This document shows positions 1 through 64,000 of a stretch of DNA of 64,000 bases, piece after piece. The notes below the pieces were generated by a model. It had not been told where the DNA came from and ran no database searches. It worked only from the letters and a program-made list of their open reading frames with translations. Origin of the DNA: Aristaeella lactis (GTDB lineage Bacteria > Bacillota > Clostridia > Christensenellales > Aristaeellaceae); NCBI RefSeq assembly GCF_018118585.1, contig NZ_CP069421.1, forward strand, positions 1,674,001-1,738,000. Reading direction: 5' to 3'. Each line of letters opens with the position of its first letter. Position 1 is the first letter of the stretch. The translations under genes were made by a program, and so were the position numbers.

Positions 1-2697
1 CAGAGAAGTGATTGTTCCTTCTGTACTGTTGCCCGTCAGGGTATAACCTGCCGGTACATTGTTTTCTCTCCAGCTGTAGGAAATCAGTTGCCCGTTATTG
101 TACTTCGCCAAATGCTCAACTGTAGCAGTCCAGTTGTTCGCTGCGTTCAGCGTCACGGTGGCAACCACTGTTGTCCCGTTCATCAGGTCAACAGTCAGGC
201 TGCCAGGCCGCTTTCCATCATTATTATCCGAGTCGTCCCAGATTTTCCTGACGGTCGCGGAAGTTTCTTCTTCCGTATTCGTGATTGTAACTTTATTTGT
301 GCCGTTTCCGCTGTAGGAATTGCTGGCTGCTCCAATCGCGGAAGTTTCCACTATATAATAGGTAAGATTGTAGATAGATCCATCTGTCTCATACAGATGC
401 TTCGGCAGATTCTCCCACTTATACTTCCAGTTGTTGGACTTGCTCAACCTCTGAGTGTCAACAACTGTGTACTCTTTACCGCCAGTGATTTCAGAAACAG
501 ACTTCAGTCCACTTTGGATCGGTCCAACCGTATTGGTGGGAGTGTAGGAGATATCGGTGAAGCCTGCGGCCGCGATAAAGAATCGAGGATCTAACGCTGT
601 TCTGTTCTGTTTTGTATCCAGATTCTTTATGCTAGAAGACTCTCCATTTGGAGCAGGTGACAATTGTAAAGAGTTAGTAACAACATTACCCCAGTTACTA
701 TTGCTTGTGTCTGTCAGTTTAATCGTTTTATTAGAATCCATGGTAACAGAGAAATGGTCCCCACCATTTCCTATTGTTCCATTGACAGCACCGGATAATT
801 TTATTCCTTCATATGGATGCCACCATTGATTGCCATTGTCAAACCAGAATTCAACCGTTGTACCGCCCTTATACTTATACTCAACGGACAGATTGTTTTG
901 TGAACTCACAAAACGCAATGTATAAGTAGGCACAGGTGTAGGCTTGGGGGGAGGCGTAGGTGTTGTCGCTGGCTCATCAGTATCGAACTCCGTCGGCTGA
1001 TCAGTTGGCTGTTCGCCATGACCCTGCTGCAGCAAAGACTTGACTGCAATCAGCTTCACTTCAACGCTGTCCGCAGTATGTTCACCGGTCGTATCAACAT
1101 AGGTAATCTTGCCGTTTTTGTATTCAGCCCTCTGCCACTTCTTCTGTACTTCAAGATCAGTATACTGTTTCTTGTAGTTGTTGAAGGTGCCGACGTTGCC
1201 ATCCTCACCAACTTCGTTATTCCAGTTCTGATGATCTTCAGAATACCAGAGCTTCAAGTCGATCTGGTCCTTATCGTGGCCATGTGCTTCCAGCTTCACA
1301 TAGATCTTTTTCGCGTCCGTAACAATCTCAGCATCGCTGTCAGCAACTTCCTGAATTACATAGTACTTGTAGATTTTCTGATTATTACCTTCAATTTCGC
1401 CATTCTCTTTGCATCTGAAATCTTTATTACTGACATTAAACTTGGGGAATTTAATTGTTTCTCCAGCCTTGCCGATTACGGTTGCACGATAGGTGTTGTT
1501 TCCATTCTTGATCTGGAAGGTGTTCCCATCCACCTCATCCATACGGAAAGTAAACTGCTTGTTGGCAACATCAGGCGGCAGTTTGGTACCATCCTGATAA
1601 GTAAATGCCTTGGAGATGTTAACCTCTTTTTCACTGTTGGCATGGTAATGCCGTTCTTTGAAATAGTAATGCCATTCAGCAGTGGAGTTGAAGCCTTTTT
1701 TTGTCATGACCCAGCCGGCGCCTGCACCGTTGTTCTGGTTTACAGTCGCATTGGGCGCAAGGAAAATACCGGCAGCCGTATCGATGGACAGACTGCTAGC
1801 GTTCGGGGCGTTGAATACGATATGATTCAGAATATACTTTTCAACATTACCGTTATGAGAGGGATTTCCGTTCTTTTCGATTGTTCGGCTTTCCAGGCCG
1901 TTGATAACAGTGCCGCCGCCTTCATTCTTGACGGTAACTTTGAACTTCTTGATGTCATAGTTTCCGCCATCGGGCATGTTAAAGACAATGGTCTGGCCTT
2001 CGTATTTGATGATTTCCCAGCCATCCTGCGACATGATGTTCTTCATGTTCGCGCAGTTGACATAGATGGTGGCATTCTTAGCCGCGCTGAATGCCGGACC
2101 GGTCAGATCGATTGTCTTTGAATTGTTTTCAAAGGTAGGTGTATAAGTGCTTTTCTGGGACATGAGCTGCGACATTTTTACAGGATAGCTGATCAACGTA
2201 TCTACATAGGCGTTAATATCGCTCGTTTCCCGCGGGTAAACATTCGTCGGGGGATTGTCCCTGGAACAACGTACATTTGCGTTGCTGTCGGTCTTTCCTT
2301 TTGAAGACTGGTTTTTATTGATGAACACGTCAAACGTAACATTCGTCGCTTCACCATTCCAGAAATAGCTATTGTTATCCAACTCTCCGATATAGAAAGG
2401 AATCGGATTGCTGCCGCTGCCCATGATTTCGATACTCTGGGAGTTGTTGATCTCGAAATGCTTGACAGCGAAGTTGGTCTCGGTATGGCCTGACTGCTTA
2501 TACTTGTTCGCGACAACGCCATACTCAACCGCAGGTCCTAAAATCTGCTGCGGCGTGAGCGCACCTTCTGCTATGGATACGGGCAACCCGTTCTGATACG
2601 TAATTTCTGCATCAGCAAGCGCAGTAATTGGTACCGAACTGAATACCATCATTACCGATGCCAGAAGTGAGATTATCCTTTGTGCTGTGCGTTTCAT
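1..2697 (-). CDS. Cna-B/pilin-isopeptide surface adhesin (3' end off the window)
   Basis: Open frame from an ATG at 2697 to the left edge with no stop (899 codons seen), so the C-terminus and any sortase signal are missing. The ribosome site AGAGGAG lies 8 bases upstream. A signal peptide ends near residue 29 (ITALA/DA). Residues about 30-320 resemble the 'choice-of-anchor A' type adhesin fold, including the phrase APNATVNQNNGAGAG. Residues about 358-460 look like a streptococcal pilin (FctA-type) isopeptide domain. A Cna-B domain beginning KKWQ near 512 is split by a P/T-rich linker and a roughly 130-residue beta-rich insert, and resumes near 735. A second Cna-B (KIWDDSDNNDGKRPGSL) starts near 815. 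The role is inferred to be cell-surface adhesion with self-crosslinked domains. It lies 88 bases downstream of the next gene and may be cotranscribed with it. Confidence 0.82.
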   Translation of the reverse strand, partial: MKRTAQRIISLLASVMMVFSSVPITALADAEITYQNGLPVSIAEGALTPQQILGPAVEYGVVANKYKQSGHTETNFAVKHFEINNSQSIEIMGSGSNPIPFYIGELDNNSYFWNGEATNVTFDVFINKNQSSKGKTDSNANVRCSRDNPPTNVYPRETSDINAYVDTLISYPVKMSQLMSQKSTYTPTFENNSKTIDLTGPAFSAAKNATIYVNCANMKNIMSQDGWEIIKYEGQTIVFNMPDGGNYDIKKFKVTVKNEGGGTVINGLESRTIEKNGNPSHNGNVEKYILNHIVFNAPNASSLSIDTAAGIFLAPNATVNQNNGAGAGWVMTKKGFNSTAEWHYYFKERHYHANSEKEVNISKAFTYQDGTKLPPDVANKQFTFRMDEVDGNTFQIKNGNNTYRATVIGKAGETIKFPKFNVSNKDFRCKENGEIEGNNQKIYKYYVIQEVADSDAEIVTDAKKIYVKLEAHGHDKDQIDLKLWYSEDHQNWNNEVGEDGNVGTFNNYKKQYTDLEVQKKWQRAEYKNGKITYVDTTGEHTADSVEVKLIAVKSLLQQGHGEQPTDQPTEFDTDEPATTPTPPPKPTPVPTYTLRFVSSQNNLSVEYKYKGGTTVEFWFDNGNQWWHPYEGIKLSGAVNGTIGNGGDHFSVTMDSNKTIKLTDTSNSNWGNVVTNSLQLSPAPNGESSSIKNLDTKQNRTALDPRFFIAAAGFTDISYTPTNTVGPIQSGLKSVSEITGGKEYTVVDTQRLSKSNNWKYKWENLPKHLYETDGSIYNLTYYIVETSAIGAASNSYSGNGTNKVTITNTEEETSATVRKIWDDSDNNDGKRPGSLTVDLMNGTTVVATVTLNAANNWTATVEHLAKYNNGQLISYSWRENNVPAGYTLTGNSTEGTITSL

Positions 2698-2785
2698 AAC
2701 GAAACTCCTCTCGTGGTAGGTATAATCAAAGGTTGCCCGATATATCTATTTGTCTAGTTGCTTTATTCTGCTACTATCTGTTCTG

Positions 2786-5383
2786 TTATTCGACCGTAAC
2801 CAGTTTCACAATGGCCTTCCAGAAATAGTTCTGGTTCTCGGTATCAGCGATATAGGTGAAAGTAAGATCATGCGCATCCGGGATGTCGATGAACTCCTCG
2901 CCGTCTACGCTGTACTGCCAGTTAACTACATAGCAGTCATCCTCAGCAAAGTTGATCAGTTCCAGCTCAAACGGAACTTCCGTACCAAGGAAGATCACAT
3001 TCATGCCAAATTCTTTCAGGACGTCATGAAGCACAATCTCGCGGGTAGGCAGGTTCTCCATGCCTTCCGGCTTCATGATGGCAATGATATCAACCAGGTT
3101 GACATATCCAATAACGGATTCGTCTTCCGGATTGATGATCTGGGCGCGGTCAGCGCCTTCGATCAGCTTCACCCACAGTTCGATACCGGCGTCAAGGTGA
3201 TCAACGGCGGTTTCGCTTGAGCCCAGGCCGGCGTACACGTTCGCGCCGATATCAATACCGACATACACTTTGATGTAGCCCAATGCCAGCATTTCCTCAT
3301 CGGTCGGCAGCTGTTTTTCGATCTCAGCCAGGAGGATGAACTGTTCTTCTTCACCTTCGGCGGTGTAGATCTGAGCCCAGCCTTCCGCTTCGATGTCCTT
3401 GATCCACAGCTCGGTTTCGAAATCAGCATGACCGGTCACGGAAGCATTCTCTTCCGCAGCGGCATACACATCTGCGCCGTTCTTATTCAGGATCTGGATC
3501 TTGCGGTAGCCCAGCTCGACCATCTGTTCGTCGCTCAGGAGTTCGATCTCTTCGATCTCTTCTTCCTCAACGAGCTCTTCTTCAGTTGCTTCTTCCTCTG
3601 TTACTTCTTCGATTTCTTCAGCGGTTTCCTCAGAGGTCTCTTCCTCTGTCACTTCTTCATCAGAAGCTTCTGTTTCATCATCTTTTTCTTCATCAATGAC
3701 TTCAACCGCTTCTTCGGTCTCTTCGCATTCTTCAGAAACCTCTTCTGCCTGTTCTTCTTCAGCAGTCTCTTCGGTGACTTCTTCTTCAGCTTCTTCTTCA
3801 GCAGGCTCTTCGGTGACTTCTTCCGCAGCTTCTTCCTCGGATACCTCTTCAGCGTTTTCTTCCTCGCTGATCTCTACTGCAGGTTCTTCCTCGGTGATCT
3901 CCTCGGCGGGCTCTTCCGTTACATTCTCTGCAGGCTCTTCAGTTTCTTCCTCTTCCGCTTCCTCAGCCGTGTTGACGGCGGAAGCACTCAGGGTGAAGGA
4001 GGCATCCTGCTTGGCAGTGATCACGATATTGAATTTGCGGAAAGCGATGTTCTGCAGTTCGCAGGTGTTGCCGTTAAACGCAGCGCCGTCGATGTTCACA
4101 TCCAGGTCATCCGTATTGCCGCCCAGCGCCAGGGTGACGTTCTCGTTCCGGCCGCACTTCAGCTGGATCTTGGCCTTCTGGCCGGCCACCAGGGTGTCGC
4201 TGATGCTGTTGCCCGGTTTCAGGGCGTCATAGGTCTTTACGGAAACTTCAACGGTGGGAGCGGGTGTTTCGGCAGTTTCTTCCGCAGGAGTATTTACAGG
4301 TTCTTCAGCAGGAACAGCAGTGCCATTCTCCGGCTCGGTATTCTGTTCTTCGTTCCCGGGTTCTTCCGTGGTGGTTTCTTCTATAATATTGGGAGTTTCT
4401 TCATTAACAGGAGTTTCTACCACTTCAGCCTGCTTTTCGGCAGCATTCAGGCTGAAGGAAATCTTCTCATTGGATTCCAGGATGATCTCATGGGTACGTC
4501 CCGCTGCGTTCTTCAGTTCAGCAGCAAACACATTTGTGGAAGGAATGTCATTCTCGACAGGGGTAAAGCCGAGTTTCTTTCCATCCACAACAGCAGTGGG
4601 CGCTTTATCGGAAGCGGTATTGATGGTCAGGACAACAATCTCAGCGTCGCTCTTTTTCAGCGTGATCACCAGGGTATCTCCGAAATCAACGGAATCACTC
4701 AGGGTCTGGCCGACGCTCATTTCAGCATAACGGAGGCCCTTCAGCTCATCGGTGATTTCCGGAGTATTCTTCAGCAGGGTTTCTTCTTCCACAGAACCGA
4801 ATTCATTGTCAAACTCAACCAGGCCGTCTTCATCTTCCTCTTCTTCAAAAGAGAAACCATCAGCGGCAGGCGTTTCGGCAGGAACTTCATTCTGTTCATC
4901 CGCATCAGAAACAGCCGGAGCCTCAACAGGAGCTTCAGCGGGTACATTGTCCTGAACCTGGGCAGGAGTTTCAGCAGGCGTCTCAGCAGCAGGTACCTCT
5001 GCGGGATCCTCCGCCTTTACTTCAGCAGGAGCCTCAGCGGGAACCTCGTTTACGGGTTCCGCAGGGACTTCAGCGGGAGCTTCGGCAGGTACTTCTGCAG
5101 GAGCTTCAGCAGGAACTTCCACCGCGGGAGCTTCGGCAGGGACTTCCACTGCGGGAGCCTCGGCAGGTTCTTCCGCCGGTGCTGCAACAGGAGCCTCTGC
5201 GGGAGCTTCAGCGGGGACCTCCGCCGGAACTTCAGCAGAAACCTCAGCCGGGATTTCTGTGGAAACCTCAGCAGGTGCTGCGTTCTCGATCTGGTCACCT
5301 TCAGCCAGTGCCATTGCCAAACTGGAAAGCAGTAAAGCAAGCGCGCACAGGATGGAGAGAACCTTCTTGAACTGCTTCATCAT
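2786..5383 (-). CDS. Secreted Pro/Ala/Glu-repeat protein with SH3b-like repeats
   Basis: An 865-residue exported protein. The signal peptide ends near residue 27 (MALA/EG) and AGAGGGG precedes the start. Residues about 38-150 are PAEVPAEAP-type tandem repeats. Residues about 195-325 and 380-470 look like two beta-sandwich domains of the pre-peptidase C-terminal (PPC) kind. Residues about 473-614 are an extremely Glu-rich EEVTEEPAEE repeat. Residues about 615-765 are two SH3b-like repeats, each opening with an ELGY/ALGY phrase. The last 95 residues look Ig-like (VNWQYSVDGEEF). There is no LPxTG motif or membrane tail, so it is probably held non-covalently or released. The function is unknown; a wall-spanning spacer with wall-binding SH3b modules is an inference. 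The repeats make long antisense frames that are not genes. Confidence 0.8.
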   Translation of the reverse strand: MMKQFKKVLSILCALALLLSSLAMALAEGDQIENAAPAEVSTEIPAEVSAEVPAEVPAEAPAEAPVAAPAEEPAEAPAVEVPAEAPAVEVPAEAPAEVPAEAPAEVPAEPVNEVPAEAPAEVKAEDPAEVPAAETPAETPAQVQDNVPAEAPVEAPAVSDADEQNEVPAETPAADGFSFEEEEDEDGLVEFDNEFGSVEEETLLKNTPEITDELKGLRYAEMSVGQTLSDSVDFGDTLVITLKKSDAEIVVLTINTASDKAPTAVVDGKKLGFTPVENDIPSTNVFAAELKNAAGRTHEIILESNEKISFSLNAAEKQAEVVETPVNEETPNIIEETTTEEPGNEEQNTEPENGTAVPAEEPVNTPAEETAETPAPTVEVSVKTYDALKPGNSISDTLVAGQKAKIQLKCGRNENVTLALGGNTDDLDVNIDGAAFNGNTCELQNIAFRKFNIVITAKQDASFTLSASAVNTAEEAEEEETEEPAENVTEEPAEEITEEEPAVEISEEENAEEVSEEEAAEEVTEEPAEEEAEEEVTEETAEEEQAEEVSEECEETEEAVEVIDEEKDDETEASDEEVTEEETSEETAEEIEEVTEEEATEEELVEEEEIEEIELLSDEQMVELGYRKIQILNKNGADVYAAAEENASVTGHADFETELWIKDIEAEGWAQIYTAEGEEEQFILLAEIEKQLPTDEEMLALGYIKVYVGIDIGANVYAGLGSSETAVDHLDAGIELWVKLIEGADRAQIINPEDESVIGYVNLVDIIAIMKPEGMENLPTREIVLHDVLKEFGMNVIFLGTEVPFELELINFAEDDCYVVNWQYSVDGEEFIDIPDAHDLTFTYIADTENQNYFWKAIVKLVTVE

Positions 5384-5956
5384 GTCCTTACCCCTCTTTT
5401 CGTCATCCTGGGTTGAATCTTAGGATTCGCCTTTCGGCTGTTTTTGTTACATCAAGGTTACATGCCGACCGATTCTTATGTTCTTCATAACTTCAAAATG
5501 GGCATACGAATCCACGGAAATCATACCATACAAGAAAAAGGATTTCAAGCTTTTTGATCAGATCGCAAGCAAATACAAGCCTGTGCGGTCATGGTCATGC
5601 CAGAAACGCTTACATTTCAAGGCGTTCATGTATCCGTATATATGTTACACTTCATTTTATCAACTTTTGCCTTTTGTAACCGTTTCTACCCTTTTTCGGC
5701 CCTTTCAGGTGCCTGATAAACACGCAAAAAAACACCTCAAACTTGATAATATGGTACGTACATCTCCCATATTTCACCTCTTTTTTCATGTAATTTTTTC
5801 CTGTAACCAGCCAAAATCGGCTCAAACGCCTGTAATCATTGGGTTGGTATCGGTTTCAACCGTTTTTCTGGCATTTATTGCCATTTTTTTGCTCTAATCG
5901 GCCTGTTTTGTTGCATAGTTTTGCAAAGATGTACCGACCATAAATATTATCGAAAG
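5384..5956. other. Long A+T-rich intergenic region
   Basis: About 570 bases without a credible gene. It is rich in short T-runs and direct words such as GGTTxCxACCG. It probably holds the promoter and a long untranslated leader of the minus-strand repeat protein starting at 5383. Small hairpins near the start codon (GCCGAAAGGC, GAATCCTAAGATTC) are visible, but I recognise no known riboswitch. A partial catabolite-response-like word (AGAAACGCTTACA) sits near 5602-5614. Confidence 0.4.
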
Positions 5957-6000
5957 ACAAAAAATGAAACGGAACGGACATTTTTAACTATCCGTTCCGT
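5957..6000 (-). terminator. Intrinsic terminator after the ROK kinase gene
   Basis: Ten-base inverted repeat ACGGAACGGA (5969-5978) / TCCGTTCCGT (5991-6000). On the minus strand it is followed by TTTCATTTTTTG. It lies 52 bases beyond the kinase stop. Confidence 0.75.
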
Positions 6001-6052
6001 AAATGGCTATTGTTCTTTTTTTGTATCGATTTGTACGTTCTTGTTCGTACTT

Positions 6053-6934
6053 TTATGCTTCCTGCAATGCCTGTTTCGCAAGCAGCAGAGCGCCTGTCGC
6101 TCCGCTCCTTGTTCCCAGGCCGGGTTCTACGATATAACTGTCAATTTCTTCCAGTATTTCCTTTGCCTGGACATATCCGTTCAAAAGCTCCTTTGTCTTC
6201 TTCCGGATCAGCGGGAAGAGATGCTTCTGCTGCATCACGCCTCCGCCCAGGATAATCTTTTCCGGCGAGAATCCGCAGACAGCGTCCATACACATCTGCG
6301 CAAGGTATGCCGCTTCCAGGTTCCATGCTTCATGGTCTTCCGGAAGATCATATGCTTTTCTCCCCCACCGCTTCTCGATAGCCGGACCTGACGCAAGGCC
6401 TTCCAGGCATCCTTTGTGATAGGGACAAAAGCCGTCCGGAGCCGGATCTTCCTTTTCCTGCCGAAGCAGCATATGACCGAATTCAGGGTGAACCAGCCCG
6501 TGAACCAGCTTCCCTTCAATCACCAGACCCGCGCCGATCCCGGTTCCTACCGTGACATAAAGGCAGCTGTTCAGTCCCCGGGCTGCTCCAAGCTTCCACT
6601 CTGCCAGCGCAGCCGCGTTCACATCCGTGTCTATAAGGGCAGGCACGCCCAGTGCTTCCTGCATAGGTGGCAGCAGGGGCTTGTCGCTCCAGCCTGGCTT
6701 GGGGGTTTTCGTAATCCACCCGTAGGTCGGTGAATCCTTTTTCAGATCCACCGGTCCGAATGTTCCGATGCCGAGGGCCGCGATTTTTTTGTCACGGAAC
6801 CAGTCAATCATTGCCGGTATTGTCTTTTCAGGAGCTTCCGTGGGAATACTCGTCTGTTCAATGAGTTCGTTCTGTTCATTGCCAATGGAGAGAACCATTT
6901 TGGTTCCACCCGCTTCCAGGGTTCCGAAAAGCAT
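6053..6934 (-). CDS. ROK-family sugar kinase (fructokinase-like)
   Basis: 293 residues, the usual length for a ROK (repressor/ORF/kinase) fructokinase of the ScrK/GmuE type, which phosphorylates a hexose with ATP in the cytoplasm. Visible motifs are the N-terminal phosphate loop GTLEAGGTKM, the catalytic segment DTDVNAAALAEW, the glycine-rich VTVGTGIGAGLV, and the ROK zinc site formed by H (HPEFGH) and the CPYHKGC cluster. It has no N-terminal helix-turn-helix, so it is a kinase rather than a ROK repressor. It follows the TIM-barrel isomerase gene by 38 bases, suggesting a two-gene sugar catabolic unit. The exact sugar cannot be told from the sequence. Confidence 0.9.
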   Translation of the reverse strand: MLFGTLEAGGTKMVLSIGNEQNELIEQTSIPTEAPEKTIPAMIDWFRDKKIAALGIGTFGPVDLKKDSPTYGWITKTPKPGWSDKPLLPPMQEALGVPALIDTDVNAAALAEWKLGAARGLNSCLYVTVGTGIGAGLVIEGKLVHGLVHPEFGHMLLRQEKEDPAPDGFCPYHKGCLEGLASGPAIEKRWGRKAYDLPEDHEAWNLEAAYLAQMCMDAVCGFSPEKIILGGGVMQQKHLFPLIRKKTKELLNGYVQAKEILEEIDSYIVEPGLGTRSGATGALLLAKQALQEA

Positions 6935-6972
6935 TGTCCCCGCCTCTCTTCCTTATGGTTTGCCGTCAATGC

Positions 6973-7812
6973 TCAGCCGTTCTTTTGTCCCGCCAGGGCC
7001 AGGTATTCCCTTGCCCGGGCAAACTGGTCATTCAGGTTCCGGATATTCACTTCGCCTGTATGGTCAAAGCCGGTTCCTTCAAAAGTAAAGTCTCCCGTAT
7101 AGCCCGTCTTCCCCACAAAGCGGAAGAAACGTTTAAAATCAATATGGCCCTTGTCAAGCTGGAGCACCTTCAGGTTGCTCCAATCCATATATCCGCCGCC
7201 GTAGTCGTTCACATGATAATGCAGGATATGGTTTTCCTTCCACAGCCAATCATATTCCGGTGCGTACAGCAGGTCAAGCTGTCTGTGAAAATCCGCCATT
7301 TTGGTGTCAAAAACAAACCGGATATCCGGATAATGCCTGTACAGCTCCACCCAGTGGGACATTGGATCCTGCAGGCATACAACATTCTCCACCAGCAGGG
7401 TAAGGCCGTGCTTTTCCGCCATTTCCCGGAACACGGGATAAGACCTGAGATTGTTCTCAAAATGGGTATCGGAGATCTGTCCGTTCCAGAGATGGATCAC
7501 GATCTTTTCGGCGCCGATGGCTTCTGCCATCCGGCAATTGATCCCGAAAAGGCGGCAGGCCTCCCGCTCCTCTTCCTCTCCGCCCCTGGCAATATGTTCC
7601 GTAATGCTTTTTTCACTGTGCATCACCGGAATATTCAGCCCTGTCGAAGTCAGAAACCGGGTAATTGCGTCCACCTCATTATACCAGGTGCCGTACATAA
7701 TAAACTCGAACCCGTCACATTCCAGTTGGGGACAAAACTGTTTCAGCAGGCGGTAATCCCTACCGTTCGGCCGTCCGATCAGCGCTCCCGTGGAGCATAT
7801 TATCTGCTGCAT
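6973..7812 (-). CDS. Xylose isomerase-like TIM-barrel sugar phosphate isomerase/epimerase
   Basis: 279 residues. It opens MQQIICSTGALIGRPN and carries the acidic/histidine metal-ligand pattern of AP endonuclease family 2 TIM barrels (KIVIHLWNG, LLVENVVCLQDP, IRFVFDTKMADFH, YHVNDYGGG, FTFEGTGFD). Family members isomerise or epimerise sugars or sugar acids. It is first in a pair with the ROK kinase, so the pair probably converts and phosphorylates the same sugar. The start has AGGAGAGAAG directly upstream. The only upstream spacer is 60 bases and is occupied by a terminator hairpin, so transcription may depend on readthrough from the solute-binding protein gene. Confidence 0.85.
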   Translation of the reverse strand: MQQIICSTGALIGRPNGRDYRLLKQFCPQLECDGFEFIMYGTWYNEVDAITRFLTSTGLNIPVMHSEKSITEHIARGGEEEEREACRLFGINCRMAEAIGAEKIVIHLWNGQISDTHFENNLRSYPVFREMAEKHGLTLLVENVVCLQDPMSHWVELYRHYPDIRFVFDTKMADFHRQLDLLYAPEYDWLWKENHILHYHVNDYGGGYMDWSNLKVLQLDKGHIDFKRFFRFVGKTGYTGDFTFEGTGFDHTGEVNIRNLNDQFARAREYLALAGQKNG

Positions 7813-7828
7813 CTTCTCTCCTGTGTGT

Positions 7829-7858
7829 AAAAAACCGGGCGCTGTTTTCAGCGCCCGG
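7829..7858 (-). terminator. Intrinsic terminator between binding-protein and isomerase genes
   Basis: Perfect hairpin CCGGGCGCTG / CAGCGCCCGG (7835-7858) with a TTTT loop on the plus strand. On the minus strand it is followed by six T. It ends the Cna-B/solute-binding unit and lies only 17 bases before the isomerase start, so it may act as an attenuator for the downstream pair. Confidence 0.9.
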
Positions 7859-7872
7859 CCTGAATGGATTCA

Positions 7873-10194
7873 TCAGTCGTCGAAGGATTCGAACTCGCCG
7901 TCTTCTTCAGCCGCAGGCTCATTCTCCAGTGCGAAGTAGGAAGGAAGGATGGCCTGGGACCACGTTACCTGTCCGGTAATATAGTAGTTCTGGAGGTTCT
8001 CATTGTAGAAGTCGAAGTAGACGTTCGAATAGATCGGAATGGTGGGCAGTACTTCGTTATAGCGTTCCTGGAAGGTCACCCACTTGGACACATACTCGAA
8101 GATGTCGCCGGGCTCGGTCTTCCGCATGGCCTTGGCGTCAATCCAGAGCTCTTCGTCATCGGAGTAGGTGTTGTTCCAGATCTCGTGATTCTTGGTGGTG
8201 TCCGTGGAGTAGGTGATGGACGGGTCAACGATCACGTGGAAGTTGGTAGCCAGGTAGATCATGTCGGTCGTCCGTTCGGTCTGGCGGTAGTAGGACTTCA
8301 GCAGCTCTTCCATGGGAGTCGGAACCAGCGTAAGCTTGATACCGACCCTGGCAAGGTTATCCACAAAGCTGCCCGCGTCGGCGTCCGGTTCCGGACTGCC
8401 TTCTCTGGCACTGATATTTGTTTCGGACCGCACGGCAGTCTGCATCAGTTCCGCCATATGGTTGCCCGCAGGGTACATCAGCGTCAGGTCCAAGGCAACG
8501 ATGGAACCGTCTTCCATCTTCTTGCAGCGAACGTCATCCGTTCCTTCCTGGAAGGGCTCGCCGTTGCGGTTCAGCGTCCAGCCGGCCTTCTCCAGCAGCT
8601 TCTTCGCCTTGGAAAGATCAACGGTATACTTGACCAGTTTGTCTCCCCATTCCTTGGCAAGGGCTTCCCAGGCGGCAACAGCCTTTTCATAGTCTTCCTG
8701 GGTTTCCACATAACGGTTCTTATACTTCTTGGTCAGGTCTTCCTCTTCCCCGTCTTTTACCTGGACCTGGGGCAGCGTAACCTGGTCAAGGAAGTTCACG
8801 GGATAGGACAGTTCTCCGCTCAAGAGCTTGTATTCCCACTGTTCCATGCCGTAGTATCCGTCAACGCGCAGCGCAAAGGTCTGTCCGCCGTCTTCGCTGC
8901 CGCAGTACAGGGCACCCAGCAGGTCGCGGTCCATACACCAGGCAATTGCCTGGCGTACTTCCATGTCATGCACGGTGGGCCAGTCATAGGTAAAGGTCAG
9001 GAAGGCCAGGCCGATACGGCGGTAGTTCTGGTAGGCAATTCCCTTGTCCCGGCCGTTCTGCAGGCCGTCGAGGATCGTCGGGCCGTAGGTGACCTTGTTG
9101 ACCAGGTGCAGTTCGCCGTCAGCAAGCTGCTGCATCATCGTGTCATTGTCAGCAACCACAAACTTGATCTTTTCAATGGTGGGCTTTACCAGCCAGATTT
9201 CCTGGCCGTTGGCATCCAGTTTGGGAGTCTCGTTGTCAATGTCCATCACCTGGACATAGTTCACGGGGCCGGAATAGTCCGGGCCGGGCAGGTTGTTGTG
9301 CATCCAGGCGCCCTTGAAATAGGGGTTGATTTCATAATGTCCTTCGCCCGTAGCCGCGTCCCAGGAAACCATCTTGTAGGGGCCGGAAACCACGGACGGA
9401 TGGGAATTGTATCCGGTCTCGGGATCCAGGATGGTCTTCTTCAGCAGTTCAGGCGTGAATACGGGTTCCTCGGTATAGGGATCCGCGTTACCGAGGTAAA
9501 TGCCGAAGCCGTCGTCATAAACCTTGCATCCGGGAGCGATCACACTGATCGGATAAGGAACGGTCAGCAGAAGACCGGTCTCAAAGAAGTACGGAAGGAA
9601 ATCCGCGTCCAGGTGGAACCAGATTTCATGATCACTGTGTACTTCCACACCGCTCAGGCTGCGAACGTCATCATCGGTCAGTTCTTCACCGGCCAGGATC
9701 TTTTTCCGGGTGGCGATATAGTCGTCATAGCCCATCAGGTGCTCAGCGCGGTAGATCTTGCCGCCGATGGCTTCGATTTCAGGGCTCATCATCAGCAGGA
9801 TGGAGAACGCGTAGTCCCAGGCGGTGATGGGCGTTCCATCCGAATAATACAGATCATCATAAATGATCATTTTATACGTATGGTTGCCAAGCTCGTCCAC
9901 TTCCACCGGTCCGATGGTCTGTACAACGCTGGGATCAAACACATAGGTACCCTGGTTCTGATCCCAGTTGACCAGGTTGTAGCCATGGATCAGGGCGCGT
10001 ACGTCGATATCCGCTGTGTCATTGCCGAACAGTTCTGTGAAAAAGTCTCCCTTGGTAACCGTAGGATGTCCAACGATCAGCTCTTCCGGGAGTCCGGCAG
10101 CGTCTTCCGTTGCTTCCGCCATTGCCAGCAGGGGAGCCTGGGTCAGCAGGAGCACAGAGAGAAGCAGACACAGGAATCGTTGCAGCTTGTTCAT
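7873..10194 (-). CDS. Family 5 (oligopeptide-type) ABC solute-binding protein without lipobox
   Basis: 773 residues, longer than the usual 500-600 for SBP_bac_5 (OppA-like) proteins. The cleavable signal peptide ends LLAMA/EA with no lipobox cysteine, unusual for a monoderm bacterium, where binding proteins are normally lipoproteins. Family features include YSDGTPITAWDYAFS, the long C-terminal lobe with VDLSKAKKLLEKAGWTLN (leader-helix motif) and a peptide-binding style architecture. It ends in an acidic tail EEDGEFESFDD. No permease or ATPase gene is adjacent. It starts 21 bases after the stop of the Cna-B protein gene and should be cotranscribed with it. The ligand is unknown; peptides, glycans or nickel are possible for the family. 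Confidence 0.88.
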   Translation of the reverse strand: MNKLQRFLCLLLSVLLLTQAPLLAMAEATEDAAGLPEELIVGHPTVTKGDFFTELFGNDTADIDVRALIHGYNLVNWDQNQGTYVFDPSVVQTIGPVEVDELGNHTYKMIIYDDLYYSDGTPITAWDYAFSILLMMSPEIEAIGGKIYRAEHLMGYDDYIATRKKILAGEELTDDDVRSLSGVEVHSDHEIWFHLDADFLPYFFETGLLLTVPYPISVIAPGCKVYDDGFGIYLGNADPYTEEPVFTPELLKKTILDPETGYNSHPSVVSGPYKMVSWDAATGEGHYEINPYFKGAWMHNNLPGPDYSGPVNYVQVMDIDNETPKLDANGQEIWLVKPTIEKIKFVVADNDTMMQQLADGELHLVNKVTYGPTILDGLQNGRDKGIAYQNYRRIGLAFLTFTYDWPTVHDMEVRQAIAWCMDRDLLGALYCGSEDGGQTFALRVDGYYGMEQWEYKLLSGELSYPVNFLDQVTLPQVQVKDGEEEDLTKKYKNRYVETQEDYEKAVAAWEALAKEWGDKLVKYTVDLSKAKKLLEKAGWTLNRNGEPFQEGTDDVRCKKMEDGSIVALDLTLMYPAGNHMAELMQTAVRSETNISAREGSPEPDADAGSFVDNLARVGIKLTLVPTPMEELLKSYYRQTERTTDMIYLATNFHVIVDPSITYSTDTTKNHEIWNNTYSDDEELWIDAKAMRKTEPGDIFEYVSKWVTFQERYNEVLPTIPIYSNVYFDFYNENLQNYYITGQVTWSQAILPSYFALENEPAAEEDGEFESFDD

Positions 10195-10215
10195 GATGAT
10201 CAGATCCTTCCTTCA

Positions 10216-12135
10216 TTAATCGAAACAGTCGCCAACGTGGTTGATAACCACTTCCACGCCCAGAGGCGTATCATACTCTTCAAAGACATACCAGGTTTCG
10301 CCGGTGGTCTTGGGTGTCCGGCCTGCGGTCGGAGTATCAGGCCTGGTCCAGACCGCGTTGGTGAAGACCATGGAGTTGCCTTCTTCCTTGACGCTGACCA
10401 GCGTATAGCCGATCACTTCCTGTTCCTTCCACGCGTACTTCGCGGGCTGTCCGTTCACTACGGTGGGCAGGTTGTTCACGGTGGCGGACCAGCCGTTCTC
10501 CGCGTTCAGCACAACCACTGTCACATTCTTCTGTCCGTCGGACAGCGTCATGGCAATGCTGGTCGGCCGTCCCTTGGCAGCGTTGTTGTCATCCTGCCAG
10601 ATCTTGGACACGGAAATGCTTGTCAGCTCGGGATGGTAATTGTTCACGAGGTTGTATCCGTTGATTTCCACCGTGTACATCGGCACCGTATCTTCGTTTA
10701 CGGAATATACAATCTCGGTCTTGTTGTCTTCCTTATAGCGGGGCTTTTCCGCAAAGGTGTAGACCCAGTTTTCCGTAGCGGTCAGCACATGGCTGTCCAC
10801 TTCCACGCCGTCGGCGTACAGCCGCACGGTAATGGCGTTCGGGCGGTTTCCGTCCTTGTTGTTATTGTCGTTCCAGGTCTTGGTCACGGGGATGTCAACA
10901 AACTCCGCGTCGGGTTCCGGCGTCGGGGCAGGAATGTACTGGTTGAACAGCTTCGCTGTCGCCGTTCCGTCCGGGCTGACTTCCAGCTTCATGCCGGTCA
11001 CGCTGGCACCGGTCAGCGTATAGTACTTCACCAGGGTTTCCGCGTTTCTTTCCACCACGGTGTAAACGCCGGCTGCCAGGTCAGGCAGTTCGTATTTCCC
11101 GTTCGTAAACTGGGAATAGGTCACGGTGATGGGCATCCGAGCATCCGGTCCGAGGATCTCGAAGCTCAGGTTCCCGATGTTGGCCATGGGATCATAATCT
11201 TCCGGAGCGTCGGTTTCTTCCGGAAGCTTATAGGTGTATTTGAAAGTCAGGGCAGCGGATTCACCGGCCTTGAGATATACGGCATCCGCCACTTTGCTGT
11301 TCCCGGCGTCCATGATATAGCCTTCCACCAGCGTATCAGCGTTGGTGCCGCGGACCAGGTAGGCGCCGGGCAGCACTGTGCCGAAGTCAAAGCTGCCGCC
11401 GGAAACCTGCGCCCAGGAGATGGTCTTCGGCATGCTGGGATCGGGGCCGTCCACCGTCAGGCTCAGGCCGCTCAGGTCAGCGTCTTCCGGCGCGCCCGCA
11501 ACGGAAACGTTCAGCTTCAGGCTGCCGGTTTCCAGGGTGTTGGTCACTTCCGTTCCGCTCACGGAGGAAGTGTAGCCGTCCGGTGTCTGCAGCTGCCGCA
11601 CGGTATAGGTGATGGCCTGGTCTGTTCCGGCCTTTTTGGCAGCCAGGTCCGTCCAGGTTACCTTCCAGGCGGGAGCTTTCGCGGTCAGGGGTTCGCCGCA
11701 GGCTTCCCCGTCGGCAAGCAGCATCAGCTGAACCGATTCCGGCCGGGTCTTTCCGGCATTCTCGGAATCGTCCCAGGTCACCGTACCGGATACGTCGATC
11801 GTCGCGGCGATCGGACGGTTATAGGTAATAACAGAAATAGCACCCTCATCCAGCGTTGCTGTATATCCATCCGGAGTGTCAAAAGTCCAGTTGTTCCCTG
11901 TGTCAGACGGAACAGAAACCTCCGCGGTCCATCCGTTGTCATCGTTCAGGGTAACCTTCTGGCCCGCCAGGGACGCGTCCACATGATCCGGCCGGAAACC
12001 TTCCTGATTGTCTCCGTCCTTCCACTTGGCGGTGATAACGCGGGCGTCATACTCCTCGGCCATTGCGGGGATCACGCTGAACGCCAGCGCCAGAACACAA
12101 ACCAGGGACACGATTCGCTGAAGGTGCTTTTTCAT
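10216..12135 (-). CDS. Secreted protein of four Cna-B and two SpaA-like domains
   Basis: 639 residues from the ATG at 12135. An earlier in-frame start at 12234 lacks a ribosome site, while AGAGGGGAG sits 8 bases before 12135 and the protein then opens with a clean signal peptide (IPAMA/EE). Cna-B domains lie at about 25-110, 115-205, 410-500 and 505-600, each with the KxWxDxxNxxxxRP signature. Two related beta domains lie near 207-310 and 320-405. There is no LPxTG, membrane tail or wall-binding repeat, so how it is retained is unclear. It is transcribed from a good promoter at 12250-12278 and followed at 21 bases by a solute-binding protein that also lacks an anchor. A joint surface role is an inference. 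Confidence 0.85.
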   Translation of the reverse strand: MKKHLQRIVSLVCVLALAFSVIPAMAEEYDARVITAKWKDGDNQEGFRPDHVDASLAGQKVTLNDDNGWTAEVSVPSDTGNNWTFDTPDGYTATLDEGAISVITYNRPIAATIDVSGTVTWDDSENAGKTRPESVQLMLLADGEACGEPLTAKAPAWKVTWTDLAAKKAGTDQAITYTVRQLQTPDGYTSSVSGTEVTNTLETGSLKLNVSVAGAPEDADLSGLSLTVDGPDPSMPKTISWAQVSGGSFDFGTVLPGAYLVRGTNADTLVEGYIMDAGNSKVADAVYLKAGESAALTFKYTYKLPEETDAPEDYDPMANIGNLSFEILGPDARMPITVTYSQFTNGKYELPDLAAGVYTVVERNAETLVKYYTLTGASVTGMKLEVSPDGTATAKLFNQYIPAPTPEPDAEFVDIPVTKTWNDNNNKDGNRPNAITVRLYADGVEVDSHVLTATENWVYTFAEKPRYKEDNKTEIVYSVNEDTVPMYTVEINGYNLVNNYHPELTSISVSKIWQDDNNAAKGRPTSIAMTLSDGQKNVTVVVLNAENGWSATVNNLPTVVNGQPAKYAWKEQEVIGYTLVSVKEEGNSMVFTNAVWTRPDTPTAGRTPKTTGETWYVFEEYDTPLGVEVVINHVGDCFD

Positions 12136-12249
12136 GAATGATTCTCCCCTCTGGTTTTCCTTTTTGTTTTCCGTTCTATCTATGTCACCGTACAGTCGTC
12201 TTCGTGAAATGGAAAACTTTTCCTGTATGGGCATACTTCTACAGGATTG

Positions 12250-12278
12250 ATTATATGGCCGCCATGCCCAAAAATCAA
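12250..12278 (-). promoter_or_regulatory. Sigma-A-type promoter of the Cna-B/binding-protein operon
   Basis: On the minus strand TTGATT (12273-12278), 17-base spacer, TATAAT (12250-12255). This gives a leader of roughly 108 bases before the start at 12135. Confidence 0.75.
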
Positions 12279-12316
12279 GTCAAAAACGGCTTTTTTCAGT
12301 CTGAATGGCAAACAAC

Positions 12317-12353
12317 TGACCGGAAAGTCTGTATTTGACTCACTCCGGTCAGT
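12317..12353 (-). terminator. Possible terminator after the glycosyltransferase gene
   Basis: Inverted repeat ACTGACCGG / CCGGTCAGT with a 19-base loop, about 95 bases beyond the glycosyltransferase stop. On the minus strand it is followed by TGTTTG, a weak T-tract. The rest of the 12136-12445 gap holds only the Cna-B promoter and T-rich DNA. Confidence 0.45.
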
Positions 12354-12445
12354 AATGTTTTTATACTGTTTTTTGAAGTTGCATTTTGCGGTAACGATTA
12401 CAATAAATTCATTGTTTTCAAGGCTTGCAAATTTTGTCTTTCCGG

Positions 12446-13432
12446 TCAGGACAAATCGTCCTCAAGATAGTGCCGTGTCTCCGCCTCCCAGGTCCTGGCT
12501 GAAATGATATACCGCGGACGGTGTTTTGTCTCCAGGTAGGTCTTTCCGATATACTGTCCCAGGATGCCCATGCTGATCAGCTGGATGCCGCCCAGCAGAC
12601 ACACAATACATACCGTGGAAGCCCAGCCGGCGACCGTCTGTCCGAGAATGGCCTTCACCACGGCCCAGATCATCAGGATCAGCCCGATAAAGCTGAACCC
12701 GGCCCCGATGGCGGTGATCAGCGTAATAGGCTTAACGGAAAGGCTCGTGATGCCGTTAAAGGCAAGCGCCAGCATTTTACGGAGCGGATAGTGGCTTTTG
12801 CCTGCCAGCCGTTCCGCACGGTCATAGGAAACTGTTGTGCTTTTAAAGCCCACCAGCGGCACCATGCCCCGCAGGAAGATATTCACTTCCTCAAAATCAG
12901 CCAGGTGCTGCAGCACCTTTGCCGAGATCAGCCGGTAGTCCGCGTGGTTGAACACCACGTCAGCTCCCAGCGTTTTCATAAGCTTATAGAAGGTTTCCGC
13001 GGTAAACCGCTTGAAGAAGGAATCCGTATCCCGCTTCGCACGGACACCGTAAACAATCTCCGCGCCGTCCAGGTATTCATCCACCATGCGGTCCATGGCG
13101 TTGATATCGTCCTGGCCGTCACAGTCAATGGAGATGGTAATATCGCACCGGTCCTTGGCTTCCATGAGTCCGGCGAGCACCGCGTTCTGGTGTCCCCGGT
13201 TCCGGCTCTGGCAGATGCCGATATAATGCTCATCCTTCTCCGCCAGTTCCCGGATAATACTCCAGGTTTTATCCGCGGATCCGTCATTCACAAAAAGGAT
13301 CCGGCTGTTTTTGCTGATCTTTCCGCCGTCTGTCAGCTCCTGCACTTTCTGCAGGAACATCGGTGCGGTCAGCGGCAGCACCTGCTCCTCGTTATAGCAC
13401 GGAACCACGATCCAGAGGATTGGCCTGGCCAT
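12446..13432 (-). CDS. Family 2 glycosyltransferase, polyprenyl-phosphate type
   Basis: 328 residues. The GT-A domain covers about 1-230 with WIVVPCYNEE, FVNDGSADKT and the metal-binding SIDCDGQDD. Two hydrophobic segments near 235-260 and 270-295 anchor it in the membrane. This layout matches GtrB/DPM1/YkcC-type enzymes that move a sugar from UDP- or GDP-sugar to undecaprenyl phosphate for wall or envelope glycan decoration. It is the last gene of the ktrB-ktrA unit, 23 bases after ktrA. The link to potassium transport is probably only operonic. Confidence 0.88.
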   Translation of the reverse strand: MARPILWIVVPCYNEEQVLPLTAPMFLQKVQELTDGGKISKNSRILFVNDGSADKTWSIIRELAEKDEHYIGICQSRNRGHQNAVLAGLMEAKDRCDITISIDCDGQDDINAMDRMVDEYLDGAEIVYGVRAKRDTDSFFKRFTAETFYKLMKTLGADVVFNHADYRLISAKVLQHLADFEEVNIFLRGMVPLVGFKSTTVSYDRAERLAGKSHYPLRKMLALAFNGITSLSVKPITLITAIGAGFSFIGLILMIWAVVKAILGQTVAGWASTVCIVCLLGGIQLISMGILGQYIGKTYLETKHRPRYIISARTWEAETRHYLEDDLS

Positions 13433-13455
13433 CGTTTTTTCTCCTCCCGGCAGAA

Positions 13456-14106
13456 TTACTTTTTCTTCAGGTTCTCAAACATGTCATACTGTCCCAGCAT
13501 GACCATCACCACGTCCTCGGGGATGGGTGCGTCAATGTCCGGCGGGATCTTGATGGTATCCTCATTGCTGCGGACCGCGATCACGTTCACCCCGTAGCGG
13601 GTGCGCAGTTCCAGTTCACGGATGGTCTTGCCCACCCACTCAGCGATCGGCTGCATTTCAACAATGCCGAATTCTTGGGACAGTTCAATGTATTCCATGA
13701 CGCCGGCATGGGTCAGCCCCAGCGCCAGCTTGTCCGCCACTTCCCTTTCCGGGATGATCACCCGGTCCGCGCCAAGCTTTTCAAGAATATCCTTGTAGGT
13801 GTCATCATGCGCTTTGCAGATGATAAAGGGAGCATTCAGGGCCTTCAGGTTCATGGTGATCAGTGCGGAAGCCGCCAGGTCCGAACCGACCGCAACCACC
13901 GCCCGGTCAAAGTTTTCCACGCCCAGCTTCTTCAGTACGTCAGGATCACGGGCATCAGCCGCCACCGCCCGGGTAACCCGGTCGGCGATCTTGTCGATCA
14001 GCTGTTCATCCATATCAATGGCCATAACCTCTTCACCGCAGGCGTAAAGGCGGGTTGCCAGTTCGCTGCCGAAGCGTCCGAGGCCGATAACAACATAAGA
14101 CTTCAT
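13456..14106 (-). CDS. ktrA: Potassium uptake regulatory subunit KtrA (TrkA family)
   Basis: 216 residues, the standard length. The RCK N-domain has the Rossmann motif GLGRFGSELATRL at the start and the nucleotide-binding acidic residue after AIDMDE. An RCK C-domain follows from about 135. The protein forms a cytoplasmic ring that gates the KtrB membrane channel in response to nucleotides. It starts 16 bases after the ktrB stop, so the two subunits are made together. Confidence 0.93.
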   Translation of the reverse strand: MKSYVVIGLGRFGSELATRLYACGEEVMAIDMDEQLIDKIADRVTRAVAADARDPDVLKKLGVENFDRAVVAVGSDLAASALITMNLKALNAPFIICKAHDDTYKDILEKLGADRVIIPEREVADKLALGLTHAGVMEYIELSQEFGIVEMQPIAEWVGKTIRELELRTRYGVNVIAVRSNEDTIKIPPDIDAPIPEDVVMVMLGQYDMFENLKKK

Positions 14107-14122
14107 GGATTATACCCTCCTG

Positions 14123-15493
14123 TCATCCGATCAGCAGATCGGTGTTCGCGAATTTGTATTGTTCCCCGGAAGGCTTCTTTTTCAGGAAACCGAAGCTGAT
14201 GGTCAGCAGGCCCACCCTTCCGAAGTACATAAACAGTATGATCATGAATTTGGAGACAATGCTCAGCCTCGGGGTCGCTCCCGCTGTCAGGCCGACCGTT
14301 CCGATGGCGGAAACCGTCTCATACAGGCTGTCAGCAAAGCCCACCGGCGAGGTCGCGCAGATCACCGTGGCCCCCGCGAAGGAAAGCAGCACCATCAGCA
14401 TAAAGATCGTGATCGCGTTCAGCACATGATCGTCGGATATGGTCCGGTGGAATATGCTCACCGTACGGCGTCCCCGCATCCTGTTCCAGAGGAACAGCAG
14501 GAGGACCACAAAAGTCACGGTCTTGAGGCCGCCGGCCGTGGAACCCGAAGAGCCGCCGATCAGCATCATGAAAATGGAAACCGCCTTGCCTGCCGGTGTC
14601 AGCAGTCCCTGGTCCACACCGGCAAATCCGGCGGTACGCAGGGTCATAGACTGGAAGAAAGCGGCAAGCACCTTCTGCGGGCCCCGCATGGTGCCCAGTG
14701 TGGAAGGATTCCTCCACTCCAGCGCGCAGAACAGCAGGGTTCCTCCCACCAGCAGTACGCCTGTGGTGATCATCACCAGTTTGGTATAGACGCTCCACTT
14801 CTTCGGATGTCTTTCCCGCAGCAGCTCATCCCATACCAGGAAGCCCAGGCCGCCCAGGATGACCAGCGCGCTCAGCGTCAGGCAGATCACAGGATCTGTC
14901 TGGTAAACGATCAGGCTCGCTCCCGGCCTGATAAAGCCAAGGACGTCAAATCCGGCGTTGCAGAACGCGGAAACGGAATGGAATATACCAAGCTTCAGCG
15001 CCAGCGGAAACGGGTATTCCGTCAGAAAGCGCGCCGTCAGGATGGCAGCTCCGACTCCCTCCACCGTGAAGGCACGGATCAGAAGCCGCTTCTGGTGCTC
15101 CACAACGTCGTTCATGTTGGATCCGATGGATTCCGCCATCACCAGCTGCTGCTGGATGGAGATCTTCCGCCGCAGGCTGAACCACGCCAGCGAAGCCGCG
15201 GACATAAATCCCAGGCCGCCAATCTCGATCATCATCAGGATGACCACCTGGCCGAAATTGCTCCACTGGCTCCAGGTATCAGCCAGCACCAGGCCTGTTA
15301 CGCAGGTGGCTGATGTGGCTGTGAAAAGCGCGGTAACCGGCCCCGCGCTCTGCCCGTTCCTGGAGGAAACCGGCAGGGCAAGCAGGATCGCTCCGCACAG
15401 GATGATTCCCAAAAACGTGAGCGCGATGACCCGGCTGATGCTGATCGCCTGCCGTTTCTTTCGACGCTTCACGGACGGTGTCGGACTGGACAT
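14123..15493 (-). CDS. ktrB: Potassium uptake membrane subunit KtrB (TrkH family)
   Basis: 456 residues from the ATG at 15493, preceded by AGAGGGGAAACAG. An upstream in-frame ATG at 15538 has no such site. It has four pore repeats with recognisable filter regions (TATSATCVTGL, FCNAGFD, LRTAGFAGVD, AIGTVGLTAG) and about eight to ten membrane helices. It imports potassium, coupled to sodium in many relatives. A promoter-like TTGATC-18-TATACT overlaps 15511-15545. The 3' end of the overlapping phosphodiesterase frame runs into the first 25 bases of this gene, which is explained by a frameshift in that gene. Confidence 0.92.
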   Translation of the reverse strand: MSSPTPSVKRRKKRQAISISRVIALTFLGIILCGAILLALPVSSRNGQSAGPVTALFTATSATCVTGLVLADTWSQWSNFGQVVILMMIEIGGLGFMSAASLAWFSLRRKISIQQQLVMAESIGSNMNDVVEHQKRLLIRAFTVEGVGAAILTARFLTEYPFPLALKLGIFHSVSAFCNAGFDVLGFIRPGASLIVYQTDPVICLTLSALVILGGLGFLVWDELLRERHPKKWSVYTKLVMITTGVLLVGGTLLFCALEWRNPSTLGTMRGPQKVLAAFFQSMTLRTAGFAGVDQGLLTPAGKAVSIFMMLIGGSSGSTAGGLKTVTFVVLLLFLWNRMRGRRTVSIFHRTISDDHVLNAITIFMLMVLLSFAGATVICATSPVGFADSLYETVSAIGTVGLTAGATPRLSIVSKFMIILFMYFGRVGLLTISFGFLKKKPSGEQYKFANTDLLIG

Positions 15494-16044
15494 CTGTTTC
15501 CCCTCTTTCGGCATTGAGTATACACCATACCCGCGCACAGGATCAATATCTCCCGGCGTTCCTCAGTCGTCCGTGTTCTCAAAGTCGATCCGTTCCACGC
15601 TGCTGATTTTTCCCCGCGGACCACGATCTTTGCCATGGTCACATCACTGCCGAAGCGTGCCCTTCCGCAGCTTCCCGGATTCAGCCACAGCCGTCCGTCA
15701 ATCCGTTCTTCGCTGTAGCGGTGAGAGTGGCCGAAGATGACTGCGTCCACGCCTGTCAGGTCCCTTGCCACGTCCCGCCGGTCATGGGTCATAAAGAAGG
15801 TAACGCCGCCGATGGTGAAGCGCAGCGAGCCTGCCAGGTCGCAGACTCCGCTCATCCAGATGTCGTTGTTTCCCCTGACGGCATACAGGCTTCCGTAAAC
15901 CGCCAGCTCATCCAGGTCGCTTTCATGGATGATATCCCCCGCGTGCAGGATCACGCTGCAGTCCTGCACAGCCCGCACCACGCACCTGCGGAGCAGTCCG
16001 TGGGTATCGGAAAGGACAGCGATCCGGATTGTGTCCTCATTCAT
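15469..16044 (-). CDS. YfcE/MJ0936-family metallophosphoesterase with frameshifted 3' end
   Basis: The open frame gives 191 residues. The calcineurin-like core is intact: SDTHG, LHAGDIIH, VRGNND, THDRR and GHSHR carry the metal ligands of a cyclic or phosphodiester phosphodiesterase. After VVRGEK, near the run TTTTTCCCC at 15607-15615, the sequence turns implausible (AAWNGSTLRTRTTEERRE) and overlaps ktrB. In the -1 frame it reads on as ISSVERIDFENTDD and stops at 15563, giving a normal 160-residue protein and a clean 69-base gap to ktrB. One missing base in that run, real or a sequencing error, explains this. The start has GGAGG 7 bases upstream. Confidence 0.85.
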   Translation of the reverse strand: MNEDTIRIAVLSDTHGLLRRCVVRAVQDCSVILHAGDIIHESDLDELAVYGSLYAVRGNNDIWMSGVCDLAGSLRFTIGGVTFFMTHDRRDVARDLTGVDAVIFGHSHRYSEERIDGRLWLNPGSCGRARFGSDVTMAKIVVRGEKSAAWNGSTLRTRTTEERREILILCAGMVYTQCRKRGNRCPVRHRP

Positions 16045-16063
16045 GCTTATTCCTCCATAACAG

Positions 16064-16086
16064 AAAAGGCTGCCCGAAGGCAGCCT
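16064..16086 (-). terminator. Short hairpin terminator after the CD1247-type gene
   Basis: AGGCTGCC / GGCAGCCT with a CGAA loop (16067-16086). On the minus strand it is followed by TTTTCTG. It lies between the CD1247-like gene and the phosphodiesterase. Confidence 0.55.
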
Positions 16087-16187
16087 GAAAGAACGCGAAT
16101 CACGGGATTCCCCTGGTTCGTCCGGAGATGATATCAGCTGGATAGCTCCCCGTTGGCCGTGTCAGATCCCGGTGACCGAATAAAGGA

Positions 16188-16631
16188 TTACTCCTCTTCG
16201 TTCGTTTCTTCCGGTTCACCGTCCGGATCCTCTTCTTCCGGCAGTTCGGGGAAAAGTTCCTTGCCGCACTGGGGACAGAGGGCATCCTCATCAAAATCGA
16301 TCTCATCCGGATCAATTTCTACTGTGGCACCGCAGTGGGGGCATTCATACTCGATCGAGCCTTCGAAGGCCTGATCTTCGTCATCCTCCGCCAGTTCCTC
16401 GTCCTCATCGTCATAAAGATCGGCTTCCAGATCAGCCAGGTCTTCATCTATGCTCTCCACATAGTCGCTCAGTTCTCCGTGAGACTCCGCAAGAGCCTCA
16501 AAGGACTCGCCAACTTCACCCAGCACATCAAGGATGCCGAGGATCAGCTTATGGGAGTCTTTGTCCGGGTTCAGCTTCATTCCTTCCGCCAGACCCTGAA
16601 GATAACTGATTCTGTCCGTCAGTCTGCTCAT
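16188..16631 (-). CDS. CD1247 N-terminal-type protein with zinc ribbon
   Basis: 147 residues. The N-terminal half is a helical domain like that of the clostridial CD1247 proteins (MSRLTDRISYLQGLAEGM), followed by a very acidic linker. A C-terminal zinc ribbon is formed by CPHC (about 97-100) and CPQC (about 120-123), with a final acidic tail. It sits 2 bases after efp, an arrangement I associate with this family in clostridia. The function is unknown; the zinc ribbon and conserved position next to efp hint at a translation-linked role (inference). Confidence 0.8.
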   Translation of the reverse strand: MSRLTDRISYLQGLAEGMKLNPDKDSHKLILGILDVLGEVGESFEALAESHGELSDYVESIDEDLADLEADLYDDEDEELAEDDEDQAFEGSIEYECPHCGATVEIDPDEIDFDEDALCPQCGKELFPELPEEEDPDGEPEETNEEE

Positions 16632-16633
16632 GA

Positions 16634-17191
16634 TTAAGCCCTCTTCAGATACTCGCCGCTGCGGGTATCGATCTGAATCTTGTCGCCGGTGTTGATGAAC
16701 AGCGGCACCTGCAGGCTGAAGCCGGTCTCCAGCGTAGCGGGCTTGTAGGTGTTGGAAGCGGTATCGCCGGCAAAACCGGGTTCGGTATCCGTCACTTCCA
16801 GAACCACGAAGTTGGGAGCTTCCACGGAGAAAGCGCTTCCCTTGAAGAAACGGACGGTCACGTTGGTGCCTTCCTTCACGAAGGGGATCGCGTCTTCAAC
16901 CTGGTCCTTGCTCAGCGGCAGCTGTTCATAGGTTTCAACGTCCATGAAGTAGTACAGGTCGCCGTCGTTGTAGACGTACTGCATTTCCTTGGTCTCGATG
17001 ATGGCCTTGGGCATTTTGTCAGTGGGGTTGAAGCTGCGCTCAACCACAGCGCCGGTCATCACGTTCTTGATCTTGGTGCGGACAAAAGCAGCGCCTTTGC
17101 CGGGCTTCACGTGCTGGAAATCAACGATATTCCAGACGCCGCCGTCCCACTCAATCGTAATGCCTTTCTTGAAATCGCCAGCGGTAATCAT
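16634..17191 (-). CDS. efp: Elongation factor P
   Basis: 185 residues, full length. It has the three beta-barrel domains of EF-P: the KOW-like N-domain with the tip loop PGKGAAF, whose lysine is the residue often modified, then central and C-terminal OB domains ending [20 protein letters not shown] binds stalled ribosomes and helps form Pro-Pro bonds, which fits a genome encoding long proline-repeat surface proteins. It lies in an operon after the M24 peptidase (45-base gap). Confidence 0.96.
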
Positions 17192-17236
17192 TTTGTCATT
17201 CCTCCGTTCGTTCTCTCTGAATTCAAATAAATATAT

Positions 17237-18352
17237 TTATAGGATGATCAACTGCTTATCCGCTGTCGTCAGCGGTACGCAGCCGTTTTCCTTCACCAGG
17301 CAGGTGTTTTCGATCCTGACGCCGCCCACACCGGGCAGGTAGATACCGGGTTCCACGGTGATCACAACGCCGGCCTGCAGGACGTCCTTACATCTCTGGC
17401 TAAGCCGCGGCTCCTCGTGGATGTCGATTCCGACGGAATGCCCCAGTCCATGGCCGAAGCGTCCGGCGTATCCCCTTGCGTCAATGTAATCCCGGGCCAG
17501 TTTGTCCAGCTCTTCACCGGTTTTGCCGGCCATGAGCGCGTCCTCGCACATGCTCTGGGCCCGAAGCACGGTCTCATAGACTGTGCGCATCTCATCGGAC
17601 GGCTTGCCGAGGGCAACCGTACGCGTCATGTCACTGCAGTATCCGCCGACCTTCGCGCCGAAGTCCATGGTGATCATGTCGCCGTTCTTCAGCGTCCTGC
17701 TGCCGGGGATCGCGTGGCAGAGACTGCCGTTTTCGCCCGAAGCGATGATGGTGTCAAAAGCGAACTCATCCGCGCCCAGGCGGAGCATCGTAAAGTCCAG
17801 TTCGATCTGCAGTTCCTTTTCCGTCATACCCGGCCGGATTTTCGGCAGGATCGCGTTGAATGCTTCCGAGGTGATATCGCACGCTTTGCGGATGGCTACG
17901 ATTTCGGCCGGGGTCTTGATCTCCCGGAGCTTCTGGGGTGCACCCTTCAGGGGAACAAAGGAGATTTCCTCTCCCACCGCGGCGCGCAGGTCTTCAAACG
18001 CGTCCACGGAAAGCCAGTTGGTTTCAACCCGGAGTTCAGTAATCTCTTCAGCCTTCACCAGTTCCGAAAGGACCCGGTTATGGTTTCGTCCTGTTTCGGT
18101 CATTTCCACCCGGAAACCGGGCGCCTGCCGCTCTGCCTGTTCTGTATAGCGGAAGTCAGTGATGATCACCCGGCTTGCTTCGGATATATAAACGAGTCCT
18201 TCGCCTGTATATCCTTCCGTCAGGTAGAACATATTGGAGGGATCATGCACTGCCACAGCCGTTTTCGGGCCGGCATGCAGGTAATTGATCAGCCGTTCGG
18301 CTGCGGTCAAATGTATCACGCCTTTCCGGACGAAACCCTTATTTGGGCACAT
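17237..18352 (-). CDS. Xaa-Pro aminopeptidase (M24 metallopeptidase)
   Basis: 371 residues from the ATG at 18352. Starts at GTG 18319 or TTG 18310 are at least as likely because GGAAAGG lies just before them and family proteins begin at the TAAERLINYL segment. It has a creatinase-like N-domain, then the pita-bread fold with metal ligands in MDFGAKVGGYCSDMTRT, GHGLGHSVGIDIHEEP and VEPGIYLPGVGGVRIEN. It removes an N-terminal residue preceding proline in the cytoplasm. It heads the efp operon, as in many Bacillota. Confidence 0.92.
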   Translation of the reverse strand: MCPNKGFVRKGVIHLTAAERLINYLHAGPKTAVAVHDPSNMFYLTEGYTGEGLVYISEASRVIITDFRYTEQAERQAPGFRVEMTETGRNHNRVLSELVKAEEITELRVETNWLSVDAFEDLRAAVGEEISFVPLKGAPQKLREIKTPAEIVAIRKACDITSEAFNAILPKIRPGMTEKELQIELDFTMLRLGADEFAFDTIIASGENGSLCHAIPGSRTLKNGDMITMDFGAKVGGYCSDMTRTVALGKPSDEMRTVYETVLRAQSMCEDALMAGKTGEELDKLARDYIDARGYAGRFGHGLGHSVGIDIHEEPRLSQRCKDVLQAGVVITVEPGIYLPGVGGVRIENTCLVKENGCVPLTTADKQLIIL

Positions 18353-18456
18353 CCACAGGACATTTTATCATATCCGGTTCCGTTTGAAAAGAAAAAACTG
18401 ACAAAAATGCCTGTATTCATTTTCTTACAGCCTTTTTCCTCATTCCCCGCCCATAT

Positions 18457-18486
18457 AAAAAAGAACTCATGCCTCAGCATGAGTTC
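18457..18486 (-). terminator. Intrinsic terminator after thrC
   Basis: GAACTCATGC / GCATGAGTTC (18463-18486) with a CTCA loop. On the minus strand it is followed by TTTTTT. Confidence 0.88.
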
Positions 18487-18493
18487 TCTCCGC

Positions 18494-18527
18494 AATTGTT
18501 CATTGTTAATTGTTCATTGTTCATTTG
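18494..18527. repeat. Intergenic TTCATTG/TTAATTG word tract
   Basis: Tandem 7-base words (TTGTTCA, TTGTTAA) packed between the thrC stop and its terminator. Related tracts occur at 26310-26344, 29022-29055, 29948-30000, 33750-33785, 38722-38757 and 40597-40620. Confidence 0.6.
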
Positions 18528-18528
18528 A

Positions 18529-20025
18529 TCAAAGCTCGAAGGCTTTGATCACCGCTTCTCCCATAGCATTCCGCTCGCATACGGCGGTATGGCGCACGGG
18601 CAGGTCCTTCAGTGCCCGGACCTGGGCCGGCATCGGAATACCGGACAGCTTTTCCAGTTCCTCGCTGCAGGTAAAGGCGTCTTTTCCTTCCGCCGCTTCT
18701 GCTCCGGCCACCCCGCGCAGCACATCCGCCGCGAACTTGTAGGGGCTGGCGGTGGACAGCAGGATGGTCGGCGTGGCATCGTTTGTCTTCAGCCTGTACT
18801 GGCGAAGCACATACGCGCCTACTGCCGTGTGCGGATCCATCAGGTAGTGATCCTCGCGGAACCGTTTGCCGATCTCGGCCACGGTATCCTTGTTGTCCGC
18901 GCAGTCTGCCCAGAACACATCCGCAAGCCAGTCGCGGCGCTGTTCACCGATGGAGTAGCTTCCGCATTCCTTCAGCTGTTCCATCCAGGTCTTAACCAGT
19001 GCGCCGTCCCGGTCCGTCGCCTCATACAGCAGCCGTTCCAGGTTGGAGGACACGAGGATGTCCATGCTGGGACTCAGCGTCTTGAAGAACGTGCGGTGGG
19101 TGGAATAGATTCCGCTTCCGAAGAAGTCTGTCAGCACGTTGTTCCGGTTGCTGGCGCAGATCAGCTTATTCACCGGCAGGCCCATATTCCTGGCATAATA
19201 GCCCGCCAGGATGTCACCGAAGTTGCCGGTCGGCACGCAGAAGTTAACGGCTTCACCGGGGGCAATGGCGTGTTTGTTGACCAGGTCCGCGTAGGCGGAG
19301 AAATAATAGACGATCTGCGGCACCAGGCGGCCGAAGTTGATGGAGTTCGCGGAAGACAGGATCTTGCCGCGTTTTTCCATCTGCCGGATGAAATCCTGGG
19401 AGGAGAACAGTTCTTTTACACCGGTCTGTGCATCGTCAAAGTTGCCCTTGACCGCGATCACATGCGTGTTGTTTCCGCCGGTGGTCACCATCTGCAGCTT
19501 CTGCACGTCGCTGACGCCGTCCAGCGGATAGAACACCGTGCAGCTGGTGCCGGGCACATCCCGGAACCCTTCAAGGGCTGCTTTGCCGGTGTCACCGCTT
19601 GTCGCGACCAGAATGCTGATCTCCCGCTTCTCCCCGTTTTTCAGGGCAGAAAGGCGGGTCAGGTGCGGAAGCAGCTGAAGCGCCATATCCTTGAACGCCA
19701 GGGTCGGTCCGTGGAACAGTTCCAGCACCCACGTGCTGTCATCGATCTGCGTGACCGGCGCGATCTCCGGCGTGTCAAAACGTTCCGTGCTGTAAGCCGC
19801 GCGAACCGCTTCTTCAATTTCCGGAATGCTGAAGTCTTCCAGGTAGCGTTTCAGGATAGACACCGCGCGTGCGGCGTAGTCCATCTCGCAGAATGTTGAG
19901 ATCCTCTGCATCGGAACAGTCGGAAACATGGCCGGTACATACAGGCCGCCGTCGGGAGCCAGTCCGTGCAGGATCGCCTGGCTGGCTGTGACGCAGCTTT
20001 CGCCGCGGGTGGAAAAGAATGACAC
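18529..20025 (-). CDS. thrC: Threonine synthase
   Basis: 498 residues. It opens at a GTG with GGAGG 11 bases upstream. The long (yeast/E. coli-type) threonine synthase shows FSTRGE at the start, the PLP lysine in LAFKDMALQLLP, the phosphate-binding ATSGDTGKAALEGF and the NSINFGRLVPQIVYYFSAY segment. It converts O-phosphohomoserine to threonine with pyridoxal phosphate. No other threonine gene is adjacent. It follows a P-loop protein gene after a hairpin and ends at a strong terminator. Confidence 0.95.
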   Translation of the reverse strand: MSFFSTRGESCVTASQAILHGLAPDGGLYVPAMFPTVPMQRISTFCEMDYAARAVSILKRYLEDFSIPEIEEAVRAAYSTERFDTPEIAPVTQIDDSTWVLELFHGPTLAFKDMALQLLPHLTRLSALKNGEKREISILVATSGDTGKAALEGFRDVPGTSCTVFYPLDGVSDVQKLQMVTTGGNNTHVIAVKGNFDDAQTGVKELFSSQDFIRQMEKRGKILSSANSINFGRLVPQIVYYFSAYADLVNKHAIAPGEAVNFCVPTGNFGDILAGYYARNMGLPVNKLICASNRNNVLTDFFGSGIYSTHRTFFKTLSPSMDILVSSNLERLLYEATDRDGALVKTWMEQLKECGSYSIGEQRRDWLADVFWADCADNKDTVAEIGKRFREDHYLMDPHTAVGAYVLRQYRLKTNDATPTILLSTASPYKFAADVLRGVAGAEAAEGKDAFTCSEELEKLSGIPMPAQVRALKDLPVRHTAVCERNAMGEAVIKAFEL

Positions 20026-20070
20026 GAGTCAATCGACCTCCGGTTTCAGGATAGGCATCTGCCTTCATAC

Positions 20071-20103
20071 AAAGAGGCGCCGGGGTTGATCCGCCGCCTC
20101 TTT
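20071..20103 (-). terminator. Hairpin between P-loop protein gene and thrC
   Basis: AAAGAGGCG (20071-20079) / CGCCTCTTT (20095-20103) with a 15-base loop. The T-tract on the minus strand is short (TTTG), so it may be a partial terminator. Confidence 0.6.
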
Positions 20104-20120
20104 CGTGTTTGTCTGTTTGA

Positions 20121-20531
20121 TCAGATGAGGTACTGCTTGAAGAAGACCGGAATCTCCTCAGGATCAGCACTCAGACTCAGGACGAAGTCCACATCGTGTT
20201 TCGCAGCCAGTTCAACCAGAACCTTCACAATCGGCTCTGTCTCCGCCAGCTCCGTGCGGCACAGCTTCAGGAACGCGTCGATGAAGATGGTGCCAACGTC
20301 GAAGTTGGAGGAAAGGATTCCGCAGAGGAAACCGATAAACATATCGGCGTTGCGAATATGATAATCTTCGGCGTTGATGAAACGGACCTTGTGGTCCACG
20401 TCGAACATGTAGCGATTGTCATCATCAAGGAAAATGACGTCGTGAACCGCATCGCGGGCAGTGGTATTGGTCAGGTCAATCAGCCGCTTCGTTTTACCGG
20501 AGCCCTTTTTGCCTGCAATTACCTGTATCAT
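20121..20531 (-). CDS. Small P-loop ATP-binding protein
   Basis: 136 residues. It opens MIQVIAGKKGSGKTKRL, a clear Walker A loop, followed by FLDDDNRYMFDV (possible Walker B region). No helicase or kinase lid motifs are seen. Such small proteins are widespread and uncharacterised in clostridia and are sometimes labelled PilT-like, which I would not trust. It lies 46 bases after addB and probably shares its transcript. The function is unknown. Confidence 0.8.
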   Translation of the reverse strand: MIQVIAGKKGSGKTKRLIDLTNTTARDAVHDVIFLDDDNRYMFDVDHKVRFINAEDYHIRNADMFIGFLCGILSSNFDVGTIFIDAFLKLCRTELAETEPIVKVLVELAAKHDVDFVLSLSADPEEIPVFFKQYLI

Positions 20532-20577
20532 GGGAATCAGCCTCCTTTTATGGGGTTTTCTCTGACGCCATTATACG

Positions 20578-23500
20578 CTACTTTTCTGTTTCGCGCAACG
20601 TGTTTTTCCCCGCAATATCCTGATATGTGATTTCCTTGTCCCGGACGCGGGTTTTGCCGTTTCCGAGGCGACAGATCGTCCTGTAATCACAGTACCGGCA
20701 CACAGAGCCTGTGGAATCCTCTCCGGGAGAAGCCTCAATCTCGCCTTCCCGCATCCGTTCACACAGCTCCCCGGCTTTTTCCAGCGCCGCGTCCGTCAGT
20801 CCCCGGAGTGTTTTTTCCTCCATGACCCAGGAAGCGCTTTTCGAAAGGGTCCCGTCCTGTTTGAAAACCTTATCCACAGAAAAAGGTCTGATATCCCGGT
20901 CCATGGCCCGGATCACGTCCTCTTCCGCGGCAGCCACGCCCTTCATCCGCGTCTTGTCGATCCGGTCCGCTTCAATCTCTTCCGGGTTATCTGTTTTGGT
21001 TTCCACTTCCTTATCAATCACCGGGAAATAGAAGGCACCTGCCAGATGCGCTCCGGGCATGCTTTCAGCCGCCGCCTTCAGGTAGATCATCAGCTGCAGC
21101 TGTTCCCCGGTCGCCATCCGCGCCGGATCCGGTTTCTTTTCCCGGCTCTTGTTGTCCACAATCCGCAGCCAGATACCTTCGCCGTTCTCATAGGTGTCGA
21201 TCCGGTCAATCTTGCCCCGGATAGCCGCCCGGCTGCCGTCAGACAGCGTCATCACGATGGGCGGGAGACCTTCCGCGTCTCCGAATGCCTGCTCCGTCGC
21301 GATTGTCCTGAAATCGCTGTTGGCCGCGAACCGGGTCAGCACGTGGGCAGCCCGGCGCACCCGGCGGACATAGCCTTCGCCCGTCCACTCTCCCAGGGCA
21401 TCTCCCTGCAGCGGACTGTCTTTCCATTCCTCCGTCAGTTCCGCCAGGATCGGTTCCAGCACGTCGTCCACCTGTTCCGGTGTGAATCCCGGCCAGCGGC
21501 TGTCTGCTCCTGCCCGTTTCATATACCGGTCCAGCGCCTCATGGAAGAATGTACCGGCATCATTGCTTTCAAAGGTAAAAGTGTCCTGCTGCACCGGCCG
21601 CAGGCCGTAATCAATAAAATGCCTGTAAGGGCAGGAGGCAAACTGTTCCAGCCGGCTCACAGACAGGCGGTCGGTCATGAACAGTCTCCTGGCGGTTTCC
21701 TTTTCCAGCTTCTGCTTTTCTTTCTTTGGCAGCAATTCATCCAGCATCCGGTGTGCCGTGTTGCCGTATTGTCCGCTGTGCAGCAGCTGGATCAGGGCTT
21801 TTTTCCAGTCCGCGGGTACGTCCCCGATCTCCCCTTTTTTGATTTCCGTAAGCCAGGGGCCCAGTCCGTCTATCGCGGCCCTGGGAGTAACGGGATCTGT
21901 CCGTTTTTCATTTCCCAGGACTCCGCCTTCTTCCTGCAGTTCCGGGAAAAGTTCCTCCAGCTGGATGATCAGGCCGTCCGGCTGCAGCGCGCCGCCGTCT
22001 TCCGTCCGGAGGCTCCATGTTACCATCAGTTTATCCAGCGGCAGTGTCAGCGTCCGGTAAAAATCGTATTTGCGGATCAGGCAGCCCGTTTCCCGGCTGA
22101 TTCCGATCGTCCTGCCCGAGGCTTCTTCCAGTTTCCGGCGTTCCGGATCCGTCAGCCATCCGCTTTCAGGAGCCGCCAGCATCCCGTCCTGTGCCTGTGC
22201 CAGCACAAGCGCCTTGATCTCGCCGGCCAGCAGATGGCCCACTTCGCCGATAATGACGCCGTTTTCCTCTTCCGGCAGTGCCGCAAGGGATGCCTGCGCC
22301 AGGGCGCTTTCCAGCATATATTTCAGGTCCCGGATCGCCGCCCGCTTCTTCCCGAGCAGCGTCTGGAGCTGTTCAAGCAGGTCCGCCAGCAGTTTGCCGA
22401 TCTGCCTGTTGATTACTGCCTCCCGATACATTTCACGGTCCAGCAGGATTTCTTCCTCTTCCTCCATCCGGACCCAAACATTCATTTCTTCCAGAAAATC
22501 CGCCAGTGCGGAGGCGGATTCACCTGCGTTGTCCGCTTCCTTCAGTTCGTTCCTGAGTTTTTCAAGCGGCGTCAGCAGCCGCAGGCGGCACGCTTCAGCT
22601 TCCGCCGCGTTTTCCCCCGCGGTAAAAGGCTTCTGCCACCGCCGGCCTTCCACGCCGTGCGCCAGGGCATAGCTTTCCAGCAGCAGTCCTTCCTCCTCCG
22701 TCAGCAGGCTGAAACCGCTTCTGGCCATGTTGGTCACGTTTTCCGTCCGGTATCCGTCGCTCAGGCAGGAAAGCGCACACAGAAGCATCCGGCATACCGG
22801 ATGATCCTCCGCTTTATCCTTCTGCTGCCAGACAAAAGGAATCCCGTTGATCTTCAGGTTGGAGCGGAGCACTCCCGCGGATGCCGCGCCCGAGGGCAGC
22901 GCAATTGCCATTTCGCTCCACGCCGTTCCTTCTTCATTCCATTTCCGCAGGGTCGCGCTGATCTTTTCCGCCTCATCCCACGGCGTACTTCCCGCGTACA
23001 GGGTCACCGTACTCCGGGCATCCCCTGTCCACTTTTCCGGATTCAGCGCAAAAAGGTTCCTGTCCAGGAAAGCCAGTGCCGCTGCGCAGTTTTCCCGGCT
23101 GTTTTTCAGCATGATCTCCTCAGCTGCGATGCCATGTTCCTCCAGGGCTTGAGTCAGCCGGTCCACGCTCTCCCGCTGGCTTGAAAAGATCCTGCCGTCC
23201 GGTGCCTTGTCCGTGTCCGTCACCAGGAATACTGTGAGGCTGTTCACATCCTCGCAGATCCCGGCAAGCAGTTTCCGAAGGTCAGGCCGGATTGTGTCAA
23301 AACCATATACCGCCACGTCCGCCGTTTTCCACATACCGCTTCGTCTCAGGCGGTCCACGGTGTCGGCCCAGGCTGTTTTCTCGTCATCAAATTGTTCAGA
23401 GATCAGTTCTTCATATCCCTGCCAGATGGTTTTCAGGTCATTCAGTTTGGCACGTTCCGCCCCGGTCACAGCCGATGCGGCATACGCTTCCAGTTCCTCC

Positions 23501-23901
23501 GGCGTCATGTCGCTCTCACGCAGTTCATCCAGGGCCTCTTCAACCCGTTTCACCGCACCGGGCAGGTCTGTCATATCCTTGTAATAGACAAGCTCGTCCG
23601 CCTTTTCAGTCATCACCCGGTGGACCGCCATTGCCCGGCCCATTTCGTTCAGCAGGCGTTTCGTTCCTGTACCGGTTCGTTCCTTAACCTGCTGTTTCAT
23701 TTTCCGCGGGCTGATCACCTGGATGTCCAGGAGTCCCGGCAGCTTCAGGCCCGTGATCAGGTCCCGCTCCGCCTGCAGGGTGTACTGCTCCGGCACATAC
23801 AGGATCAGCCTCCGTCCGGCGTTCCTGCTTTCCTCCGCTGTGCGGAGCACCATCGGCCAGACTCGCCCGCTCCGGTCCCCGATAATCTTAACCTTGCTCA
23901 T
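20578..23901 (-). CDS. addB: AddB/RexB-type helicase-exonuclease subunit (no AddA beside it)
   Basis: 1107 residues from the ATG at 23901, preceded by GGGGAAG. An in-frame upstream ATG at 24153 runs through repeat DNA and is rejected. The C-terminal PD-(D/E)XK nuclease is clear: GKIDRID, VDNKS and QLQLMIYLKAA. The iron-sulfur cysteines are present as SCPYRHF plus CRYCDYRTIC. In the family, AddB works with AddA on double-strand break ends. Two oddities: the N-terminal Walker A expected in AddB (GxxGxGKS/T) reads GDRSGRVWPM and lacks the lysine, and addA, normally directly downstream, is absent here. It may be elsewhere, or this may be a solitary AddB-like nuclease. Confidence 0.85.
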   Translation of the reverse strand: MSKVKIIGDRSGRVWPMVLRTAEESRNAGRRLILYVPEQYTLQAERDLITGLKLPGLLDIQVISPRKMKQQVKERTGTGTKRLLNEMGRAMAVHRVMTEKADELVYYKDMTDLPGAVKRVEEALDELRESDMTPEELEAYAASAVTGAERAKLNDLKTIWQGYEELISEQFDDEKTAWADTVDRLRRSGMWKTADVAVYGFDTIRPDLRKLLAGICEDVNSLTVFLVTDTDKAPDGRIFSSQRESVDRLTQALEEHGIAAEEIMLKNSRENCAAALAFLDRNLFALNPEKWTGDARSTVTLYAGSTPWDEAEKISATLRKWNEEGTAWSEMAIALPSGAASAGVLRSNLKINGIPFVWQQKDKAEDHPVCRMLLCALSCLSDGYRTENVTNMARSGFSLLTEEEGLLLESYALAHGVEGRRWQKPFTAGENAAEAEACRLRLLTPLEKLRNELKEADNAGESASALADFLEEMNVWVRMEEEEEILLDREMYREAVINRQIGKLLADLLEQLQTLLGKKRAAIRDLKYMLESALAQASLAALPEEENGVIIGEVGHLLAGEIKALVLAQAQDGMLAAPESGWLTDPERRKLEEASGRTIGISRETGCLIRKYDFYRTLTLPLDKLMVTWSLRTEDGGALQPDGLIIQLEELFPELQEEGGVLGNEKRTDPVTPRAAIDGLGPWLTEIKKGEIGDVPADWKKALIQLLHSGQYGNTAHRMLDELLPKKEKQKLEKETARRLFMTDRLSVSRLEQFASCPYRHFIDYGLRPVQQDTFTFESNDAGTFFHEALDRYMKRAGADSRWPGFTPEQVDDVLEPILAELTEEWKDSPLQGDALGEWTGEGYVRRVRRAAHVLTRFAANSDFRTIATEQAFGDAEGLPPIVMTLSDGSRAAIRGKIDRIDTYENGEGIWLRIVDNKSREKKPDPARMATGEQLQLMIYLKAAAESMPGAHLAGAFYFPVIDKEVETKTDNPEEIEADRIDKTRMKGVAAAEEDVIRAMDRDIRPFSVDKVFKQDGTLSKSASWVMEEKTLRGLTDAALEKAGELCERMREGEIEASPGEDSTGSVCRYCDYRTICRLGNGKTRVRDKEITYQDIAGKNTLRETEK

Positions 23902-24020
23902 GTCTGTCTTCCCCGCCACTTCAGAGGCAAACTCTTCACTCTTCAGTTGAGCAGCTGTCCAAATCTTTGATTTGGGTAACAGCTGCCATGCTACAGCCGT
24001 CAAAGTACCATCAGTACTTT

Positions 24021-24137
24021 GGGCGAAGATCCGATGACCGCCAGTGGCGGAAATCTCATCGGATCTGAGGTCAATCGAAAGGGAGCAAGCTCCACAGTGT
24101 GGAGTTGCGACCATTGAGATTGCGGAACACGGCGATC
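24021..24137 (+). repeat. Structured repeat, copy 1 (leader of addB)
   Basis: About 117 bases that align with 41177-41300. They contain the palindromes CCGCCAGTGGCGG and CTCCACAGTGTGGAG, bracketed by GATCCGATGA / TCATCGGATC. Bracket arms differ between copies but stay complementary. Further hairpins (CAAAGTAC/GTACTTTG, CAAATC/GATTTG) fill 23950-24020. It lies 120 bases before the addB start. Confidence 0.7.
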
Positions 24138-24262
24138 GCAGTTCACTGTTCACTCTAAACTCATTCTCTCAAACACTTGTCATTATACATAATGTATTGT
24201 TTGTTTACCATATAAAGTACAGACTGACAATTCTTCATTCTTCATTTTTCATTATCCATCCC

Positions 24263-24291
24263 TTGCCTGCCAGCGGTGAATGTGCTAAAGT
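24263..24291 (+). promoter_or_regulatory. Probable promoter of the YitT-type gene
   Basis: TTGCCT (24263-24268), 17-base spacer, TAAAGT (24286-24291), 60 bases before the ATG at 24351. Confidence 0.5.
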
Positions 24292-24350
24292 TCTTTTGTA
24301 TTTATTTTGTATTTCAGGCAGCCTCTATGGCCCGGAAGGGGTGTTCTCTC

Positions 24351-25228
24351 ATGGTTAAATCCGTTCGTTCCGCAATCAGCAGGCATCCGGCGGCAGCGGA
24401 GCGTTTCTTCTCTTATTCGCAGATCCTTCTTGGTGCGATAATCGCCGGTGCGGCCTATCCCCTGTTTATGACACCGAACCATATCGCGCCCGGCGGCATA
24501 ACCGGAATTGCCACAATCCTGAATCATCTGATGGGGTGGCGCGTCGGTGCTGTCTCCCTGATCCTGAATATTCCGCTGTTCCTGATCAGTTTCCGGGCAA
24601 TGGGCCGGATTTTCGCCTTCAGGAGCATTATCGCCACGCTGCTTTTCACGTTGTTCATTGACATCCTGCCCCTGCAGCCCATGACACATGATCCGCTGCT
24701 GGGGCCCTGTCGGGCGGCGTGATGCTGGGAGCCGGCCTGGGCCTGATCATGCGCGGCGGCGCCACCACCGGCGGCTCCGATATGATCGCCCGCATGGTGC
24801 ATAAACGCTTCCAGTTTATTTCCACAGGTTCCTTCCTCTTTGCCATCGACTGTGCCGTTGTCATTTCTGCCGGTTTCCTGATTGGTACCTCCGAGGCCCT
24901 TTACGCGCTGATCAACATTTTCCTGTCCGCCAAGGTGATGGACACCGTCATCGTCGGTTTCTCCTCAAACAAGGCCTGCTTTGTCATGTCCGCCCGCTGG
25001 CAGGAGATCGCGGATCGTGTCATGCGGGACATGGATCGCGGCGTTACCCTGCTCACTGCCCGCGGCGCCTATACCGGCACAGAACGTCCTACCCTGCTGT
25101 GCGTCATCAGCCGCAGCGAGATCATGACGTTCAAACGGATCCTGCACGAAGAGGATGAAAACGCCTTCGTCATCATTGTCGAAGCCCATGAAGCGATCGG
25201 TGACGGGTTCTCAGTAATGGAAAAATAA
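24351..25228 (+). pseudogene. YitT-family membrane protein, split by a one-base frameshift
   Basis: From the ATG at 24351 (GGAAGGGG 9 bases upstream) the first frame encodes four or so membrane helices typical of YitT/DUF161 proteins (PNHIAPGGITGIATILNHL) but stops at 24722 after DPLLGPCRAA. The second frame, 24719-25228, continues with GVMLGAGLGLIMRGGATTGGSD and the C-terminal DUF2179 domain. Adding one G to the run GGGG near 24704 restores PLLGALSGGVMLGAG and a normal 292-residue protein. The break may be a sequencing error or real. Family members are inner-membrane proteins of unknown transport function. Confidence 0.85.
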
Positions 25229-25248
25229 ATACGCCGGAATCATGAAAC

Positions 25249-25272
25249 AAGGGAGCCTTTCGGCTCCCCTTG
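25249..25272. terminator. Shared hairpin between convergent YitT and SPFH genes
   Basis: AAGGGAGCC / GGCTCCCCTT with a TTTC loop. It lies between a plus-strand stop at 25228 and a minus-strand stop at 25289. T-tracts are weak on both sides. Confidence 0.6.
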
Positions 25273-25288
25273 CTGCGTTACAGGTTCA

Positions 25289-26170
25289 TTATTCACCGAC
25301 TGCCTGCGTATCCGCGGCTCCGCCCAGGTTCAGGATCGGCATCGTGGTGCCGCCCTCTCCGCCCATATAGGTGGGCAGTTTGCCGTCCCAGGCTTTGATC
25401 TCGTTGAAGCGGATCAGGTTTTCCGTCAGGGATTCTGCGATCTTCTTGTTCGCTTCGGCTTCCGCTTCGCTGCGTACCTGCAGGGCGTAGGCATCTGCGT
25501 CCGCGTTGATCTTGGCCACATTGGCTTCAGCCTCGGCATTGATGCGTTTCCGTTCAGCCTGCTGCTGGGTTTCCATGGTCATCTGGTTCTGTTCGATCTC
25601 GGCCTGCAGCTTCTTCTGGGCAGCAACCTGCTTGGCTTCAACCGCGTCCGTGAAGGCGTCCGTAAAGTCCAGGTTCTCCAGGCTCACGCTGATCACGTTG
25701 ATGCCGTACTCGTCCAGTTCATTGTCCAGACCTTCACGGATCAGTTCGCTCAGCTTCTGGCGGTTCGCCACCAGGTTTTCAGCAGTGTATTTGCTGAACA
25801 CGCCTTTAGTGATCTCCAGCATCCGGGGATAAACCAGCTTATTGAAGTAGTCTGTGCCGACTTCCTTGAACAGGTTCATAGCCGTGCTCTTGTTGATGGC
25901 GTAGTTGATGGAACCGGTGATATCCACCTGCTGGATATCGCTGGAGAACGCCTGGGTTTCAAACGTGCTCTTCTGCTCCCGGTTGTCCATGGGAATAATG
26001 CTCTGGAAGGGACTCTTGAAATGCAGTCCTGCCTCCAGCGTAACATCCTCCACCTTACCGAATGTCGTTACAATACCCGTATATCCGGTCTGCACCGTCG
26101 CGGTACAGGTTGTCGCCACCACCAGTGCCAGGATGATAACAGCAACCAGAATGATCAGTCCCTTTTTCAT
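25289..26170 (-). CDS. SPFH/Band 7 (prohibitin-like) membrane protein
   Basis: 293 residues. One N-terminal membrane helix (residues about 4-24), then a Band 7 domain (about 25-200) and a coiled-coil rich in Ala, Glu and Gln (about 200-255), ending in a Gly-rich tail. Prohibitin/stomatin relatives form large membrane rings that scaffold proteases such as FtsH or organise membrane domains. No NfeD partner is adjacent. It is a single gene flanked by hairpins. Confidence 0.9.
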   Translation of the reverse strand: MKKGLIILVAVIILALVVATTCTATVQTGYTGIVTTFGKVEDVTLEAGLHFKSPFQSIIPMDNREQKSTFETQAFSSDIQQVDITGSINYAINKSTAMNLFKEVGTDYFNKLVYPRMLEITKGVFSKYTAENLVANRQKLSELIREGLDNELDEYGINVISVSLENLDFTDAFTDAVEAKQVAAQKKLQAEIEQNQMTMETQQQAERKRINAEAEANVAKINADADAYALQVRSEAEAEANKKIAESLTENLIRFNEIKAWDGKLPTYMGGEGGTTMPILNLGGAADTQAVGE

Positions 26171-26343
26171 AGTCTTTCGTTCCTTTCATGCCCTGAGGGC
26201 TTACTGCCGTTTCTTCTTATCGGCTGAAAGAAGAATACCAAAAACAACAGCTCCGGTAAATATCGTTTTCCGAAATTTACCGGAACCTATTTTTCCGTTT
26301 CCAAAATTATTCATTTTTCAGTTTTAAGTTTTCATTATTCATT

Positions 26344-26374
26344 AAAAACCTCCGGATCACACCGGAGGTTTTTT
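26344..26374 (-). terminator. Bidirectional-looking terminator after degV
   Basis: CCTCCGG / CCGGAGG with loop ATCACA (26349-26368), flanked by AAAAA on the left and TTTTTT on the right. It starts immediately past the DegV stop. Confidence 0.88.
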
Positions 26375-26375
26375 G

Positions 26376-27239
26376 TTATCTCTGTTTTCCCATGAAGAAC
26401 AGTGCCAGTGTCCCGGGGCCGGCATGGGCGCCGATGACAGATCCGATACTGGTGATCAGCGTAACCTCTTTGCCGTATTCATTCTTCAGGATATCCTTCA
26501 GCATCTCAGCATCTTCAATGCAGTCAGCGTTGGAGATGAAGATCGGAGAATCCGGCCGGATCGTCTCACCCAGCTTTTCCGCCAGCTTTTTGATGGACTT
26601 TTTCCGTCCGTGCACCTGGGTCATCTTGATCAGGTGACCTTCGTCATCCACATGAAGCACAGGTTTCACGTTCAGGGCCGTACCAAGCAGGGCTGTGGCT
26701 GCGCTGACCCGTCCGCCGCGCTTCAGGTAAACCAGGTCTTCCACCGTAAACCAGTGGCACACATGGGGTATTTCTTTCCTAAGTGTCTCCGCGTTTTCTT
26801 CCAGTGTCATTCCGGCATCCCGGTTTTTCACGGCAAGATATACGAACAGGCCTTCACCGGCGGAAGCGGAAAGGGAATCGATCGCTTCGATCTTTCGGTC
26901 AGGATACTTCCCGGCAAGCCTTTCAGCAACCTTTTTGGCGTTTTCACAGGTCACGCTCAGTCCGCCGGACAGGCCCAGGTAAAGGATATCCTGTCCTGCC
27001 TCAAGAATCTCGGTAAATGCGCTTTCAAAAGCTTCTTCATTGACACAGGAGGTTTTTGCAACTCGTCCTGCACGCATGGATTTATAGAACTCATCAATAG
27101 GTTCTTCGTGATCCTTCTGCTCCGCGCCTGTATCTGTAAAAAGAAAAGCCAGCGGAAGCATTTTTACATTCCATTCTGCCAGTTTGTCCGGATGAATATC
27201 ACAAGCGGAGTCGGTATACAGCACATAATTCTCAGCCAT
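26376..27239 (-). CDS. DegV family fatty-acid-binding protein
   Basis: 287 residues from the ATG at 27239 (AGGAGGG 6 bases upstream). It shows the DegV pattern: YTDSACD near the start, LGLSGGLSVT in the middle, HVCHWFTVEDLVYLKRGGRVSAA with the conserved arginine, and a C-terminal IGSVIGAHAGPGTLALFFMG. DegV/FakB proteins bind a fatty acid for phosphorylation by FakA. No fakA is nearby. Confidence 0.93.
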   Translation of the reverse strand: MAENYVLYTDSACDIHPDKLAEWNVKMLPLAFLFTDTGAEQKDHEEPIDEFYKSMRAGRVAKTSCVNEEAFESAFTEILEAGQDILYLGLSGGLSVTCENAKKVAERLAGKYPDRKIEAIDSLSASAGEGLFVYLAVKNRDAGMTLEENAETLRKEIPHVCHWFTVEDLVYLKRGGRVSAATALLGTALNVKPVLHVDDEGHLIKMTQVHGRKKSIKKLAEKLGETIRPDSPIFISNADCIEDAEMLKDILKNEYGKEVTLITSIGSVIGAHAGPGTLALFFMGKQR

Positions 27240-27357
27240 TTTTGTCCCTCCTGCCATCACTGCCGCCGGAGGTTCCGGCAACAGTGAGAATATATCATTC
27301 GCAACTTTTTATGTCAACTAACTCGTTGTAAAAACAGCAACAGTACAAAAGAGCCTG

Positions 27358-27387
27358 TTGACAAGCTTCCCTTTCCGGGCATATATT
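27358..27387 (+). promoter_or_regulatory. Sigma-A-type promoter of the leader peptide-paaK unit
   Basis: TTGACA (27358-27363), 18-base spacer, TATATT (27382-27387). Start of transcription is expected near 27394, about 40 bases before the leader ORF. Confidence 0.75.
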
Positions 27388-27434
27388 CTTTGCAACGGGA
27401 AAGTATAACCGTTTTCAGAAAGGGGATTTCAGCA

Positions 27435-27485
27435 ATGAAATCATTCGCGGCTATCTTCTTCTTTACCAGGTCAGCGATGGATTAA
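27435..27485 (+). CDS. Phenylalanine-rich leader peptide of an attenuator
   Basis: A 16-codon ORF, MKSFAAIFFFTRSAMD, preceded by AAAGGGG at a 9-base spacing. Four of sixteen residues are Phe, three in a row (codons 8-10, 27456-27464), as in known phe leader peptides. It sits between a good promoter and a rho-independent terminator upstream of a phenylacetate-CoA ligase gene. The stop codon overlaps the last base of the proposed antiterminator arm, so a ribosome completing translation would cover that arm while one stalled at the Phe codons would leave it free. This is strong sequence logic for attenuation by charged tRNA-Phe, though not demonstrated. Confidence 0.75.
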   Translation: MKSFAAIFFFTRSAMD

Positions 27486-27516
27486 TCAGACGCACAGAGC
27501 GCTTTGAATCCACCGC
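27474..27516 (+). promoter_or_regulatory. Proposed antiterminator of the Phe attenuator
   Basis: GCGATGGATT (27474-27483) pairs with AATCCACCGC (27507-27516) at 9 of 10 positions. The 3' arm is also the 5' arm of the terminator, so the two structures are exclusive. A separate perfect 11-base complement, GTCAGCGATGG (27470-27480) with CCATCGCTGAC (27575-27585), spans the terminator and may be a third state. Confidence 0.65.
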
Positions 27517-27548
27517 CTTTTGAGATGAAAAAAGGCGGAGGGGTTTTT
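27510..27548 (+). terminator. Attenuator terminator before paaK
   Basis: CCGCCTTTT (27513-27521) / AAAAGGCGG (27530-27538), extended outward by CC/GG past one A-A mismatch and followed by TTTTT at 27544-27548. It lies between the leader peptide and the ligase gene, 90 bases before the ligase start. Confidence 0.85.
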
Positions 27549-27638
27549 CTGAGAAACTGTCAGAGTTTACTCAACCATCGCTGACTGAAGCCCTAAGGCG
27601 CTCAGAATAATCAGGTATGATGACAAAGGAGAAATCTT

Positions 27639-28943
27639 ATGAAGAGATATTACCAGCAGGAGATTGAAACTGCTCCGCGTGAGAAAATACTGGAAATCCA
27701 GAACGAAAAGCTCGTCAAACAGATTCACCACGTCTGGGACAACGTTCCCTATTACCGTCATTTGATGGAAGAAAAGGGTCTCACACCGGATGACATCAAA
27801 ACCGTGGATGACATCCATAAGCTCCCCTTCCTCAGCAAAGCCGACCTGCGGGAAACTTATCCCTATGGCCTGCTGGGAACAGATTTGAAGAACTGTGTCC
27901 GCATTCATTCCACCTCCGGCACAACCGGCAAACGGGTCGTCGCTTTCTACACCCAGCACGATATCGATCTGTGGGAAGACTGCTGTGCCCGGGCCATCGT
28001 TGCGGCAGGCGGAACAGAAGAGGATGTGGTCCAGGTCTGCTACGGTTACGGCCTGTTCACCGGCGGTTCCGGACTTCACGGCGGTTCCCACAAGGTGGGC
28101 TGCCTGACCCTTCCCATGTCTTCCGGCAACACCGAGCGCCAGATCCAGTTCATGATGGACCTGGAATCCACGATTATCTGCTGCACCCCTTCCTATGCCG
28201 CCTATATCGGCGAATCCCTCAAGGAACAGGGTTTCAAACCCGAGGACAACAAGCTGAAAGCCGGTATCTTCGGCGCTGAACCCTGGACCGAGGAAATGCG
28301 CCGGGAAATCGAAAAGAGCCTGGGCATCAAAGCCTATGATATTTACGGTCTCACCGAGACCAGCGGCCCCGGGGTGGCCTTCGAATGTGAAGAGCAGAAG
28401 GGCATGCATATCAACGAGGACCACTTCTATGCGGAGATCATTGACCCGGATACCGGTGAAGTCCTGCCGGAAGGCTCCGTCGGCGAACTGGTGTTCACCT
28501 CTCTGGATAAGGAAGCCTTCCCGCTGCTCCGCTACCGCACCCGCGACCTTTGTGTGCTGAGCCGTAAGCCCTGTTCCTGCGGACGCACCCATGTCCGGAT
28601 GGCTAAGCCCATGGGCCGCAGCGATGATATGCTGATCATCCGCGGTGTCAACGTCTTCCCGAGCCAGATCGAGACCGTGCTGCTGAATGAAGGCTATACG
28701 CCCAACTACCAGATCGTCCTCGACCGCGAACGGAACACCGACACATTTGATATCTATGTGGAAGTCAGTCCGGACCAGTTCTCCGACCTGATGGGCCAGA
28801 TCCAGAAGATGGAGAAGGGTCTTGAATCCGCCATGCGCACCATGCTTGGCATCGGACCCAAGATCCATCTGGTAGCTCCCAAGACCATCACCCGCAGTGA
28901 AGGCAAAGCCGTCCGCGTCATCGACAAACGTAAACTCCACTGA
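27639..28943 (+). CDS. paaK: Phenylacetate-CoA ligase (arylacetate-CoA ligase)
   Basis: 434 residues, the normal length. ANL-superfamily motifs: the phosphate loop STSGTTGKR, YGLTETSG, the hinge-region acidic residue in YRTRDL and GRSDDMLIIRGVNVFP. A CxCG pair (CSCGRTH) is typical of PaaK-type enzymes in anaerobes. The reaction is arylacetate + ATP + CoA to aryl-acetyl-CoA. AAAGGAG precedes the start. In anaerobes this enzyme can feed indolepyruvate/arylpyruvate ferredoxin oxidoreductase to make aromatic amino acids from arylacetates, or run the reverse catabolic route. Control by a Phe-rich leader favours the biosynthetic direction (inference). The oxidoreductase is not in the window. Confidence 0.93.
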   Translation: MKRYYQQEIETAPREKILEIQNEKLVKQIHHVWDNVPYYRHLMEEKGLTPDDIKTVDDIHKLPFLSKADLRETYPYGLLGTDLKNCVRIHSTSGTTGKRVVAFYTQHDIDLWEDCCARAIVAAGGTEEDVVQVCYGYGLFTGGSGLHGGSHKVGCLTLPMSSGNTERQIQFMMDLESTIICCTPSYAAYIGESLKEQGFKPEDNKLKAGIFGAEPWTEEMRREIEKSLGIKAYDIYGLTETSGPGVAFECEEQKGMHINEDHFYAEIIDPDTGEVLPEGSVGELVFTSLDKEAFPLLRYRTRDLCVLSRKPCSCGRTHVRMAKPMGRSDDMLIIRGVNVFPSQIETVLLNEGYTPNYQIVLDRERNTDTFDIYVEVSPDQFSDLMGQIQKMEKGLESAMRTMLGIGPKIHLVAPKTITRSEGKAVRVIDKRKLH

Positions 28944-28949
28944 TATAAT
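28921..28949 (+). promoter_or_regulatory. Possible promoter of the ACT gene inside the end of paaK
   Basis: TCGACA (28921-28926), 17-base spacer, TATAAT (28944-28949) directly after the paaK stop codon. Confidence 0.5.
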
Positions 28950-29021
28950 ACTTCTATCAGCAAATACATGTCGTTTTTCATAGTCCAAACATCCTTCTGA
29001 ACAGAATAAAGGAAAAGTCTT

Positions 29022-29055
29022 AATTGTTCATTGTTCATTGTTAATTGTTAATTGA
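29022..29055. repeat. Intergenic TTCATTG/TTAATTG word tract
   Basis: TTAATTG and TTCATTG words repeated five times in tandem, immediately before the ribosome site of the ACT gene. Confidence 0.65.
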
Positions 29056-29068
29056 ATAGGAGGTTCCT

Positions 29069-29494
29069 ATGGCTATTACGCAATTGTCCGTCTTTCTGAT
29101 GAACCAGCCCGGCGCCCTGATCGAAGCCATCCAGGCTCTTTCTGATGCAAACATCAATATCCGCGCCATGAGCATTGCCGAAGCCAATGACTTTGGCATT
29201 CTCCGCATTATCGTTTCCGATACCGATGCCGCCTGCAAACTCCTGGGTGATAAATATCTCTTCTCAAAAACTGAAGTTGTGGCCGCGCTGATGAACGATC
29301 GCAGCGGTGCCCTTTATCCGATCCTTGCTGTGCTGAACGAGGCCAATATCAATATTGAATATATGTACGCCTTTACCGGTTCCGGTCCGGAAGAAGCCTA
29401 TGTCGTCATCCGGGTCAATGATACAAAGACCGCGGAAGAACTGCTGAATGCCAACGGCATCCGGACCCTGTCCGATGAAAACCTGAAGATCTGA
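29069..29494 (+). CDS. ACT-domain amino-acid-binding protein
   Basis: 141 residues made of two ACT domains (about 1-68 and 70-141), each with the GA/LxxxxxxLxxANINI pattern (NQPGALIEAIQALSDANINIRAM and a matching second half). Stand-alone double-ACT proteins of this type usually lie next to paaK or indolepyruvate oxidoreductase genes and are thought to sense an amino acid. Here the candidate ligand is an aromatic or branched amino acid (inference). AGGAGG precedes the start. Confidence 0.9.
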   Translation: MAITQLSVFLMNQPGALIEAIQALSDANINIRAMSIAEANDFGILRIIVSDTDAACKLLGDKYLFSKTEVVAALMNDRSGALYPILAVLNEANINIEYMYAFTGSGPEEAYVVIRVNDTKTAEELLNANGIRTLSDENLKI

Positions 29495-29587
29495 CCGTTT
29501 TCTGTATTGTTTTGTATTTTTCCTCTCATACAACCGCAAATAATAGTTATTTGCAACATCTGGTATCCTTTCGCATATAACCGTCCA

Positions 29588-29616
29588 TTGTTGTGTAAAC
29601 GTTTATATGCTATAGT
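29588..29616 (+). promoter_or_regulatory. Probable promoter of the small basic/aromatic protein gene
   Basis: TTGTTG (29588-29593), 17-base spacer, TATAGT (29611-29616). A perfect 8-base palindrome GCAAATAA/TTATTTGC lies upstream at 29536-29554 and could be an operator or a transcript end. Confidence 0.5.
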
Positions 29617-29684
29617 ATGCACCGGCGGAACGTTCCGCGAAACACATTTCAGCATCAGGCGCACAGCGCGAAAGGAAGAGGAAA

Positions 29685-29912
29685 ATGAAGAAGGTTATCT
29701 GCAAGATCGAGTACGATACCGACGCTTCCGAACTGATCCAGAAGAAAGTTTTCGGCGTGTTCGGTGATCCCAAGGGCTACGAAGAGTCCCTGTACAAGAC
29801 CCAGGGAGGAAAGTTCTTCCTCTATGGTTACGGCGGCTCCGAATCTCCCTATCCGGAACAGACCATCAAGCGTCTCGCCGCTGACAAGGTCAAGGCCTGG
29901 CAAAACAGTTAA
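29685..29912 (+). CDS. Small conserved-looking protein, function unknown
   Basis: 75 residues beginning MKKVICKIEYDTD, with the phrase GGKFFLYGYGGSESPY and a C-terminal KVKAWQNS. The 'F-F-L-x-G-x-G-G' then 'W' pattern is shared by many small uncharacterised clostridial proteins that begin with a 'leY.tk.G.fFl' segment, from memory. It has its own promoter and a strong terminator, so it is probably expressed alone. No motif gives a function. Confidence 0.7.
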   Translation: MKKVICKIEYDTDASELIQKKVFGVFGDPKGYEESLYKTQGGKFFLYGYGGSESPYPEQTIKRLAADKVKAWQNS

Positions 29913-29919
29913 CAGTAAG

Positions 29920-29945
29920 AGCCACCCTGCGGGGTGGCTTTTTTT
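29920..29945 (+). terminator. Intrinsic terminator after the small protein gene
   Basis: AGCCACCC / GGGTGGCT with loop TGCG (29920-29939), followed by seven T. Confidence 0.93.
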
Positions 29946-29947
29946 GT

Positions 29948-30000
29948 TAACTGTTAACTCTTCACTCTCCACTCTTCACTCTTCACTACTCACTCTTAAC
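29948..30000. repeat. Intergenic TTCACTC word tract
   Basis: Tandem variants of ACTCTTCACTC repeated about six times, beginning with TTAACTGTTAACTC, directly after the terminator of the small protein. Confidence 0.6.
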
Positions 30001-30250
30001 TGACATCCCGTGGATGTCATCCTGACCAAACGAAGTGCGTGGAGGGGGAACGAAGGAAGCGGTAGCCCAGTGGGCTATCCTACAAAGCAGGAAACGACCT
30101 GGAGTCCTGACGCGCGCGGTGCGCGGGACGGGGATTCCGTCCGCGGTGCGTGTGCGTTTCCTTATCGAAGCAAGCAGCGGATTGAAGCGCCAGCAATATC
30201 CATTGCGTCGACTGAGATTGCGGAGAGGCTCCCCGGCCGCAGCCGATAAA
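30001..30250 (+). repeat. Dispersed intergenic repeat, including copy 3 of the structured repeat
   Basis: Starts with hairpin GACATCCCGTGGATGTC and the phrase GTCATCCTGACCAAACGAAG, which resembles a repeat common in gut clostridia (from memory). TAGCCCAGTGGGCTA and CGCGCGGTGCGCG hairpins follow. The last part (about 30164-30244: CGAAGCAAGC, TGAGATTGCGGA, CGGCCGCAG) aligns with the 3' parts of the copies at 24021 and 41177. No gene is seen. Confidence 0.55.
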
Positions 30251-30297
30251 ACTCTTCACTCATCACTTTTCACTCCTGGCTGTAAAGTAAATAACAC

Positions 30298-30426
30298 ATT
30301 GGCCCACAGGGCCAATATTTCACATTCCGCGAAGCGGAATATTTCACATTAAAGAGGCAATACGGCTGTATTGCCTCTTTAATATTTCACGTATCATTCG
30401 GAAACACTTTTGTTTCCGAATGATAC
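30298..30426. repeat. Tandem hairpin array A
   Basis: Four perfect hairpins separated by the same 7-base spacer ATTTCAC: 30298-30316 (ATTGGCCC arm), 30324-30340 (ATTCCGC), 30348-30383 (16-base arm from ATTAAAGAGG), 30391-30426 (16-base arm from GTATCATTCG). The first three hairpins begin ATT and end AAT. Arm sequences are unrelated, only architecture and spacer are repeated. Confidence 0.8.
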
Positions 30427-30445
30427 ATTTCATTGTGTAATAATG

Positions 30446-30483
30446 AAAACAGGATCGTGAGGCATCCGCCCCACGATCCTGTT
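30446..30483 (-). terminator. Intrinsic terminator after gdhA
   Basis: AACAGGATCGTG / CACGATCCTGTT with a 12-base loop (30448-30483). The minus strand then reads TTCATTATT. Confidence 0.75.
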
Positions 30484-30504
30484 TATAAATCATTATTACA
30501 CTAA

Positions 30505-31866
<1,362 letters not shown>

Positions 31867-31883
31867 TTATGTTCTGATAGAAC

Positions 31884-31915
31884 AAAGCGCCTTTAACACA
31901 CACTGTTAAAGACGC
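31884..31915 (-). terminator. Terminator after the cotH gene
   Basis: GCGCCTTTAACA / TGTTAAAGACGC with one mismatch (31887-31915). On the minus strand it is followed by TTTGTT. It lies 90 bases past the cotH stop and 45 bases before gdhA. Confidence 0.65.
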
Positions 31916-32004
31916 CCTTGCCTTTACGGGAGAAAGTGTATGCCTGCCCGGCCCCTTTGTCAATGCGCCTGGCAGGCGATTTCCGTATTAATGATGTTTT
32001 TTTG

Positions 32005-33705
32005 CTATTGTGCGTTTTCCGGAGCTACTGTTCCGTACTCCCCGTCCATCCATTCCGTCCGGGCGGAGATCCATTCTTTCATATATCTGATCGCGTTGTC
32101 AAAGTCTCCGCCGGCTCCGCGTCCGGTTGTTCCTCCGCCTCCCGGCCATCTCCGGCTGTTCATTGCCGCGGAGTCCCTGATCTGTTCCGCGTATTCATCC
32201 AGTGAACGGATAACTCCCTCCGGTTCCGCCTCTTTTTCGCCCAGCAGCACCGCCGCGGCCTGCCTGAAGCTGTTCTGCCAGATATCCCCCACCGTGTTCC
32301 GGAAGTCTTCATGGCTGTAAAGCAGCCAGTAAAGATTGGTCTTTTTCCGGTAGGACGTCAGGTATTTCCCTGTTGCCGGATATCCCCGGTCTTCCATGTT
32401 CCCGAAACACAGGTCATAGTCCCAGGAAGGCCCGGCATAGATCAGCGGGTCATTCAGGTCGGAATCCTTATACAGGAACTGGCTTCCGCCGATAAAATCA
32501 TAGTTCTTGCACCAGTCCTCGATCAGGAAACGCCGGGCAAAGGACTGAACATCCAGGTACTCGTCATAGCGTTTTCCGGTTGCCGGTTCCGTCCCATCCT
32601 CCGCGATCAGCGCGTTCTGCATCTCCGTGATCCTGGCAAACAGGTATTCAGCCTGTCCGCGGCTCGGATATGTTGGTTCCTTGATCTGGATGCTGAGTTC
32701 GTTTTCCGTCCGGAACCCGGCCAGCACATAATCCTTCATCCGGTGCTTTTTCTCAATGGTCATGATGTATCCGCCGGTAATATCCTCCGGATCCTTCACC
32801 TGCGGATAACTTCTCAGAAGCGGATACGCCGCGGACTTCTCTGTAACGATCTTCCCGGCCTCAAAAGGATACCCGTTCACCTTTTCCGTTTCTTTCTCCA
32901 GGTTGGCAATGTCGATCCGTCCCTTGCCGATCTGGATTTTCTCCGTAACCAGGTACAAGCCCTGGTAAGCTCCGTTGATCCATACGTCAGCCTGTGTGCA
33001 GCTGACAGCGTTCCTCAGGCCGATCTCCCGGCTCATGTCCAGTACGATCTGGTTCCGCAGCAGGCTCAGATCTGTCCAGTTGGCCAGCAGCACCCAGGTC
33101 CTGCCCTTTCCCATTCCGCTCAGCGAAGCCTTTTCCGCCAGCTTGATCTGATAGGGTTTCTTGGAATACCGGAAGGTATTGTTTCCCCGACCCTTCAACT
33201 GGTCCAGCCCGCCCGTGTAGGATACGCTGCCGTCTGCCTCTGTATAGACCGCTCGGCCTTCCGTGATCACATTGTCCTTGCTGCGGTTGACCTTTTTCAG
33301 TTCTTCCCCGTCCACTTCCAGGAACAGGCCGGGAATACGCGATCCCTGAAGGATCGTCAGCGTTCCCCGTCCCTCTCCGCCGCCGTCCAGCACCTTCAGT
33401 TTTCTGCCTGTAAAGCCGGAAAGGTCCGATTCTTCATTTGCGGAAACCGCTGTCTTCTCATCCCCGAGCAGGATCGTTTCCGAGTCTTCCAGCGTAAGGC
33501 GGATCTTCGTCAGGTCCCAGACTCCGGGCAGGTACAGTGTCATCTCTCCCTGTTTCCACTGGGCGGTCACCTGTTCTCCGCTCACGGACGGGCAGGATGC
33601 GGTCAGCTTCCGCTCCTTCAGGGCGGAAGCGCTGCCGGTCAGAAGCAGCAGGAAAAGGATCCCCGTCACGGCGATCCTGATACTCTTTCCTGTGGTATGC
33701 TTCAT
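32005..33705 (-). CDS. CotH kinase family secreted protein
   Basis: 566 residues with a signal peptide (cleavage near 28, GSASA/LK) and no lipobox. The CotH fold spans about 170-540: RGNNTFRYSKKPYQIKL, WVLLANWTDLSLLRNQIV, TEKIQI, IEDWCKNYDFIGGSQFLYKD and the metal-binding AGPSWDYDLCFGN. Characterised CotH proteins phosphorylate spore coat or secreted proteins. Outside sporulation, relatives act on extracellular proteins. An N-terminal beta domain of about 120 residues precedes it. A TATAAT box lies at 33745-33750. Confidence 0.9.
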   Translation of the reverse strand: MKHTTGKSIRIAVTGILFLLLLTGSASALKERKLTASCPSVSGEQVTAQWKQGEMTLYLPGVWDLTKIRLTLEDSETILLGDEKTAVSANEESDLSGFTGRKLKVLDGGGEGRGTLTILQGSRIPGLFLEVDGEELKKVNRSKDNVITEGRAVYTEADGSVSYTGGLDQLKGRGNNTFRYSKKPYQIKLAEKASLSGMGKGRTWVLLANWTDLSLLRNQIVLDMSREIGLRNAVSCTQADVWINGAYQGLYLVTEKIQIGKGRIDIANLEKETEKVNGYPFEAGKIVTEKSAAYPLLRSYPQVKDPEDITGGYIMTIEKKHRMKDYVLAGFRTENELSIQIKEPTYPSRGQAEYLFARITEMQNALIAEDGTEPATGKRYDEYLDVQSFARRFLIEDWCKNYDFIGGSQFLYKDSDLNDPLIYAGPSWDYDLCFGNMEDRGYPATGKYLTSYRKKTNLYWLLYSHEDFRNTVGDIWQNSFRQAAAVLLGEKEAEPEGVIRSLDEYAEQIRDSAAMNSRRWPGGGGTTGRGAGGDFDNAIRYMKEWISARTEWMDGEYGTVAPENAQ

Positions 33706-33781
33706 ACCCTCATTCCTTCCCGCTTTTCTTCCAGCCCAACCACATTATATCATTATTCATTCTTAATTCTTCATTCTTCAT

Positions 33782-33818
33782 TAAAAGAAAATACAGAATC
33801 ATTGATTCTGTATTTTCC
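33782..33818 (-). terminator. Terminator overlapping the end of the ABC ATPase gene
   Basis: AAAATACAGAATC / GATTCTGTATTTT, whose stem includes the last codons and stop of the ATPase gene. On the minus strand it is followed by CTTTTAATG. An intergenic TTCATTC word tract adjoins it at 33750-33785. Confidence 0.75.
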
Positions 33819-34539
33819 GTATAAACTCTCTTGCCCGTTCTTCCGTCGGGTTTTCAAAGAATTGTTTCGACGGGGCGGTCTCCACAACCTTTCCGCCTTC
33901 CATAAACATGACTTTATTGGACACGTTCCGTGCAAAATCCATTTCATGGGTCACCACCAGCATCGTCATGCCGTCCTCAGCCAGCTGCCGCATGACCGCC
34001 AGCACCTCCCCGATCAGCTCAGGATCCAGTGCGCTGGTAGGTTCGTCAAAATAAATGATTTCCGGATTTGTCGCCATTGCCCGGGCAATGGCAACCCGCT
34101 GTTGCTGCCCGCCGGAAAGCTGGGAAGGATAGCTCTTCAGCTTATCCGCCATTCCCACCTTTTTCAGCATGGTTACAGCAATATCCTCCGCTTTCTGTCT
34201 TTCCATCCCCATTCCGGATGTCAGGCCCAGCGTCACATTCTGCAGCACTGTCTTGTTCAGGAACAGGTTGTAGTTCTGGAATACAAAAGCTGTTTTTCTT
34301 CTCAGCCGGGCAATGTCTTTTTTACCCGCCTTGTGCAGGTCAAAGGGTTCTCCGTCGAACACCAGGCTGCCGCTGTCCGCGGTTTCAAGGAAGTTCAGGC
34401 AGCGCAGGAACGTGGTTTTTCCCGATCCGCTGGGCCCGAGAATGGCCACAACATCACCCTTCTCCACGTCCAGGCTGATACCGTCCAGCACGGTCAGTCC
34501 GTCAAAGCTTTTCTTTACATCCCGGATCTCCAGCATCAT
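33799..34539 (-). CDS. Polar amino acid ABC transporter ATPase (probable cystine importer)
   Basis: 246 residues of the GlnQ/TcyC type. Walker A GPSGSGKTT, Q-loop VFQNYNLF, signature LSGGQQQR, Walker B IIYFDEPTSALDPE and the switch histidine in VVTHEM are all present. It overlaps the permease gene by 4 bases (ATGA). Last gene of the operon trxB-trxA-ohrR-SBP-permease-ATPase. Grouping with a thioredoxin system suggests import of cystine, reduced inside to cysteine (inference). Confidence 0.93.
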   Translation of the reverse strand: MMLEIRDVKKSFDGLTVLDGISLDVEKGDVVAILGPSGSGKTTFLRCLNFLETADSGSLVFDGEPFDLHKAGKKDIARLRRKTAFVFQNYNLFLNKTVLQNVTLGLTSGMGMERQKAEDIAVTMLKKVGMADKLKSYPSQLSGGQQQRVAIARAMATNPEIIYFDEPTSALDPELIGEVLAVMRQLAEDGMTMLVVTHEMDFARNVSNKVMFMEGGKVVETAPSKQFFENPTEERAREFIRKIQNQ

Positions 34540-35210
34540 GTGCGGACACCTCCATAGCTGCCCAGTTTTTTCTCTCCGCGGTGCTGCAGCCAGGTCAGGA
34601 TCGTGCAGAAGATCAGGTAGATCAGGGCTGCTTCAATATACAGGGCCAGCGGTTCATATACTCGTCCGTTGATCACCTGTGCCTGCCGGAACAGTTCCAT
34701 CACCGTAATGGTTGCCGCCATGGACGTTTCCTTCAGCATGGCGATCATGGAATTGGATAAAGCCGGGAAAGCTGTTCTCATCGCCTGGGGCAGCACCACG
34801 TGCCACATGATCTTCGGCCAGCTCATTCCCACGCAGTAGCCGGCTTCCAGCTGGCCCGCGCTCACGCTTTCCAGAGTTCCGCGGATTGTTTCAGCCATAT
34901 ACGCGGCCTCGTTCAGTCCCAGGACAATAACCGCGGACGGAAACGCGTCCAGCACAATGCCGATCTTCGGCAGCCCGTAGAAAACAATATAAAGCTGTAC
35001 CAGCAGCGGCGTGCCGCGGGTAATCCAGATGTAGAACCGGCAGATCTGGCGGATTCCCTTCACCCTGGCATACTGAACCAGGGCCACTCCCAGTGCCACT
35101 GTCAATGCCAGGGCAAAAGACAGGATGGTCAGCGGAATGGTCACCTTGATTCCGTATTCCAGCATCTTGGGAAAGGAATCCGTCAGGATGTTCCAAAGCC
35201 TTTCAGTCAT
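34536..35210 (-). CDS. Polar amino acid ABC transporter permease
   Basis: 224 residues with about five membrane helices. It has the HisM/GlnP family signature: IWITRGTPLLVQLYIVFYGLP (N-domain) and the EAA loop near GQLEAGYCVGMSWPKIMWHVVLPQAMRTAFPAL. It forms a homodimeric channel with the ATPase. Starts 25 bases after the binding protein gene. Confidence 0.93.
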   Translation of the reverse strand: MTERLWNILTDSFPKMLEYGIKVTIPLTILSFALALTVALGVALVQYARVKGIRQICRFYIWITRGTPLLVQLYIVFYGLPKIGIVLDAFPSAVIVLGLNEAAYMAETIRGTLESVSAGQLEAGYCVGMSWPKIMWHVVLPQAMRTAFPALSNSMIAMLKETSMAATITVMELFRQAQVINGRVYEPLALYIEAALIYLIFCTILTWLQHRGEKKLGSYGGVRT

Positions 35211-35235
35211 TTAAATCACCTGTGTCGGCGTATGA

Positions 35236-36015
35236 TTATTCTTCCTTTGTCAGGTCACGGCCGAAGTATTTGTTGCTCAGTTCCGCCAGTTTGCCGTTCT
35301 GCCGGGCTTCTTCCAGGATCCGGTTGATCTCGGCAACCAGGGTTTCTGTCCGTTCGCCCTTCTGTACAGGAATCGCCACCGGTTCTCCGGCAACGCTCAG
35401 CACCACTTTGATCTGTGCTTCCGGATGTTCCGCCAGATAGGCGTCCACGGAATCCTTGGCGTTCAGTGTTGCCTCCACGCGGCCCTGCTGCAGCATCTCC
35501 ATGGTCTCACCCAGGGTGTCCACATAGATCACTTCAGCCCCGGCCGCTTCAGAGCGCATGGCATAAGTGGAATTCGGGGAATTCGCGGTCTTCTTTCCCT
35601 TCAGGTCATCCAGGGACTTGATATCCTCGTTGTCTGCCCTGACCACCAGCACCATTTCCGTATATACATAAGGCGTGCTGAAGCTGTAGCTTTCCGCCCG
35701 CTTTTCAGTATAGCCCACACCGTTGCAGGCGATGTCAAAGCGTCCGGAATCCACGCCGGCCAGGATGCCGTCCCACGCGGTTTCCTTGTAATCCGGGGTT
35801 ACGCCCAGTCCTTCCGCGATCAGGGCGCCGACTTCCACGTCAAAACCGGTCAGTGCGCCGCTTTCATCGTGATAAGTCCAGGGCTGCCAGGCACCTTCCA
35901 TGGCAATTGTCAGGGTTCCCCTTGCCTGGATTTCTTCCAGGGCGGTTTCCGCCATCGCGGCGGAAGCAGTCAGCATGAGCAGGGCCATGAGTACAGCAAC
36001 GAGCTTCTTCATCAT
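35236..36015 (-). CDS. Amino acid ABC solute-binding protein without lipobox
   Basis: 259 residues, family 3 (polar amino acid) binding fold: GTLTIAMEGAWQPWTY, GFDVEVGALIAEGLG, FDIACNGVGYTEKRAESYSFSTPYV. Ligand carboxylate and amino contacts are expected around the Arg in SFSTPY-type and GRVEATLNAKDS segments. The signal peptide ends SAAMA/ET with no lipobox cysteine, the second such binding protein in the window. It follows ohrR by 15 bases. Confidence 0.92.
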   Translation of the reverse strand: MMKKLVAVLMALLMLTASAAMAETALEEIQARGTLTIAMEGAWQPWTYHDESGALTGFDVEVGALIAEGLGVTPDYKETAWDGILAGVDSGRFDIACNGVGYTEKRAESYSFSTPYVYTEMVLVVRADNEDIKSLDDLKGKKTANSPNSTYAMRSEAAGAEVIYVDTLGETMEMLQQGRVEATLNAKDSVDAYLAEHPEAQIKVVLSVAGEPVAIPVQKGERTETLVAEINRILEEARQNGKLAELSNKYFGRDLTKEE

Positions 36016-36030
36016 ACAGTTTCTCCTTTT

Positions 36031-36492
36031 TTATTCTTCCATGGAATCCAGCAGCTTGTGCAGCAGCCGGTACAGTTCAAACGCGTCTTCCTGCGGAAGG
36101 CTGACACATTTCCCGATCTTTGCGGGTATATCCTTCACTTCTTCCCGCAGGGCCCAGCCTTTGTCAGTCAGTTCCACATAGACACAGCGTTCATCAACCT
36201 TGCAGCGGCAGCGTGTGATCCAGCCGTTCTCCTCCATCTTTTTCAGCATCGGCGTCATGGTGCCGCAGTCCAGATACAGCTTGTGACACACATCTCCGAC
36301 CTTTTCCTTGCCGTTTTCCCACAGGGCCAGCAGCACAATATACTGTGTATAGGTTAACCCGAAGGGCTTCAGCAGCGGAGTGTAAGCGCTGATCACTTTC
36401 CGTGCGCAGGCATACAGCGGAAAACAGAGCTGGCTGTCCAGCTGCAGCTGGGGATACTCTGTTTCGTTCTGTTTCCTGTTCTGATCGCTCAT
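36031..36492 (-). CDS. OhrR-type MarR family redox regulator
   Basis: 153 residues. The N-terminal LQLDSQLCFPLYACARKV matches the OhrR peroxide-sensing region, whose first cysteine (in QLCF) is the reactive one. The winged helix covers about 45-115 (TYTQYIVLLALWE, DCGTMTPMLKKMEENGWI). Additional cysteines occur in DVCHKLYLDCGT and RCRCKVDERC. OhrR proteins repress until oxidised by organic peroxides. Embedded between trxA and the transporter genes, it probably controls its own operon. A palindrome between the -35 and -10 boxes upstream of trxB is the candidate operator. Confidence 0.88.
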   Translation of the reverse strand: MSDQNRKQNETEYPQLQLDSQLCFPLYACARKVISAYTPLLKPFGLTYTQYIVLLALWENGKEKVGDVCHKLYLDCGTMTPMLKKMEENGWITRCRCKVDERCVYVELTDKGWALREEVKDIPAKIGKCVSLPQEDAFELYRLLHKLLDSMEE

Positions 36493-36516
36493 TTTTCCGT
36501 TCCTCCCTGGGTTCTG

Positions 36517-36831
36517 TTACAGGTTGTTGTCAATCCATGCGGTCAGCTGCGGCTCGGGACGGAAGCCCACGCTCTGGTCAGCAAATACGCCGTCCTTCAG
36601 CAGGACCAGGCAGGGTACAGAATTAACCCTGTACTGCATGGCCAGTTCCGGGGATTCGTCCACGTCCACCGCGAAAAACGCCACCTTGCCCTCGTACTTC
36701 TCGGAGACATCCTCCAGGATCGGTGCCAGCAACCGGCAGGGGCCGCACCAAGTGGCGGAAAAGTCCACAACTGCCACGGGGGCCTTCATCGCTTCGTTCT
36801 GAAATTCCTGTGTGTTCACTTTCTTAACCAT
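36517..36831 (-). CDS. trxA: Thioredoxin
   Basis: 104 residues with the active site ATWCGPCRLLAP and the cis-proline region NSVPCLVLLKDG. Reduced by the reductase encoded 14 bases upstream. An extra cysteine precedes the loop at VPC. Second gene of the redox/transport operon. Confidence 0.95.
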   Translation of the reverse strand: MVKKVNTQEFQNEAMKAPVAVVDFSATWCGPCRLLAPILEDVSEKYEGKVAFFAVDVDESPELAMQYRVNSVPCLVLLKDGVFADQSVGFRPEPQLTAWIDNNL

Positions 36832-36845
36832 TTTGATATCCTCCT

Positions 36846-37709
36846 TTATTCTTTTGTTTTTTTGTCAATATAGGCTGCTGCGCTGATTGCCGCGACATTT
36901 CCTTCCCCGGCCGCCTTCACATACTGGTAAGGCGTCCCGGTCAGGTCTCCGCAGGCGAATACTCCCGGCAGGTTGGTTTCCATCTTTCGGTTCACCTTCA
37001 CATGGGCGCCGTCTGTTTCCAGTCCCGGTACAAGCTGTCCCGGTGCCACGGCTTCCCGCAGCACAAATACCCCGTCTGCCGCGTACTCTCCCGCCGCTGT
37101 TTTCACCAGCAGGCCGTTTTCCGCTTTCAGGATTCCTTCCGGCTTCTCCCGGATCACTTCCACCGTTTCCGGCAGGTCTGTCCGGTCTGCGTACATCGGG
37201 AAATACATTACCCTGCTGCAAACTCCGGCCAGGAAAGCCGCTTCCGTTTCTTCCCGGGGGCTGTAACCGATCACTGCGGCAGTGCGTCCCCTGTACAGCG
37301 GAGCGTCGCAGGTCGCACAGTAGCTCACGCCCCGGCCCAGCAGTTCTTCCTCTCCCGGCAGGGTCTTGGCCATCACAACACCGGTCGCAAGAATCACTGT
37401 CTTTGCCTCCAGCATTTCCTCCCCGGCCTGCAGGGCGAAATAATCTCCCATGGCATATACAGCGCCGATCCGGCTTTCCGTGATCGGTATATCCATACCG
37501 TCCAGCTGTTCCCGGAAGGCAGCGGCCAGGTCCGCTCCCTTCACAAGCGGCAGTCCCGGATAGTTGCGGATCTCATGAGCCTTTGCCACCTTTTCGCTCA
37601 TCTGCCGGCTGCCCAGGAGCAGGATGCTTTTGTTCCGGTTCTTTGCAGTCAGCGCCGCGGAAACTCCCGCCGGTCCGGTTCCGATAATGGCGATGTCATA
37701 GCGTTCCAC
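36846..37709 (-). CDS. trxB: Thioredoxin reductase (FAD/NAD(P)H)
   Basis: 287 residues, slightly shorter than the usual 305-320. FAD motif IIGTGPAGVSAALTAKNR at the N-terminus, redox centre CATCDAP, a modified NAD(P) loop IGYSPREETEAAFLAG, and the C-terminal FACGDLTGTPYQYVKAAGEG. The NAD(P) loop lacks the normal GGGDSA glycines, so the reductant may differ from NADPH (flavodoxin or ferredoxin is possible, inference). GTG start with AAGGAGG upstream. First gene of the six-gene operon. Confidence 0.9.
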   Translation of the reverse strand: MERYDIAIIGTGPAGVSAALTAKNRNKSILLLGSRQMSEKVAKAHEIRNYPGLPLVKGADLAAAFREQLDGMDIPITESRIGAVYAMGDYFALQAGEEMLEAKTVILATGVVMAKTLPGEEELLGRGVSYCATCDAPLYRGRTAAVIGYSPREETEAAFLAGVCSRVMYFPMYADRTDLPETVEVIREKPEGILKAENGLLVKTAAGEYAADGVFVLREAVAPGQLVPGLETDGAHVKVNRKMETNLPGVFACGDLTGTPYQYVKAAGEGNVAAISAAAYIDKKTKE

Positions 37710-37743
37710 GACACTTCCTCCTTAAATCCTTTTTGCAAATAAT

Positions 37744-37771
37744 ATTTTATCAAATATATTTTATTTGTCAA
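37744..37771 (-). promoter_or_regulatory. Promoter and candidate OhrR operator of the trxB operon
   Basis: TTGACA (37766-37771), 16-base spacer, TAAAAT (37744-37749) on the minus strand. An inverted repeat CAAATA-N5-TATTTG (37751-37767) fills the spacer, the right position for a repressor of the OhrR/MarR kind. Confidence 0.65.
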
Positions 37772-37845
37772 TAACCTTTGATAAAAGATTTTTGATCGGT
37801 CATTCCGTTTTATTGATTGTGAAATAGCCGTAAGTATATAAAAAC

Positions 37846-37976
37846 ATTCGCCGTCAGGCGAATATATCACATTGAGCCGAAGGCTCAATATATCATATTC
37901 TGCTGAAGGCAGAATATATCATGTTTGCCTTTGGCAAACATATCATTACCACAATTCGGAATGTTTTCCGAATTGT
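37846..37976. repeat. Tandem hairpin array B
   Basis: Five perfect hairpins, the first four joined by 7-base spacers ATATCAC or ATATCAT: 37846-37863 (ATTCGCC arm), 37871-37889 (ATTGAGCC), 37897-37915 (ATTCTGC), 37923-37939 (GTTTGCC), and after an 11-base gap 37951-37976 (ACAATTCGGAA). The last hairpin abuts TATAAT at 37979. Same architecture as array A at 30298 with different arms. Confidence 0.8.
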
Positions 37977-37978
37977 GA

Positions 37979-37984
37979 TATAAT
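37979..37984 (+). promoter_or_regulatory. -10 box of the HAD phosphatase gene
   Basis: TATAAT 32 bases before the GTG start. Its -35 region lies inside the final hairpin of array B (around 37955-37960, TTCGGA), so the array may influence initiation. Confidence 0.45.
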
Positions 37985-38016
37985 ACCCCTATCTTTTCCG
38001 ATTGGAGGACTCTTTG

Positions 38017-38658
38017 GTGAAAGATACCCTGCTGATTTTTGACCTGGACGGAACCCTCTGGGACTCTGCCGGACCCGTCGCCGAATCCTGGAATGAAGTA
38101 TTTCAGCGTGAGGCTCCCGGCCTGCCCCTGCTTACCATTGATGATATCCACAGCGTCATGGGAATGACGATGAAAGAGATTGGTGAAACGCTGTATGCCG
38201 ACCGGATCATTCCCAACCGGGAAGCGATCTTTGATCAATGCTGCAACTACGAAGTGGAATACCTCTATTCCCATTGCGGCACATTGTATCCGGATTTCCG
38301 TTCCACCATGGAAGCCCTGAAAAAGGAAGGCTATGGGCTGGCTGTTGTCAGCAACTGCCAGACGGGATATGTAGCCGCTTTCCTTGCCTCCTCCGGAGCC
38401 TCTGATCTTTTCCTGGACTACGAGGAATGGGGCCGTACCGGCTTGTCCAAGGGCGAAAACATCCGCCTGGTCATGGACCGCAATGGCTACACCAAAGGCA
38501 TCTATATCGGCGACACAAAGAAAGACCAGGAGGCCACCCTCCAGGCCGGTCTTCCCTTCATCCATGCAGCCTATGGCTTCGGCAAATCCGTAAACCCCGA
38601 CGGTGTCATCCACAGTCTTTCCGAACTCCCTTCCGTAATCAAAAATCTCCTTAACTAA
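38017..38658 (+). CDS. HAD-superfamily phosphatase (phosphoglycolate phosphatase-like)
   Basis: 213 residues from the GTG at 38017, chosen because GGAGG sits 8 bases upstream. An upstream in-frame TTG at 38002 overlaps that site. Motif I is FDLDGTLWDS, motif II VVSNC, motif III/IV GLSKGENI and YIGDTKKDQEAT. The helical cap follows motif I, as in the Gph/PGMB subfamily. It dephosphorylates a small phosphometabolite in the cytoplasm; the substrate is not predictable. Confidence 0.88.
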   Translation: MKDTLLIFDLDGTLWDSAGPVAESWNEVFQREAPGLPLLTIDDIHSVMGMTMKEIGETLYADRIIPNREAIFDQCCNYEVEYLYSHCGTLYPDFRSTMEALKKEGYGLAVVSNCQTGYVAAFLASSGASDLFLDYEEWGRTGLSKGENIRLVMDRNGYTKGIYIGDTKKDQEATLQAGLPFIHAAYGFGKSVNPDGVIHSLSELPSVIKNLLN

Positions 38659-38683
38659 GTTTTCAACACCACATATAAATCAT

Positions 38684-38714
38684 AAAAACTCCTGCGATAC
38701 CGCAGGAGTTTTTT
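38684..38714 (+). terminator. Intrinsic terminator after the HAD gene
   Basis: ACTCCTGCG / CGCAGGAGT with loop ATAC (38688-38709), then TTTTT. An A-run on the left side lets it also serve the convergent DUF4037 gene. Confidence 0.9.
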
Positions 38715-38771
38715 CCACCATTATTCATTTTTCAGTCTTAAGTTTTAAGTTTTAAGTAGGCCGAAGGCCTT

Positions 38772-39713
38772 TCATACACAATATAACACGTGCAGATTCC
38801 TTACGCTTCCGTCCCTTATCCCGTCATTCACTGAGTACGCGTGCTTCTCCAGGTCGCCGCAGGTTGCTTCTGTCAGCCCCTGTTCCTGAAGCAGGCCAAT
38901 AATCTGGGACGCGATCTCTTCCATGCAGAAATATTTGTCTTCCGCCAGTTCTTTCCCGTTCTCCGTGGTCAGCAGCCACTCCAGGCTTCTTCCCAGGTCC
39001 TCGCCGCCCGGCAGCGCCTTCAATGCCCGGAAGCTCCACTTGTAATACGGCATATACTTCCTGTTCAGCAGGAATACCGCCGACAGGGTGTTCCGTGCGA
39101 ACTCTCCCACAGCCAGCTGCGCCGCGCCGGTCTCACCGTGCTTCAGGCACCGCTGATAGTTATACTGGCCGCTCTGGGCCATCAGCAGCAGCCGGCCCGC
39201 CAGCCGTTTCCTCCGGATATCTTCCGGCATGTCCTCCAGGATCTTCCGGCAGTCTGTCAGCAGTCCCGCCGGATCCCGGAACACTTCCCCGTTCACCGCT
39301 TCCGCAAGCGCGTATTCAGGGATGCGGAGCCATTGTTCTGTTGTCATCTGTTCCGGAGGGCAGCCAATCTTATCCGTAAAGTATTCATCGATCCGGAACA
39401 GGCCGTGACGCTGTCCGCCTACCGGCTGCAGCTTCTGCCGCCGGAAGCCTTCAAATTCCGCCGGAAGCTTCGCGTAGGCCCGTTCCATCTGAAAAGCTGT
39501 CCGCCGGTCCACAATCTCCTCCTCGGGAATAAACAGGCAGAATCCCGGTTCAAAATCATGGTCCCGGGAAACCTCGTCATCAAAACCGTAGCATTCAGAT
39601 CCGCTTCCGGTCAAAGCCGCGGCGACGATCTCCTCGTATTCCGGAAACTGATCATGGATCATCGGAACGCCGTACGTTTCCCAGTAGGCACGTGCCAGCT
39701 CAAGCCCTGTCAT
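38772..39713 (-). CDS. DUF4037 nucleotidyltransferase-like protein
   Basis: 313 residues. The N-terminal GSGSECYGFDDEVSRDHDF resembles the G-S/DxD pattern of polymerase-beta-type nucleotidyltransferases, as DUF4037 proteins show. The rest is helical. It overlaps the TPR gene by 14 bases, so the two are translated together. Activity unknown; nucleotidyl transfer to a protein or small molecule is an inference. Confidence 0.85.
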   Translation of the reverse strand: MTGLELARAYWETYGVPMIHDQFPEYEEIVAAALTGSGSECYGFDDEVSRDHDFEPGFCLFIPEEEIVDRRTAFQMERAYAKLPAEFEGFRRQKLQPVGGQRHGLFRIDEYFTDKIGCPPEQMTTEQWLRIPEYALAEAVNGEVFRDPAGLLTDCRKILEDMPEDIRRKRLAGRLLLMAQSGQYNYQRCLKHGETGAAQLAVGEFARNTLSAVFLLNRKYMPYYKWSFRALKALPGGEDLGRSLEWLLTTENGKELAEDKYFCMEEIASQIIGLLQEQGLTEATCGDLEKHAYSVNDGIRDGSVRNLHVLYCV

Positions 39714-40524
39714 TGATCTCCTCCGCCCTCTTTTTCAGTTCCGCTTCCGTGGCAAAGTATCCGTAGTGGCCGAATACCGGCGCGCATTTCTCACAGACAA
39801 AAGCATAGTACCCGTTTCGCGGCAGGTGTTCCGTGTTCAGGAGCGTCTCTGCCCTGTCCAGGTAGTCTTCCACGGCTTCCTCCGCGTTTTCCGGGCCCAG
39901 GGCGGCCTCTGTTGCGTCCGCCATGTTCAGCCAGGTGATCGCCTGCTCCAGTTCACCGTTTTCTTGTGTTGCCATCACCGCAATTGCCCTGCGGAACATA
40001 TCCATGGCTTCCTCATAACGTCCGCAAACGGACAGGGACAGCGCCATGTTGTTGTACAGGCCGCCCAGCCTGCCGTCATTTTGCGGCAGGTTCTTTTCAT
40101 AGTTCTCCCGTGCCCGTTCAAAGAACGCCAGTCCGCCCACCGGATCCCCGAAAGCTTCCCGCACCGTACCGGCGTTCACCCAGGTGGTTCCTGCCGTCAC
40201 AGTGTCCTCCATGCCAAGCTTTTCCACCAGTGTGGCCGCTTTCTCCGCATGAGCAAACGCCTGGTCCTGTTTCCCCTGCTTCCGGTAGTAGCCCATGAGC
40301 TCATTGTTCAGCATCAGCTGGCCCCGCTCGTCCCGGTTGGCTTCCGCCTCTGCCAGCCAGTATTTCAGGTGGCGTTCCACTGCCGGCCAGTCATTCCTGT
40401 CCTCATATTCCCGGAGCTTATCCATGATCCGGCCCACCGGTACCGGCTGGACAGTTTCCTCTTCTCCCGGTTTACCGCACAAAGCGCACCGCGGATCCAC
40501 ATAATCCTCCCTCTCCAGGTTCAT
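39700..40524 (-). CDS. Tetratricopeptide repeat protein with terminal CxxC pairs
   Basis: 274 residues. A short N-terminal zinc-knuckle-like CALCGKPG (about 14-21), then helical TPR units over about 45-230 (paired helices with A/L/G/Y spacing, such as LYNNMALSLSVCGRYEEAMDMFRRA), and a C-terminal CEKCAPVFGHYGYF. The CxxC pairs at both ends could bind one zinc together. It is the translational partner of the DUF4037 protein. Confidence 0.82.
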   Translation of the reverse strand: MNLEREDYVDPRCALCGKPGEEETVQPVPVGRIMDKLREYEDRNDWPAVERHLKYWLAEAEANRDERGQLMLNNELMGYYRKQGKQDQAFAHAEKAATLVEKLGMEDTVTAGTTWVNAGTVREAFGDPVGGLAFFERARENYEKNLPQNDGRLGGLYNNMALSLSVCGRYEEAMDMFRRAIAVMATQENGELEQAITWLNMADATEAALGPENAEEAVEDYLDRAETLLNTEHLPRNGYYAFVCEKCAPVFGHYGYFATEAELKKRAEEINDRA

Positions 40525-40596
40525 ACACTCACCCCGGTTCTCTTAATCTTGCACTGTACTGGTTTTTACTTCAAACCCGCTGTATTCAGTATATCA

Positions 40597-40643
40597 TTTT
40601 TCATTGTTCATTGTTCATTGGGTTTGATGCTTTGCATCAAACC
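40597..40643. repeat. Word tract plus hairpin at the end of the tyrosine phosphatase gene
   Basis: TTCATTG words (40597-40620) followed by the hairpin GGGTTTGATG/CATCAAACCC (40619-40642), which contains the phosphatase stop. It has no T-run on the minus side, so termination is uncertain. Confidence 0.5.
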
Positions 40644-41069
40644 CCTGCATCCCTCTTCAATCTGCTTCAGGACCCCGCTGAAGTCCCTTGTATACCAGGG
40701 ATCGTCTATTTCCCGTCCCGGCTGCCCGGCCCAAGCCAGCAGCATAGACAGCTTTCCTTCCGGATCCCCGCCGTAAATCCGTTTCATGTCCCACATATTT
40801 TCATCGTCCATCCCGATGATATAATCCCATTCGCCGTATTCCGCCCGGGTTGTCTGCCTTGCCGCGTGATATTCGCATTCATATCCGGCTGCCGCCAGCG
40901 CCCTTTTCATCGGCGGATAAACGTCATTTCCGATCTCTTCCCGGGTTGCAGCAGCGGATGCAATCTTCAGATCATTTCTATGCTGTTCCCGCGCCATTTG
41001 CTTCATCACCATTTCCGCAGCAGCGCTTCGACAGATATTGCCATGGCAGATAAATAAGATTTTAATCAC
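40608..41069 (-). CDS. Low-molecular-weight protein tyrosine phosphatase
   Basis: 153 residues. The P-loop is at the very N-terminus (ILFICHGNICRSA, CX5RS) and the general-acid loop is DDPWYTRD. It removes phosphate from tyrosine (or arginine) of proteins. GTG start with AGGAGG 12 bases upstream. The first eleven codons come from an inserted element: a second 5' end of the same gene family survives at 45135-45176, with a shared 17-base core. So this is the hybrid gene restored after integration. Confidence 0.93.
   Translation of the reverse strand: MIKILFICHGNICRSAAAEMVMKQMAREQHRNDLKIASAAATREEIGNDVYPPMKRALAAAGYECEYHAARQTTRAEYGEWDYIIGMDDENMWDMKRIYGGDPEGKLSMLLAWAGQPGREIDDPWYTRDFSGVLKQIEEGCRGLMQSIKPNEQ
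41038..41054. repeat. Attachment site core, left (inside the phosphatase gene)
   Basis: TTGCCATGGCAGATAAA, encoding (minus strand) the FICHGN of the phosphatase P-loop. Sixteen of 17 bases match 45145-45161 in direct orientation. The integrase remnant lies about 390 bases inward. Confidence 0.7.
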
Positions 41070-41176
41070 TGATACAAGATGCCTCCTAATGCCGCAGGAT
41101 GCCGCGTTTTTCGCAGTTCTCTGCGGGTCAAATCTGTCCCACGTTTTCCAAAATGAAATTCATCACTCGGTAATAG

Positions 41177-41300
41177 CGGGCAAGCATCCGACGTCCGCCA
41201 GTGGCGGGAATCTCATCGAATGCTTGCTCAACCGAAACAAGCGAGCTGCCCAGTGGGCAGTCGTGTCGATTGAGGTTGCGGGTCAATGCGGCAAATCGAG
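41177..41300 (+). repeat. Structured repeat, copy 2 (leader of the phosphatase gene)
   Basis: Aligns with 24021-24137. It has CCGCCAGTGGCGG and CTGCCCAGTGGGCAG palindromes, bracketed by GCAAGCATCCGA / TCGAATGCTTGC. It lies about 108 bases before the phosphatase start, the same orientation and distance as copy 1 to addB. It ends in GCGGCAAATCG (41288-41298), which recurs inverted at 45091-45101. Confidence 0.7.
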
Positions 41301-41363
41301 GCCGCCAAAAGTAGTAGAAAAGTAGTAAAACGGGATTTTTCTACTACCGGAATTTCTGTTTCA

Positions 41364-41421
41364 AGGATACCATATACAGCTCTCCCCGGGCAACAAAAAA
41401 CCGGCCACTTTTCGCAGCCGG
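41364..41421 (-). promoter_or_regulatory. Terminator-promoter module 1
   Basis: Minus strand: hairpin CCGGC/GCCGG (41401-41421), six T, TTGCCC (41388-41393), 18-base spacer ending TGG, TATCCT (41364-41369). Ends the integrase remnant and probably starts the phosphatase transcript. Confidence 0.7.
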
Positions 41422-41440
41422 AGTCAAATTCGCTGTCCAG

Positions 41441-41707
41441 TTATCCTACCCGGAACATCCTCTTGCTCACCTTAGTTTCTTCCTTCTTTCCTGCCAGCTT
41501 TTCCTGTTCTTTCCTGGCGTTTTCCAGCTCCTGCATCCGTCCAACTTCCTCAAGTGCGTCCTCCAGGCCCAAATGCGTGTACGTGTTCATCGTCACGCCG
41601 ATGTCGCTGTGACCCATAAGGTACTGGAGCGTCTTCGAGTACACACCTGCCCGCGCCTGAATGCTGCAGTAAGTATGGCGACATACGTGGGGCGTGATGT
41701 TCGGCAT
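41441..41707 (-). pseudogene. C-terminal remnant of a tyrosine recombinase (integrase)
   Basis: 88 codons after an ATG, in a frame open only from a TGA about 27 bases upstream. It carries the C-terminal catalytic motifs of Tn916/phage integrases: TPHVCRHTYCSIQARAG (HxxR), LMGHS and the nucleophile tyrosine in VTMNTYTHLG. The core-binding and N-terminal domains are missing, so it is non-functional. It is oriented and placed next to the attachment core at 41038, as integrases of such elements usually are. Confidence 0.85.
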
Positions 41708-41866
41708 CTGCTCTCGGAAAATCTCGTTGTATTGTCAAGATCTGCAAAAACCATCAGAATTGACTAACCGTTTGCTTTCAGGTTGCCGCGCACTGCCGTA
41801 CATCGTCATGCACAAACTTCAGGAGTTTTTTATTTTCATCAATAGCGTTCAGTTCCGTCGATCTGT

Positions 41867-43699
41867 TTATGGCTTTTGATCCTCAGCCTTCAGGATGCTC
41901 ATAAACTCTTCACCGGTAATGGTTTCTTTGTTTAGAAGATATGCCGCCAGTTCATGGAGTTTATCTTCGTGTTCCCGCAGAATACTGTCTGCTTTCTTCC
42001 GGGCTTCTTCTACCAATGCGACTACCTGTTCATCAATCTTTTCCGCAAAAGCAGGACTGCATGTCAGGGATGTGTCCTGACCCAGATACTGACTGTTCTG
42101 TGTTTCCAGTGCCACCATACCAAAACTGCCCATGCCATAGCGGGTAATCATCCCGCGTGCCAGCCGGGTGGCCTTTTCAATATCATTGCTTGCGCCCGTG
42201 GTGATGGAGTGGAAAACCAGCTGCTCAGCCGCTTGCCCGCCTGTCAGGGTAACAATCTTATTATACAGTTCTTCGCGGGACATCAGATAATGCTCGTCTT
42301 CATCCACCTGCATAGTATATCCAAGAGCACCGGATGTCCTGGGGATAATCGTGATCTTTGTCACAGGTGCAGAATCGGTCTGCAGAGCTGCCACCAATGC
42401 GTGACCGATTTCGTGATAGGAAACTATTTTCTTTTCACTCTCAGACATAACTGCATTTTTACGCTGATAACCGGCGATAACCGTTTCCACACTTTCCATC
42501 AGGTCGTCCTGTGTTACAGTATCGCGGCCCAGCCGCACCGCACGCAGAGCTGCCTCATTGATGATATTGGCCAGTTCCGCACCGCTTGCACCGCTTGTTG
42601 CCCTGGCGACAGCTTTCAGGTCAATGTTATCGGCCATTCTGATCCCCTTGCTGTGCACACGCAGAATCGCTTCACGGCCGCCGACATCGGGCAGTTCAAC
42701 CGGAATCCTTCTGTCAAAACGACCTGGGCGCAGAAGAGCTGGATCCAGGGATTCAGGCCGGTTAGTTGCTGCCAGTATGACCACACCCTTTTTTCCGTCA
42801 AAGCCATCCATTTCTGTCAGCAACTGATTCAGAGTCTGTTCACGCTCATCATTGCCGCCGATGCCGGCTCCGGTATCACGTTTTTTCCCGATTGTATCAA
42901 TTTCATCAATAAAAACGATACAGGGTGCCTTTTCGTTCGCCTGTTTGAACAGGTCCCTGACTTTTGCTGCACCCATGCCAACAAACATCTCCACAAATTC
43001 GCTGCCGGAAATGGAAAAGAAAGGAACCTCGGCCTCGCCGGCCACAGCTTTCGCCAGCAAAGTTTTACCTGTTCCAGGCGGTCCGACAAGCAACGCGCCT
43101 TTAGGCAGTTTAGCGCCAATGGAGGCATATTTACCCGGGTGCTCCAGAAAATCAACAATCTCTTTCAGTGCTTCCTTGGCTTCTTCCTCACCGGCTACAT
43201 CTTCGAAAGTTACACCCGTTGATTCTGAAGCAACAATCTTCGCACCGGATTTACCGAAGCTCAGTGCATTCATCCCGCCCATCATCCGCTTTGATAATAT
43301 CCGGCCCAATGCCCAGAACAGTGCGATCGGGATTATCCAGCTGATGATAAAGCTGATCAGCAGATTGTTCTGCGTTGGAATTTGTGCGGAAAACGAAACT
43401 CTGGCATCCTCCAGCCGTTGACGCAGACTGTTATCCGGGAAAACCGCTGTCTTATAGATGCCGTCCTGTCCGTCTTTGCCTTTGGCGATGAAAATCAATT
43501 GTTCTCCGTTTTCATCCATGGATACTTCTGATACCTGTTTTGAATCCACCATTTTCAGAAAATCGCTGTAACCGACTTCCTGAACCTGGCGCTGCAAAAG
43601 CATCGGAAAAACGAACGCATTCAGCAGCATAATCACGATGACTGCAACAGCCATGTAGAAAATGAGCGGCTTTTTATTCTGACTGGGATCATTGATCAT
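41867..43699 (-). CDS. ftsH: FtsH-type ATP-dependent zinc metalloprotease
   Basis: 610 residues. Two N-terminal membrane helices (about 12-33 and 110-132) around an extracytoplasmic domain, AAA+ domain with Walker A GPPGTGKT, Walker B IVFIDEID and the SRH segment [21 protein letters not shown], then the protease domain with zinc motif HEIGH and a C-terminal helical tail. It degrades membrane and unstable proteins. It lies inside the integrated element after hsp20, and is shorter and more A+T-rich than housekeeping FtsH proteins usually are. It is likely an extra, acquired copy. Confidence 0.93.
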
Positions 43700-43783
43700 A
43701 AGGCCATCTCCTTCTTAGGGGTATCTTATATCCTGAACATAAAGGGCAAGTGAAAAACGGAAGAATAACAGGAAAAAGCTACA

Positions 43784-43827
43784 GAAAAGGCAGAGGGCCC
43801 CGACTCACGATTGAGCCGGAGCCCTCT
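43784..43827 (-). terminator. Strong hairpin between hsp20 and ftsH
   Basis: Sixteen-base arms 43792-43807 / 43812-43827 (AGAGGGCCCCGACTCA and its imperfect complement). On the minus strand it is followed by GCCTTTTCTG. Confidence 0.8.
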
Positions 43828-43864
43828 GATTTTCTATACATGGGCCGATTGGCGGGTATGTCAG

Positions 43865-44326
43865 TTAACCTTCGATCAGGATCTGCTTCTTCTCATTAAC
43901 CTTCTGCTGTTCCTTCTTCGGAATCGTCAGACTCAGCACACCGTTTTCATACTTCGCCTTGATGTCCTCCTCGGTCACAGTTTCACCGACATAGAAGCTG
44001 CGCTGCATTGTGCCGGTGTACCGCTCCTGGCGCAGGACTTTACCTTTCTTGTTCTCCTGCTTCTTTTCCAGTGCTTTCTCTGTCGCTATTGTCAGATAAC
44101 CATTTTCCAGATTCAGCTTGATTTCTTCTTTCTTGAATCCGGGCAGATCCACATCGACTTCGTATCCTTCATCCGTTTCCTTTACATCCGTCTTCATCAT
44201 GTGCTGTGCATTTCTGCCGTACAGAACATGCTCAGGACGGGTAAATCCATGGAAGAAGTCCCGGTCAAAGTCATCAAAGACATCCATCAGGTTCTCACCG
44301 AATACGCTGGGAAGATAAGTACTCAT
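43865..44326 (-). CDS. hsp20: Hsp20/alpha-crystallin small heat-shock protein
   Basis: 153 residues from the ATG at 44326 (GGAGG 9 bases upstream; an in-frame ATG at 44341 overlaps the site). N-terminal arm with FDDFDRDFFHGF, alpha-crystallin domain about 45-140 with VDLPGFKKEEIKLNLENGYLTI and the closing ENGVLSLTIPKKE. ATP-independent holdase. A CtsR-type operator overlaps its promoter at 44456-44484, so heat induction is expected. It pairs with FtsH as element cargo. Confidence 0.94.
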   Translation of the reverse strand: MSTYLPSVFGENLMDVFDDFDRDFFHGFTRPEHVLYGRNAQHMMKTDVKETDEGYEVDVDLPGFKKEEIKLNLENGYLTIATEKALEKKQENKKGKVLRQERYTGTMQRSFYVGETVTEEDIKAKYENGVLSLTIPKKEQQKVNEKKQILIEG

Positions 44327-44455
44327 AATAACAACCTCCATTCATGGCCTTCATCGCCGGGCTTCTCACCCGTCATGCCGGGTCGCAATCTGGCCTTTAT
44401 GCAGGTCGTGCACTTTGTGGTCTCCGGCCACCCCGTTCTTCCGAACGCTGATTAT

Positions 44456-44484
44456 ATTATATTCAAAGATCAAAGATAGTCAAA
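44456..44484 (-). promoter_or_regulatory. hsp20 promoter with CtsR-like operator
   Basis: Minus strand TTGACT (44478-44483), 16-base spacer, TATAAT (44456-44461). Plus strand reads GATCAAA-GAT-AGTCAAA (44468-44484), 12 of 14 matches to the CtsR heptad repeat GGTCAAA-NAN-GGTCAAA, with a third partial heptad ATTCAAA at 44461-44467. Confidence 0.7.
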
Positions 44485-45134
44485 CTTAAGATTGGCCTAT
44501 TTACTCCGTTATCCGGCGACTGTATGCTTTTTGTCCCTCTTAGTCTGTTTTCCTGAGAATTTCTGGATAATTCATTGTATTTCTAAAGATTTTCATTTGC
44601 GGATTTTTTTGTCTCCAAAATCAATGCTCTGAATTTTCTGCATAGATATATCCAGGATTTTTGAGTATTTAACTGTCAGTTGAAAGACAAATCCTTTTTT
44701 AATATCCAGAAGCATGAATCCTTGATTCTTCTCCTCGATCAGCAAAAAAGATTTGCTACCAAAAAGCGCTGAACCCTTGTATTTTCATTGAATTTCTGAT
44801 TGATCGGCACTTTCATTGACTACTCCTCCTCCATAGAATCGTAGTAGTAATCACTCTGTTGCCGAACAAAGTCAACTATAAACCTTATCCGGCTGGCACT
44901 GATCAATCTGCTAAGCCGATAAAGCCGGAACATATTCGCTTGATCAATAATATGATTTACTACTGAAAAAGCGCCGAACCCTTGTTTTTCAAAAGGCCAG
45001 CGTTTTTTCATATAGCGTTGATTTTCATATTTTCGGCAAAATTTCACCAGTAGTAAAACAGTAGTAGTAATTTCAATTCTGACCGGCACGATTTGCCGCG
45101 ATAAGTGCGTGTCCGGGCGTGTCCTGTCAGCCCC
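44485..45134. other. Gene-free A+T-rich interior end of the integrated element
   Basis: No credible gene. It contains direct repeats (next entry), GTAGTAG-rich tracts near 44838 and 45050-45072, and GCGGCAAATCG inverted at 45091-45101. The word AGTAGTAAAAC at 45050-45060 also occurs at 41321-41331, near the other end of the element. Confidence 0.5.
44761..44990. repeat. Direct repeat pair in the element
   Basis: AAAAAGCGCTGAACCCTTGT at 44761-44780 and AAAAAGCGCCGAACCCTTGT at 44966-44985, 19 of 20 identical. Possible integrase arm-binding sites (inference). Confidence 0.5.
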
Positions 45135-45176
45135 TTAGTCACTTTTGCCGTGGCAGATAAACAAAATCCTGGTCAA
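45135..45176 (-). pseudogene. Orphan 5' end of the tyrosine phosphatase gene
   Basis: From a TTG at 45176 with AAGGAG 11 bases upstream it reads MTRILFICHGKSD and stops at 45135. The first ten residues match the start of the intact phosphatase (MIKILFICHGN). It follows the MATE gene by 76 bases. It is the displaced original start of that gene, cut at the attachment core. Confidence 0.75.
45145..45161. repeat. Attachment site core, right
   Basis: TTGCCGTGGCAGATAAA, matching 41038-41054 at 16 of 17 bases in the same orientation. The two cores bound about 4.1 kb. Confidence 0.7.
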
Positions 45177-45251
45177 TGTCTCAAAAGCTCCTTGTTTCTA
45201 TGATAAGTATAATCCTGATTTCCTTAAGCAATCCCCTTGTTCCGTTTTCCC

Positions 45252-46601
45252 TTATTCTGTCAGCATTTTTCTGGTTTTTACCATATACACAGTCATCAGG
45301 AAAATGGTCATGATCACCCAGGTGACCGGCTCTGTCACGCAGACGCCGGTAAATCCCAGCGACGGGATCAGCCACAAAGCAAAGACGATCTTCATCAGCA
45401 GTTCAATGACGCTGGAGAAAACCGGTGCTGTTTTCTGTCCCATGCTTTGCATGCTGACCCGCATTGCCAGCAGCACGCCCAGCACCGGGAAGAAGGGAAA
45501 ATGGATCCTCAGGCTCATCACCGCGTTGTCCAGGACCTCCCCGTTGTGCGTTCCGGTCGTAAACAGAATGATGGCACGTCCGAATAGGTATACGATCAGG
45601 CAGGAAAACAGTCCCCAGGCGATCTGTATTCCCATGATGCTTTTCAGCGTATCCCGGATTCTCTGCTTCTGCTTCGCGCCCCAGTTCTGTCCCACAAAGG
45701 TCCCGGCAGCGTTCATCATGCTGCTCATGGGCTGCATCAGGATATTGATGATCCGCCGGGCTGCGGTATGCGCCGCGATATACGTCTCTCCGAGCACATT
45801 TGCCGCTCCCTGGAATACCACAGAACCAATGTCCACCAGGCTGTACATAAATCCCATAGCCCCGCCGGTGGCGAGCATCTCTTTTGTCAGTCCTTTTTCC
45901 AGCCGGAAATCCTCCCTCGCCGGCATCATATCGCGGTAATTGCGATATACATAAATGCCGGTCAGGATTCCGGAGACCGCCTGGGCCGTAACGGTAGCCA
46001 GCGCCGCTCCGCCCACGCCCATATGGAATACCGCCACAAAGAGCAGATCCAGCGCGACGTTCAGCAGACTGGAAAAGATCAGGAAGTACAGGGGTGTTTT
46101 GCTGTTCCCGAATGCCCGCAGAATCCCGGCAAACATACTGTAGCAGATTGTCGCTGCCATACCTCCGAAAATGATCACCATATAGCTGTATGCCTGGTCA
46201 AAGATGCTTTCAGGTGTGTTCATCAGCCGCATCAGGGTAGGCAGGAGGGTCAGTGCCAGGATGGTCAGGACAGCTGTAATGATCCCGTCCAGCACCATCA
46301 TATGGCCAATGGATCTGCGGATCTTCTCCTTCTCATGGCCTCCGAAGGCCTGCGTCACAATCAGCGCAAATCCGCTGTTCAGTCCCCAGGCCAGGTTAAT
46401 GATCAGTCCGTAGAGGGAAGAGGTCGCGCCGATTGCGGCGATTGCCTGATCCCCCAGGCAGTATCCGGCCACCATGGTATCCACCATGGAATAGATCTGC
46501 TGGAAGATATTTCCGATAAAAAGAGGAATCGCGAAAGCCAGGATCTTCCTGACCGCGTTTCCCTGTGTCATATCCAGAACGGTTCCTTTTCTGTTCGGCA
46601 T
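45252..46601 (-). CDS. MATE family multidrug/cation antiporter
   Basis: 449 residues from the ATG at 46601 (an upstream TTG at 46610 is too near the AAAGGGA site). About twelve membrane helices in two related halves. The opening QGNAVRKILAFAIPLFIGNIFQQIYSMVDTMVAG is typical of DinF/NorM-like MATE proteins in clostridia. It exports organic cations or drugs in exchange for sodium or protons. Transcribed from module 2. Before integration of the element it was followed by the tyrosine phosphatase gene. Confidence 0.93.
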   Translation of the reverse strand: MPNRKGTVLDMTQGNAVRKILAFAIPLFIGNIFQQIYSMVDTMVAGYCLGDQAIAAIGATSSLYGLIINLAWGLNSGFALIVTQAFGGHEKEKIRRSIGHMMVLDGIITAVLTILALTLLPTLMRLMNTPESIFDQAYSYMVIIFGGMAATICYSMFAGILRAFGNSKTPLYFLIFSSLLNVALDLLFVAVFHMGVGGAALATVTAQAVSGILTGIYVYRNYRDMMPAREDFRLEKGLTKEMLATGGAMGFMYSLVDIGSVVFQGAANVLGETYIAAHTAARRIINILMQPMSSMMNAAGTFVGQNWGAKQKQRIRDTLKSIMGIQIAWGLFSCLIVYLFGRAIILFTTGTHNGEVLDNAVMSLRIHFPFFPVLGVLLAMRVSMQSMGQKTAPVFSSVIELLMKIVFALWLIPSLGFTGVCVTEPVTWVIMTIFLMTVYMVKTRKMLTE

Positions 46602-46682
46602 GATTCTCAATTCCCTTTATGAATAATGCTTAGGGCGCATTTTTTATTCATCCCTAATGATCTGGCTCTTGGTATCTGAATT

Positions 46683-46740
46683 AGCATACCATAGAACATA
46701 CCCCCGGGCAACAAAAAACCGGCTGACTGTTGTCAGCCGG
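46683..46740 (-). promoter_or_regulatory. Terminator-promoter module 2
   Basis: Hairpin CCGGCTGAC/GTCAGCCGG (46719-46740), six T, TTGCCC (46706-46711), 17-base spacer ending TGG, TATGCT (46683-46688). Ends the secreted phosphatase gene and starts the MATE gene. Confidence 0.8.
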
Positions 46741-46756
46741 TAATCTGTCTTTCCTG

Positions 46757-47920
46757 TTATTCACCCAGTGCCGTTTGTACCGCGGAGATTTCTTCCTGTG
46801 TCAGTCCTATGCTCAGCAGGTACTTTTCCGCGCAGGCCTGCAGGTCTGCTCCCTCAATGGTCTCCAGTCCGAAGGACGTCGCCAGGGACTTCATAATGTT
46901 GCTCCCGGCAATGATATCATACTGTTCCGTGCCGAGCTCGACGCCATAATAGTTATGATAGGTGATCATGTAGTCAGCCACCACTTCATCGGCGGTTGCG
47001 CCCATCAGGCATTCCAGGATGGCGGAGGTGAAGCCGGCCCTGTCCTTTCCTTCGTTGCAGTGGATCAGATAGGGTGCTTCACCCGTAGCGATGAAACGCA
47101 GGCCTTTCGCCAGGCCCTCCCTGAATGAATCAGCGCTGAAGTCAACGCCAAGGTTCAGGGCAATGATCTGCTGTTTGGCATAATAGCTGTCATTGAAACC
47201 CTCATAAAGGCGCATGGTTTCTTCATTGTCAGCAAGATTGATGAAGGTCTTTACGCCCGCCTCCGCGGCAGCGGCATCCGCATACGTGTTCCGGCCGATC
47301 TCAGGATTGACCGGGGAGGAGGAACGATACAGTTTTCCGTCCGCGATTCGTCCCGCCCTGATCATGCGGAAATTAGCAAATTCAGCGTCTGTCAGTCCGG
47401 GATAGTCTTCCCTTTTCTCGCTCCGTACCAGCTGGCGGATTGTCCACTGGTCATAATATCCGCCCTTTTCCTTCATCCCGATGGTCACAGCAACAGGTGT
47501 CTGCACGCCCTCGTTATATTCCCACAGGAAGCCGGGAGCTTCCTCCGTTGTCTGCTTTACGGCAATACCCGCCGTGGTGGCCAGGTCGCCCATGTTGATC
47601 GCCAGGATGACATAGTCCTCCTTCGGTTCCTCCTTGACCACAACCCTGCAGATCATTTCTCCCTGGTCAACATCCGCGAAATTGCTGCCTACAGGCATTT
47701 CATACACCTGTCCGTTGATCGTCACATCCACAATATCGCCATAGGAAAAACCTTCCGCCATCAGGTCTGTTCCGCTGACGGAGAGGACCAGGTTGCCATA
47801 CTTCTGGATATCAGCCACCGTGATTCCGGACATCTGTGCCGCGGTATCCTCCGCGATTACGGAAACTGCCATTGTGAGGCAGAGGATTACAGTTAAAAGA
47901 AGCGAAAGCATTTTTTTCAC
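46757..47920 (-). CDS. Secreted tyrosine/dual-specificity phosphatase with SAM-hydroxide adenosyltransferase-like domain
   Basis: 387 residues from the GTG at 47920 (AAAGGAGG upstream), with a signal peptide ending near SVIAE. Residues about 35-120 (KYGNLVLSVSG, FADVDQGEMICRVV, VILAINMGDLATTAG) resemble the C-terminal barrel of SAM hydroxide adenosyltransferases (DUF62). The rest is a Y_phosphatase3-type domain with FRMIRAGRIADGKLYRSSSP and the P-loop HCNEGKDRAG (CX5R) near residue 285. It is exported and has no wall anchor. Target unknown; phospholipid or protein phosphate is possible. Confidence 0.88.
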   Translation of the reverse strand: MKKMLSLLLTVILCLTMAVSVIAEDTAAQMSGITVADIQKYGNLVLSVSGTDLMAEGFSYGDIVDVTINGQVYEMPVGSNFADVDQGEMICRVVVKEEPKEDYVILAINMGDLATTAGIAVKQTTEEAPGFLWEYNEGVQTPVAVTIGMKEKGGYYDQWTIRQLVRSEKREDYPGLTDAEFANFRMIRAGRIADGKLYRSSSPVNPEIGRNTYADAAAAEAGVKTFINLADNEETMRLYEGFNDSYYAKQQIIALNLGVDFSADSFREGLAKGLRFIATGEAPYLIHCNEGKDRAGFTSAILECLMGATADEVVADYMITYHNYYGVELGTEQYDIIAGSNIMKSLATSFGLETIEGADLQACAEKYLLSIGLTQEEISAVQTALGE

Positions 47921-47940
47921 GGGATAACCTCCTTTTTCTT

Positions 47941-48102
47941 TCATATCAGCAGTTCCCCGCCCGTCCTCTTCGCAAAAACAGGAAGGTCTTTTTCATCCAT
48001 ACCGTCTATGGCCTTATAGTCACATTGTTGCTCCGCTGCGAAGATTTCAAAGCGTGTCCGGAGAATCTCACCGGGTTCCCCCTGGTCAGCTCCCCGAACC
48101 AT
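47941..48102 (-). CDS. Possible small protein of 53 residues
   Basis: ATG at 48102 with GGAAGG 4 bases upstream, stop at 47941, overlapping the leader of the next gene by an ATGA. The frame reads MVRGADQGEPGEILRTRFEI and onward with sensible composition, fills the gap between yciI and the phosphatase, and stays open upstream through KNGKIKNLEGK. It might instead be a C-terminal extension of the YciI gene reached by a frameshift in the run AAAAAA near 48132. Function unknown. Confidence 0.4.
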   Translation of the reverse strand: MVRGADQGEPGEILRTRFEIFAAEQQCDYKAIDGMDEKDLPVFAKRTGGELLI

Positions 48103-48119
48103 TTTGCCTTCCAGGTTTT

Positions 48120-48416
48120 TTATTTTACCGTTTTTTCTCCCAGAACCAGAACCACGTTCATCGGTTCCACTTCTATTTTCTCCCAGACGCCCTCGGTCAC
48201 ATACGGTTCAGCCGCAAGATAGGCATCCAGAGCAGCCCTGTCTTCAAATTCCATGACCAGTGCGGAACCCTTCATCCTGCCCTCTTCATCCAGCAGTCCC
48301 CCGGCACAGATGATCTGTTTTCCGAGGGCCTTCATGCCCTCCAGATGCCGCGGCCTGACGGCCATCCTTTTCTCCAGCATATTTTTTCCGTCATAGGCTT
48401 TGACAATAAACTGCAT
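48120..48416 (-). CDS. YciI-like (YCII domain) protein
   Basis: 98 residues from the ATG at 48416 (AAGGAGG upstream). Ferredoxin-like YCII fold: MQFIVKAYDG, RPRHLEGMKALGKQIICAGGLLDEEG with the conserved His, then GSALVMEFEDRAALDAYLAAEPYV. Some family members have hydrolase or dehalogenase-like activity; most are unknown. Transcribed from module 3. Confidence 0.9.
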   Translation of the reverse strand: MQFIVKAYDGKNMLEKRMAVRPRHLEGMKALGKQIICAGGLLDEEGRMKGSALVMEFEDRAALDAYLAAEPYVTEGVWEKIEVEPMNVVLVLGEKTVK

Positions 48417-48512
48417 GATTCCATCCTCCTTATATTCAGGCATCCCCTTTTCTTTTCAGGCTTATGCCTTCCTTTTGATTCCCATCCGTTTCTGTTTTTC
48501 TTTTCCTGCTCA

Positions 48513-48570
48513 AGAATACCATATCCGGTACTCCCGGGCAATCAAAAAACAGGCTGCTTTCACAGCCCGT
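48513..48570 (-). promoter_or_regulatory. Terminator-promoter module 3
   Basis: Hairpin GGCTG/CAGCC (48552-48567), six T, TTGCCC (48536-48541), 17-base spacer ending TGG, TATTCT (48513-48518). The hairpin overlaps the end of the GNAT gene, and the promoter drives yciI. Confidence 0.8.
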
Positions 48571-49096
48571 TCCGTGTATTCCTGTATTCATAAATCAGTT
48601 TGTCATATGTCTGCTGCCCGATGGTCAGTCCGTCCTTCTCGGTGCGGATCAGATGCATTCCCGCCTTCTCCAGCACTTTGCGCGATCCGGCATTCTCCGC
48701 GGCACACCAGGCCGTCACACAGCCAATCCCCTCGTTTTCCGTCAGATAGGTCAGCACGGCCTTCAGTGCCTCAGTGGCATAGCCTCTTCCCCTGCACGCC
48801 CTGACGATGCTGAACCCGACCTCAATCCGGTCATCCTGATAGTCATAGGCTCCGATCGTTCCATACAGCACATCTTCCGAGTCAATCGCCCAGCCATAGA
48901 AATGCCTGTCACGGTAACTATCCATAAACCCGCGCACCGTCTCCTCCGCCATTTCGGGAGATGCATAAGGATTCCAGCCGGAATACTGATATGCCGTCGG
49001 ATCTGTCCCAAACTCCTCATACAGCGTTGCTGCGTCATGGAGACTGTATCTCCGCAGGATCAGCCGTTTTGTCCGGAGCTCCGCTGTTCCGTGCAC
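48560..49096 (-). CDS. GNAT acetyltransferase (RimJ/RimL-like)
   Basis: 178 residues from the GTG at 49096. N-acetyltransferase fold with TKRLILRRYSLHDAATLYEEFG, EVGFSIVRACRGRGYATEALKAVLTYL (acetyl-CoA loop) and AAENAGSRKVLEKAGM. It acetylates an amine of a protein or small molecule. The frame stays open upstream and joins a broken N-terminal module (49097-49311), so the true protein may be about 250 residues. Confidence 0.9.
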   Translation of the reverse strand: MHGTAELRTKRLILRRYSLHDAATLYEEFGTDPTAYQYSGWNPYASPEMAEETVRGFMDSYRDRHFYGWAIDSEDVLYGTIGAYDYQDDRIEVGFSIVRACRGRGYATEALKAVLTYLTENEGIGCVTAWCAAENAGSRKVLEKAGMHLIRTEKDGLTIGQQTYDKLIYEYRNTRNGL

Positions 49097-49311
49097 TTCC
49101 GCTTCCTCAATGGAATCAATCTGCGATTCATAGAGGAGAATATCTCCGATCCTGATTCCTGCCTCTTCTTCGCCATACTCATGCAGGCTGTATTCTGCCG
49201 GAAAATATACAGCGATTCCTGTATATGTTTCTCCGTCACCCTGACGTGTTTTTCCTCATATTCCGCCAGTTCCATAATCCGCTCCGTTATCTTACAGATT
49301 CCATTGTGCAT
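49097..49311 (-). pseudogene. Frameshifted N-terminal module, probably fused to the GNAT protein
   Basis: From ATG 49311 one frame reads MHNGICKITERIMELAEYEE and on to VRVTEK. At the run TTT (49228-49230) the coding-looking sequence moves to the GNAT frame: TYTGIAVYFPAEYSLHEYG, GIRIGDILLYESQIDSIEEAEVHG, running straight into the GNAT domain. One added A restores a single 250-residue frame. The module has no known function. Confidence 0.55.
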
Positions 49312-49329
49312 CAGCCTGCATCCGTGGTT

Positions 49330-50097
49330 TTACGGCATATGCCTGCCGGTTTTCTCACAGATTTTTTCCGCAAACAGACCGGCCAGGATTTCGCATCCTT
49401 CGTCTGTCGGATGCAGTCCGTCATAGGTCATCCAGGCCGCCTCCGGCGGATAGGGATAGGGATCCTCCCCGGGCGAAAACGGGACGCCTGTATAATCCGG
49501 AAAAACCAGATCTTCTGTCCGGTCTCCTCGTCGGACGCGCTTGAACCGGACCGCGTTTTCCGGCGTAAAGCCGGAAAGATCGTGACAGTTAACCGTTGCG
49601 ATCCCCTCAAGCTCGCAGCATTTAAGAATTCCTGCCGATACTTCAGACAGTTTCTGTCCATGCTCCGGCGCATAGCTTCCCTGCGCGTTGTTTTCCGGAT
49701 CCCACAGGTATACGAAATCCGTGCGTTCCACCGGGTTGCCCACAATGATACAGGCCTCGGGAGATGCTTTCCGGATATGATCCAGCAGGATTCCCAGGTT
49801 GCCCAGAATCGTCCCGGCTGTTCTGCTGCTGAAATCAGCTTCCGAGCCCAGGGGCATCCCCCAGTGCCAGTCATTGGTTCCCAGCAGGACTGTATAGAGA
49901 TCTGCTTCCGGAATCGGCTGGGCAATCCAGTCCTGGAATGTGGATCCGTTAATCCCGATATTATTCAGTTTCAGTTCCGGAATCTTCTCCCCGATCCTGG
50001 AAAGATATCCCTTTTTCACCCTGTATCCTGTTTCATCCAGGTGATCATTCAGGTACGTGAAGGAATCCCCGATAGCACACCAGCGCATTTCTTTCAT
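49330..50097 (-). CDS. SGNH/GDSL hydrolase
   Basis: 255 residues. The four blocks are visible: AIGDSFTY (Ser nucleophile), INGSTF, LLGTNDWH (Asn) and DGLHPTDEG (Asp-His). It has no signal peptide, so it is cytoplasmic. It likely hydrolyses an ester, such as an O-acetyl group on a sugar or lipid. It starts 18 bases after the alpha/beta-hydrolase gene, suggesting a two-step deacylation unit. Confidence 0.92.
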   Translation of the reverse strand: MKEMRWCAIGDSFTYLNDHLDETGYRVKKGYLSRIGEKIPELKLNNIGINGSTFQDWIAQPIPEADLYTVLLGTNDWHWGMPLGSEADFSSRTAGTILGNLGILLDHIRKASPEACIIVGNPVERTDFVYLWDPENNAQGSYAPEHGQKLSEVSAGILKCCELEGIATVNCHDLSGFTPENAVRFKRVRRGDRTEDLVFPDYTGVPFSPGEDPYPYPPEAAWMTYDGLHPTDEGCEILAGLFAEKICEKTGRHMP

Positions 50098-50115
50098 TTC
50101 TGCCTCCGTGCGGTA

Positions 50116-50892
50116 TCATATCGCCCGCAGCCAGCGGGCAGCCATTTCGATCCATTCCCGGCACTCAGCCCGGATACTCTCCGCTCCTGCCGGATAAACC
50201 TGGTCGCTGGACAGGGACAGGCCGTGTTCTCCCTGCTGCCAGATGTGCAGTTCAAAAGCAATGCCCTTTCTGCAGAGCGCCTCCGCCAGCAAAAGGCTGT
50301 TCTCAACAGGAACGCAGCCGTCCTCCCGGGTATGCCAAAGGAATACCGGCGGGGTATCCTCCCGCACAAACTTTTCCAGCGACACTTCGTCCTTCAGGTT
50401 CTCATATTCATCTCCCAGGAGGTTTTCGATGGATTCCCGGTGGGAATATTCCCCGGAAGTAATGACCGGATAGGAAAGGATCATGGCGTCCGGCCTGCAG
50501 GTCTTTCCCTGCGGCATCTGATGCCATTTCAAACCGATATGCGCCGCCGCATGTCCGCCGGCGGAAAAGCCCATAACCGCGATCCTGTGCGGATCGCACA
50601 GCCACTCTCCCGCATGTGCCCGGGCATAGGCCACAGCCTCCGCCGCCTCCTCCAGTGCCTTCGGATAGCGCACCGGTGCCACAGAATAGCGGACTACCGC
50701 CGCCTGGATCCCCAGGGACAGCAGGCGCAGGGCCACCGGCTCCGCTTCCCGGTCGCTGCGCCAGGCATAGGCGCCGCCGGGAAAAATCAGCGCAAGCGGC
50801 CTTCTTCTTTCCGGTTCCACCGCCCGGTTGTCCGCCAGATAGATTTCCAGTTCTGCTCCCGTTCCGGGAAGGGTAATGACCTCATGCCGCAT
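50116..50892 (-). CDS. Alpha/beta-hydrolase esterase (acetyl-esterase-like)
   Basis: 258 residues from the ATG at 50892 (GGAGGG upstream); an earlier in-frame ATG at 50940 has no ribosome site. Oxyanion region FPGGAYAWRSDRE, nucleophile elbow GFSAGGHAA, acid near DAMILSYPV/PVFLWHTREDGCVPVENSL and histidine GEHGLSL. This is the BD-FAE/acetylxylan-esterase-like group. Cytoplasmic. Transcribed from module 5 with the SGNH hydrolase and GNAT genes. Confidence 0.92.
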   Translation of the reverse strand: MRHEVITLPGTGAELEIYLADNRAVEPERRRPLALIFPGGAYAWRSDREAEPVALRLLSLGIQAAVVRYSVAPVRYPKALEEAAEAVAYARAHAGEWLCDPHRIAVMGFSAGGHAAAHIGLKWHQMPQGKTCRPDAMILSYPVITSGEYSHRESIENLLGDEYENLKDEVSLEKFVREDTPPVFLWHTREDGCVPVENSLLLAEALCRKGIAFELHIWQQGEHGLSLSSDQVYPAGAESIRAECREWIEMAARWLRAI

Positions 50893-50993
50893 ATTGCTTC
50901 TCGCCCTCCGTCCGAAGACTTTCAACCATGTTGATTTCATTCCGGTACTGTGCCCGGGAAAGCTGTATAAAACTTACAACCAGATTGTTTTAT

Positions 50994-51052
50994 AGCATAT
51001 CACACAGCACAGCTGCGGGCAATAAAAACCGGCCGGATTATTTTCCGGCCGG
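50994..51052 (-). promoter_or_regulatory. Terminator-promoter module 5
   Basis: Hairpin CCGGCCGG/CCGGCCGG (51029-51052), TTTTTA, TTGCCC (51017-51022), 17-base spacer, TATGCT (50994-50999). The base before the -10 is A rather than G in the TGN element. Confidence 0.7.
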
Positions 51053-51126
51053 ATTCTTGTTCTCCTGATCAGTACTGATAGGAATTCATCCGGGTATAGG
51101 CAGTCTGGGCAATCTCCAGGAAGCAC

Positions 51127-51164
51127 AAAACAGTATGGGGTTCCGCTTTCGCGGAACCCCATAC
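51127..51164 (-). terminator. Terminator after the flavoprotein reductase gene
   Basis: Perfect 14-base arms GTATGGGGTTCCGC (51133-51146) / GCGGAACCCCATAC (51151-51164). On the minus strand it is followed by TGTTTTG. Confidence 0.8.
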
Positions 51165-51194
51165 GCTGGAAATATGAAGAAGACTCTGAATGTC

Positions 51195-53231
51195 TTATTC
51201 AACGGCCTTGGACAGAGCGTCGTTGACAGCTTCCTTGTAGCCGTTCATGGAAACGGTCACACCGGAAACCACATCGATGTCCAGGCTCTGCTTTTCAACG
51301 GTCTGCGCGGCATACTGCGGCAGCGCAACACCGCCGAGGCCTTCAGTTTCAGCATGCTCAAGGATTTCGACGTTTTCGATCTTACCGTCCTTGATGATGA
51401 CCTTCACCTTGATCTTGCCGTTGATGCCGTTGCCTTCGCCTTCGTATTCGCCGTCCTTGAAGGTACCGGTGACGTTCTCGGAAGCGGCAGCGATGGCGCT
51501 GGCGGGACGGGTTGTGCCGGGCGCGTAGATCTCACCGACGAAGGTGGTCACAGGAGTGTCTTCGCTCTTGAACTCGCCCTTGGCGCGCTTGGCAGCGTTG
51601 GTACCGGAGATGCGGCCGAAGACCATGGTCTCGCCCAGGTTGCCAGAGCCGTTGTACATATCGCAGAAGATGGAGCCCATCTCACCAGCTTCGAAGAGGC
51701 CTTCGATCGGCAGTCCGTCGGTGTTGATAACCTGACTGAACTTGTTCTTGCGGGGACCGCCCTGGGTGTTGAAGTAGGTCGGGCCGATCTTGGTGGCATA
51801 GAAGGGACCCTTCTTGACAGGCACCATGGTGTTGAAGGGACGGCCGTAGTCGGCATCCTCACCGGCGTCATAGCGCTTGTTGTAAGCGTTGACCGCGGCG
51901 ACGAAGCGCTCGGTGCTGAAGTCGGGAGCGTCCTTGCCGCCTTCGGAATTGCGGATCGCTTCTGCCAGGTCTTCCAGGGTTTCGCCCATCAGGACTTCAC
52001 CGGTCTTCAGTTCGTCCACATATCCGTCAGAGAAGGCGCTGACCAGCTTCTTACCGGCAGCCAGCTGATCGGAATCCTGCACCAGGTAAGCAGGCAGGGG
52101 CATGGGAGTGGAGATCCAGCGGCCGCCGATGTAGATACGGCCGTGGCGGGTAGCACCGGATTCATCCATGAACCGGTCGCCGCCGAGGCCGACGTAGATA
52201 CCGCTGGTGGCGTTGGGGCCGCTGAACAGGCTCACAGCGTCCAGGTGAGGCCGCTTGTGGGTCCAGGTAAAGCCGGCGGAGTTGGACATATGCCACAGGT
52301 CGGCACCTGCGCCCAGGGCCATCTTGATCCCGTCACCGTCGTTATACAGGCCGCCCTGCTGATGTACATAGGGCATCTGCAGATAGCTGGAAACCATTTC
52401 CTGGTTGTGTTCGAAACCGCCGCAGGCGAGAACCACGCCGCCGTTGACCTTGATCTTCAGGTCGGAACCTTCCTTGTTGATGATCACACCGATTACAGCG
52501 CCTTCAGCATCGGTAATCAGCTTCTTGCCGGGAGCGGAGAACCACACGTCGATGGGACGGGCTTTCACAGCTTCCTGGCACAGATTGTAATAGCCGCGGT
52601 CGAAGCGGGAACCGGTAGCGGTCAGGCACAGGCAGTGTTTGCTGGCGGGGATTTCCGGGAACTCAGCCCAGTTGTAATACCAGTAGTCGGTCCGGCCCAG
52701 CTTGTAGGGGTCGGTCAGGTTGCCGTCGCTGCCGTCAGCCAGTTTCCAGTCCTTGTTCATGGCTTCCATGCCGGCGGAGGGATGGTCGGTGGGAGAAATG
52801 ATCGCGGGATCACCGCCCATGGGGCCGGTCATCCAGGCATAGTTCTCAACGCAGCCTTCGCAGTAAGCGCGGACAGCGTCCGGATCCCAGTTCTGGAATT
52901 TGCCCATCAGGGTGGTCAGGTATTCATACAGTCCGTCAGCATCGTCGGTGGACATAACGAACTGGCCGGAAACCGCAGTGTTTCCGCCTTCAGCGCCTTC
53001 GGGGGCTTTTTCAGCCAGCAGCACCTTGGCTCCCTGTTCGTAAGCGGCAACAGCCGCGTTGGCGCCGGCGCCGCCGAAGCCCAGCACGACTACGTCATAC
53101 TCAGCGTCCCATGCAATCTCATCTTCAGCCTTTGCCTGCCGGAGGTTCAGGCCGGCGCTGGCAACCGTCAGTCCAGCGGCACCGATGGCGGCACCCTTCA
53201 GGAATGAACGGCGGGAAATATTTTTTTCCAC
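51195..53231 (-). CDS. Tat-exported FAD/FMN flavoprotein reductase (fumarate/urocanate reductase-like)
   Basis: 678 residues. GTG start with AAGGAG 9 bases upstream. Twin-arginine signal SRRSFLKGAAIGAAG, cleavage near AKAED. FAD domain: VVVLGFGGAGANAAVAAYEQG; active-site-type segments GGNTAVSGQF, SFSDGYVDELKTGEVLMG and FNTQGGPR, then the closing GSGNLGETMVFGRISGTNAA. The C-terminal FMN-binding domain has DVVSGVTVSMNGY near residue 660, close to the flavinylation motif of respiratory reductases. It reduces an organic acceptor outside the membrane; the substrate cannot be told. It is controlled by a divergent LysR gene and lies next to tatBAC. Confidence 0.93.
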   Translation of the reverse strand: MEKNISRRSFLKGAAIGAAGLTVASAGLNLRQAKAEDEIAWDAEYDVVVLGFGGAGANAAVAAYEQGAKVLLAEKAPEGAEGGNTAVSGQFVMSTDDADGLYEYLTTLMGKFQNWDPDAVRAYCEGCVENYAWMTGPMGGDPAIISPTDHPSAGMEAMNKDWKLADGSDGNLTDPYKLGRTDYWYYNWAEFPEIPASKHCLCLTATGSRFDRGYYNLCQEAVKARPIDVWFSAPGKKLITDAEGAVIGVIINKEGSDLKIKVNGGVVLACGGFEHNQEMVSSYLQMPYVHQQGGLYNDGDGIKMALGAGADLWHMSNSAGFTWTHKRPHLDAVSLFSGPNATSGIYVGLGGDRFMDESGATRHGRIYIGGRWISTPMPLPAYLVQDSDQLAAGKKLVSAFSDGYVDELKTGEVLMGETLEDLAEAIRNSEGGKDAPDFSTERFVAAVNAYNKRYDAGEDADYGRPFNTMVPVKKGPFYATKIGPTYFNTQGGPRKNKFSQVINTDGLPIEGLFEAGEMGSIFCDMYNGSGNLGETMVFGRISGTNAAKRAKGEFKSEDTPVTTFVGEIYAPGTTRPASAIAAASENVTGTFKDGEYEGEGNGINGKIKVKVIIKDGKIENVEILEHAETEGLGGVALPQYAAQTVEKQSLDIDVVSGVTVSMNGYKEAVNDALSKAVE

Positions 53232-53301
53232 AACAAAAGACTCCTTCCTATTCAGCCACTAACTGGCTTTTTAATGTACTTGTATCTTAATACTATTTTT
53301 C

Positions 53302-53330
53302 TTGCATTTGAAGAAGATTTCTTGTATAAA
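53302..53330 (+). promoter_or_regulatory. Promoter of the LysR gene
   Basis: TTGCAT (53302-53307), 17-base spacer, TATAAA (53325-53330). A perfect inverted repeat GTGAAAAG-N6-CTTTTCAC (53332-53353) follows at once and is a candidate operator for autoregulation. Confidence 0.6.
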
Positions 53331-53377
53331 TGTGAAAAGGAAAAACTTTTCACCCGAAAGAGATTCGGAGAGGCACT

Positions 53378-54256
53378 ATGAACACAAAGAACCTGGACAC
53401 CTTCATCACCGTCACAAAATACAACAGCATCAACGCCGCCGCAGACGCCCTGTTTATTTCCTCCCCTGCTCTGCAGCAGCAGATCAACCGTCTGGAAGCC
53501 GATGTCGGCTTCAAACTTTTTGAGCGCAGCGCTTCCGGAATCCGCCTGACGGCGGCAGGTCAAACCTTTCTGGACGGGATCATCCGGCTCCGGTCTGATG
53601 TGGAGTCGCTGCTGACCCGCTGCCGGGAGACAGCATCCCTCAGCAGCTGTCTGCGCGTCGGGGCCATTCTGGGCCTGCAGCCCGACCTTTTTCCCCGGGT
53701 CAGCGGTCCCTTTTTCCAGAAATATCCCGAGATCGTCCAGAAGCCGGTTATGGAAAGTGAAGATCAGCTTTTCATAGACCTGGACCGCGGCGCCCTGGAT
53801 GTGATTGAATACTTTGACTGTCCCCGGGCTCATGCATCCGGCCGGAATTTTGAACCCCTGTTCTGGGAAGGCCGTGACGTCCTCATGTCCCCCGGCCATC
53901 CCCTGGCTTCCAGGAAAAAACTGACCCTGGAGGATCTCAGCGGGCAGCATATCATCGTGTACCGTTTTGACCGCCTTCCCGGTCTCCGGGAATACGTGGA
54001 ACAGAACTACCCGGACATCGAGATCAGCGAAGACCCCCGTGTCATGGACTCCTACACCCTGATCCGTTCCTTTGAGGACGGTCATATCGGCCTGGTTCCG
54101 CCCCACGTCGGTTCACAGTTTCTTCCCCTCAGGACCGTCCCGCTGGAAATGGACATGAAATGGCCGGTTGGTTTTGTATACCGGGAACCCCGTTCCGCCG
54201 TCCTGAATCAGTTTATAGAGGTCTCCAAAGAGGTTTTCAGCCAGATCATCAAATGA
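53378..54256 (+). CDS. LysR family transcriptional regulator
   Basis: 292 residues. N-terminal winged helix (NAAADALFISSPALQQQINRLEADVGFKLFERS), then a two-lobe inducer-binding domain (about 90-290). Divergent from the flavoprotein reductase with a 146-base shared control region, the classical LysR arrangement, so it most likely activates the reductase in response to its substrate (inference). Closed by a terminator shared with tatC. Confidence 0.93.
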   Translation: MNTKNLDTFITVTKYNSINAAADALFISSPALQQQINRLEADVGFKLFERSASGIRLTAAGQTFLDGIIRLRSDVESLLTRCRETASLSSCLRVGAILGLQPDLFPRVSGPFFQKYPEIVQKPVMESEDQLFIDLDRGALDVIEYFDCPRAHASGRNFEPLFWEGRDVLMSPGHPLASRKKLTLEDLSGQHIIVYRFDRLPGLREYVEQNYPDIEISEDPRVMDSYTLIRSFEDGHIGLVPPHVGSQFLPLRTVPLEMDMKWPVGFVYREPRSAVLNQFIEVSKEVFSQIIK

Positions 54257-54293
54257 AAAACTGACCGTCCTGATAAAACGGACGGTCAGTTTT
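54257..54293. terminator. Bidirectional terminator between lysR and tatC
   Basis: Perfect 14-base arms AAAACTGACCGTCC (54257-54270) / GGACGGTCAGTTTT (54280-54293), T-rich on both strands. Confidence 0.93.
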
Positions 54294-54303
54294 ATGTTTT
54301 GTT

Positions 54304-55083
54304 TTATTCTCTTTCCCTTTTTCTGGTCAGCCTGCAGGCCTGGATCCCGATCTCATAAAGCAGGATCATCGGCAGGCCCAGTGCCAGCTGGGAAACCACA
54401 TCCGGCGGAGTCAGGATGGCAGCGAATACGAAAATGCCAAGGATCACAAACTTCCGTTTGGAAGCCAGCATTTTGTAATCGGTCCAGCCGACACGGGTAG
54501 TGAGATAAAGCGCCACAGGCAGCTGGAATGCCAGTCCGAAAGGAACAATAAACCCAAACAGGAAGCTGACATATTTGTCGATGGACAGCATCGGTGTCGC
54601 CAGGTTGTCACCCGCGACCAGGAAAAAGTCCACCGCCAGCATGTACACAGCCAGATAGCAGAACACCACGCCCAGCAGGAACAGCATCAGGGCGATCAGG
54701 AACAGTACACGGAACGCTTTCTTTTCCTTCGGGAAAAGGGCGGGCTTGATAAAGCTCCAGATCTGCCAGATGATCACCGGCGAAGCCAGAATGATGGCGG
54801 CGATGATGGCCACCTTGAATTTGGTGACCAGCGCTTCGGACATGGCGGTATAAATGATCTGGATCCCCCGGTCCGCAATAGGACCGATGATCCAGGCCAT
54901 CAGCTTCTCAATCGCCAGGTAGAACACCAGGAAGAAAGCAATGACCACCGCCAAAGCGGACACGATCAGCACATGCCGCAGCGCCTGCAGGTGAACCAGC
55001 AGCGGTGCGCCCTGCAGCTGCGCTTCTTCCTGTTCGTTCTGTCCCTGATCAGGCTGAAGCTCTTGTTGATTCTTTTTTCTCAT
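54304..55083 (-). CDS. tatC: Sec-independent translocase subunit TatC
   Basis: 259 residues, about six membrane helices. The conserved cytoplasmic start is modified (LVHLQALRHVLIVS, matching the L-E-LR-R pattern), with SPVIIWQIWSFIKPALFPKEKK, FLFGFIVPFGLAFQLPVAL and AAILTPPDVVSQLALGLPM. TatC binds the twin-arginine signal. Last gene of tatB-tatA-tatC, 18 bases after tatA. A neighbouring gene encodes an obvious Tat substrate. Confidence 0.95.
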   Translation of the reverse strand: MRKKNQQELQPDQGQNEQEEAQLQGAPLLVHLQALRHVLIVSALAVVIAFFLVFYLAIEKLMAWIIGPIADRGIQIIYTAMSEALVTKFKVAIIAAIILASPVIIWQIWSFIKPALFPKEKKAFRVLFLIALMLFLLGVVFCYLAVYMLAVDFFLVAGDNLATPMLSIDKYVSFLFGFIVPFGLAFQLPVALYLTTRVGWTDYKMLASKRKFVILGIFVFAAILTPPDVVSQLALGLPMILLYEIGIQACRLTRKRERE

Positions 55084-55101
55084 ACGATCAGGACAGCCTT
55101 A

Positions 55102-55305
55102 TTATTTCTTCGCCTTGGTGGTTTTCTGAGCAGGCTTTTCCTCTTCCCCGTCCTCTTCGGACTTGTCGTCATCTTCCTTCACTTCATGCTTGAAGTCCTT
55201 GATGCTCTTTCCCAGGGCTTTACCGACACCGGCCAGTTTGCCGCCGCCGAACAGTACCAGTGCAAGCACCACAATCAGGATGATTTCCGTAGTTCCCAGA
55301 CGCAT
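55102..55305 (-). CDS. tatA: Sec-independent translocase subunit TatA
   Basis: 67 residues. One N-terminal helix TEIILIVVLALVLFGGGKL, the amphipathic KALGKSIKDFKHEV, then an acidic and basic tail. It forms the translocation pore. The FG-K motif is intact. Confidence 0.94.
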   Translation of the reverse strand: MRLGTTEIILIVVLALVLFGGGKLAGVGKALGKSIKDFKHEVKEDDDKSEEDGEEEKPAQKTTKAKK

Positions 55306-55338
55306 AGATGTATCCTCCTTATGCCTGACGCTGCAGGC

Positions 55339-55695
55339 TTATTTTTTCATGGTCTCTTTTTCAATCTCTCTGGTCTCCGCCTGAATCTCTTTCCCTGTCT
55401 GATGGAGTTCGTCCTTTACGCTGTTCAGGCTCTTGTTCAGGTCAGCTGTGGCTCCTTTCAGTTCAGACGTAACATCCAGGTCTTTTTTCAGGTCTGTCAC
55501 GGATGCCTTTGTATCCTTGAGTTCCTTTTCCAGGTCATCCCATCCGGTTTCCTGTTTGACCTCGCGGATCAGCTGTTTCAGTTTTTTGACCATCCGGCCC
55601 AGCCAGCGGGCCACCTTCGGCAGGTCCTTCGGGCCGACAACCAGAAAGGCTATGAGCAGCACAACGATCAGTTCCGAAAACCCGATATTGAACAT
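55339..55695 (-). CDS. tatB: TatB-like translocase subunit
   Basis: 118 residues. N-terminal helix GFSELIVVLLIAFLVVGPKDLP with the TatB-type GPKxLP instead of the FG of TatA, followed by a long amphipathic coiled region and an acidic end. Many Bacillota use a bifunctional TatA and have no TatB, so a separate TatB suggests a three-part system. Transcribed from the promoter at 55728-55756. Confidence 0.9.
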   Translation of the reverse strand: MFNIGFSELIVVLLIAFLVVGPKDLPKVARWLGRMVKKLKQLIREVKQETGWDDLEKELKDTKASVTDLKKDLDVTSELKGATADLNKSLNSVKDELHQTGKEIQAETREIEKETMKK

Positions 55696-55727
55696 GCTGT
55701 CTCACCCCTTCCGTGAACTGTTTTCTG

Positions 55728-55756
55728 ATTATATGCTGTTTGTCCGGTTTTTTCAA
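55728..55756 (-). promoter_or_regulatory. Promoter of the tatBAC operon
   Basis: Minus strand TTGAAA (55751-55756), 17-base spacer, TATAAT (55728-55733), 33 bases before the tatB start. Confidence 0.8.
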
Positions 55757-55799
55757 GACTTCTCCGGATACCCTTTTTCCCGGGTCCCGGAAAACCCGT

Positions 55800-56552
55800 T
55801 CAGCCTTTTATTTCCTTGCATATAGCAGCATAGGCTTCCTCCAGGAAGTCCTCCATACTCTTCCGGGACCGGAATAATTTTAGAATCCGGTCCATCATAC
55901 TTTCCCCCGTTTCACCGGGTTCGTAGAATTGGGGATAAGCCCTGTTCTCATACAGGGTATGTTTTCTTACGCTTTTCTCGTTCAGCGTTGGATCTACAAT
56001 GATTTCCTCCAGGTACCACAGCGGATCCGGCCATGCGGGCTCAGTGACGTTTCCTCCGTGCATCTCATTCCATTTGTCAAAGAAAATCATGTGGTTGATC
56101 TCGTGAACTGCCCCGGAGAAGACCCTCTCCTCGTCCTGGTAGGAAACAAAGAAAACCTTTTCTGCGGCACTTCTCGGATAGAAGGGCAGGTATCCGGTGT
56201 AGCAGGTGATCACCGGCTGGTCCGGCTTCCATTCGTAGTTGAAAAGCCGGCAGCTGGCTTCGATAAACCCGTCCATGAACGTATCAAACCGTTCGGAAAA
56301 GTAATCCATCCTCTTCCGGATCTCTTCCCTGTTTTCCTCCAGCCGTTTTGTGACCGCCCGGCGGATCATCTCTTCCCTTTCGGCTTCATCCACGGCCCGG
56401 TCAATATCCCGCAGTTCCGGGTACAGGGCAAGCGTCTTTTCATAGAAAGGCCTGGTGGTATTATCCTTTTTTTCCTTCCCGAGATAGTTCCGGATAAACC
56501 GGATATTGTCCTCCGGATTGATCAGTTCCACTTTCACCCTTGGCAGAAACAT
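55800..56552 (-). CDS. Putative HExxH zinc peptidase, family unknown
   Basis: 250 residues with no signal peptide or membrane helix. It contains VHEINHMIFFDKWNEMHG (HExxH) followed about 30 residues later by WYLEEIIVDP, whose glutamates could be the third ligand of a gluzincin-type site. The N-terminal half is charged and helical. I do not recognise the family. It is transcribed from module 4 and separated from tatB by the tat promoter, so it is probably not part of the Tat system. Confidence 0.75.
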   Translation of the reverse strand: MFLPRVKVELINPEDNIRFIRNYLGKEKKDNTTRPFYEKTLALYPELRDIDRAVDEAEREEMIRRAVTKRLEENREEIRKRMDYFSERFDTFMDGFIEASCRLFNYEWKPDQPVITCYTGYLPFYPRSAAEKVFFVSYQDEERVFSGAVHEINHMIFFDKWNEMHGGNVTEPAWPDPLWYLEEIIVDPTLNEKSVRKHTLYENRAYPQFYEPGETGESMMDRILKLFRSRKSMEDFLEEAYAAICKEIKG

Positions 56553-56588
56553 GCTTGTATCCCTCGCTCAGTCAGCAAACTTTTTATC

Positions 56589-56649
56589 AGCATACCATGT
56601 ACCGGGAATCCCCGGCAACAGGAAAATACCGGCTGTTCCCAGCCGGTAT
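56589..56649 (-). promoter_or_regulatory. Terminator-promoter module 4
   Basis: Hairpin ATACCGGCTG/CAGCCGGTAT (56626-56649), TTTTCC, TTGCCG (56613-56618), 18-base spacer ending TGG, TATGCT (56589-56594), 37 bases before the HExxH gene. Confidence 0.75.
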
Positions 56650-56662
56650 TCCCGTTTATTTC

Positions 56663-59600
56663 TTATTTCCTCTTGCGGGGCTTCATCAGCACACCGATTC
56701 CGATCAGGCCAATCAGGATCAGGCCTGCCCACAGCAGCGGGCTGGCGCTGTCCCCGGTCTGGGGTACCTTCTGGGGCTTCGACGTGTTCGTCGGCGCCGG
56801 TGTCGGTGTTGCGGTGGTTGTCGGTGTTGCGGTGGGTATTTCTGTCGGTTCAGGAGACTGTGAAGGATTCGGCGCTTCTTCTCCCTCATAGTTGTTTTCC
56901 AGCGTTGCCTTGCTCTGTTCGCCGCCCCTGATCGTACCCGTGGCTCCTTCCGCGCTGCCCTGGCTGAAACCCTTGGGCATGCTGTCCGCCGGCTGTGAAA
57001 CCTCATAGGTCGCGCCGTCCGGCAGTCCGGTGATTACCGCGGTTTTGCCGCCTTCGATCAGGATGGTCCCGCGGCCGTCACTGTCCGTCACGTTCTGTGC
57101 GGGGCTTTCCGCCCTGTCACGGACATCCGATACAGTATACAGGCTGCTTTCTGCCCTGGCGGAAAGCCGTTTTTCCGGTGTGCCGGGAAGTGGATAGCCT
57201 GCCAGCGGTCTCCCTTCACGGTCCTTCAGGAGCACATTCACCCTGAATCTGGGAGGCTCCCAGTTCCAGGCCCACCAGGGTCTTGTATATCCCTTTGTCC
57301 TGATTTCAATGGCCAGCGATCCGGCTTTCCGGGTGTTCCGGAAGATGCCGTCACCCGATATCAGCTTCTGGTTCACGGTATGAATGCCGTCCGGGGAACT
57401 GATAATGGTCACCTTATACAGATCTTCGCCGGTATCATATTCCACCGCCGGATTGGTTCCTGCCGCTTCCCGGATCACATAGTAACGATCGCCGGCAGGG
57501 ACCGGATCCACATATACATTCTCAAACTGGATTTTGCCGTCCGTTCCGTTCTTTGTCCGGGCAATTTCCGTTTCTGTCCTTCTGGTTTCATCTGTCTCCA
57601 GCAGCACAAACTCAAAAGGCTCCGCTGCGGGCTGCCCGTCCATCAGTTTCTCCGCCGTGAACCGGATCCCGGTCTTCAGGCGGTTTACAAGGGCCACAGG
57701 CTCCGCTTCGCCGTCCACATACAGTTCACCGTCCACCTTGCCGGTTCCGTGGCAGGCTGTGCACTCGCCGTCGCCCTCTGCCAGGTAAATCAGGGCCGCG
57801 GTACCGGCGTCTCCCATAAACAGATTAAGCAGGGTTCCGCTCTCCGCCGCGCTGTTCCATTCCGCTTCGGGGAATACATAAGCCACCTTGACCGTACAGG
57901 ACGCGCAGGGTGGGTAAGAGGTCGTGTCAATCCCTAAATTCGTCGCGACCGAATTCATCGTCATGCTTCCACTGACGGGCGCCAGCACCGTGCCGTTCAC
58001 GCGCAGCACTTTATACGGGCTCAACATGCTGAAGCAGTCCGGGCAGACCGTCCCGGTCTGGTTCGCGTGGGTGCATTCGTTAAATGTGAAGCCGTCACCG
58101 CTGCAGGCCCCGCAGGTCGTACCCGGGCTGGTCGGATCATATCCGGTCCCCTGGCAGGTGGAGCAGATCTCCAGGTACTGGCTGCTGAAATAATCACTCA
58201 GCGGAAGGATTCCGGTAAGCGTTCCGTCATTTGAGTCGACAAGCACCGCGGTCAGGCCGCCGCTCTCGCCGGTCCCGCCGCACATGGTGCAGTCCGCCTC
58301 CCAGTGCTTCAGCGTCTGTCCGGGCAGGGCCGTGAGGACTTCGCCGTCCGCCGCCTGGCCGATCTGCACGACTGCTTCGGCCGGCGTGGTCATATAGGCC
58401 ACCGTCGGGTCCGTTCCCTGCACCTCGCTGATGAGGAACTTCACTTCCCCGATGCCGGTCTCTGCGGAGATCGAAGCCAGGTCGTTTTCCGTCAGGGTGA
58501 TCTCCGGCGTGAAGGTGATGTTTCCGTCCGCGTCGTTCTTTCCGCGGGCGATGGGGGCCGAGCCGGCCGCGGCGCCGCTCCGCCGGACCTCAAAAGAGAA
58601 TTCCTCCGGCTGCAGTGTCCGTCCCTGCAGCTCCTTGTGTGCCGTCAGGGCGATGTCCTTCCGCAGGCTGTATATGTTCGTAAACACCAGCGGGGTCGAC
58701 GTGACCTTCAGGGTGCCGTCCATATTATCCCGGATTGTCACCGTCACGTCCCGCCGGGTCGTGTCATAGGTGACGTTGTTGTACGTCACGGTCCCGTCCG
58801 CGTTGGCCTGCGCACCGGCGGGCAGGGCCTCCTCCGCCCTGTAGTGCAGGACCTTCGTCCCGCCGTATTCATACATGGTATACGTGCTGTGATCGTCATA
58901 TGACGCCCGGAACGTGAACATCGCGAGGCCGGTCTTCGTGCCGTCAGCCTCGGTCACCGTGCCCCGGCTCCCGCCGGTCTTCACTGTGGCGATGACCTGC
59001 CCATAGCTGTCGTTTTCATAGCCGTAATCGTTAAATTCGTTGTAGTCGGTCAGGTTGAAGGCGAATTCCTTTGCCTTCTGCTCCCGGCCTCGCAGGCGCT
59101 TCGTTCCGGTGATCGTGATGAATGTCGTTGCTTTGTACGTGTTGCGGAAGGAAAATGGCGTCTTCCGCCCCGTCCAGATCGTGCCGGTCACCTGGTCATG
59201 ATACTGGTCCGTGGTCCAGCCCGTGCCCACAGTTTCCGTCACCATGCAGGACGTGTCATCAGGAATGCCGATGATGACCATGGCCTGTCCCGGCGGCAGC
59301 GTGAAGGTGTCGCCGTTGCGTACCGTTCCGCTGCCAATCTGCGCCGCTCCTTCCGGCAGGGTGGTGTACCCTGTGTACTGCGGTGCCTTATCGTACAGGA
59401 CGTATTCGTACTGCCCGTCCAGAGACGCGCCGTCTTTTGTCATGTCCAGCGTAAAGGTGAACGACGGCACCGCCGTGTTCCCGTCCTTCGGCCTGCACTC
59501 GTCGCTCAGGATGCAGTAGATCATGGCATAGCCGAAATCAGGTTTTTTGAAGTTCCGGAAGGTCGTGAGGTCCTCCGGGTCGTACTCCGCCGTCACCGTG

Positions 59601-62600
59601 ACCCCTGCCGGGGCCGCTTCCGTCTGCGCGAACCAGCCGTCCGGCACGCTGTGCTCCTCCAGGACATACTGGTATTCAAATCCGCCCAGCTCATAGCGGT
59701 CCAGGTCTTTGAATGTGTAGATCCACCGGCCTGAGCTGTCCGGTGTGACCTGGATCTGGCGCGTACCGTCCTCCGGCCCGGTGCTGGTGATCCGCCGGTA
59801 CGCGATCCAGATGTTGCTGACCGTCGGTTCCGCCGGCGTTCCGTCCGGGTTCAGCCACAGCTTTTCACCCGTGAGGGTGAAGGTTTCCTTTTTGTGCGTG
59901 TTGACGATCTCCCAGGAACGTCCGGCCTCCCTGTACACCCCCGTGGTGTACCCGGGCACCGGGTCCTCCGTCACCGTATAGGTGTACGCGTTCCCGTTGC
60001 TGTCTGTGTCCGGCGCGTTCAGGAACACGCCCTTCCAGCCGCCCTCCGCGGTCAGGGTGAGATCCCGGTCGATCTTCGGGGAATCCGGGTCGGAGGTCCG
60101 CCCCTTCAGGTGCACCGTCACGCTGTCCGGGCGCAGCCCATCGCGGTTCTCCATATATTGGCCGTTGACACTTTCCCCGTCGTTCCAGGTCTTCCGCACC
60201 GAAACCACACCGGGCACGATGCCCACCCGGGAATACGCGCTCTCCAGCCGTGCCCTGGGCTGGGCCTGTTCGCTGTTCCCGGACTTGACGAAGGGGATAT
60301 ACACGGTTGTCGCCGCGTTGTAGGCATACATGTTGTTGGCGGGGTCCGCCGCGCCGGTCCAGTCGATATCGTCCGTGGACGCGGCGTTGTCCTTCTTGTG
60401 GTCGTAGGCACCCTTCGCGTTCCATGTGCCGTCATTGCCGTTGTCCGTCGGCGCAGCCATATTCAGGTAGACGGAGAGCTTCTCCCCCGGGTCCAGGACA
60501 TAGGATGCTGCGATGTCCGCCTGGTTATAGCGCTCGGCGTTCACCGCAATGGCGGTCACTTTTCCCTTCAGTGCGTCCGGCACAGTCCAGACACCGTTTT
60601 CCAGGCTGCCGGTCACTTCGGTCCAGATATCCGTGTCGGTCAGCCTGTAGGCGCTGCCCCAGGCGCCGCTGTCAAAGTTGACCCATCCCCGCACGTTTGT
60701 GTCGATGTTGTTGTCAAACACCAGTCCGGACGTTGTGCTGTAGTACAGTCTTCCCATGCACCTGTCCCCGTACAGTTCGGACAGGTCCACGGACTCCAGC
60801 GTTCCCTTCCACTGGCCCTTGCCGTTCCAGGCGCCGCTCCAGGCCTTTTTCCCGTTCACGTCGTCCTGGTCGTACCCTTCGTGCGGCACATATTCCTCGA
60901 GGGCGTCGTAGATCAGGATTCCCATGGTCTTGGCGTCCTGCTTCGAGGCAACGGTCAGCCGGTAGGTGTATTTGCCGCCCTCGGTTACGGTGACCTGGTT
61001 CTCATCCCGGGTGCCCCTGCCCCAGGAGTCGCCCTGGTCCGCCCGGGCGTCCTTCCGGAATTCCACCTGCTCCGAGAGGTCAGCGTCCCGTATGCTCTCC
61101 GAGACGCGCAGGTACACGAACCGTTCCTCATCGCTGTCCGGGTCCAGGTCACTCATCCATCCGCGGATCTGCGAGTCGGAAATGCTGTAGAGGTAGGTGT
61201 TGGGGGTACCCGGCCATACGTCCGGATATCCGACGGTCTGGTAATAATTCTGATCCGTCAGGTTCCCCAGCCGGCCCGGGTTGCCCGATTCAAACGCCGC
61301 GTGGTAGACCGCGTACCCGTTACGGACTTTGTTGTAGTCCGACCACGGCACATACATATCCATGGAGATCTGGATTTTGTCCCCCCAGCAGTTGTTGGCC
61401 TGCGAATTATAGCTGGACAATTTTTTTGGATCCGGCGTCAGCGTCGCCTTCACCGTCACCAGGGTCCGCCCGCTGTTTCGGAAGTTTTCCGTCACCTTCA
61501 CGTCGGTGACCCGGTCGCCGCTCCGCATCTGGATCGTCGACGTGTTCGGCACGAAGTGTTCCGGAAGCAGCAGGTACCAGGTCCCGGAGGTCTCCGGAGT
61601 GATGGCGCCCATCGCCACCGCTTCGTTGTATTTGGTCCCGTCCGTCACGTTGGCCTGTTCGTACACCGCCGCAAAGAGCGTCACCACGACGCGGCGGTTC
61701 GCCGGATCGTTCGAGGTTCTGGTGTACGTGTAATCCCCGGTCGAGGGCATGGATCCGTAGACCTTGTAGCCGGCCTCCGTCAGCGTGGACAGGCTGCTGT
61801 CGCTGCTCTCGGTTGTGTAGTCGTCGTTGGCCTCCAGCCACGCGGTCTGCTCCGGCAGCACCTCGTCCTGCCGCTCCGCGCTCTGGTAGAAGGTCGTCAC
61901 TTGCCGTGCTTCGTTCTTCAGGACGACGTTCGTGTAGCCCTGAAGGCGCTCTTCCGCCAGCTCCATCACATGCGCGGACGGTAGGATCGTCACCTTCGGC
62001 CACACCGCCAGCTTGCAGGCGGCCTGGTTCGTCGCAATCACCGTCCGGTAACCGGTCACGTTCGCGTCCGCCGGGAAGGTGATCTTCTTCGTCCCGCTGC
62101 GTACTGCCACCGTCTGGTACAGCTCCCAGCTCCCGCTCTTGTTCTTCTCGATCCAGACCTCCACGTCCGGTTTCGGCAGGCGGTTGTCGGGCCTGTAGCC
62201 GAATTCAGAACCCGGGATCTGGTACGTATCCGACGTCTGGCGCCCGTAGGAGAACATCTCCGGCGCCGCGATGGTGATGCTGTCGAAGTAGTAGTCCCCT
62301 GCCCCGAGGTTCCCGCCGTTGCTGATGTTCGCCACGGAAACCGTATCGTCCGTGGTCTCCATCCGGTAGGTCCAGTTCAGGTAATGGGAGGGGTCCTCTT
62401 CCCAGCCTTCCGGCATGTCCGGCACCTCGCTCGTCGGGCCCGCGGTGTACGAATAGCCGTACCCCACGGTAAGCACCTCGAAGTCCAGCGTTACGCTCTT
62501 TCCGTTGCGCAGCGCGCCGACGGCCATCTCGTAGGTCTTGTCCTTTTTGTGGCTCTGGGAGCTGGTGCTCCCATCCGGCCGGTCCTTCACCGGGGTATTG

Positions 62601-63838
62601 TGCGTATGGCTGGGCTGCGAGCCCGAATACTTATACACGCCAAACGTTCCCGCAGGATACTCCCATCCCGCGTGCAGATAGTTCGCCGACGCCGTCGCCC
62701 CGGCCCGGGAGACTTCCCTCGGGTCGCCGGCCTGCTCCGGGTCGGCTTCCGTCAGCGTCCACTGCGACGCCGCGCGGATCGTATAGGTTTTGTTGTTCTG
62801 CATCTGGTCCGTGGGATACGCCGCCCAGATTTCCCGGGCCCGGTAGTCGTTCCATCCCCGGCCGTCATAGTTGTACCGGACCGTCTGCCGGCTGTAGTGC
62901 TCCCCGGCCTGCTCGCCGGAGGTCTCCGTGCCGACCGTCCCGCCGCTGACGTTGACCTCACCCAGGATGATGCCCGGGATCGAGACCCCGTTTCCTTCCG
63001 CCACCCCGGCCCACACGTCCATGTCCAGGCTGAAGTACTGCGTGCCTTCATACAGCGGCCAGGTTTTCCAGCGCACAAACACATACTTATTCGCCGTTTC
63101 CGGGCCGCCGGGCAGGTTCTCCTTCGCGCCTGCCGGAACGCTTTCCGGCGTCGAGTACACCTGGGCGGACATGCCCGCGCCGGGATCACTCAGGCATTCC
63201 CTCGTGTCGATGGCCGCCGTCAGTTCCTGGGTGCTCATGGTGTCCTTCACGCCGCTGCGGGTCGTGACCTCCACCGTGGCCTTCAGGGGATCGCTGGGCC
63301 GCATATCCACGATCTTCGAAACCACGATCCCGGTGATCGTACACTCGAAATTAATATCCGCCGCGGCATCGATAGCCGCGTCGTTGACGATGGCGTACTG
63401 CCCGTTCTCCGCTTCCTCCCAGTGCCAGGCGGAACTCTCGCTCGGTGCGTCCGGAACGGAGAAGGTCATTCCGCCGCATCCCGCCGACATAACCGCACCA
63501 TCAGCGTAGTATGTGCTCCGCTCATGCCAGATCTGCCGCGGAAACAGGATCCGGACAGAACCCGGCTCATGCGGTTCCTGTCCTGTCAGGACGGCGTTGA
63601 TCTGGAACTGCATGCTGATTTCCGAATCGTCGCTGTGCTTCCGGATAAACAGCCGGTTCGCCTGCCCGTCCGACGGGCTGTCCGGCGTCATCCACTCGAT
63701 CTTCGCGCTCCGGATCTGATTGCCCTGTGAGGCGCCCTCCGCATATCCGGCAGACAACGGCATTACACTGTTTATACCGATAATCAGCGTAAGGATGGCA
63801 AGTAAAAGAAATATCCGTCGTCTGAAGCTTCTGATCAT
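56663..63838 (-). CDS. Giant sortase-anchored Cna-B/FctA adhesin with zinc-knuckle motifs
   Basis: 2391 residues. Signal peptide to about residue 33. Residues about 35-1200 are beta-rich with no family I recognise. Cna-B domains follow near 1205-1295 (KTWNDG...RPDSV) and 1315-1430, a SpaA-like segment to 1560, pilin-isopeptide (FctA-type) domains near 1573-1725, 1733-1850 and 2059-2175, and a last Cna-B/SpaA domain to about 2310. Between the second and third FctA domains lie CTMCGGTG, CSTCQGTG, CGACSGDG, CPDC, CASC and CTACHGTG, the CxxCxGxG signature of DnaJ zinc centres, very unusual in an extracellular adhesin. A P/T-rich stalk ends in VPQTG (near 2357), a membrane helix and KPRKRK: a sortase signal with V in place of L. 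Confidence 0.9.
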   Translation of the reverse strand: MIRSFRRRIFLLLAILTLIIGINSVMPLSAGYAEGASQGNQIRSAKIEWMTPDSPSDGQANRLFIRKHSDDSEISMQFQINAVLTGQEPHEPGSVRILFPRQIWHERSTYYADGAVMSAGCGGMTFSVPDAPSESSAWHWEEAENGQYAIVNDAAIDAAADINFECTITGIVVSKIVDMRPSDPLKATVEVTTRSGVKDTMSTQELTAAIDTRECLSDPGAGMSAQVYSTPESVPAGAKENLPGGPETANKYVFVRWKTWPLYEGTQYFSLDMDVWAGVAEGNGVSIPGIILGEVNVSGGTVGTETSGEQAGEHYSRQTVRYNYDGRGWNDYRAREIWAAYPTDQMQNNKTYTIRAASQWTLTEADPEQAGDPREVSRAGATASANYLHAGWEYPAGTFGVYKYSGSQPSHTHNTPVKDRPDGSTSSQSHKKDKTYEMAVGALRNGKSVTLDFEVLTVGYGYSYTAGPTSEVPDMPEGWEEDPSHYLNWTYRMETTDDTVSVANISNGGNLGAGDYYFDSITIAAPEMFSYGRQTSDTYQIPGSEFGYRPDNRLPKPDVEVWIEKNKSGSWELYQTVAVRSGTKKITFPADANVTGYRTVIATNQAACKLAVWPKVTILPSAHVMELAEERLQGYTNVVLKNEARQVTTFYQSAERQDEVLPEQTAWLEANDDYTTESSDSSLSTLTEAGYKVYGSMPSTGDYTYTRTSNDPANRRVVVTLFAAVYEQANVTDGTKYNEAVAMGAITPETSGTWYLLLPEHFVPNTSTIQMRSGDRVTDVKVTENFRNSGRTLVTVKATLTPDPKKLSSYNSQANNCWGDKIQISMDMYVPWSDYNKVRNGYAVYHAAFESGNPGRLGNLTDQNYYQTVGYPDVWPGTPNTYLYSISDSQIRGWMSDLDPDSDEERFVYLRVSESIRDADLSEQVEFRKDARADQGDSWGRGTRDENQVTVTEGGKYTYRLTVASKQDAKTMGILIYDALEEYVPHEGYDQDDVNGKKAWSGAWNGKGQWKGTLESVDLSELYGDRCMGRLYYSTTSGLVFDNNIDTNVRGWVNFDSGAWGSAYRLTDTDIWTEVTGSLENGVWTVPDALKGKVTAIAVNAERYNQADIAASYVLDPGEKLSVYLNMAAPTDNGNDGTWNAKGAYDHKKDNAASTDDIDWTGAADPANNMYAYNAATTVYIPFVKSGNSEQAQPRARLESAYSRVGIVPGVVSVRKTWNDGESVNGQYMENRDGLRPDSVTVHLKGRTSDPDSPKIDRDLTLTAEGGWKGVFLNAPDTDSNGNAYTYTVTEDPVPGYTTGVYREAGRSWEIVNTHKKETFTLTGEKLWLNPDGTPAEPTVSNIWIAYRRITSTGPEDGTRQIQVTPDSSGRWIYTFKDLDRYELGGFEYQYVLEEHSVPDGWFAQTEAAPAGVTVTAEYDPEDLTTFRNFKKPDFGYAMIYCILSDECRPKDGNTAVPSFTFTLDMTKDGASLDGQYEYVLYDKAPQYTGYTTLPEGAAQIGSGTVRNGDTFTLPPGQAMVIIGIPDDTSCMVTETVGTGWTTDQYHDQVTGTIWTGRKTPFSFRNTYKATTFITITGTKRLRGREQKAKEFAFNLTDYNEFNDYGYENDSYGQVIATVKTGGSRGTVTEADGTKTGLAMFTFRASYDDHSTYTMYEYGGTKVLHYRAEEALPAGAQANADGTVTYNNVTYDTTRRDVTVTIRDNMDGTLKVTSTPLVFTNIYSLRKDIALTAHKELQGRTLQPEEFSFEVRRSGAAAGSAPIARGKNDADGNITFTPEITLTENDLASISAETGIGEVKFLISEVQGTDPTVAYMTTPAEAVVQIGQAADGEVLTALPGQTLKHWEADCTMCGGTGESGGLTAVLVDSNDGTLTGILPLSDYFSSQYLEICSTCQGTGYDPTSPGTTCGACSGDGFTFNECTHANQTGTVCPDCFSMLSPYKVLRVNGTVLAPVSGSMTMNSVATNLGIDTTSYPPCASCTVKVAYVFPEAEWNSAAESGTLLNLFMGDAGTAALIYLAEGDGECTACHGTGKVDGELYVDGEAEPVALVNRLKTGIRFTAEKLMDGQPAAEPFEFVLLETDETRRTETEIARTKNGTDGKIQFENVYVDPVPAGDRYYVIREAAGTNPAVEYDTGEDLYKVTIISSPDGIHTVNQKLISGDGIFRNTRKAGSLAIEIRTKGYTRPWWAWNWEPPRFRVNVLLKDREGRPLAGYPLPGTPEKRLSARAESSLYTVSDVRDRAESPAQNVTDSDGRGTILIEGGKTAVITGLPDGATYEVSQPADSMPKGFSQGSAEGATGTIRGGEQSKATLENNYEGEEAPNPSQSPEPTEIPTATPTTTATPTPAPTNTSKPQKVPQTGDSASPLLWAGLILIGLIGIGVLMKPRKRK

Positions 63839-64000
63839 GATGCGTTCACTCCGTCATCTGAAAGTGGGGGCTTTTGCGGAAAGGATCGGGTTTTTTACAA
63901 TCGTCTGAAAGTTGTCTGTACTTCTGTGAATCAATTAATTCATGATATCATAACGTTTATACGCCGTACAATGCATGACGGCGAATGAATATTACATTTT

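Follow-up and report, generated by a model that had tools for sequence, protein, structure and literature searches.

What would a phenylalanine-rich leader peptide control when the gene behind it is a homologue of paaK? The question is raised by a short element in the window, i.e. the 64,000-nucleotide stretch of the Aristaeella lactis genome analysed here, where it sits between a divergent DegV-family gene and a paaK homologue (27639..28943, + strand). A sequence-only reading had proposed that this element is an attenuator, relieved by a shortage of phenylalanine so that phenylacetate can be salvaged. The 434-aa product of the gene is an AMP-forming arylacetate-CoA ligase, whose nearest solved chain, 4r1l (E 5.9e-128), is named phenylacetate-CoA ligase. 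Its full-length alignment to the NCBIfam equivalog model TIGR02155 scores 524 bits, below the cut-off of 646.3, and the protein is therefore called PaaK-like. The downstream partner of paaK encodes an ACT-domain pair protein of 141 aa (PF19571; 29069..29494, + strand).

Anatomy of the element upstream of paaK

All the parts described below lie on the + strand. The element begins with a sigma-70-type promoter, TTGACA-18-TATATT (27358..27387), which matches 11 of 12 consensus bases and whose TTGACA box is also present in the upstream regions of relatives, ahead of several other leaders. A ribosome binding site, AAGGGG (27420..27425; AAGGAG in several relatives), ends nine bases before the ATG of a 16-codon ORF, MKSFAAIFFFTRSAMD (27435..27485, with the ATG at 27435 and the stop TAA at 27483-27485). 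This ORF contains the regulatory codons TTC TTC TTT (Phe-Phe-Phe; 27456..27464) and an extra Phe codon at 27444-27446. The 5' arm of an antiterminator (27474..27483) begins nine bases further on from 27464, the last Phe codon base, and is made of the codons for A-M-D plus the first base of the stop codon. It pairs at 9 of 10 positions with a 3' arm (27507..27516), around an inner hairpin (27486..27507) whose arms vary in relatives while their pairing is kept, as judged by eye. The 3' arm overlaps the 5' arm of an intrinsic terminator (27510..27548), with a stem at 27510-27521/27530-27541 (11 of 12 positions paired) and a T5 tract at 27544-27548. Promoter, ribosome site, Phe-Phe-Phe ORF, antiterminator and terminator were thus all found where the sequence-only reading had placed them. 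Two further details of that reading are borne out: base 27483 is common to the leader stop codon and to the last position of the antiterminator 5' arm, and the antiterminator competes for the terminator 5' arm through the shared segment 27510-27516. The minimum free energies of the antiterminator and terminator segments are close (-15.7 and -17.9, respectively).

The element therefore combines a short ORF with its ribosome site before a structural gene, a run of regulatory codons upstream of the antiterminator arm, and a terminator that excludes, and is excluded by, an antiterminator sharing one of its arms. Anatomically, this is a ribosome-mediated transcription attenuator of the classical kind, reading Phe codons but placed before an unusual target. 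The spacing of codons, stop and arms is likewise classical, and what is known of trp- and phe-type attenuation predicts how it would work. When phenylalanine is plentiful, the ribosome would reach the stop codon and cover the antiterminator 5' arm, so that the terminator would form and transcription would end before paaK. When phenylalanine is short, the ribosome would stall on the Phe codons and leave this arm free, the antiterminator would form, and paaK would be made.

Comparison of the window with Rfam gave no family at gathering score, and a search of 27300-27700 with E values up to 10 returned only chance-level matches (preQ1-II, E 1.4; a lncRNA, E 5.7; a miRNA, E 8.3). A T-box (RF00230) was considered upstream of the window paaK, where the covariance model found no match; the rest of the genome holds 11 T-box matches with E ≤0.001, of which 3 exceed the gathering score.

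An 11-base perfect complement of the leader arm 27470-27480, overlooked in the sequence-only reading, lies past the terminator (27575..27585). Such a complement, 11 to 14 bases long and equalled in at most 1 of 200 shuffles, occurs with 8 of the 20 leaders examined and not with the other 12. In the full transcript, this third element would enclose the terminator hairpin. By the time it is transcribed, the choice between termination and readthrough has been made; that it protects the readthrough mRNA is no more than a guess.

Genomes contain many short ORFs and many terminator-like sites, and an ordinary terminator beside a fortuitous short ORF might be taken for an attenuator. The fold of 27385-27550 alone would leave some room for this (z -2.05, 8 of 200 shuffles as stable), whereas the longer segment 27385-27640 folds 4.4 s.d. 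below dinucleotide shuffles, with 0 of 200 as stable. Conservation provides a better test against chance than the fold.

Conservation in the genus and compensating changes

A PaaK search of 61 genomes yielded 22 loci at ≥86% identity. The sequence-only reading had suggested looking upstream of paaK homologues for an ORF containing FFF, and a leader is present at 17 of these 22 loci; 15 of the leaders have FFF and 2 have FAF. All 17 leaders have the AMD end (AMDE in L006), and the alternative pairing is also kept. Hence, the two features on which that reading had staked its claim in close relatives, the short ORF and the alternate pairing, are both conserved. The five other loci are without a credible leader: L009, L010 and L014 gave no candidate, and the loose candidates at L021 and L022 were judged not credible. 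In the PaaK tree these five form a group (SH-aLRT 94), suggesting that the leader was lost a single time. Rfam scans covered two of the five assemblies, via L180 and L181, and showed no T-box. A tRNA-Leu gene occupies the upstream region of L021. At PaaK loci of 71-77% identity (L023-L035), the conserved core of the element is absent; in several of them the end of iorB, by eye, is just upstream of paaK.

The exact pattern of the element matches 19 of the 45 genus genomes, once each save for G034, which has two matches, and the reversed control pattern matches none. A covariance model was built from 16 of the 17 leaders. Its strong matches (E ≤4.4e-19) number 23, in 22 of the 45 genomes, and 16 of these matches are the leaders that went into the model. 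Strong matches precede paaK in 21 of 23 cases, namely the 17 of the 22-locus set and those in G063, G064, G066 and G068. The two others are in G030, where the contig ends after the element and only the start of an ORF is visible, and before pheA. Such conservation of peptide, arms and terminator contradicts a chance origin, which we regard as hardly credible.

All 28 related elements examined fold both hairpins as separate segments, with the outer pairing partly by construction since the elements were chosen with a pattern holding both arms. The sequence-only reading had also proposed testing the two hairpins for covariation. By eye, the arms of the inner hairpin change in step (e.g. ACGC/GCGT, GCGC/GCGC, GCGT/ACGC, GCAC/GTGC); the outer antiterminator arms are nearly invariant within the genus. 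Single inner hairpins are weak, since 3 to 144 of 300 single-sequence shuffles reach their stability, and a MAFFT alignment left them out of register. Outside the genus, one match at E ≤0.01 was obtained among 200 genomes of the order, in G224, which belongs to another family. Its leader, MLFRYTASFFFTPQAMC (FFF...AMC), precedes prephenate dehydratase and DAHP synthase genes. In its outer arms, GCGATGTGT / ACGCACCGC, two pairs are altered on both sides, while the pairing and an A-C mismatch are kept, again by eye. The compensating changes thus appear from a reading of the folds by eye, not from a covariation statistic.

Phenylalanine elements on aromatic genes and on other paaK genes

Related attenuators precede genes of aromatic amino acid synthesis. 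In G034, the second strong match lies before prephenate dehydratase and DAHP synthase genes, with the leader MRPYVSGFFFSRSAMD. Five weaker covariance-model matches (E 2.6e-8 to 0.0016) also precede aromatic genes: chorismate mutase-prephenate dehydratase in G064, G014 and G019, and 3-dehydroquinate synthase and chorismate synthase (aroB/aroC) in G003 and G030. The leaders of these five are rich in Tyr and Phe, e.g. MFAYSYFYFYSIAMDS and MMFAYAYYYFTGAMDGRG. Prephenate dehydratase was called by PF00800 and the G030 genes by Pfam, and the G003 genes and chorismate mutase were recognized by eye. Four weak matches (G019:C109, G061:C9, G032:C36 and G014:C39; E 0.006 to 0.12) were set aside, with no aromatic gene recognized downstream. 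In these attenuators before pheA-DAHPS and aro genes of relatives (L087, L092-L096 and L257), the Phe or Tyr/Phe codon runs suit the targets.

In the window genome, a DAHPS-tyrA-pheA operon (Pfam) is preceded by a Tyr5-Phe leader, MRQVYGFYYYYYFTNCI, with a hairpin that looks like a terminator by eye (L163 9700-9853). The main aromatic operon is thus probably governed by a Tyr/Phe attenuator, and G022 keeps a similar leader, MRQAYGYYYYYFTFTKTV. The presence of Phe or Tyr/Phe attenuators on genes for phenylalanine and tyrosine synthesis argues that paaK is wired likewise, and the paaK attenuator may have been recruited from a pheA attenuator. Together, these elements make up an attenuator family whose codons match the target, with Phe for pheA and paaK, and Tyr/Phe for aro genes.

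Other Clostridia were surveyed through the best 80 paaK loci from species genomes, mostly gut and rumen Clostridia by title. An ACT gene lies downstream of paaK in 76 of these loci, and iorB precedes paaK within 600 bases in 36. Three loci (L177-L179) have leaders of the genus type; their PaaK sequences are identical to those of G063, G016 and G010, so these leaders are not new. Five (L182, L183, L185, L187 and L194) have a second, unlike Phe-rich leader before paaK, e.g. MKRDLYNNNFFFSFSFNFTDIGSKVDLLC. The end of this leader pairs with the terminator 5' arm and loop, through GGTTAAT/ATTAACC in three loci and GTTGA/TCAAC in two, and for each of the five, 0 of 300 arm shuffles were as good. A first leader scan was positive in 6 of 80 real versus 0 of 80 shuffled upstream regions. 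After loosening in the light of this result, the relaxed scan gave 8 of 80 versus 0 of 80, with one mononucleotide shuffle per region, which also speaks against fortuitous ORFs.

T-boxes, which read uncharged tRNA (here tRNA-Phe), form a third type. Rfam scans covered every locus except L177-L179 (77 of the 80) and detected a T-box over the gathering score before paaK in 13 of the 77, ending 66 to 129 bases upstream (L222, L223, L226, L228, L232, L234, L242, L246, L247, L249, L251, L252 and L253). At L256, a T-box motif before paaK scores under the gathering score. The Phe codon UUC occupies the specifier in all 14, as found by seeking that string at the expected position, and in nine it is also visible in the Rfam alignments. 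The position was calibrated on a second T-box of L249 (5885-6134), which carries the Leu codon CUG and lies ahead of a LeuA-type gene on the 3' side of paaK. In L226, L228 and L247, the T-box is located between iorB and paaK. Overall, a Phe element was identified in 22 of the best 80 paaK loci, and none was visible in the other 58 by leader scans and Rfam.

In a PaaK tree of 119 rows, made by a quick method with SH-aLRT only, each type can be separated from the other two by one change, the 76 unlabelled rows interspersed among the three types being left uncounted. The L256 row does not group with the remaining T-box rows. Given this separation, control of paaK by phenylalanine probably evolved repeatedly, which favors a biosynthetic reading, from phenylacetate to phenylalanine. 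The 58 loci with no visible Phe element weigh against this reading, as does the position of iorAB in the window genome, away from paaK and with no leader seen. We lean toward a broader view, in which control of a phenylacetate ligase by phenylalanine starvation has at least three origins among Clostridia of the gut and the rumen, through an attenuator related to that of pheA-DAHP synthase, an unrelated Phe-rich leader and a Phe T-box. Phenylacetate salvage would then be a regulated branch of phenylalanine biosynthesis throughout these anaerobes, and the ACT-pair protein would sense feedback for it. A literature search gave, among the matches listed, no printed link of paaK or phenylacetate with a leader or a T-box, nor the salvage route itself; published T-box surveys may hold a Phe T-box before paaK.

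Phenylacetate salvage and comparison with known systems

Phenylacetate is abundant in the gut and the rumen. In the mechanism that we consider highly probable, the attenuator would sense charged tRNA-Phe and control paaK and probably the ACT gene, allowing PaaK, an indolepyruvate oxidoreductase (IOR) and an aminotransferase to salvage phenylacetate to phenylalanine. PaaK would activate phenylacetate to phenylacetyl-CoA, an IOR encoded elsewhere would convert the latter to phenylpyruvate by reductive carboxylation, and the aminotransferase would yield phenylalanine. The attenuation mechanism is itself ordinary, and it is well supported by anatomy and conservation. The response to phenylalanine, the substrate and the direction of flux are inferred. 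The proposal of the sequence-only reading, a paaK controlled by phenylalanine for phenylacetate salvage, nevertheless gains support from the related attenuators before phenylalanine biosynthesis genes, and from the T-boxes and the second leader type at paaK.

The IOR genes, whose position was of interest to the sequence-only reading, could be located. IorA scores over the cut-off in 41 of the 45 genus genomes, including the window genome, where iorA (1605523-1607262) is about 94 kb from paaK. PaaA and PaaC of the aerobic route were not found in this genome. There, iorA-iorB follow another AMP-forming ligase gene (Pfam AMP-binding; L164 2437-6607). A similar AMP-ligase-like neighbor precedes iorA, by eye, in L261, L265 and L268. 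No leader is visible before iorAB in the window genome, and no conserved leader was found in the iorA upstream regions of ten genus genomes. A Phe leader scan of 30 genus iorA loci gave 5 loose candidates. The best-looking one, MKPTGLFLFFR (L148/L267), is not repeated in nine other upstream regions and was attributed to chance.

The lack of a visible iorAB leader in the window genome would fit a real, Phe-sensing attenuator whose PaaK serves another end, such as activation of 4-hydroxyphenylacetate or indoleacetate, or production of phenylacetyl-CoA not destined for phenylalanine. The sub-threshold equivalog score of the window PaaK points the same way, as does the possible breadth of ligases of this kind, the Bacteroides enzyme being called an arylacetate-CoA ligase in the available part of PMC13285125. 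We nonetheless find this alternative unlikely: each of the three kinds of RNA element before paaK points to phenylalanine, by FFF or FAF runs, by the second Phe-rich leaders and by UUC T-boxes, and iorB lies just ahead of paaK in 36 of the best 80 loci.

The direction of flux deserves separate attention, since the available text of PMC13285125 presents as unsettled whether IOR and arylacetate ligase serve to build or to degrade aromatic amino acids in gut anaerobes. In this text, the Bacteroides IOR adjoins an arylacetate-CoA ligase and a biosynthetic use is suggested; work cited there has the B. thetaiotaomicron IOR taking part in the conversion of phenylalanine to phenylacetate. PaaK and IOR could by analogy be degradative here, with the leader merely limiting the pathway. 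We regard this as very improbable. The logic would be inverse, as the attenuator would switch paaK on under phenylalanine shortage; the related attenuators precede pheA and aro genes; and AMP-forming ligases typically favor acyl-CoA synthesis, according to the same portion of PMC13285125.

Phenylacetate salvage would come in addition to de novo synthesis, given that prephenate dehydratase is widespread in the genus (38 of 45 genomes). The DAHPS-tyrA-pheA operon of the window genome likewise implies that salvage need not be essential. For gut bacteria, the available part of PMC9026213 gives the PheA and TyrA routes alone for phenylalanine and tyrosine. The element described here suggests that these bacteria of the gut and the rumen turn phenylacetate back into phenylalanine, and three unlike kinds of Phe-linked RNA before the ligase gene constitute independent evidence for synthesis. 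What is new is the unusual target, paaK, and its repeated link to phenylalanine, the attenuation mechanism itself being known.

In Clostridia, one would expect genes for aromatic amino acids to be controlled by T-boxes, and the present analysis indicates that leader-peptide attenuators for aromatic amino acids also occur there. According to the accessible part of PMC3766115, Rfam-type attenuator motifs for amino acids may have arisen in gamma-proteobacteria, with few transfers. The same-genus attenuators on pheA-DAHPS, chorismate mutase-prephenate dehydratase and aroB-aroC resemble the window element by their arms, GCGATGGAT / ATCCACCGC, and by AMD in the leader; they differ from it in their targets, in the Tyr and Phe codons of the aro copies and, for most, in a longer spacer. 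The Phe T-boxes (RF00230) of other Clostridia respond to the same signal and precede the same target gene, but they bind tRNA directly, without a leader peptide. The IOR and AMP-forming arylacetate-CoA ligase of Bacteroides, and the IOR of methanogens, share the proposed reductive, biosynthetic use of arylacetates, and in the available text of PMC13285125 they are described without a regulatory RNA.

In E. coli, the pheA leader (pheL) and the pheST leader (pheM) are both Phe-codon leader-peptide attenuators. Like them, the window element has a Phe-codon leader peptide and mutually exclusive antiterminator and terminator structures. Unlike them, with their roles in phenylalanine synthesis and tRNA charging, it would act on a PaaK-like ligase and an ACT protein, in a clostridial anaerobe.
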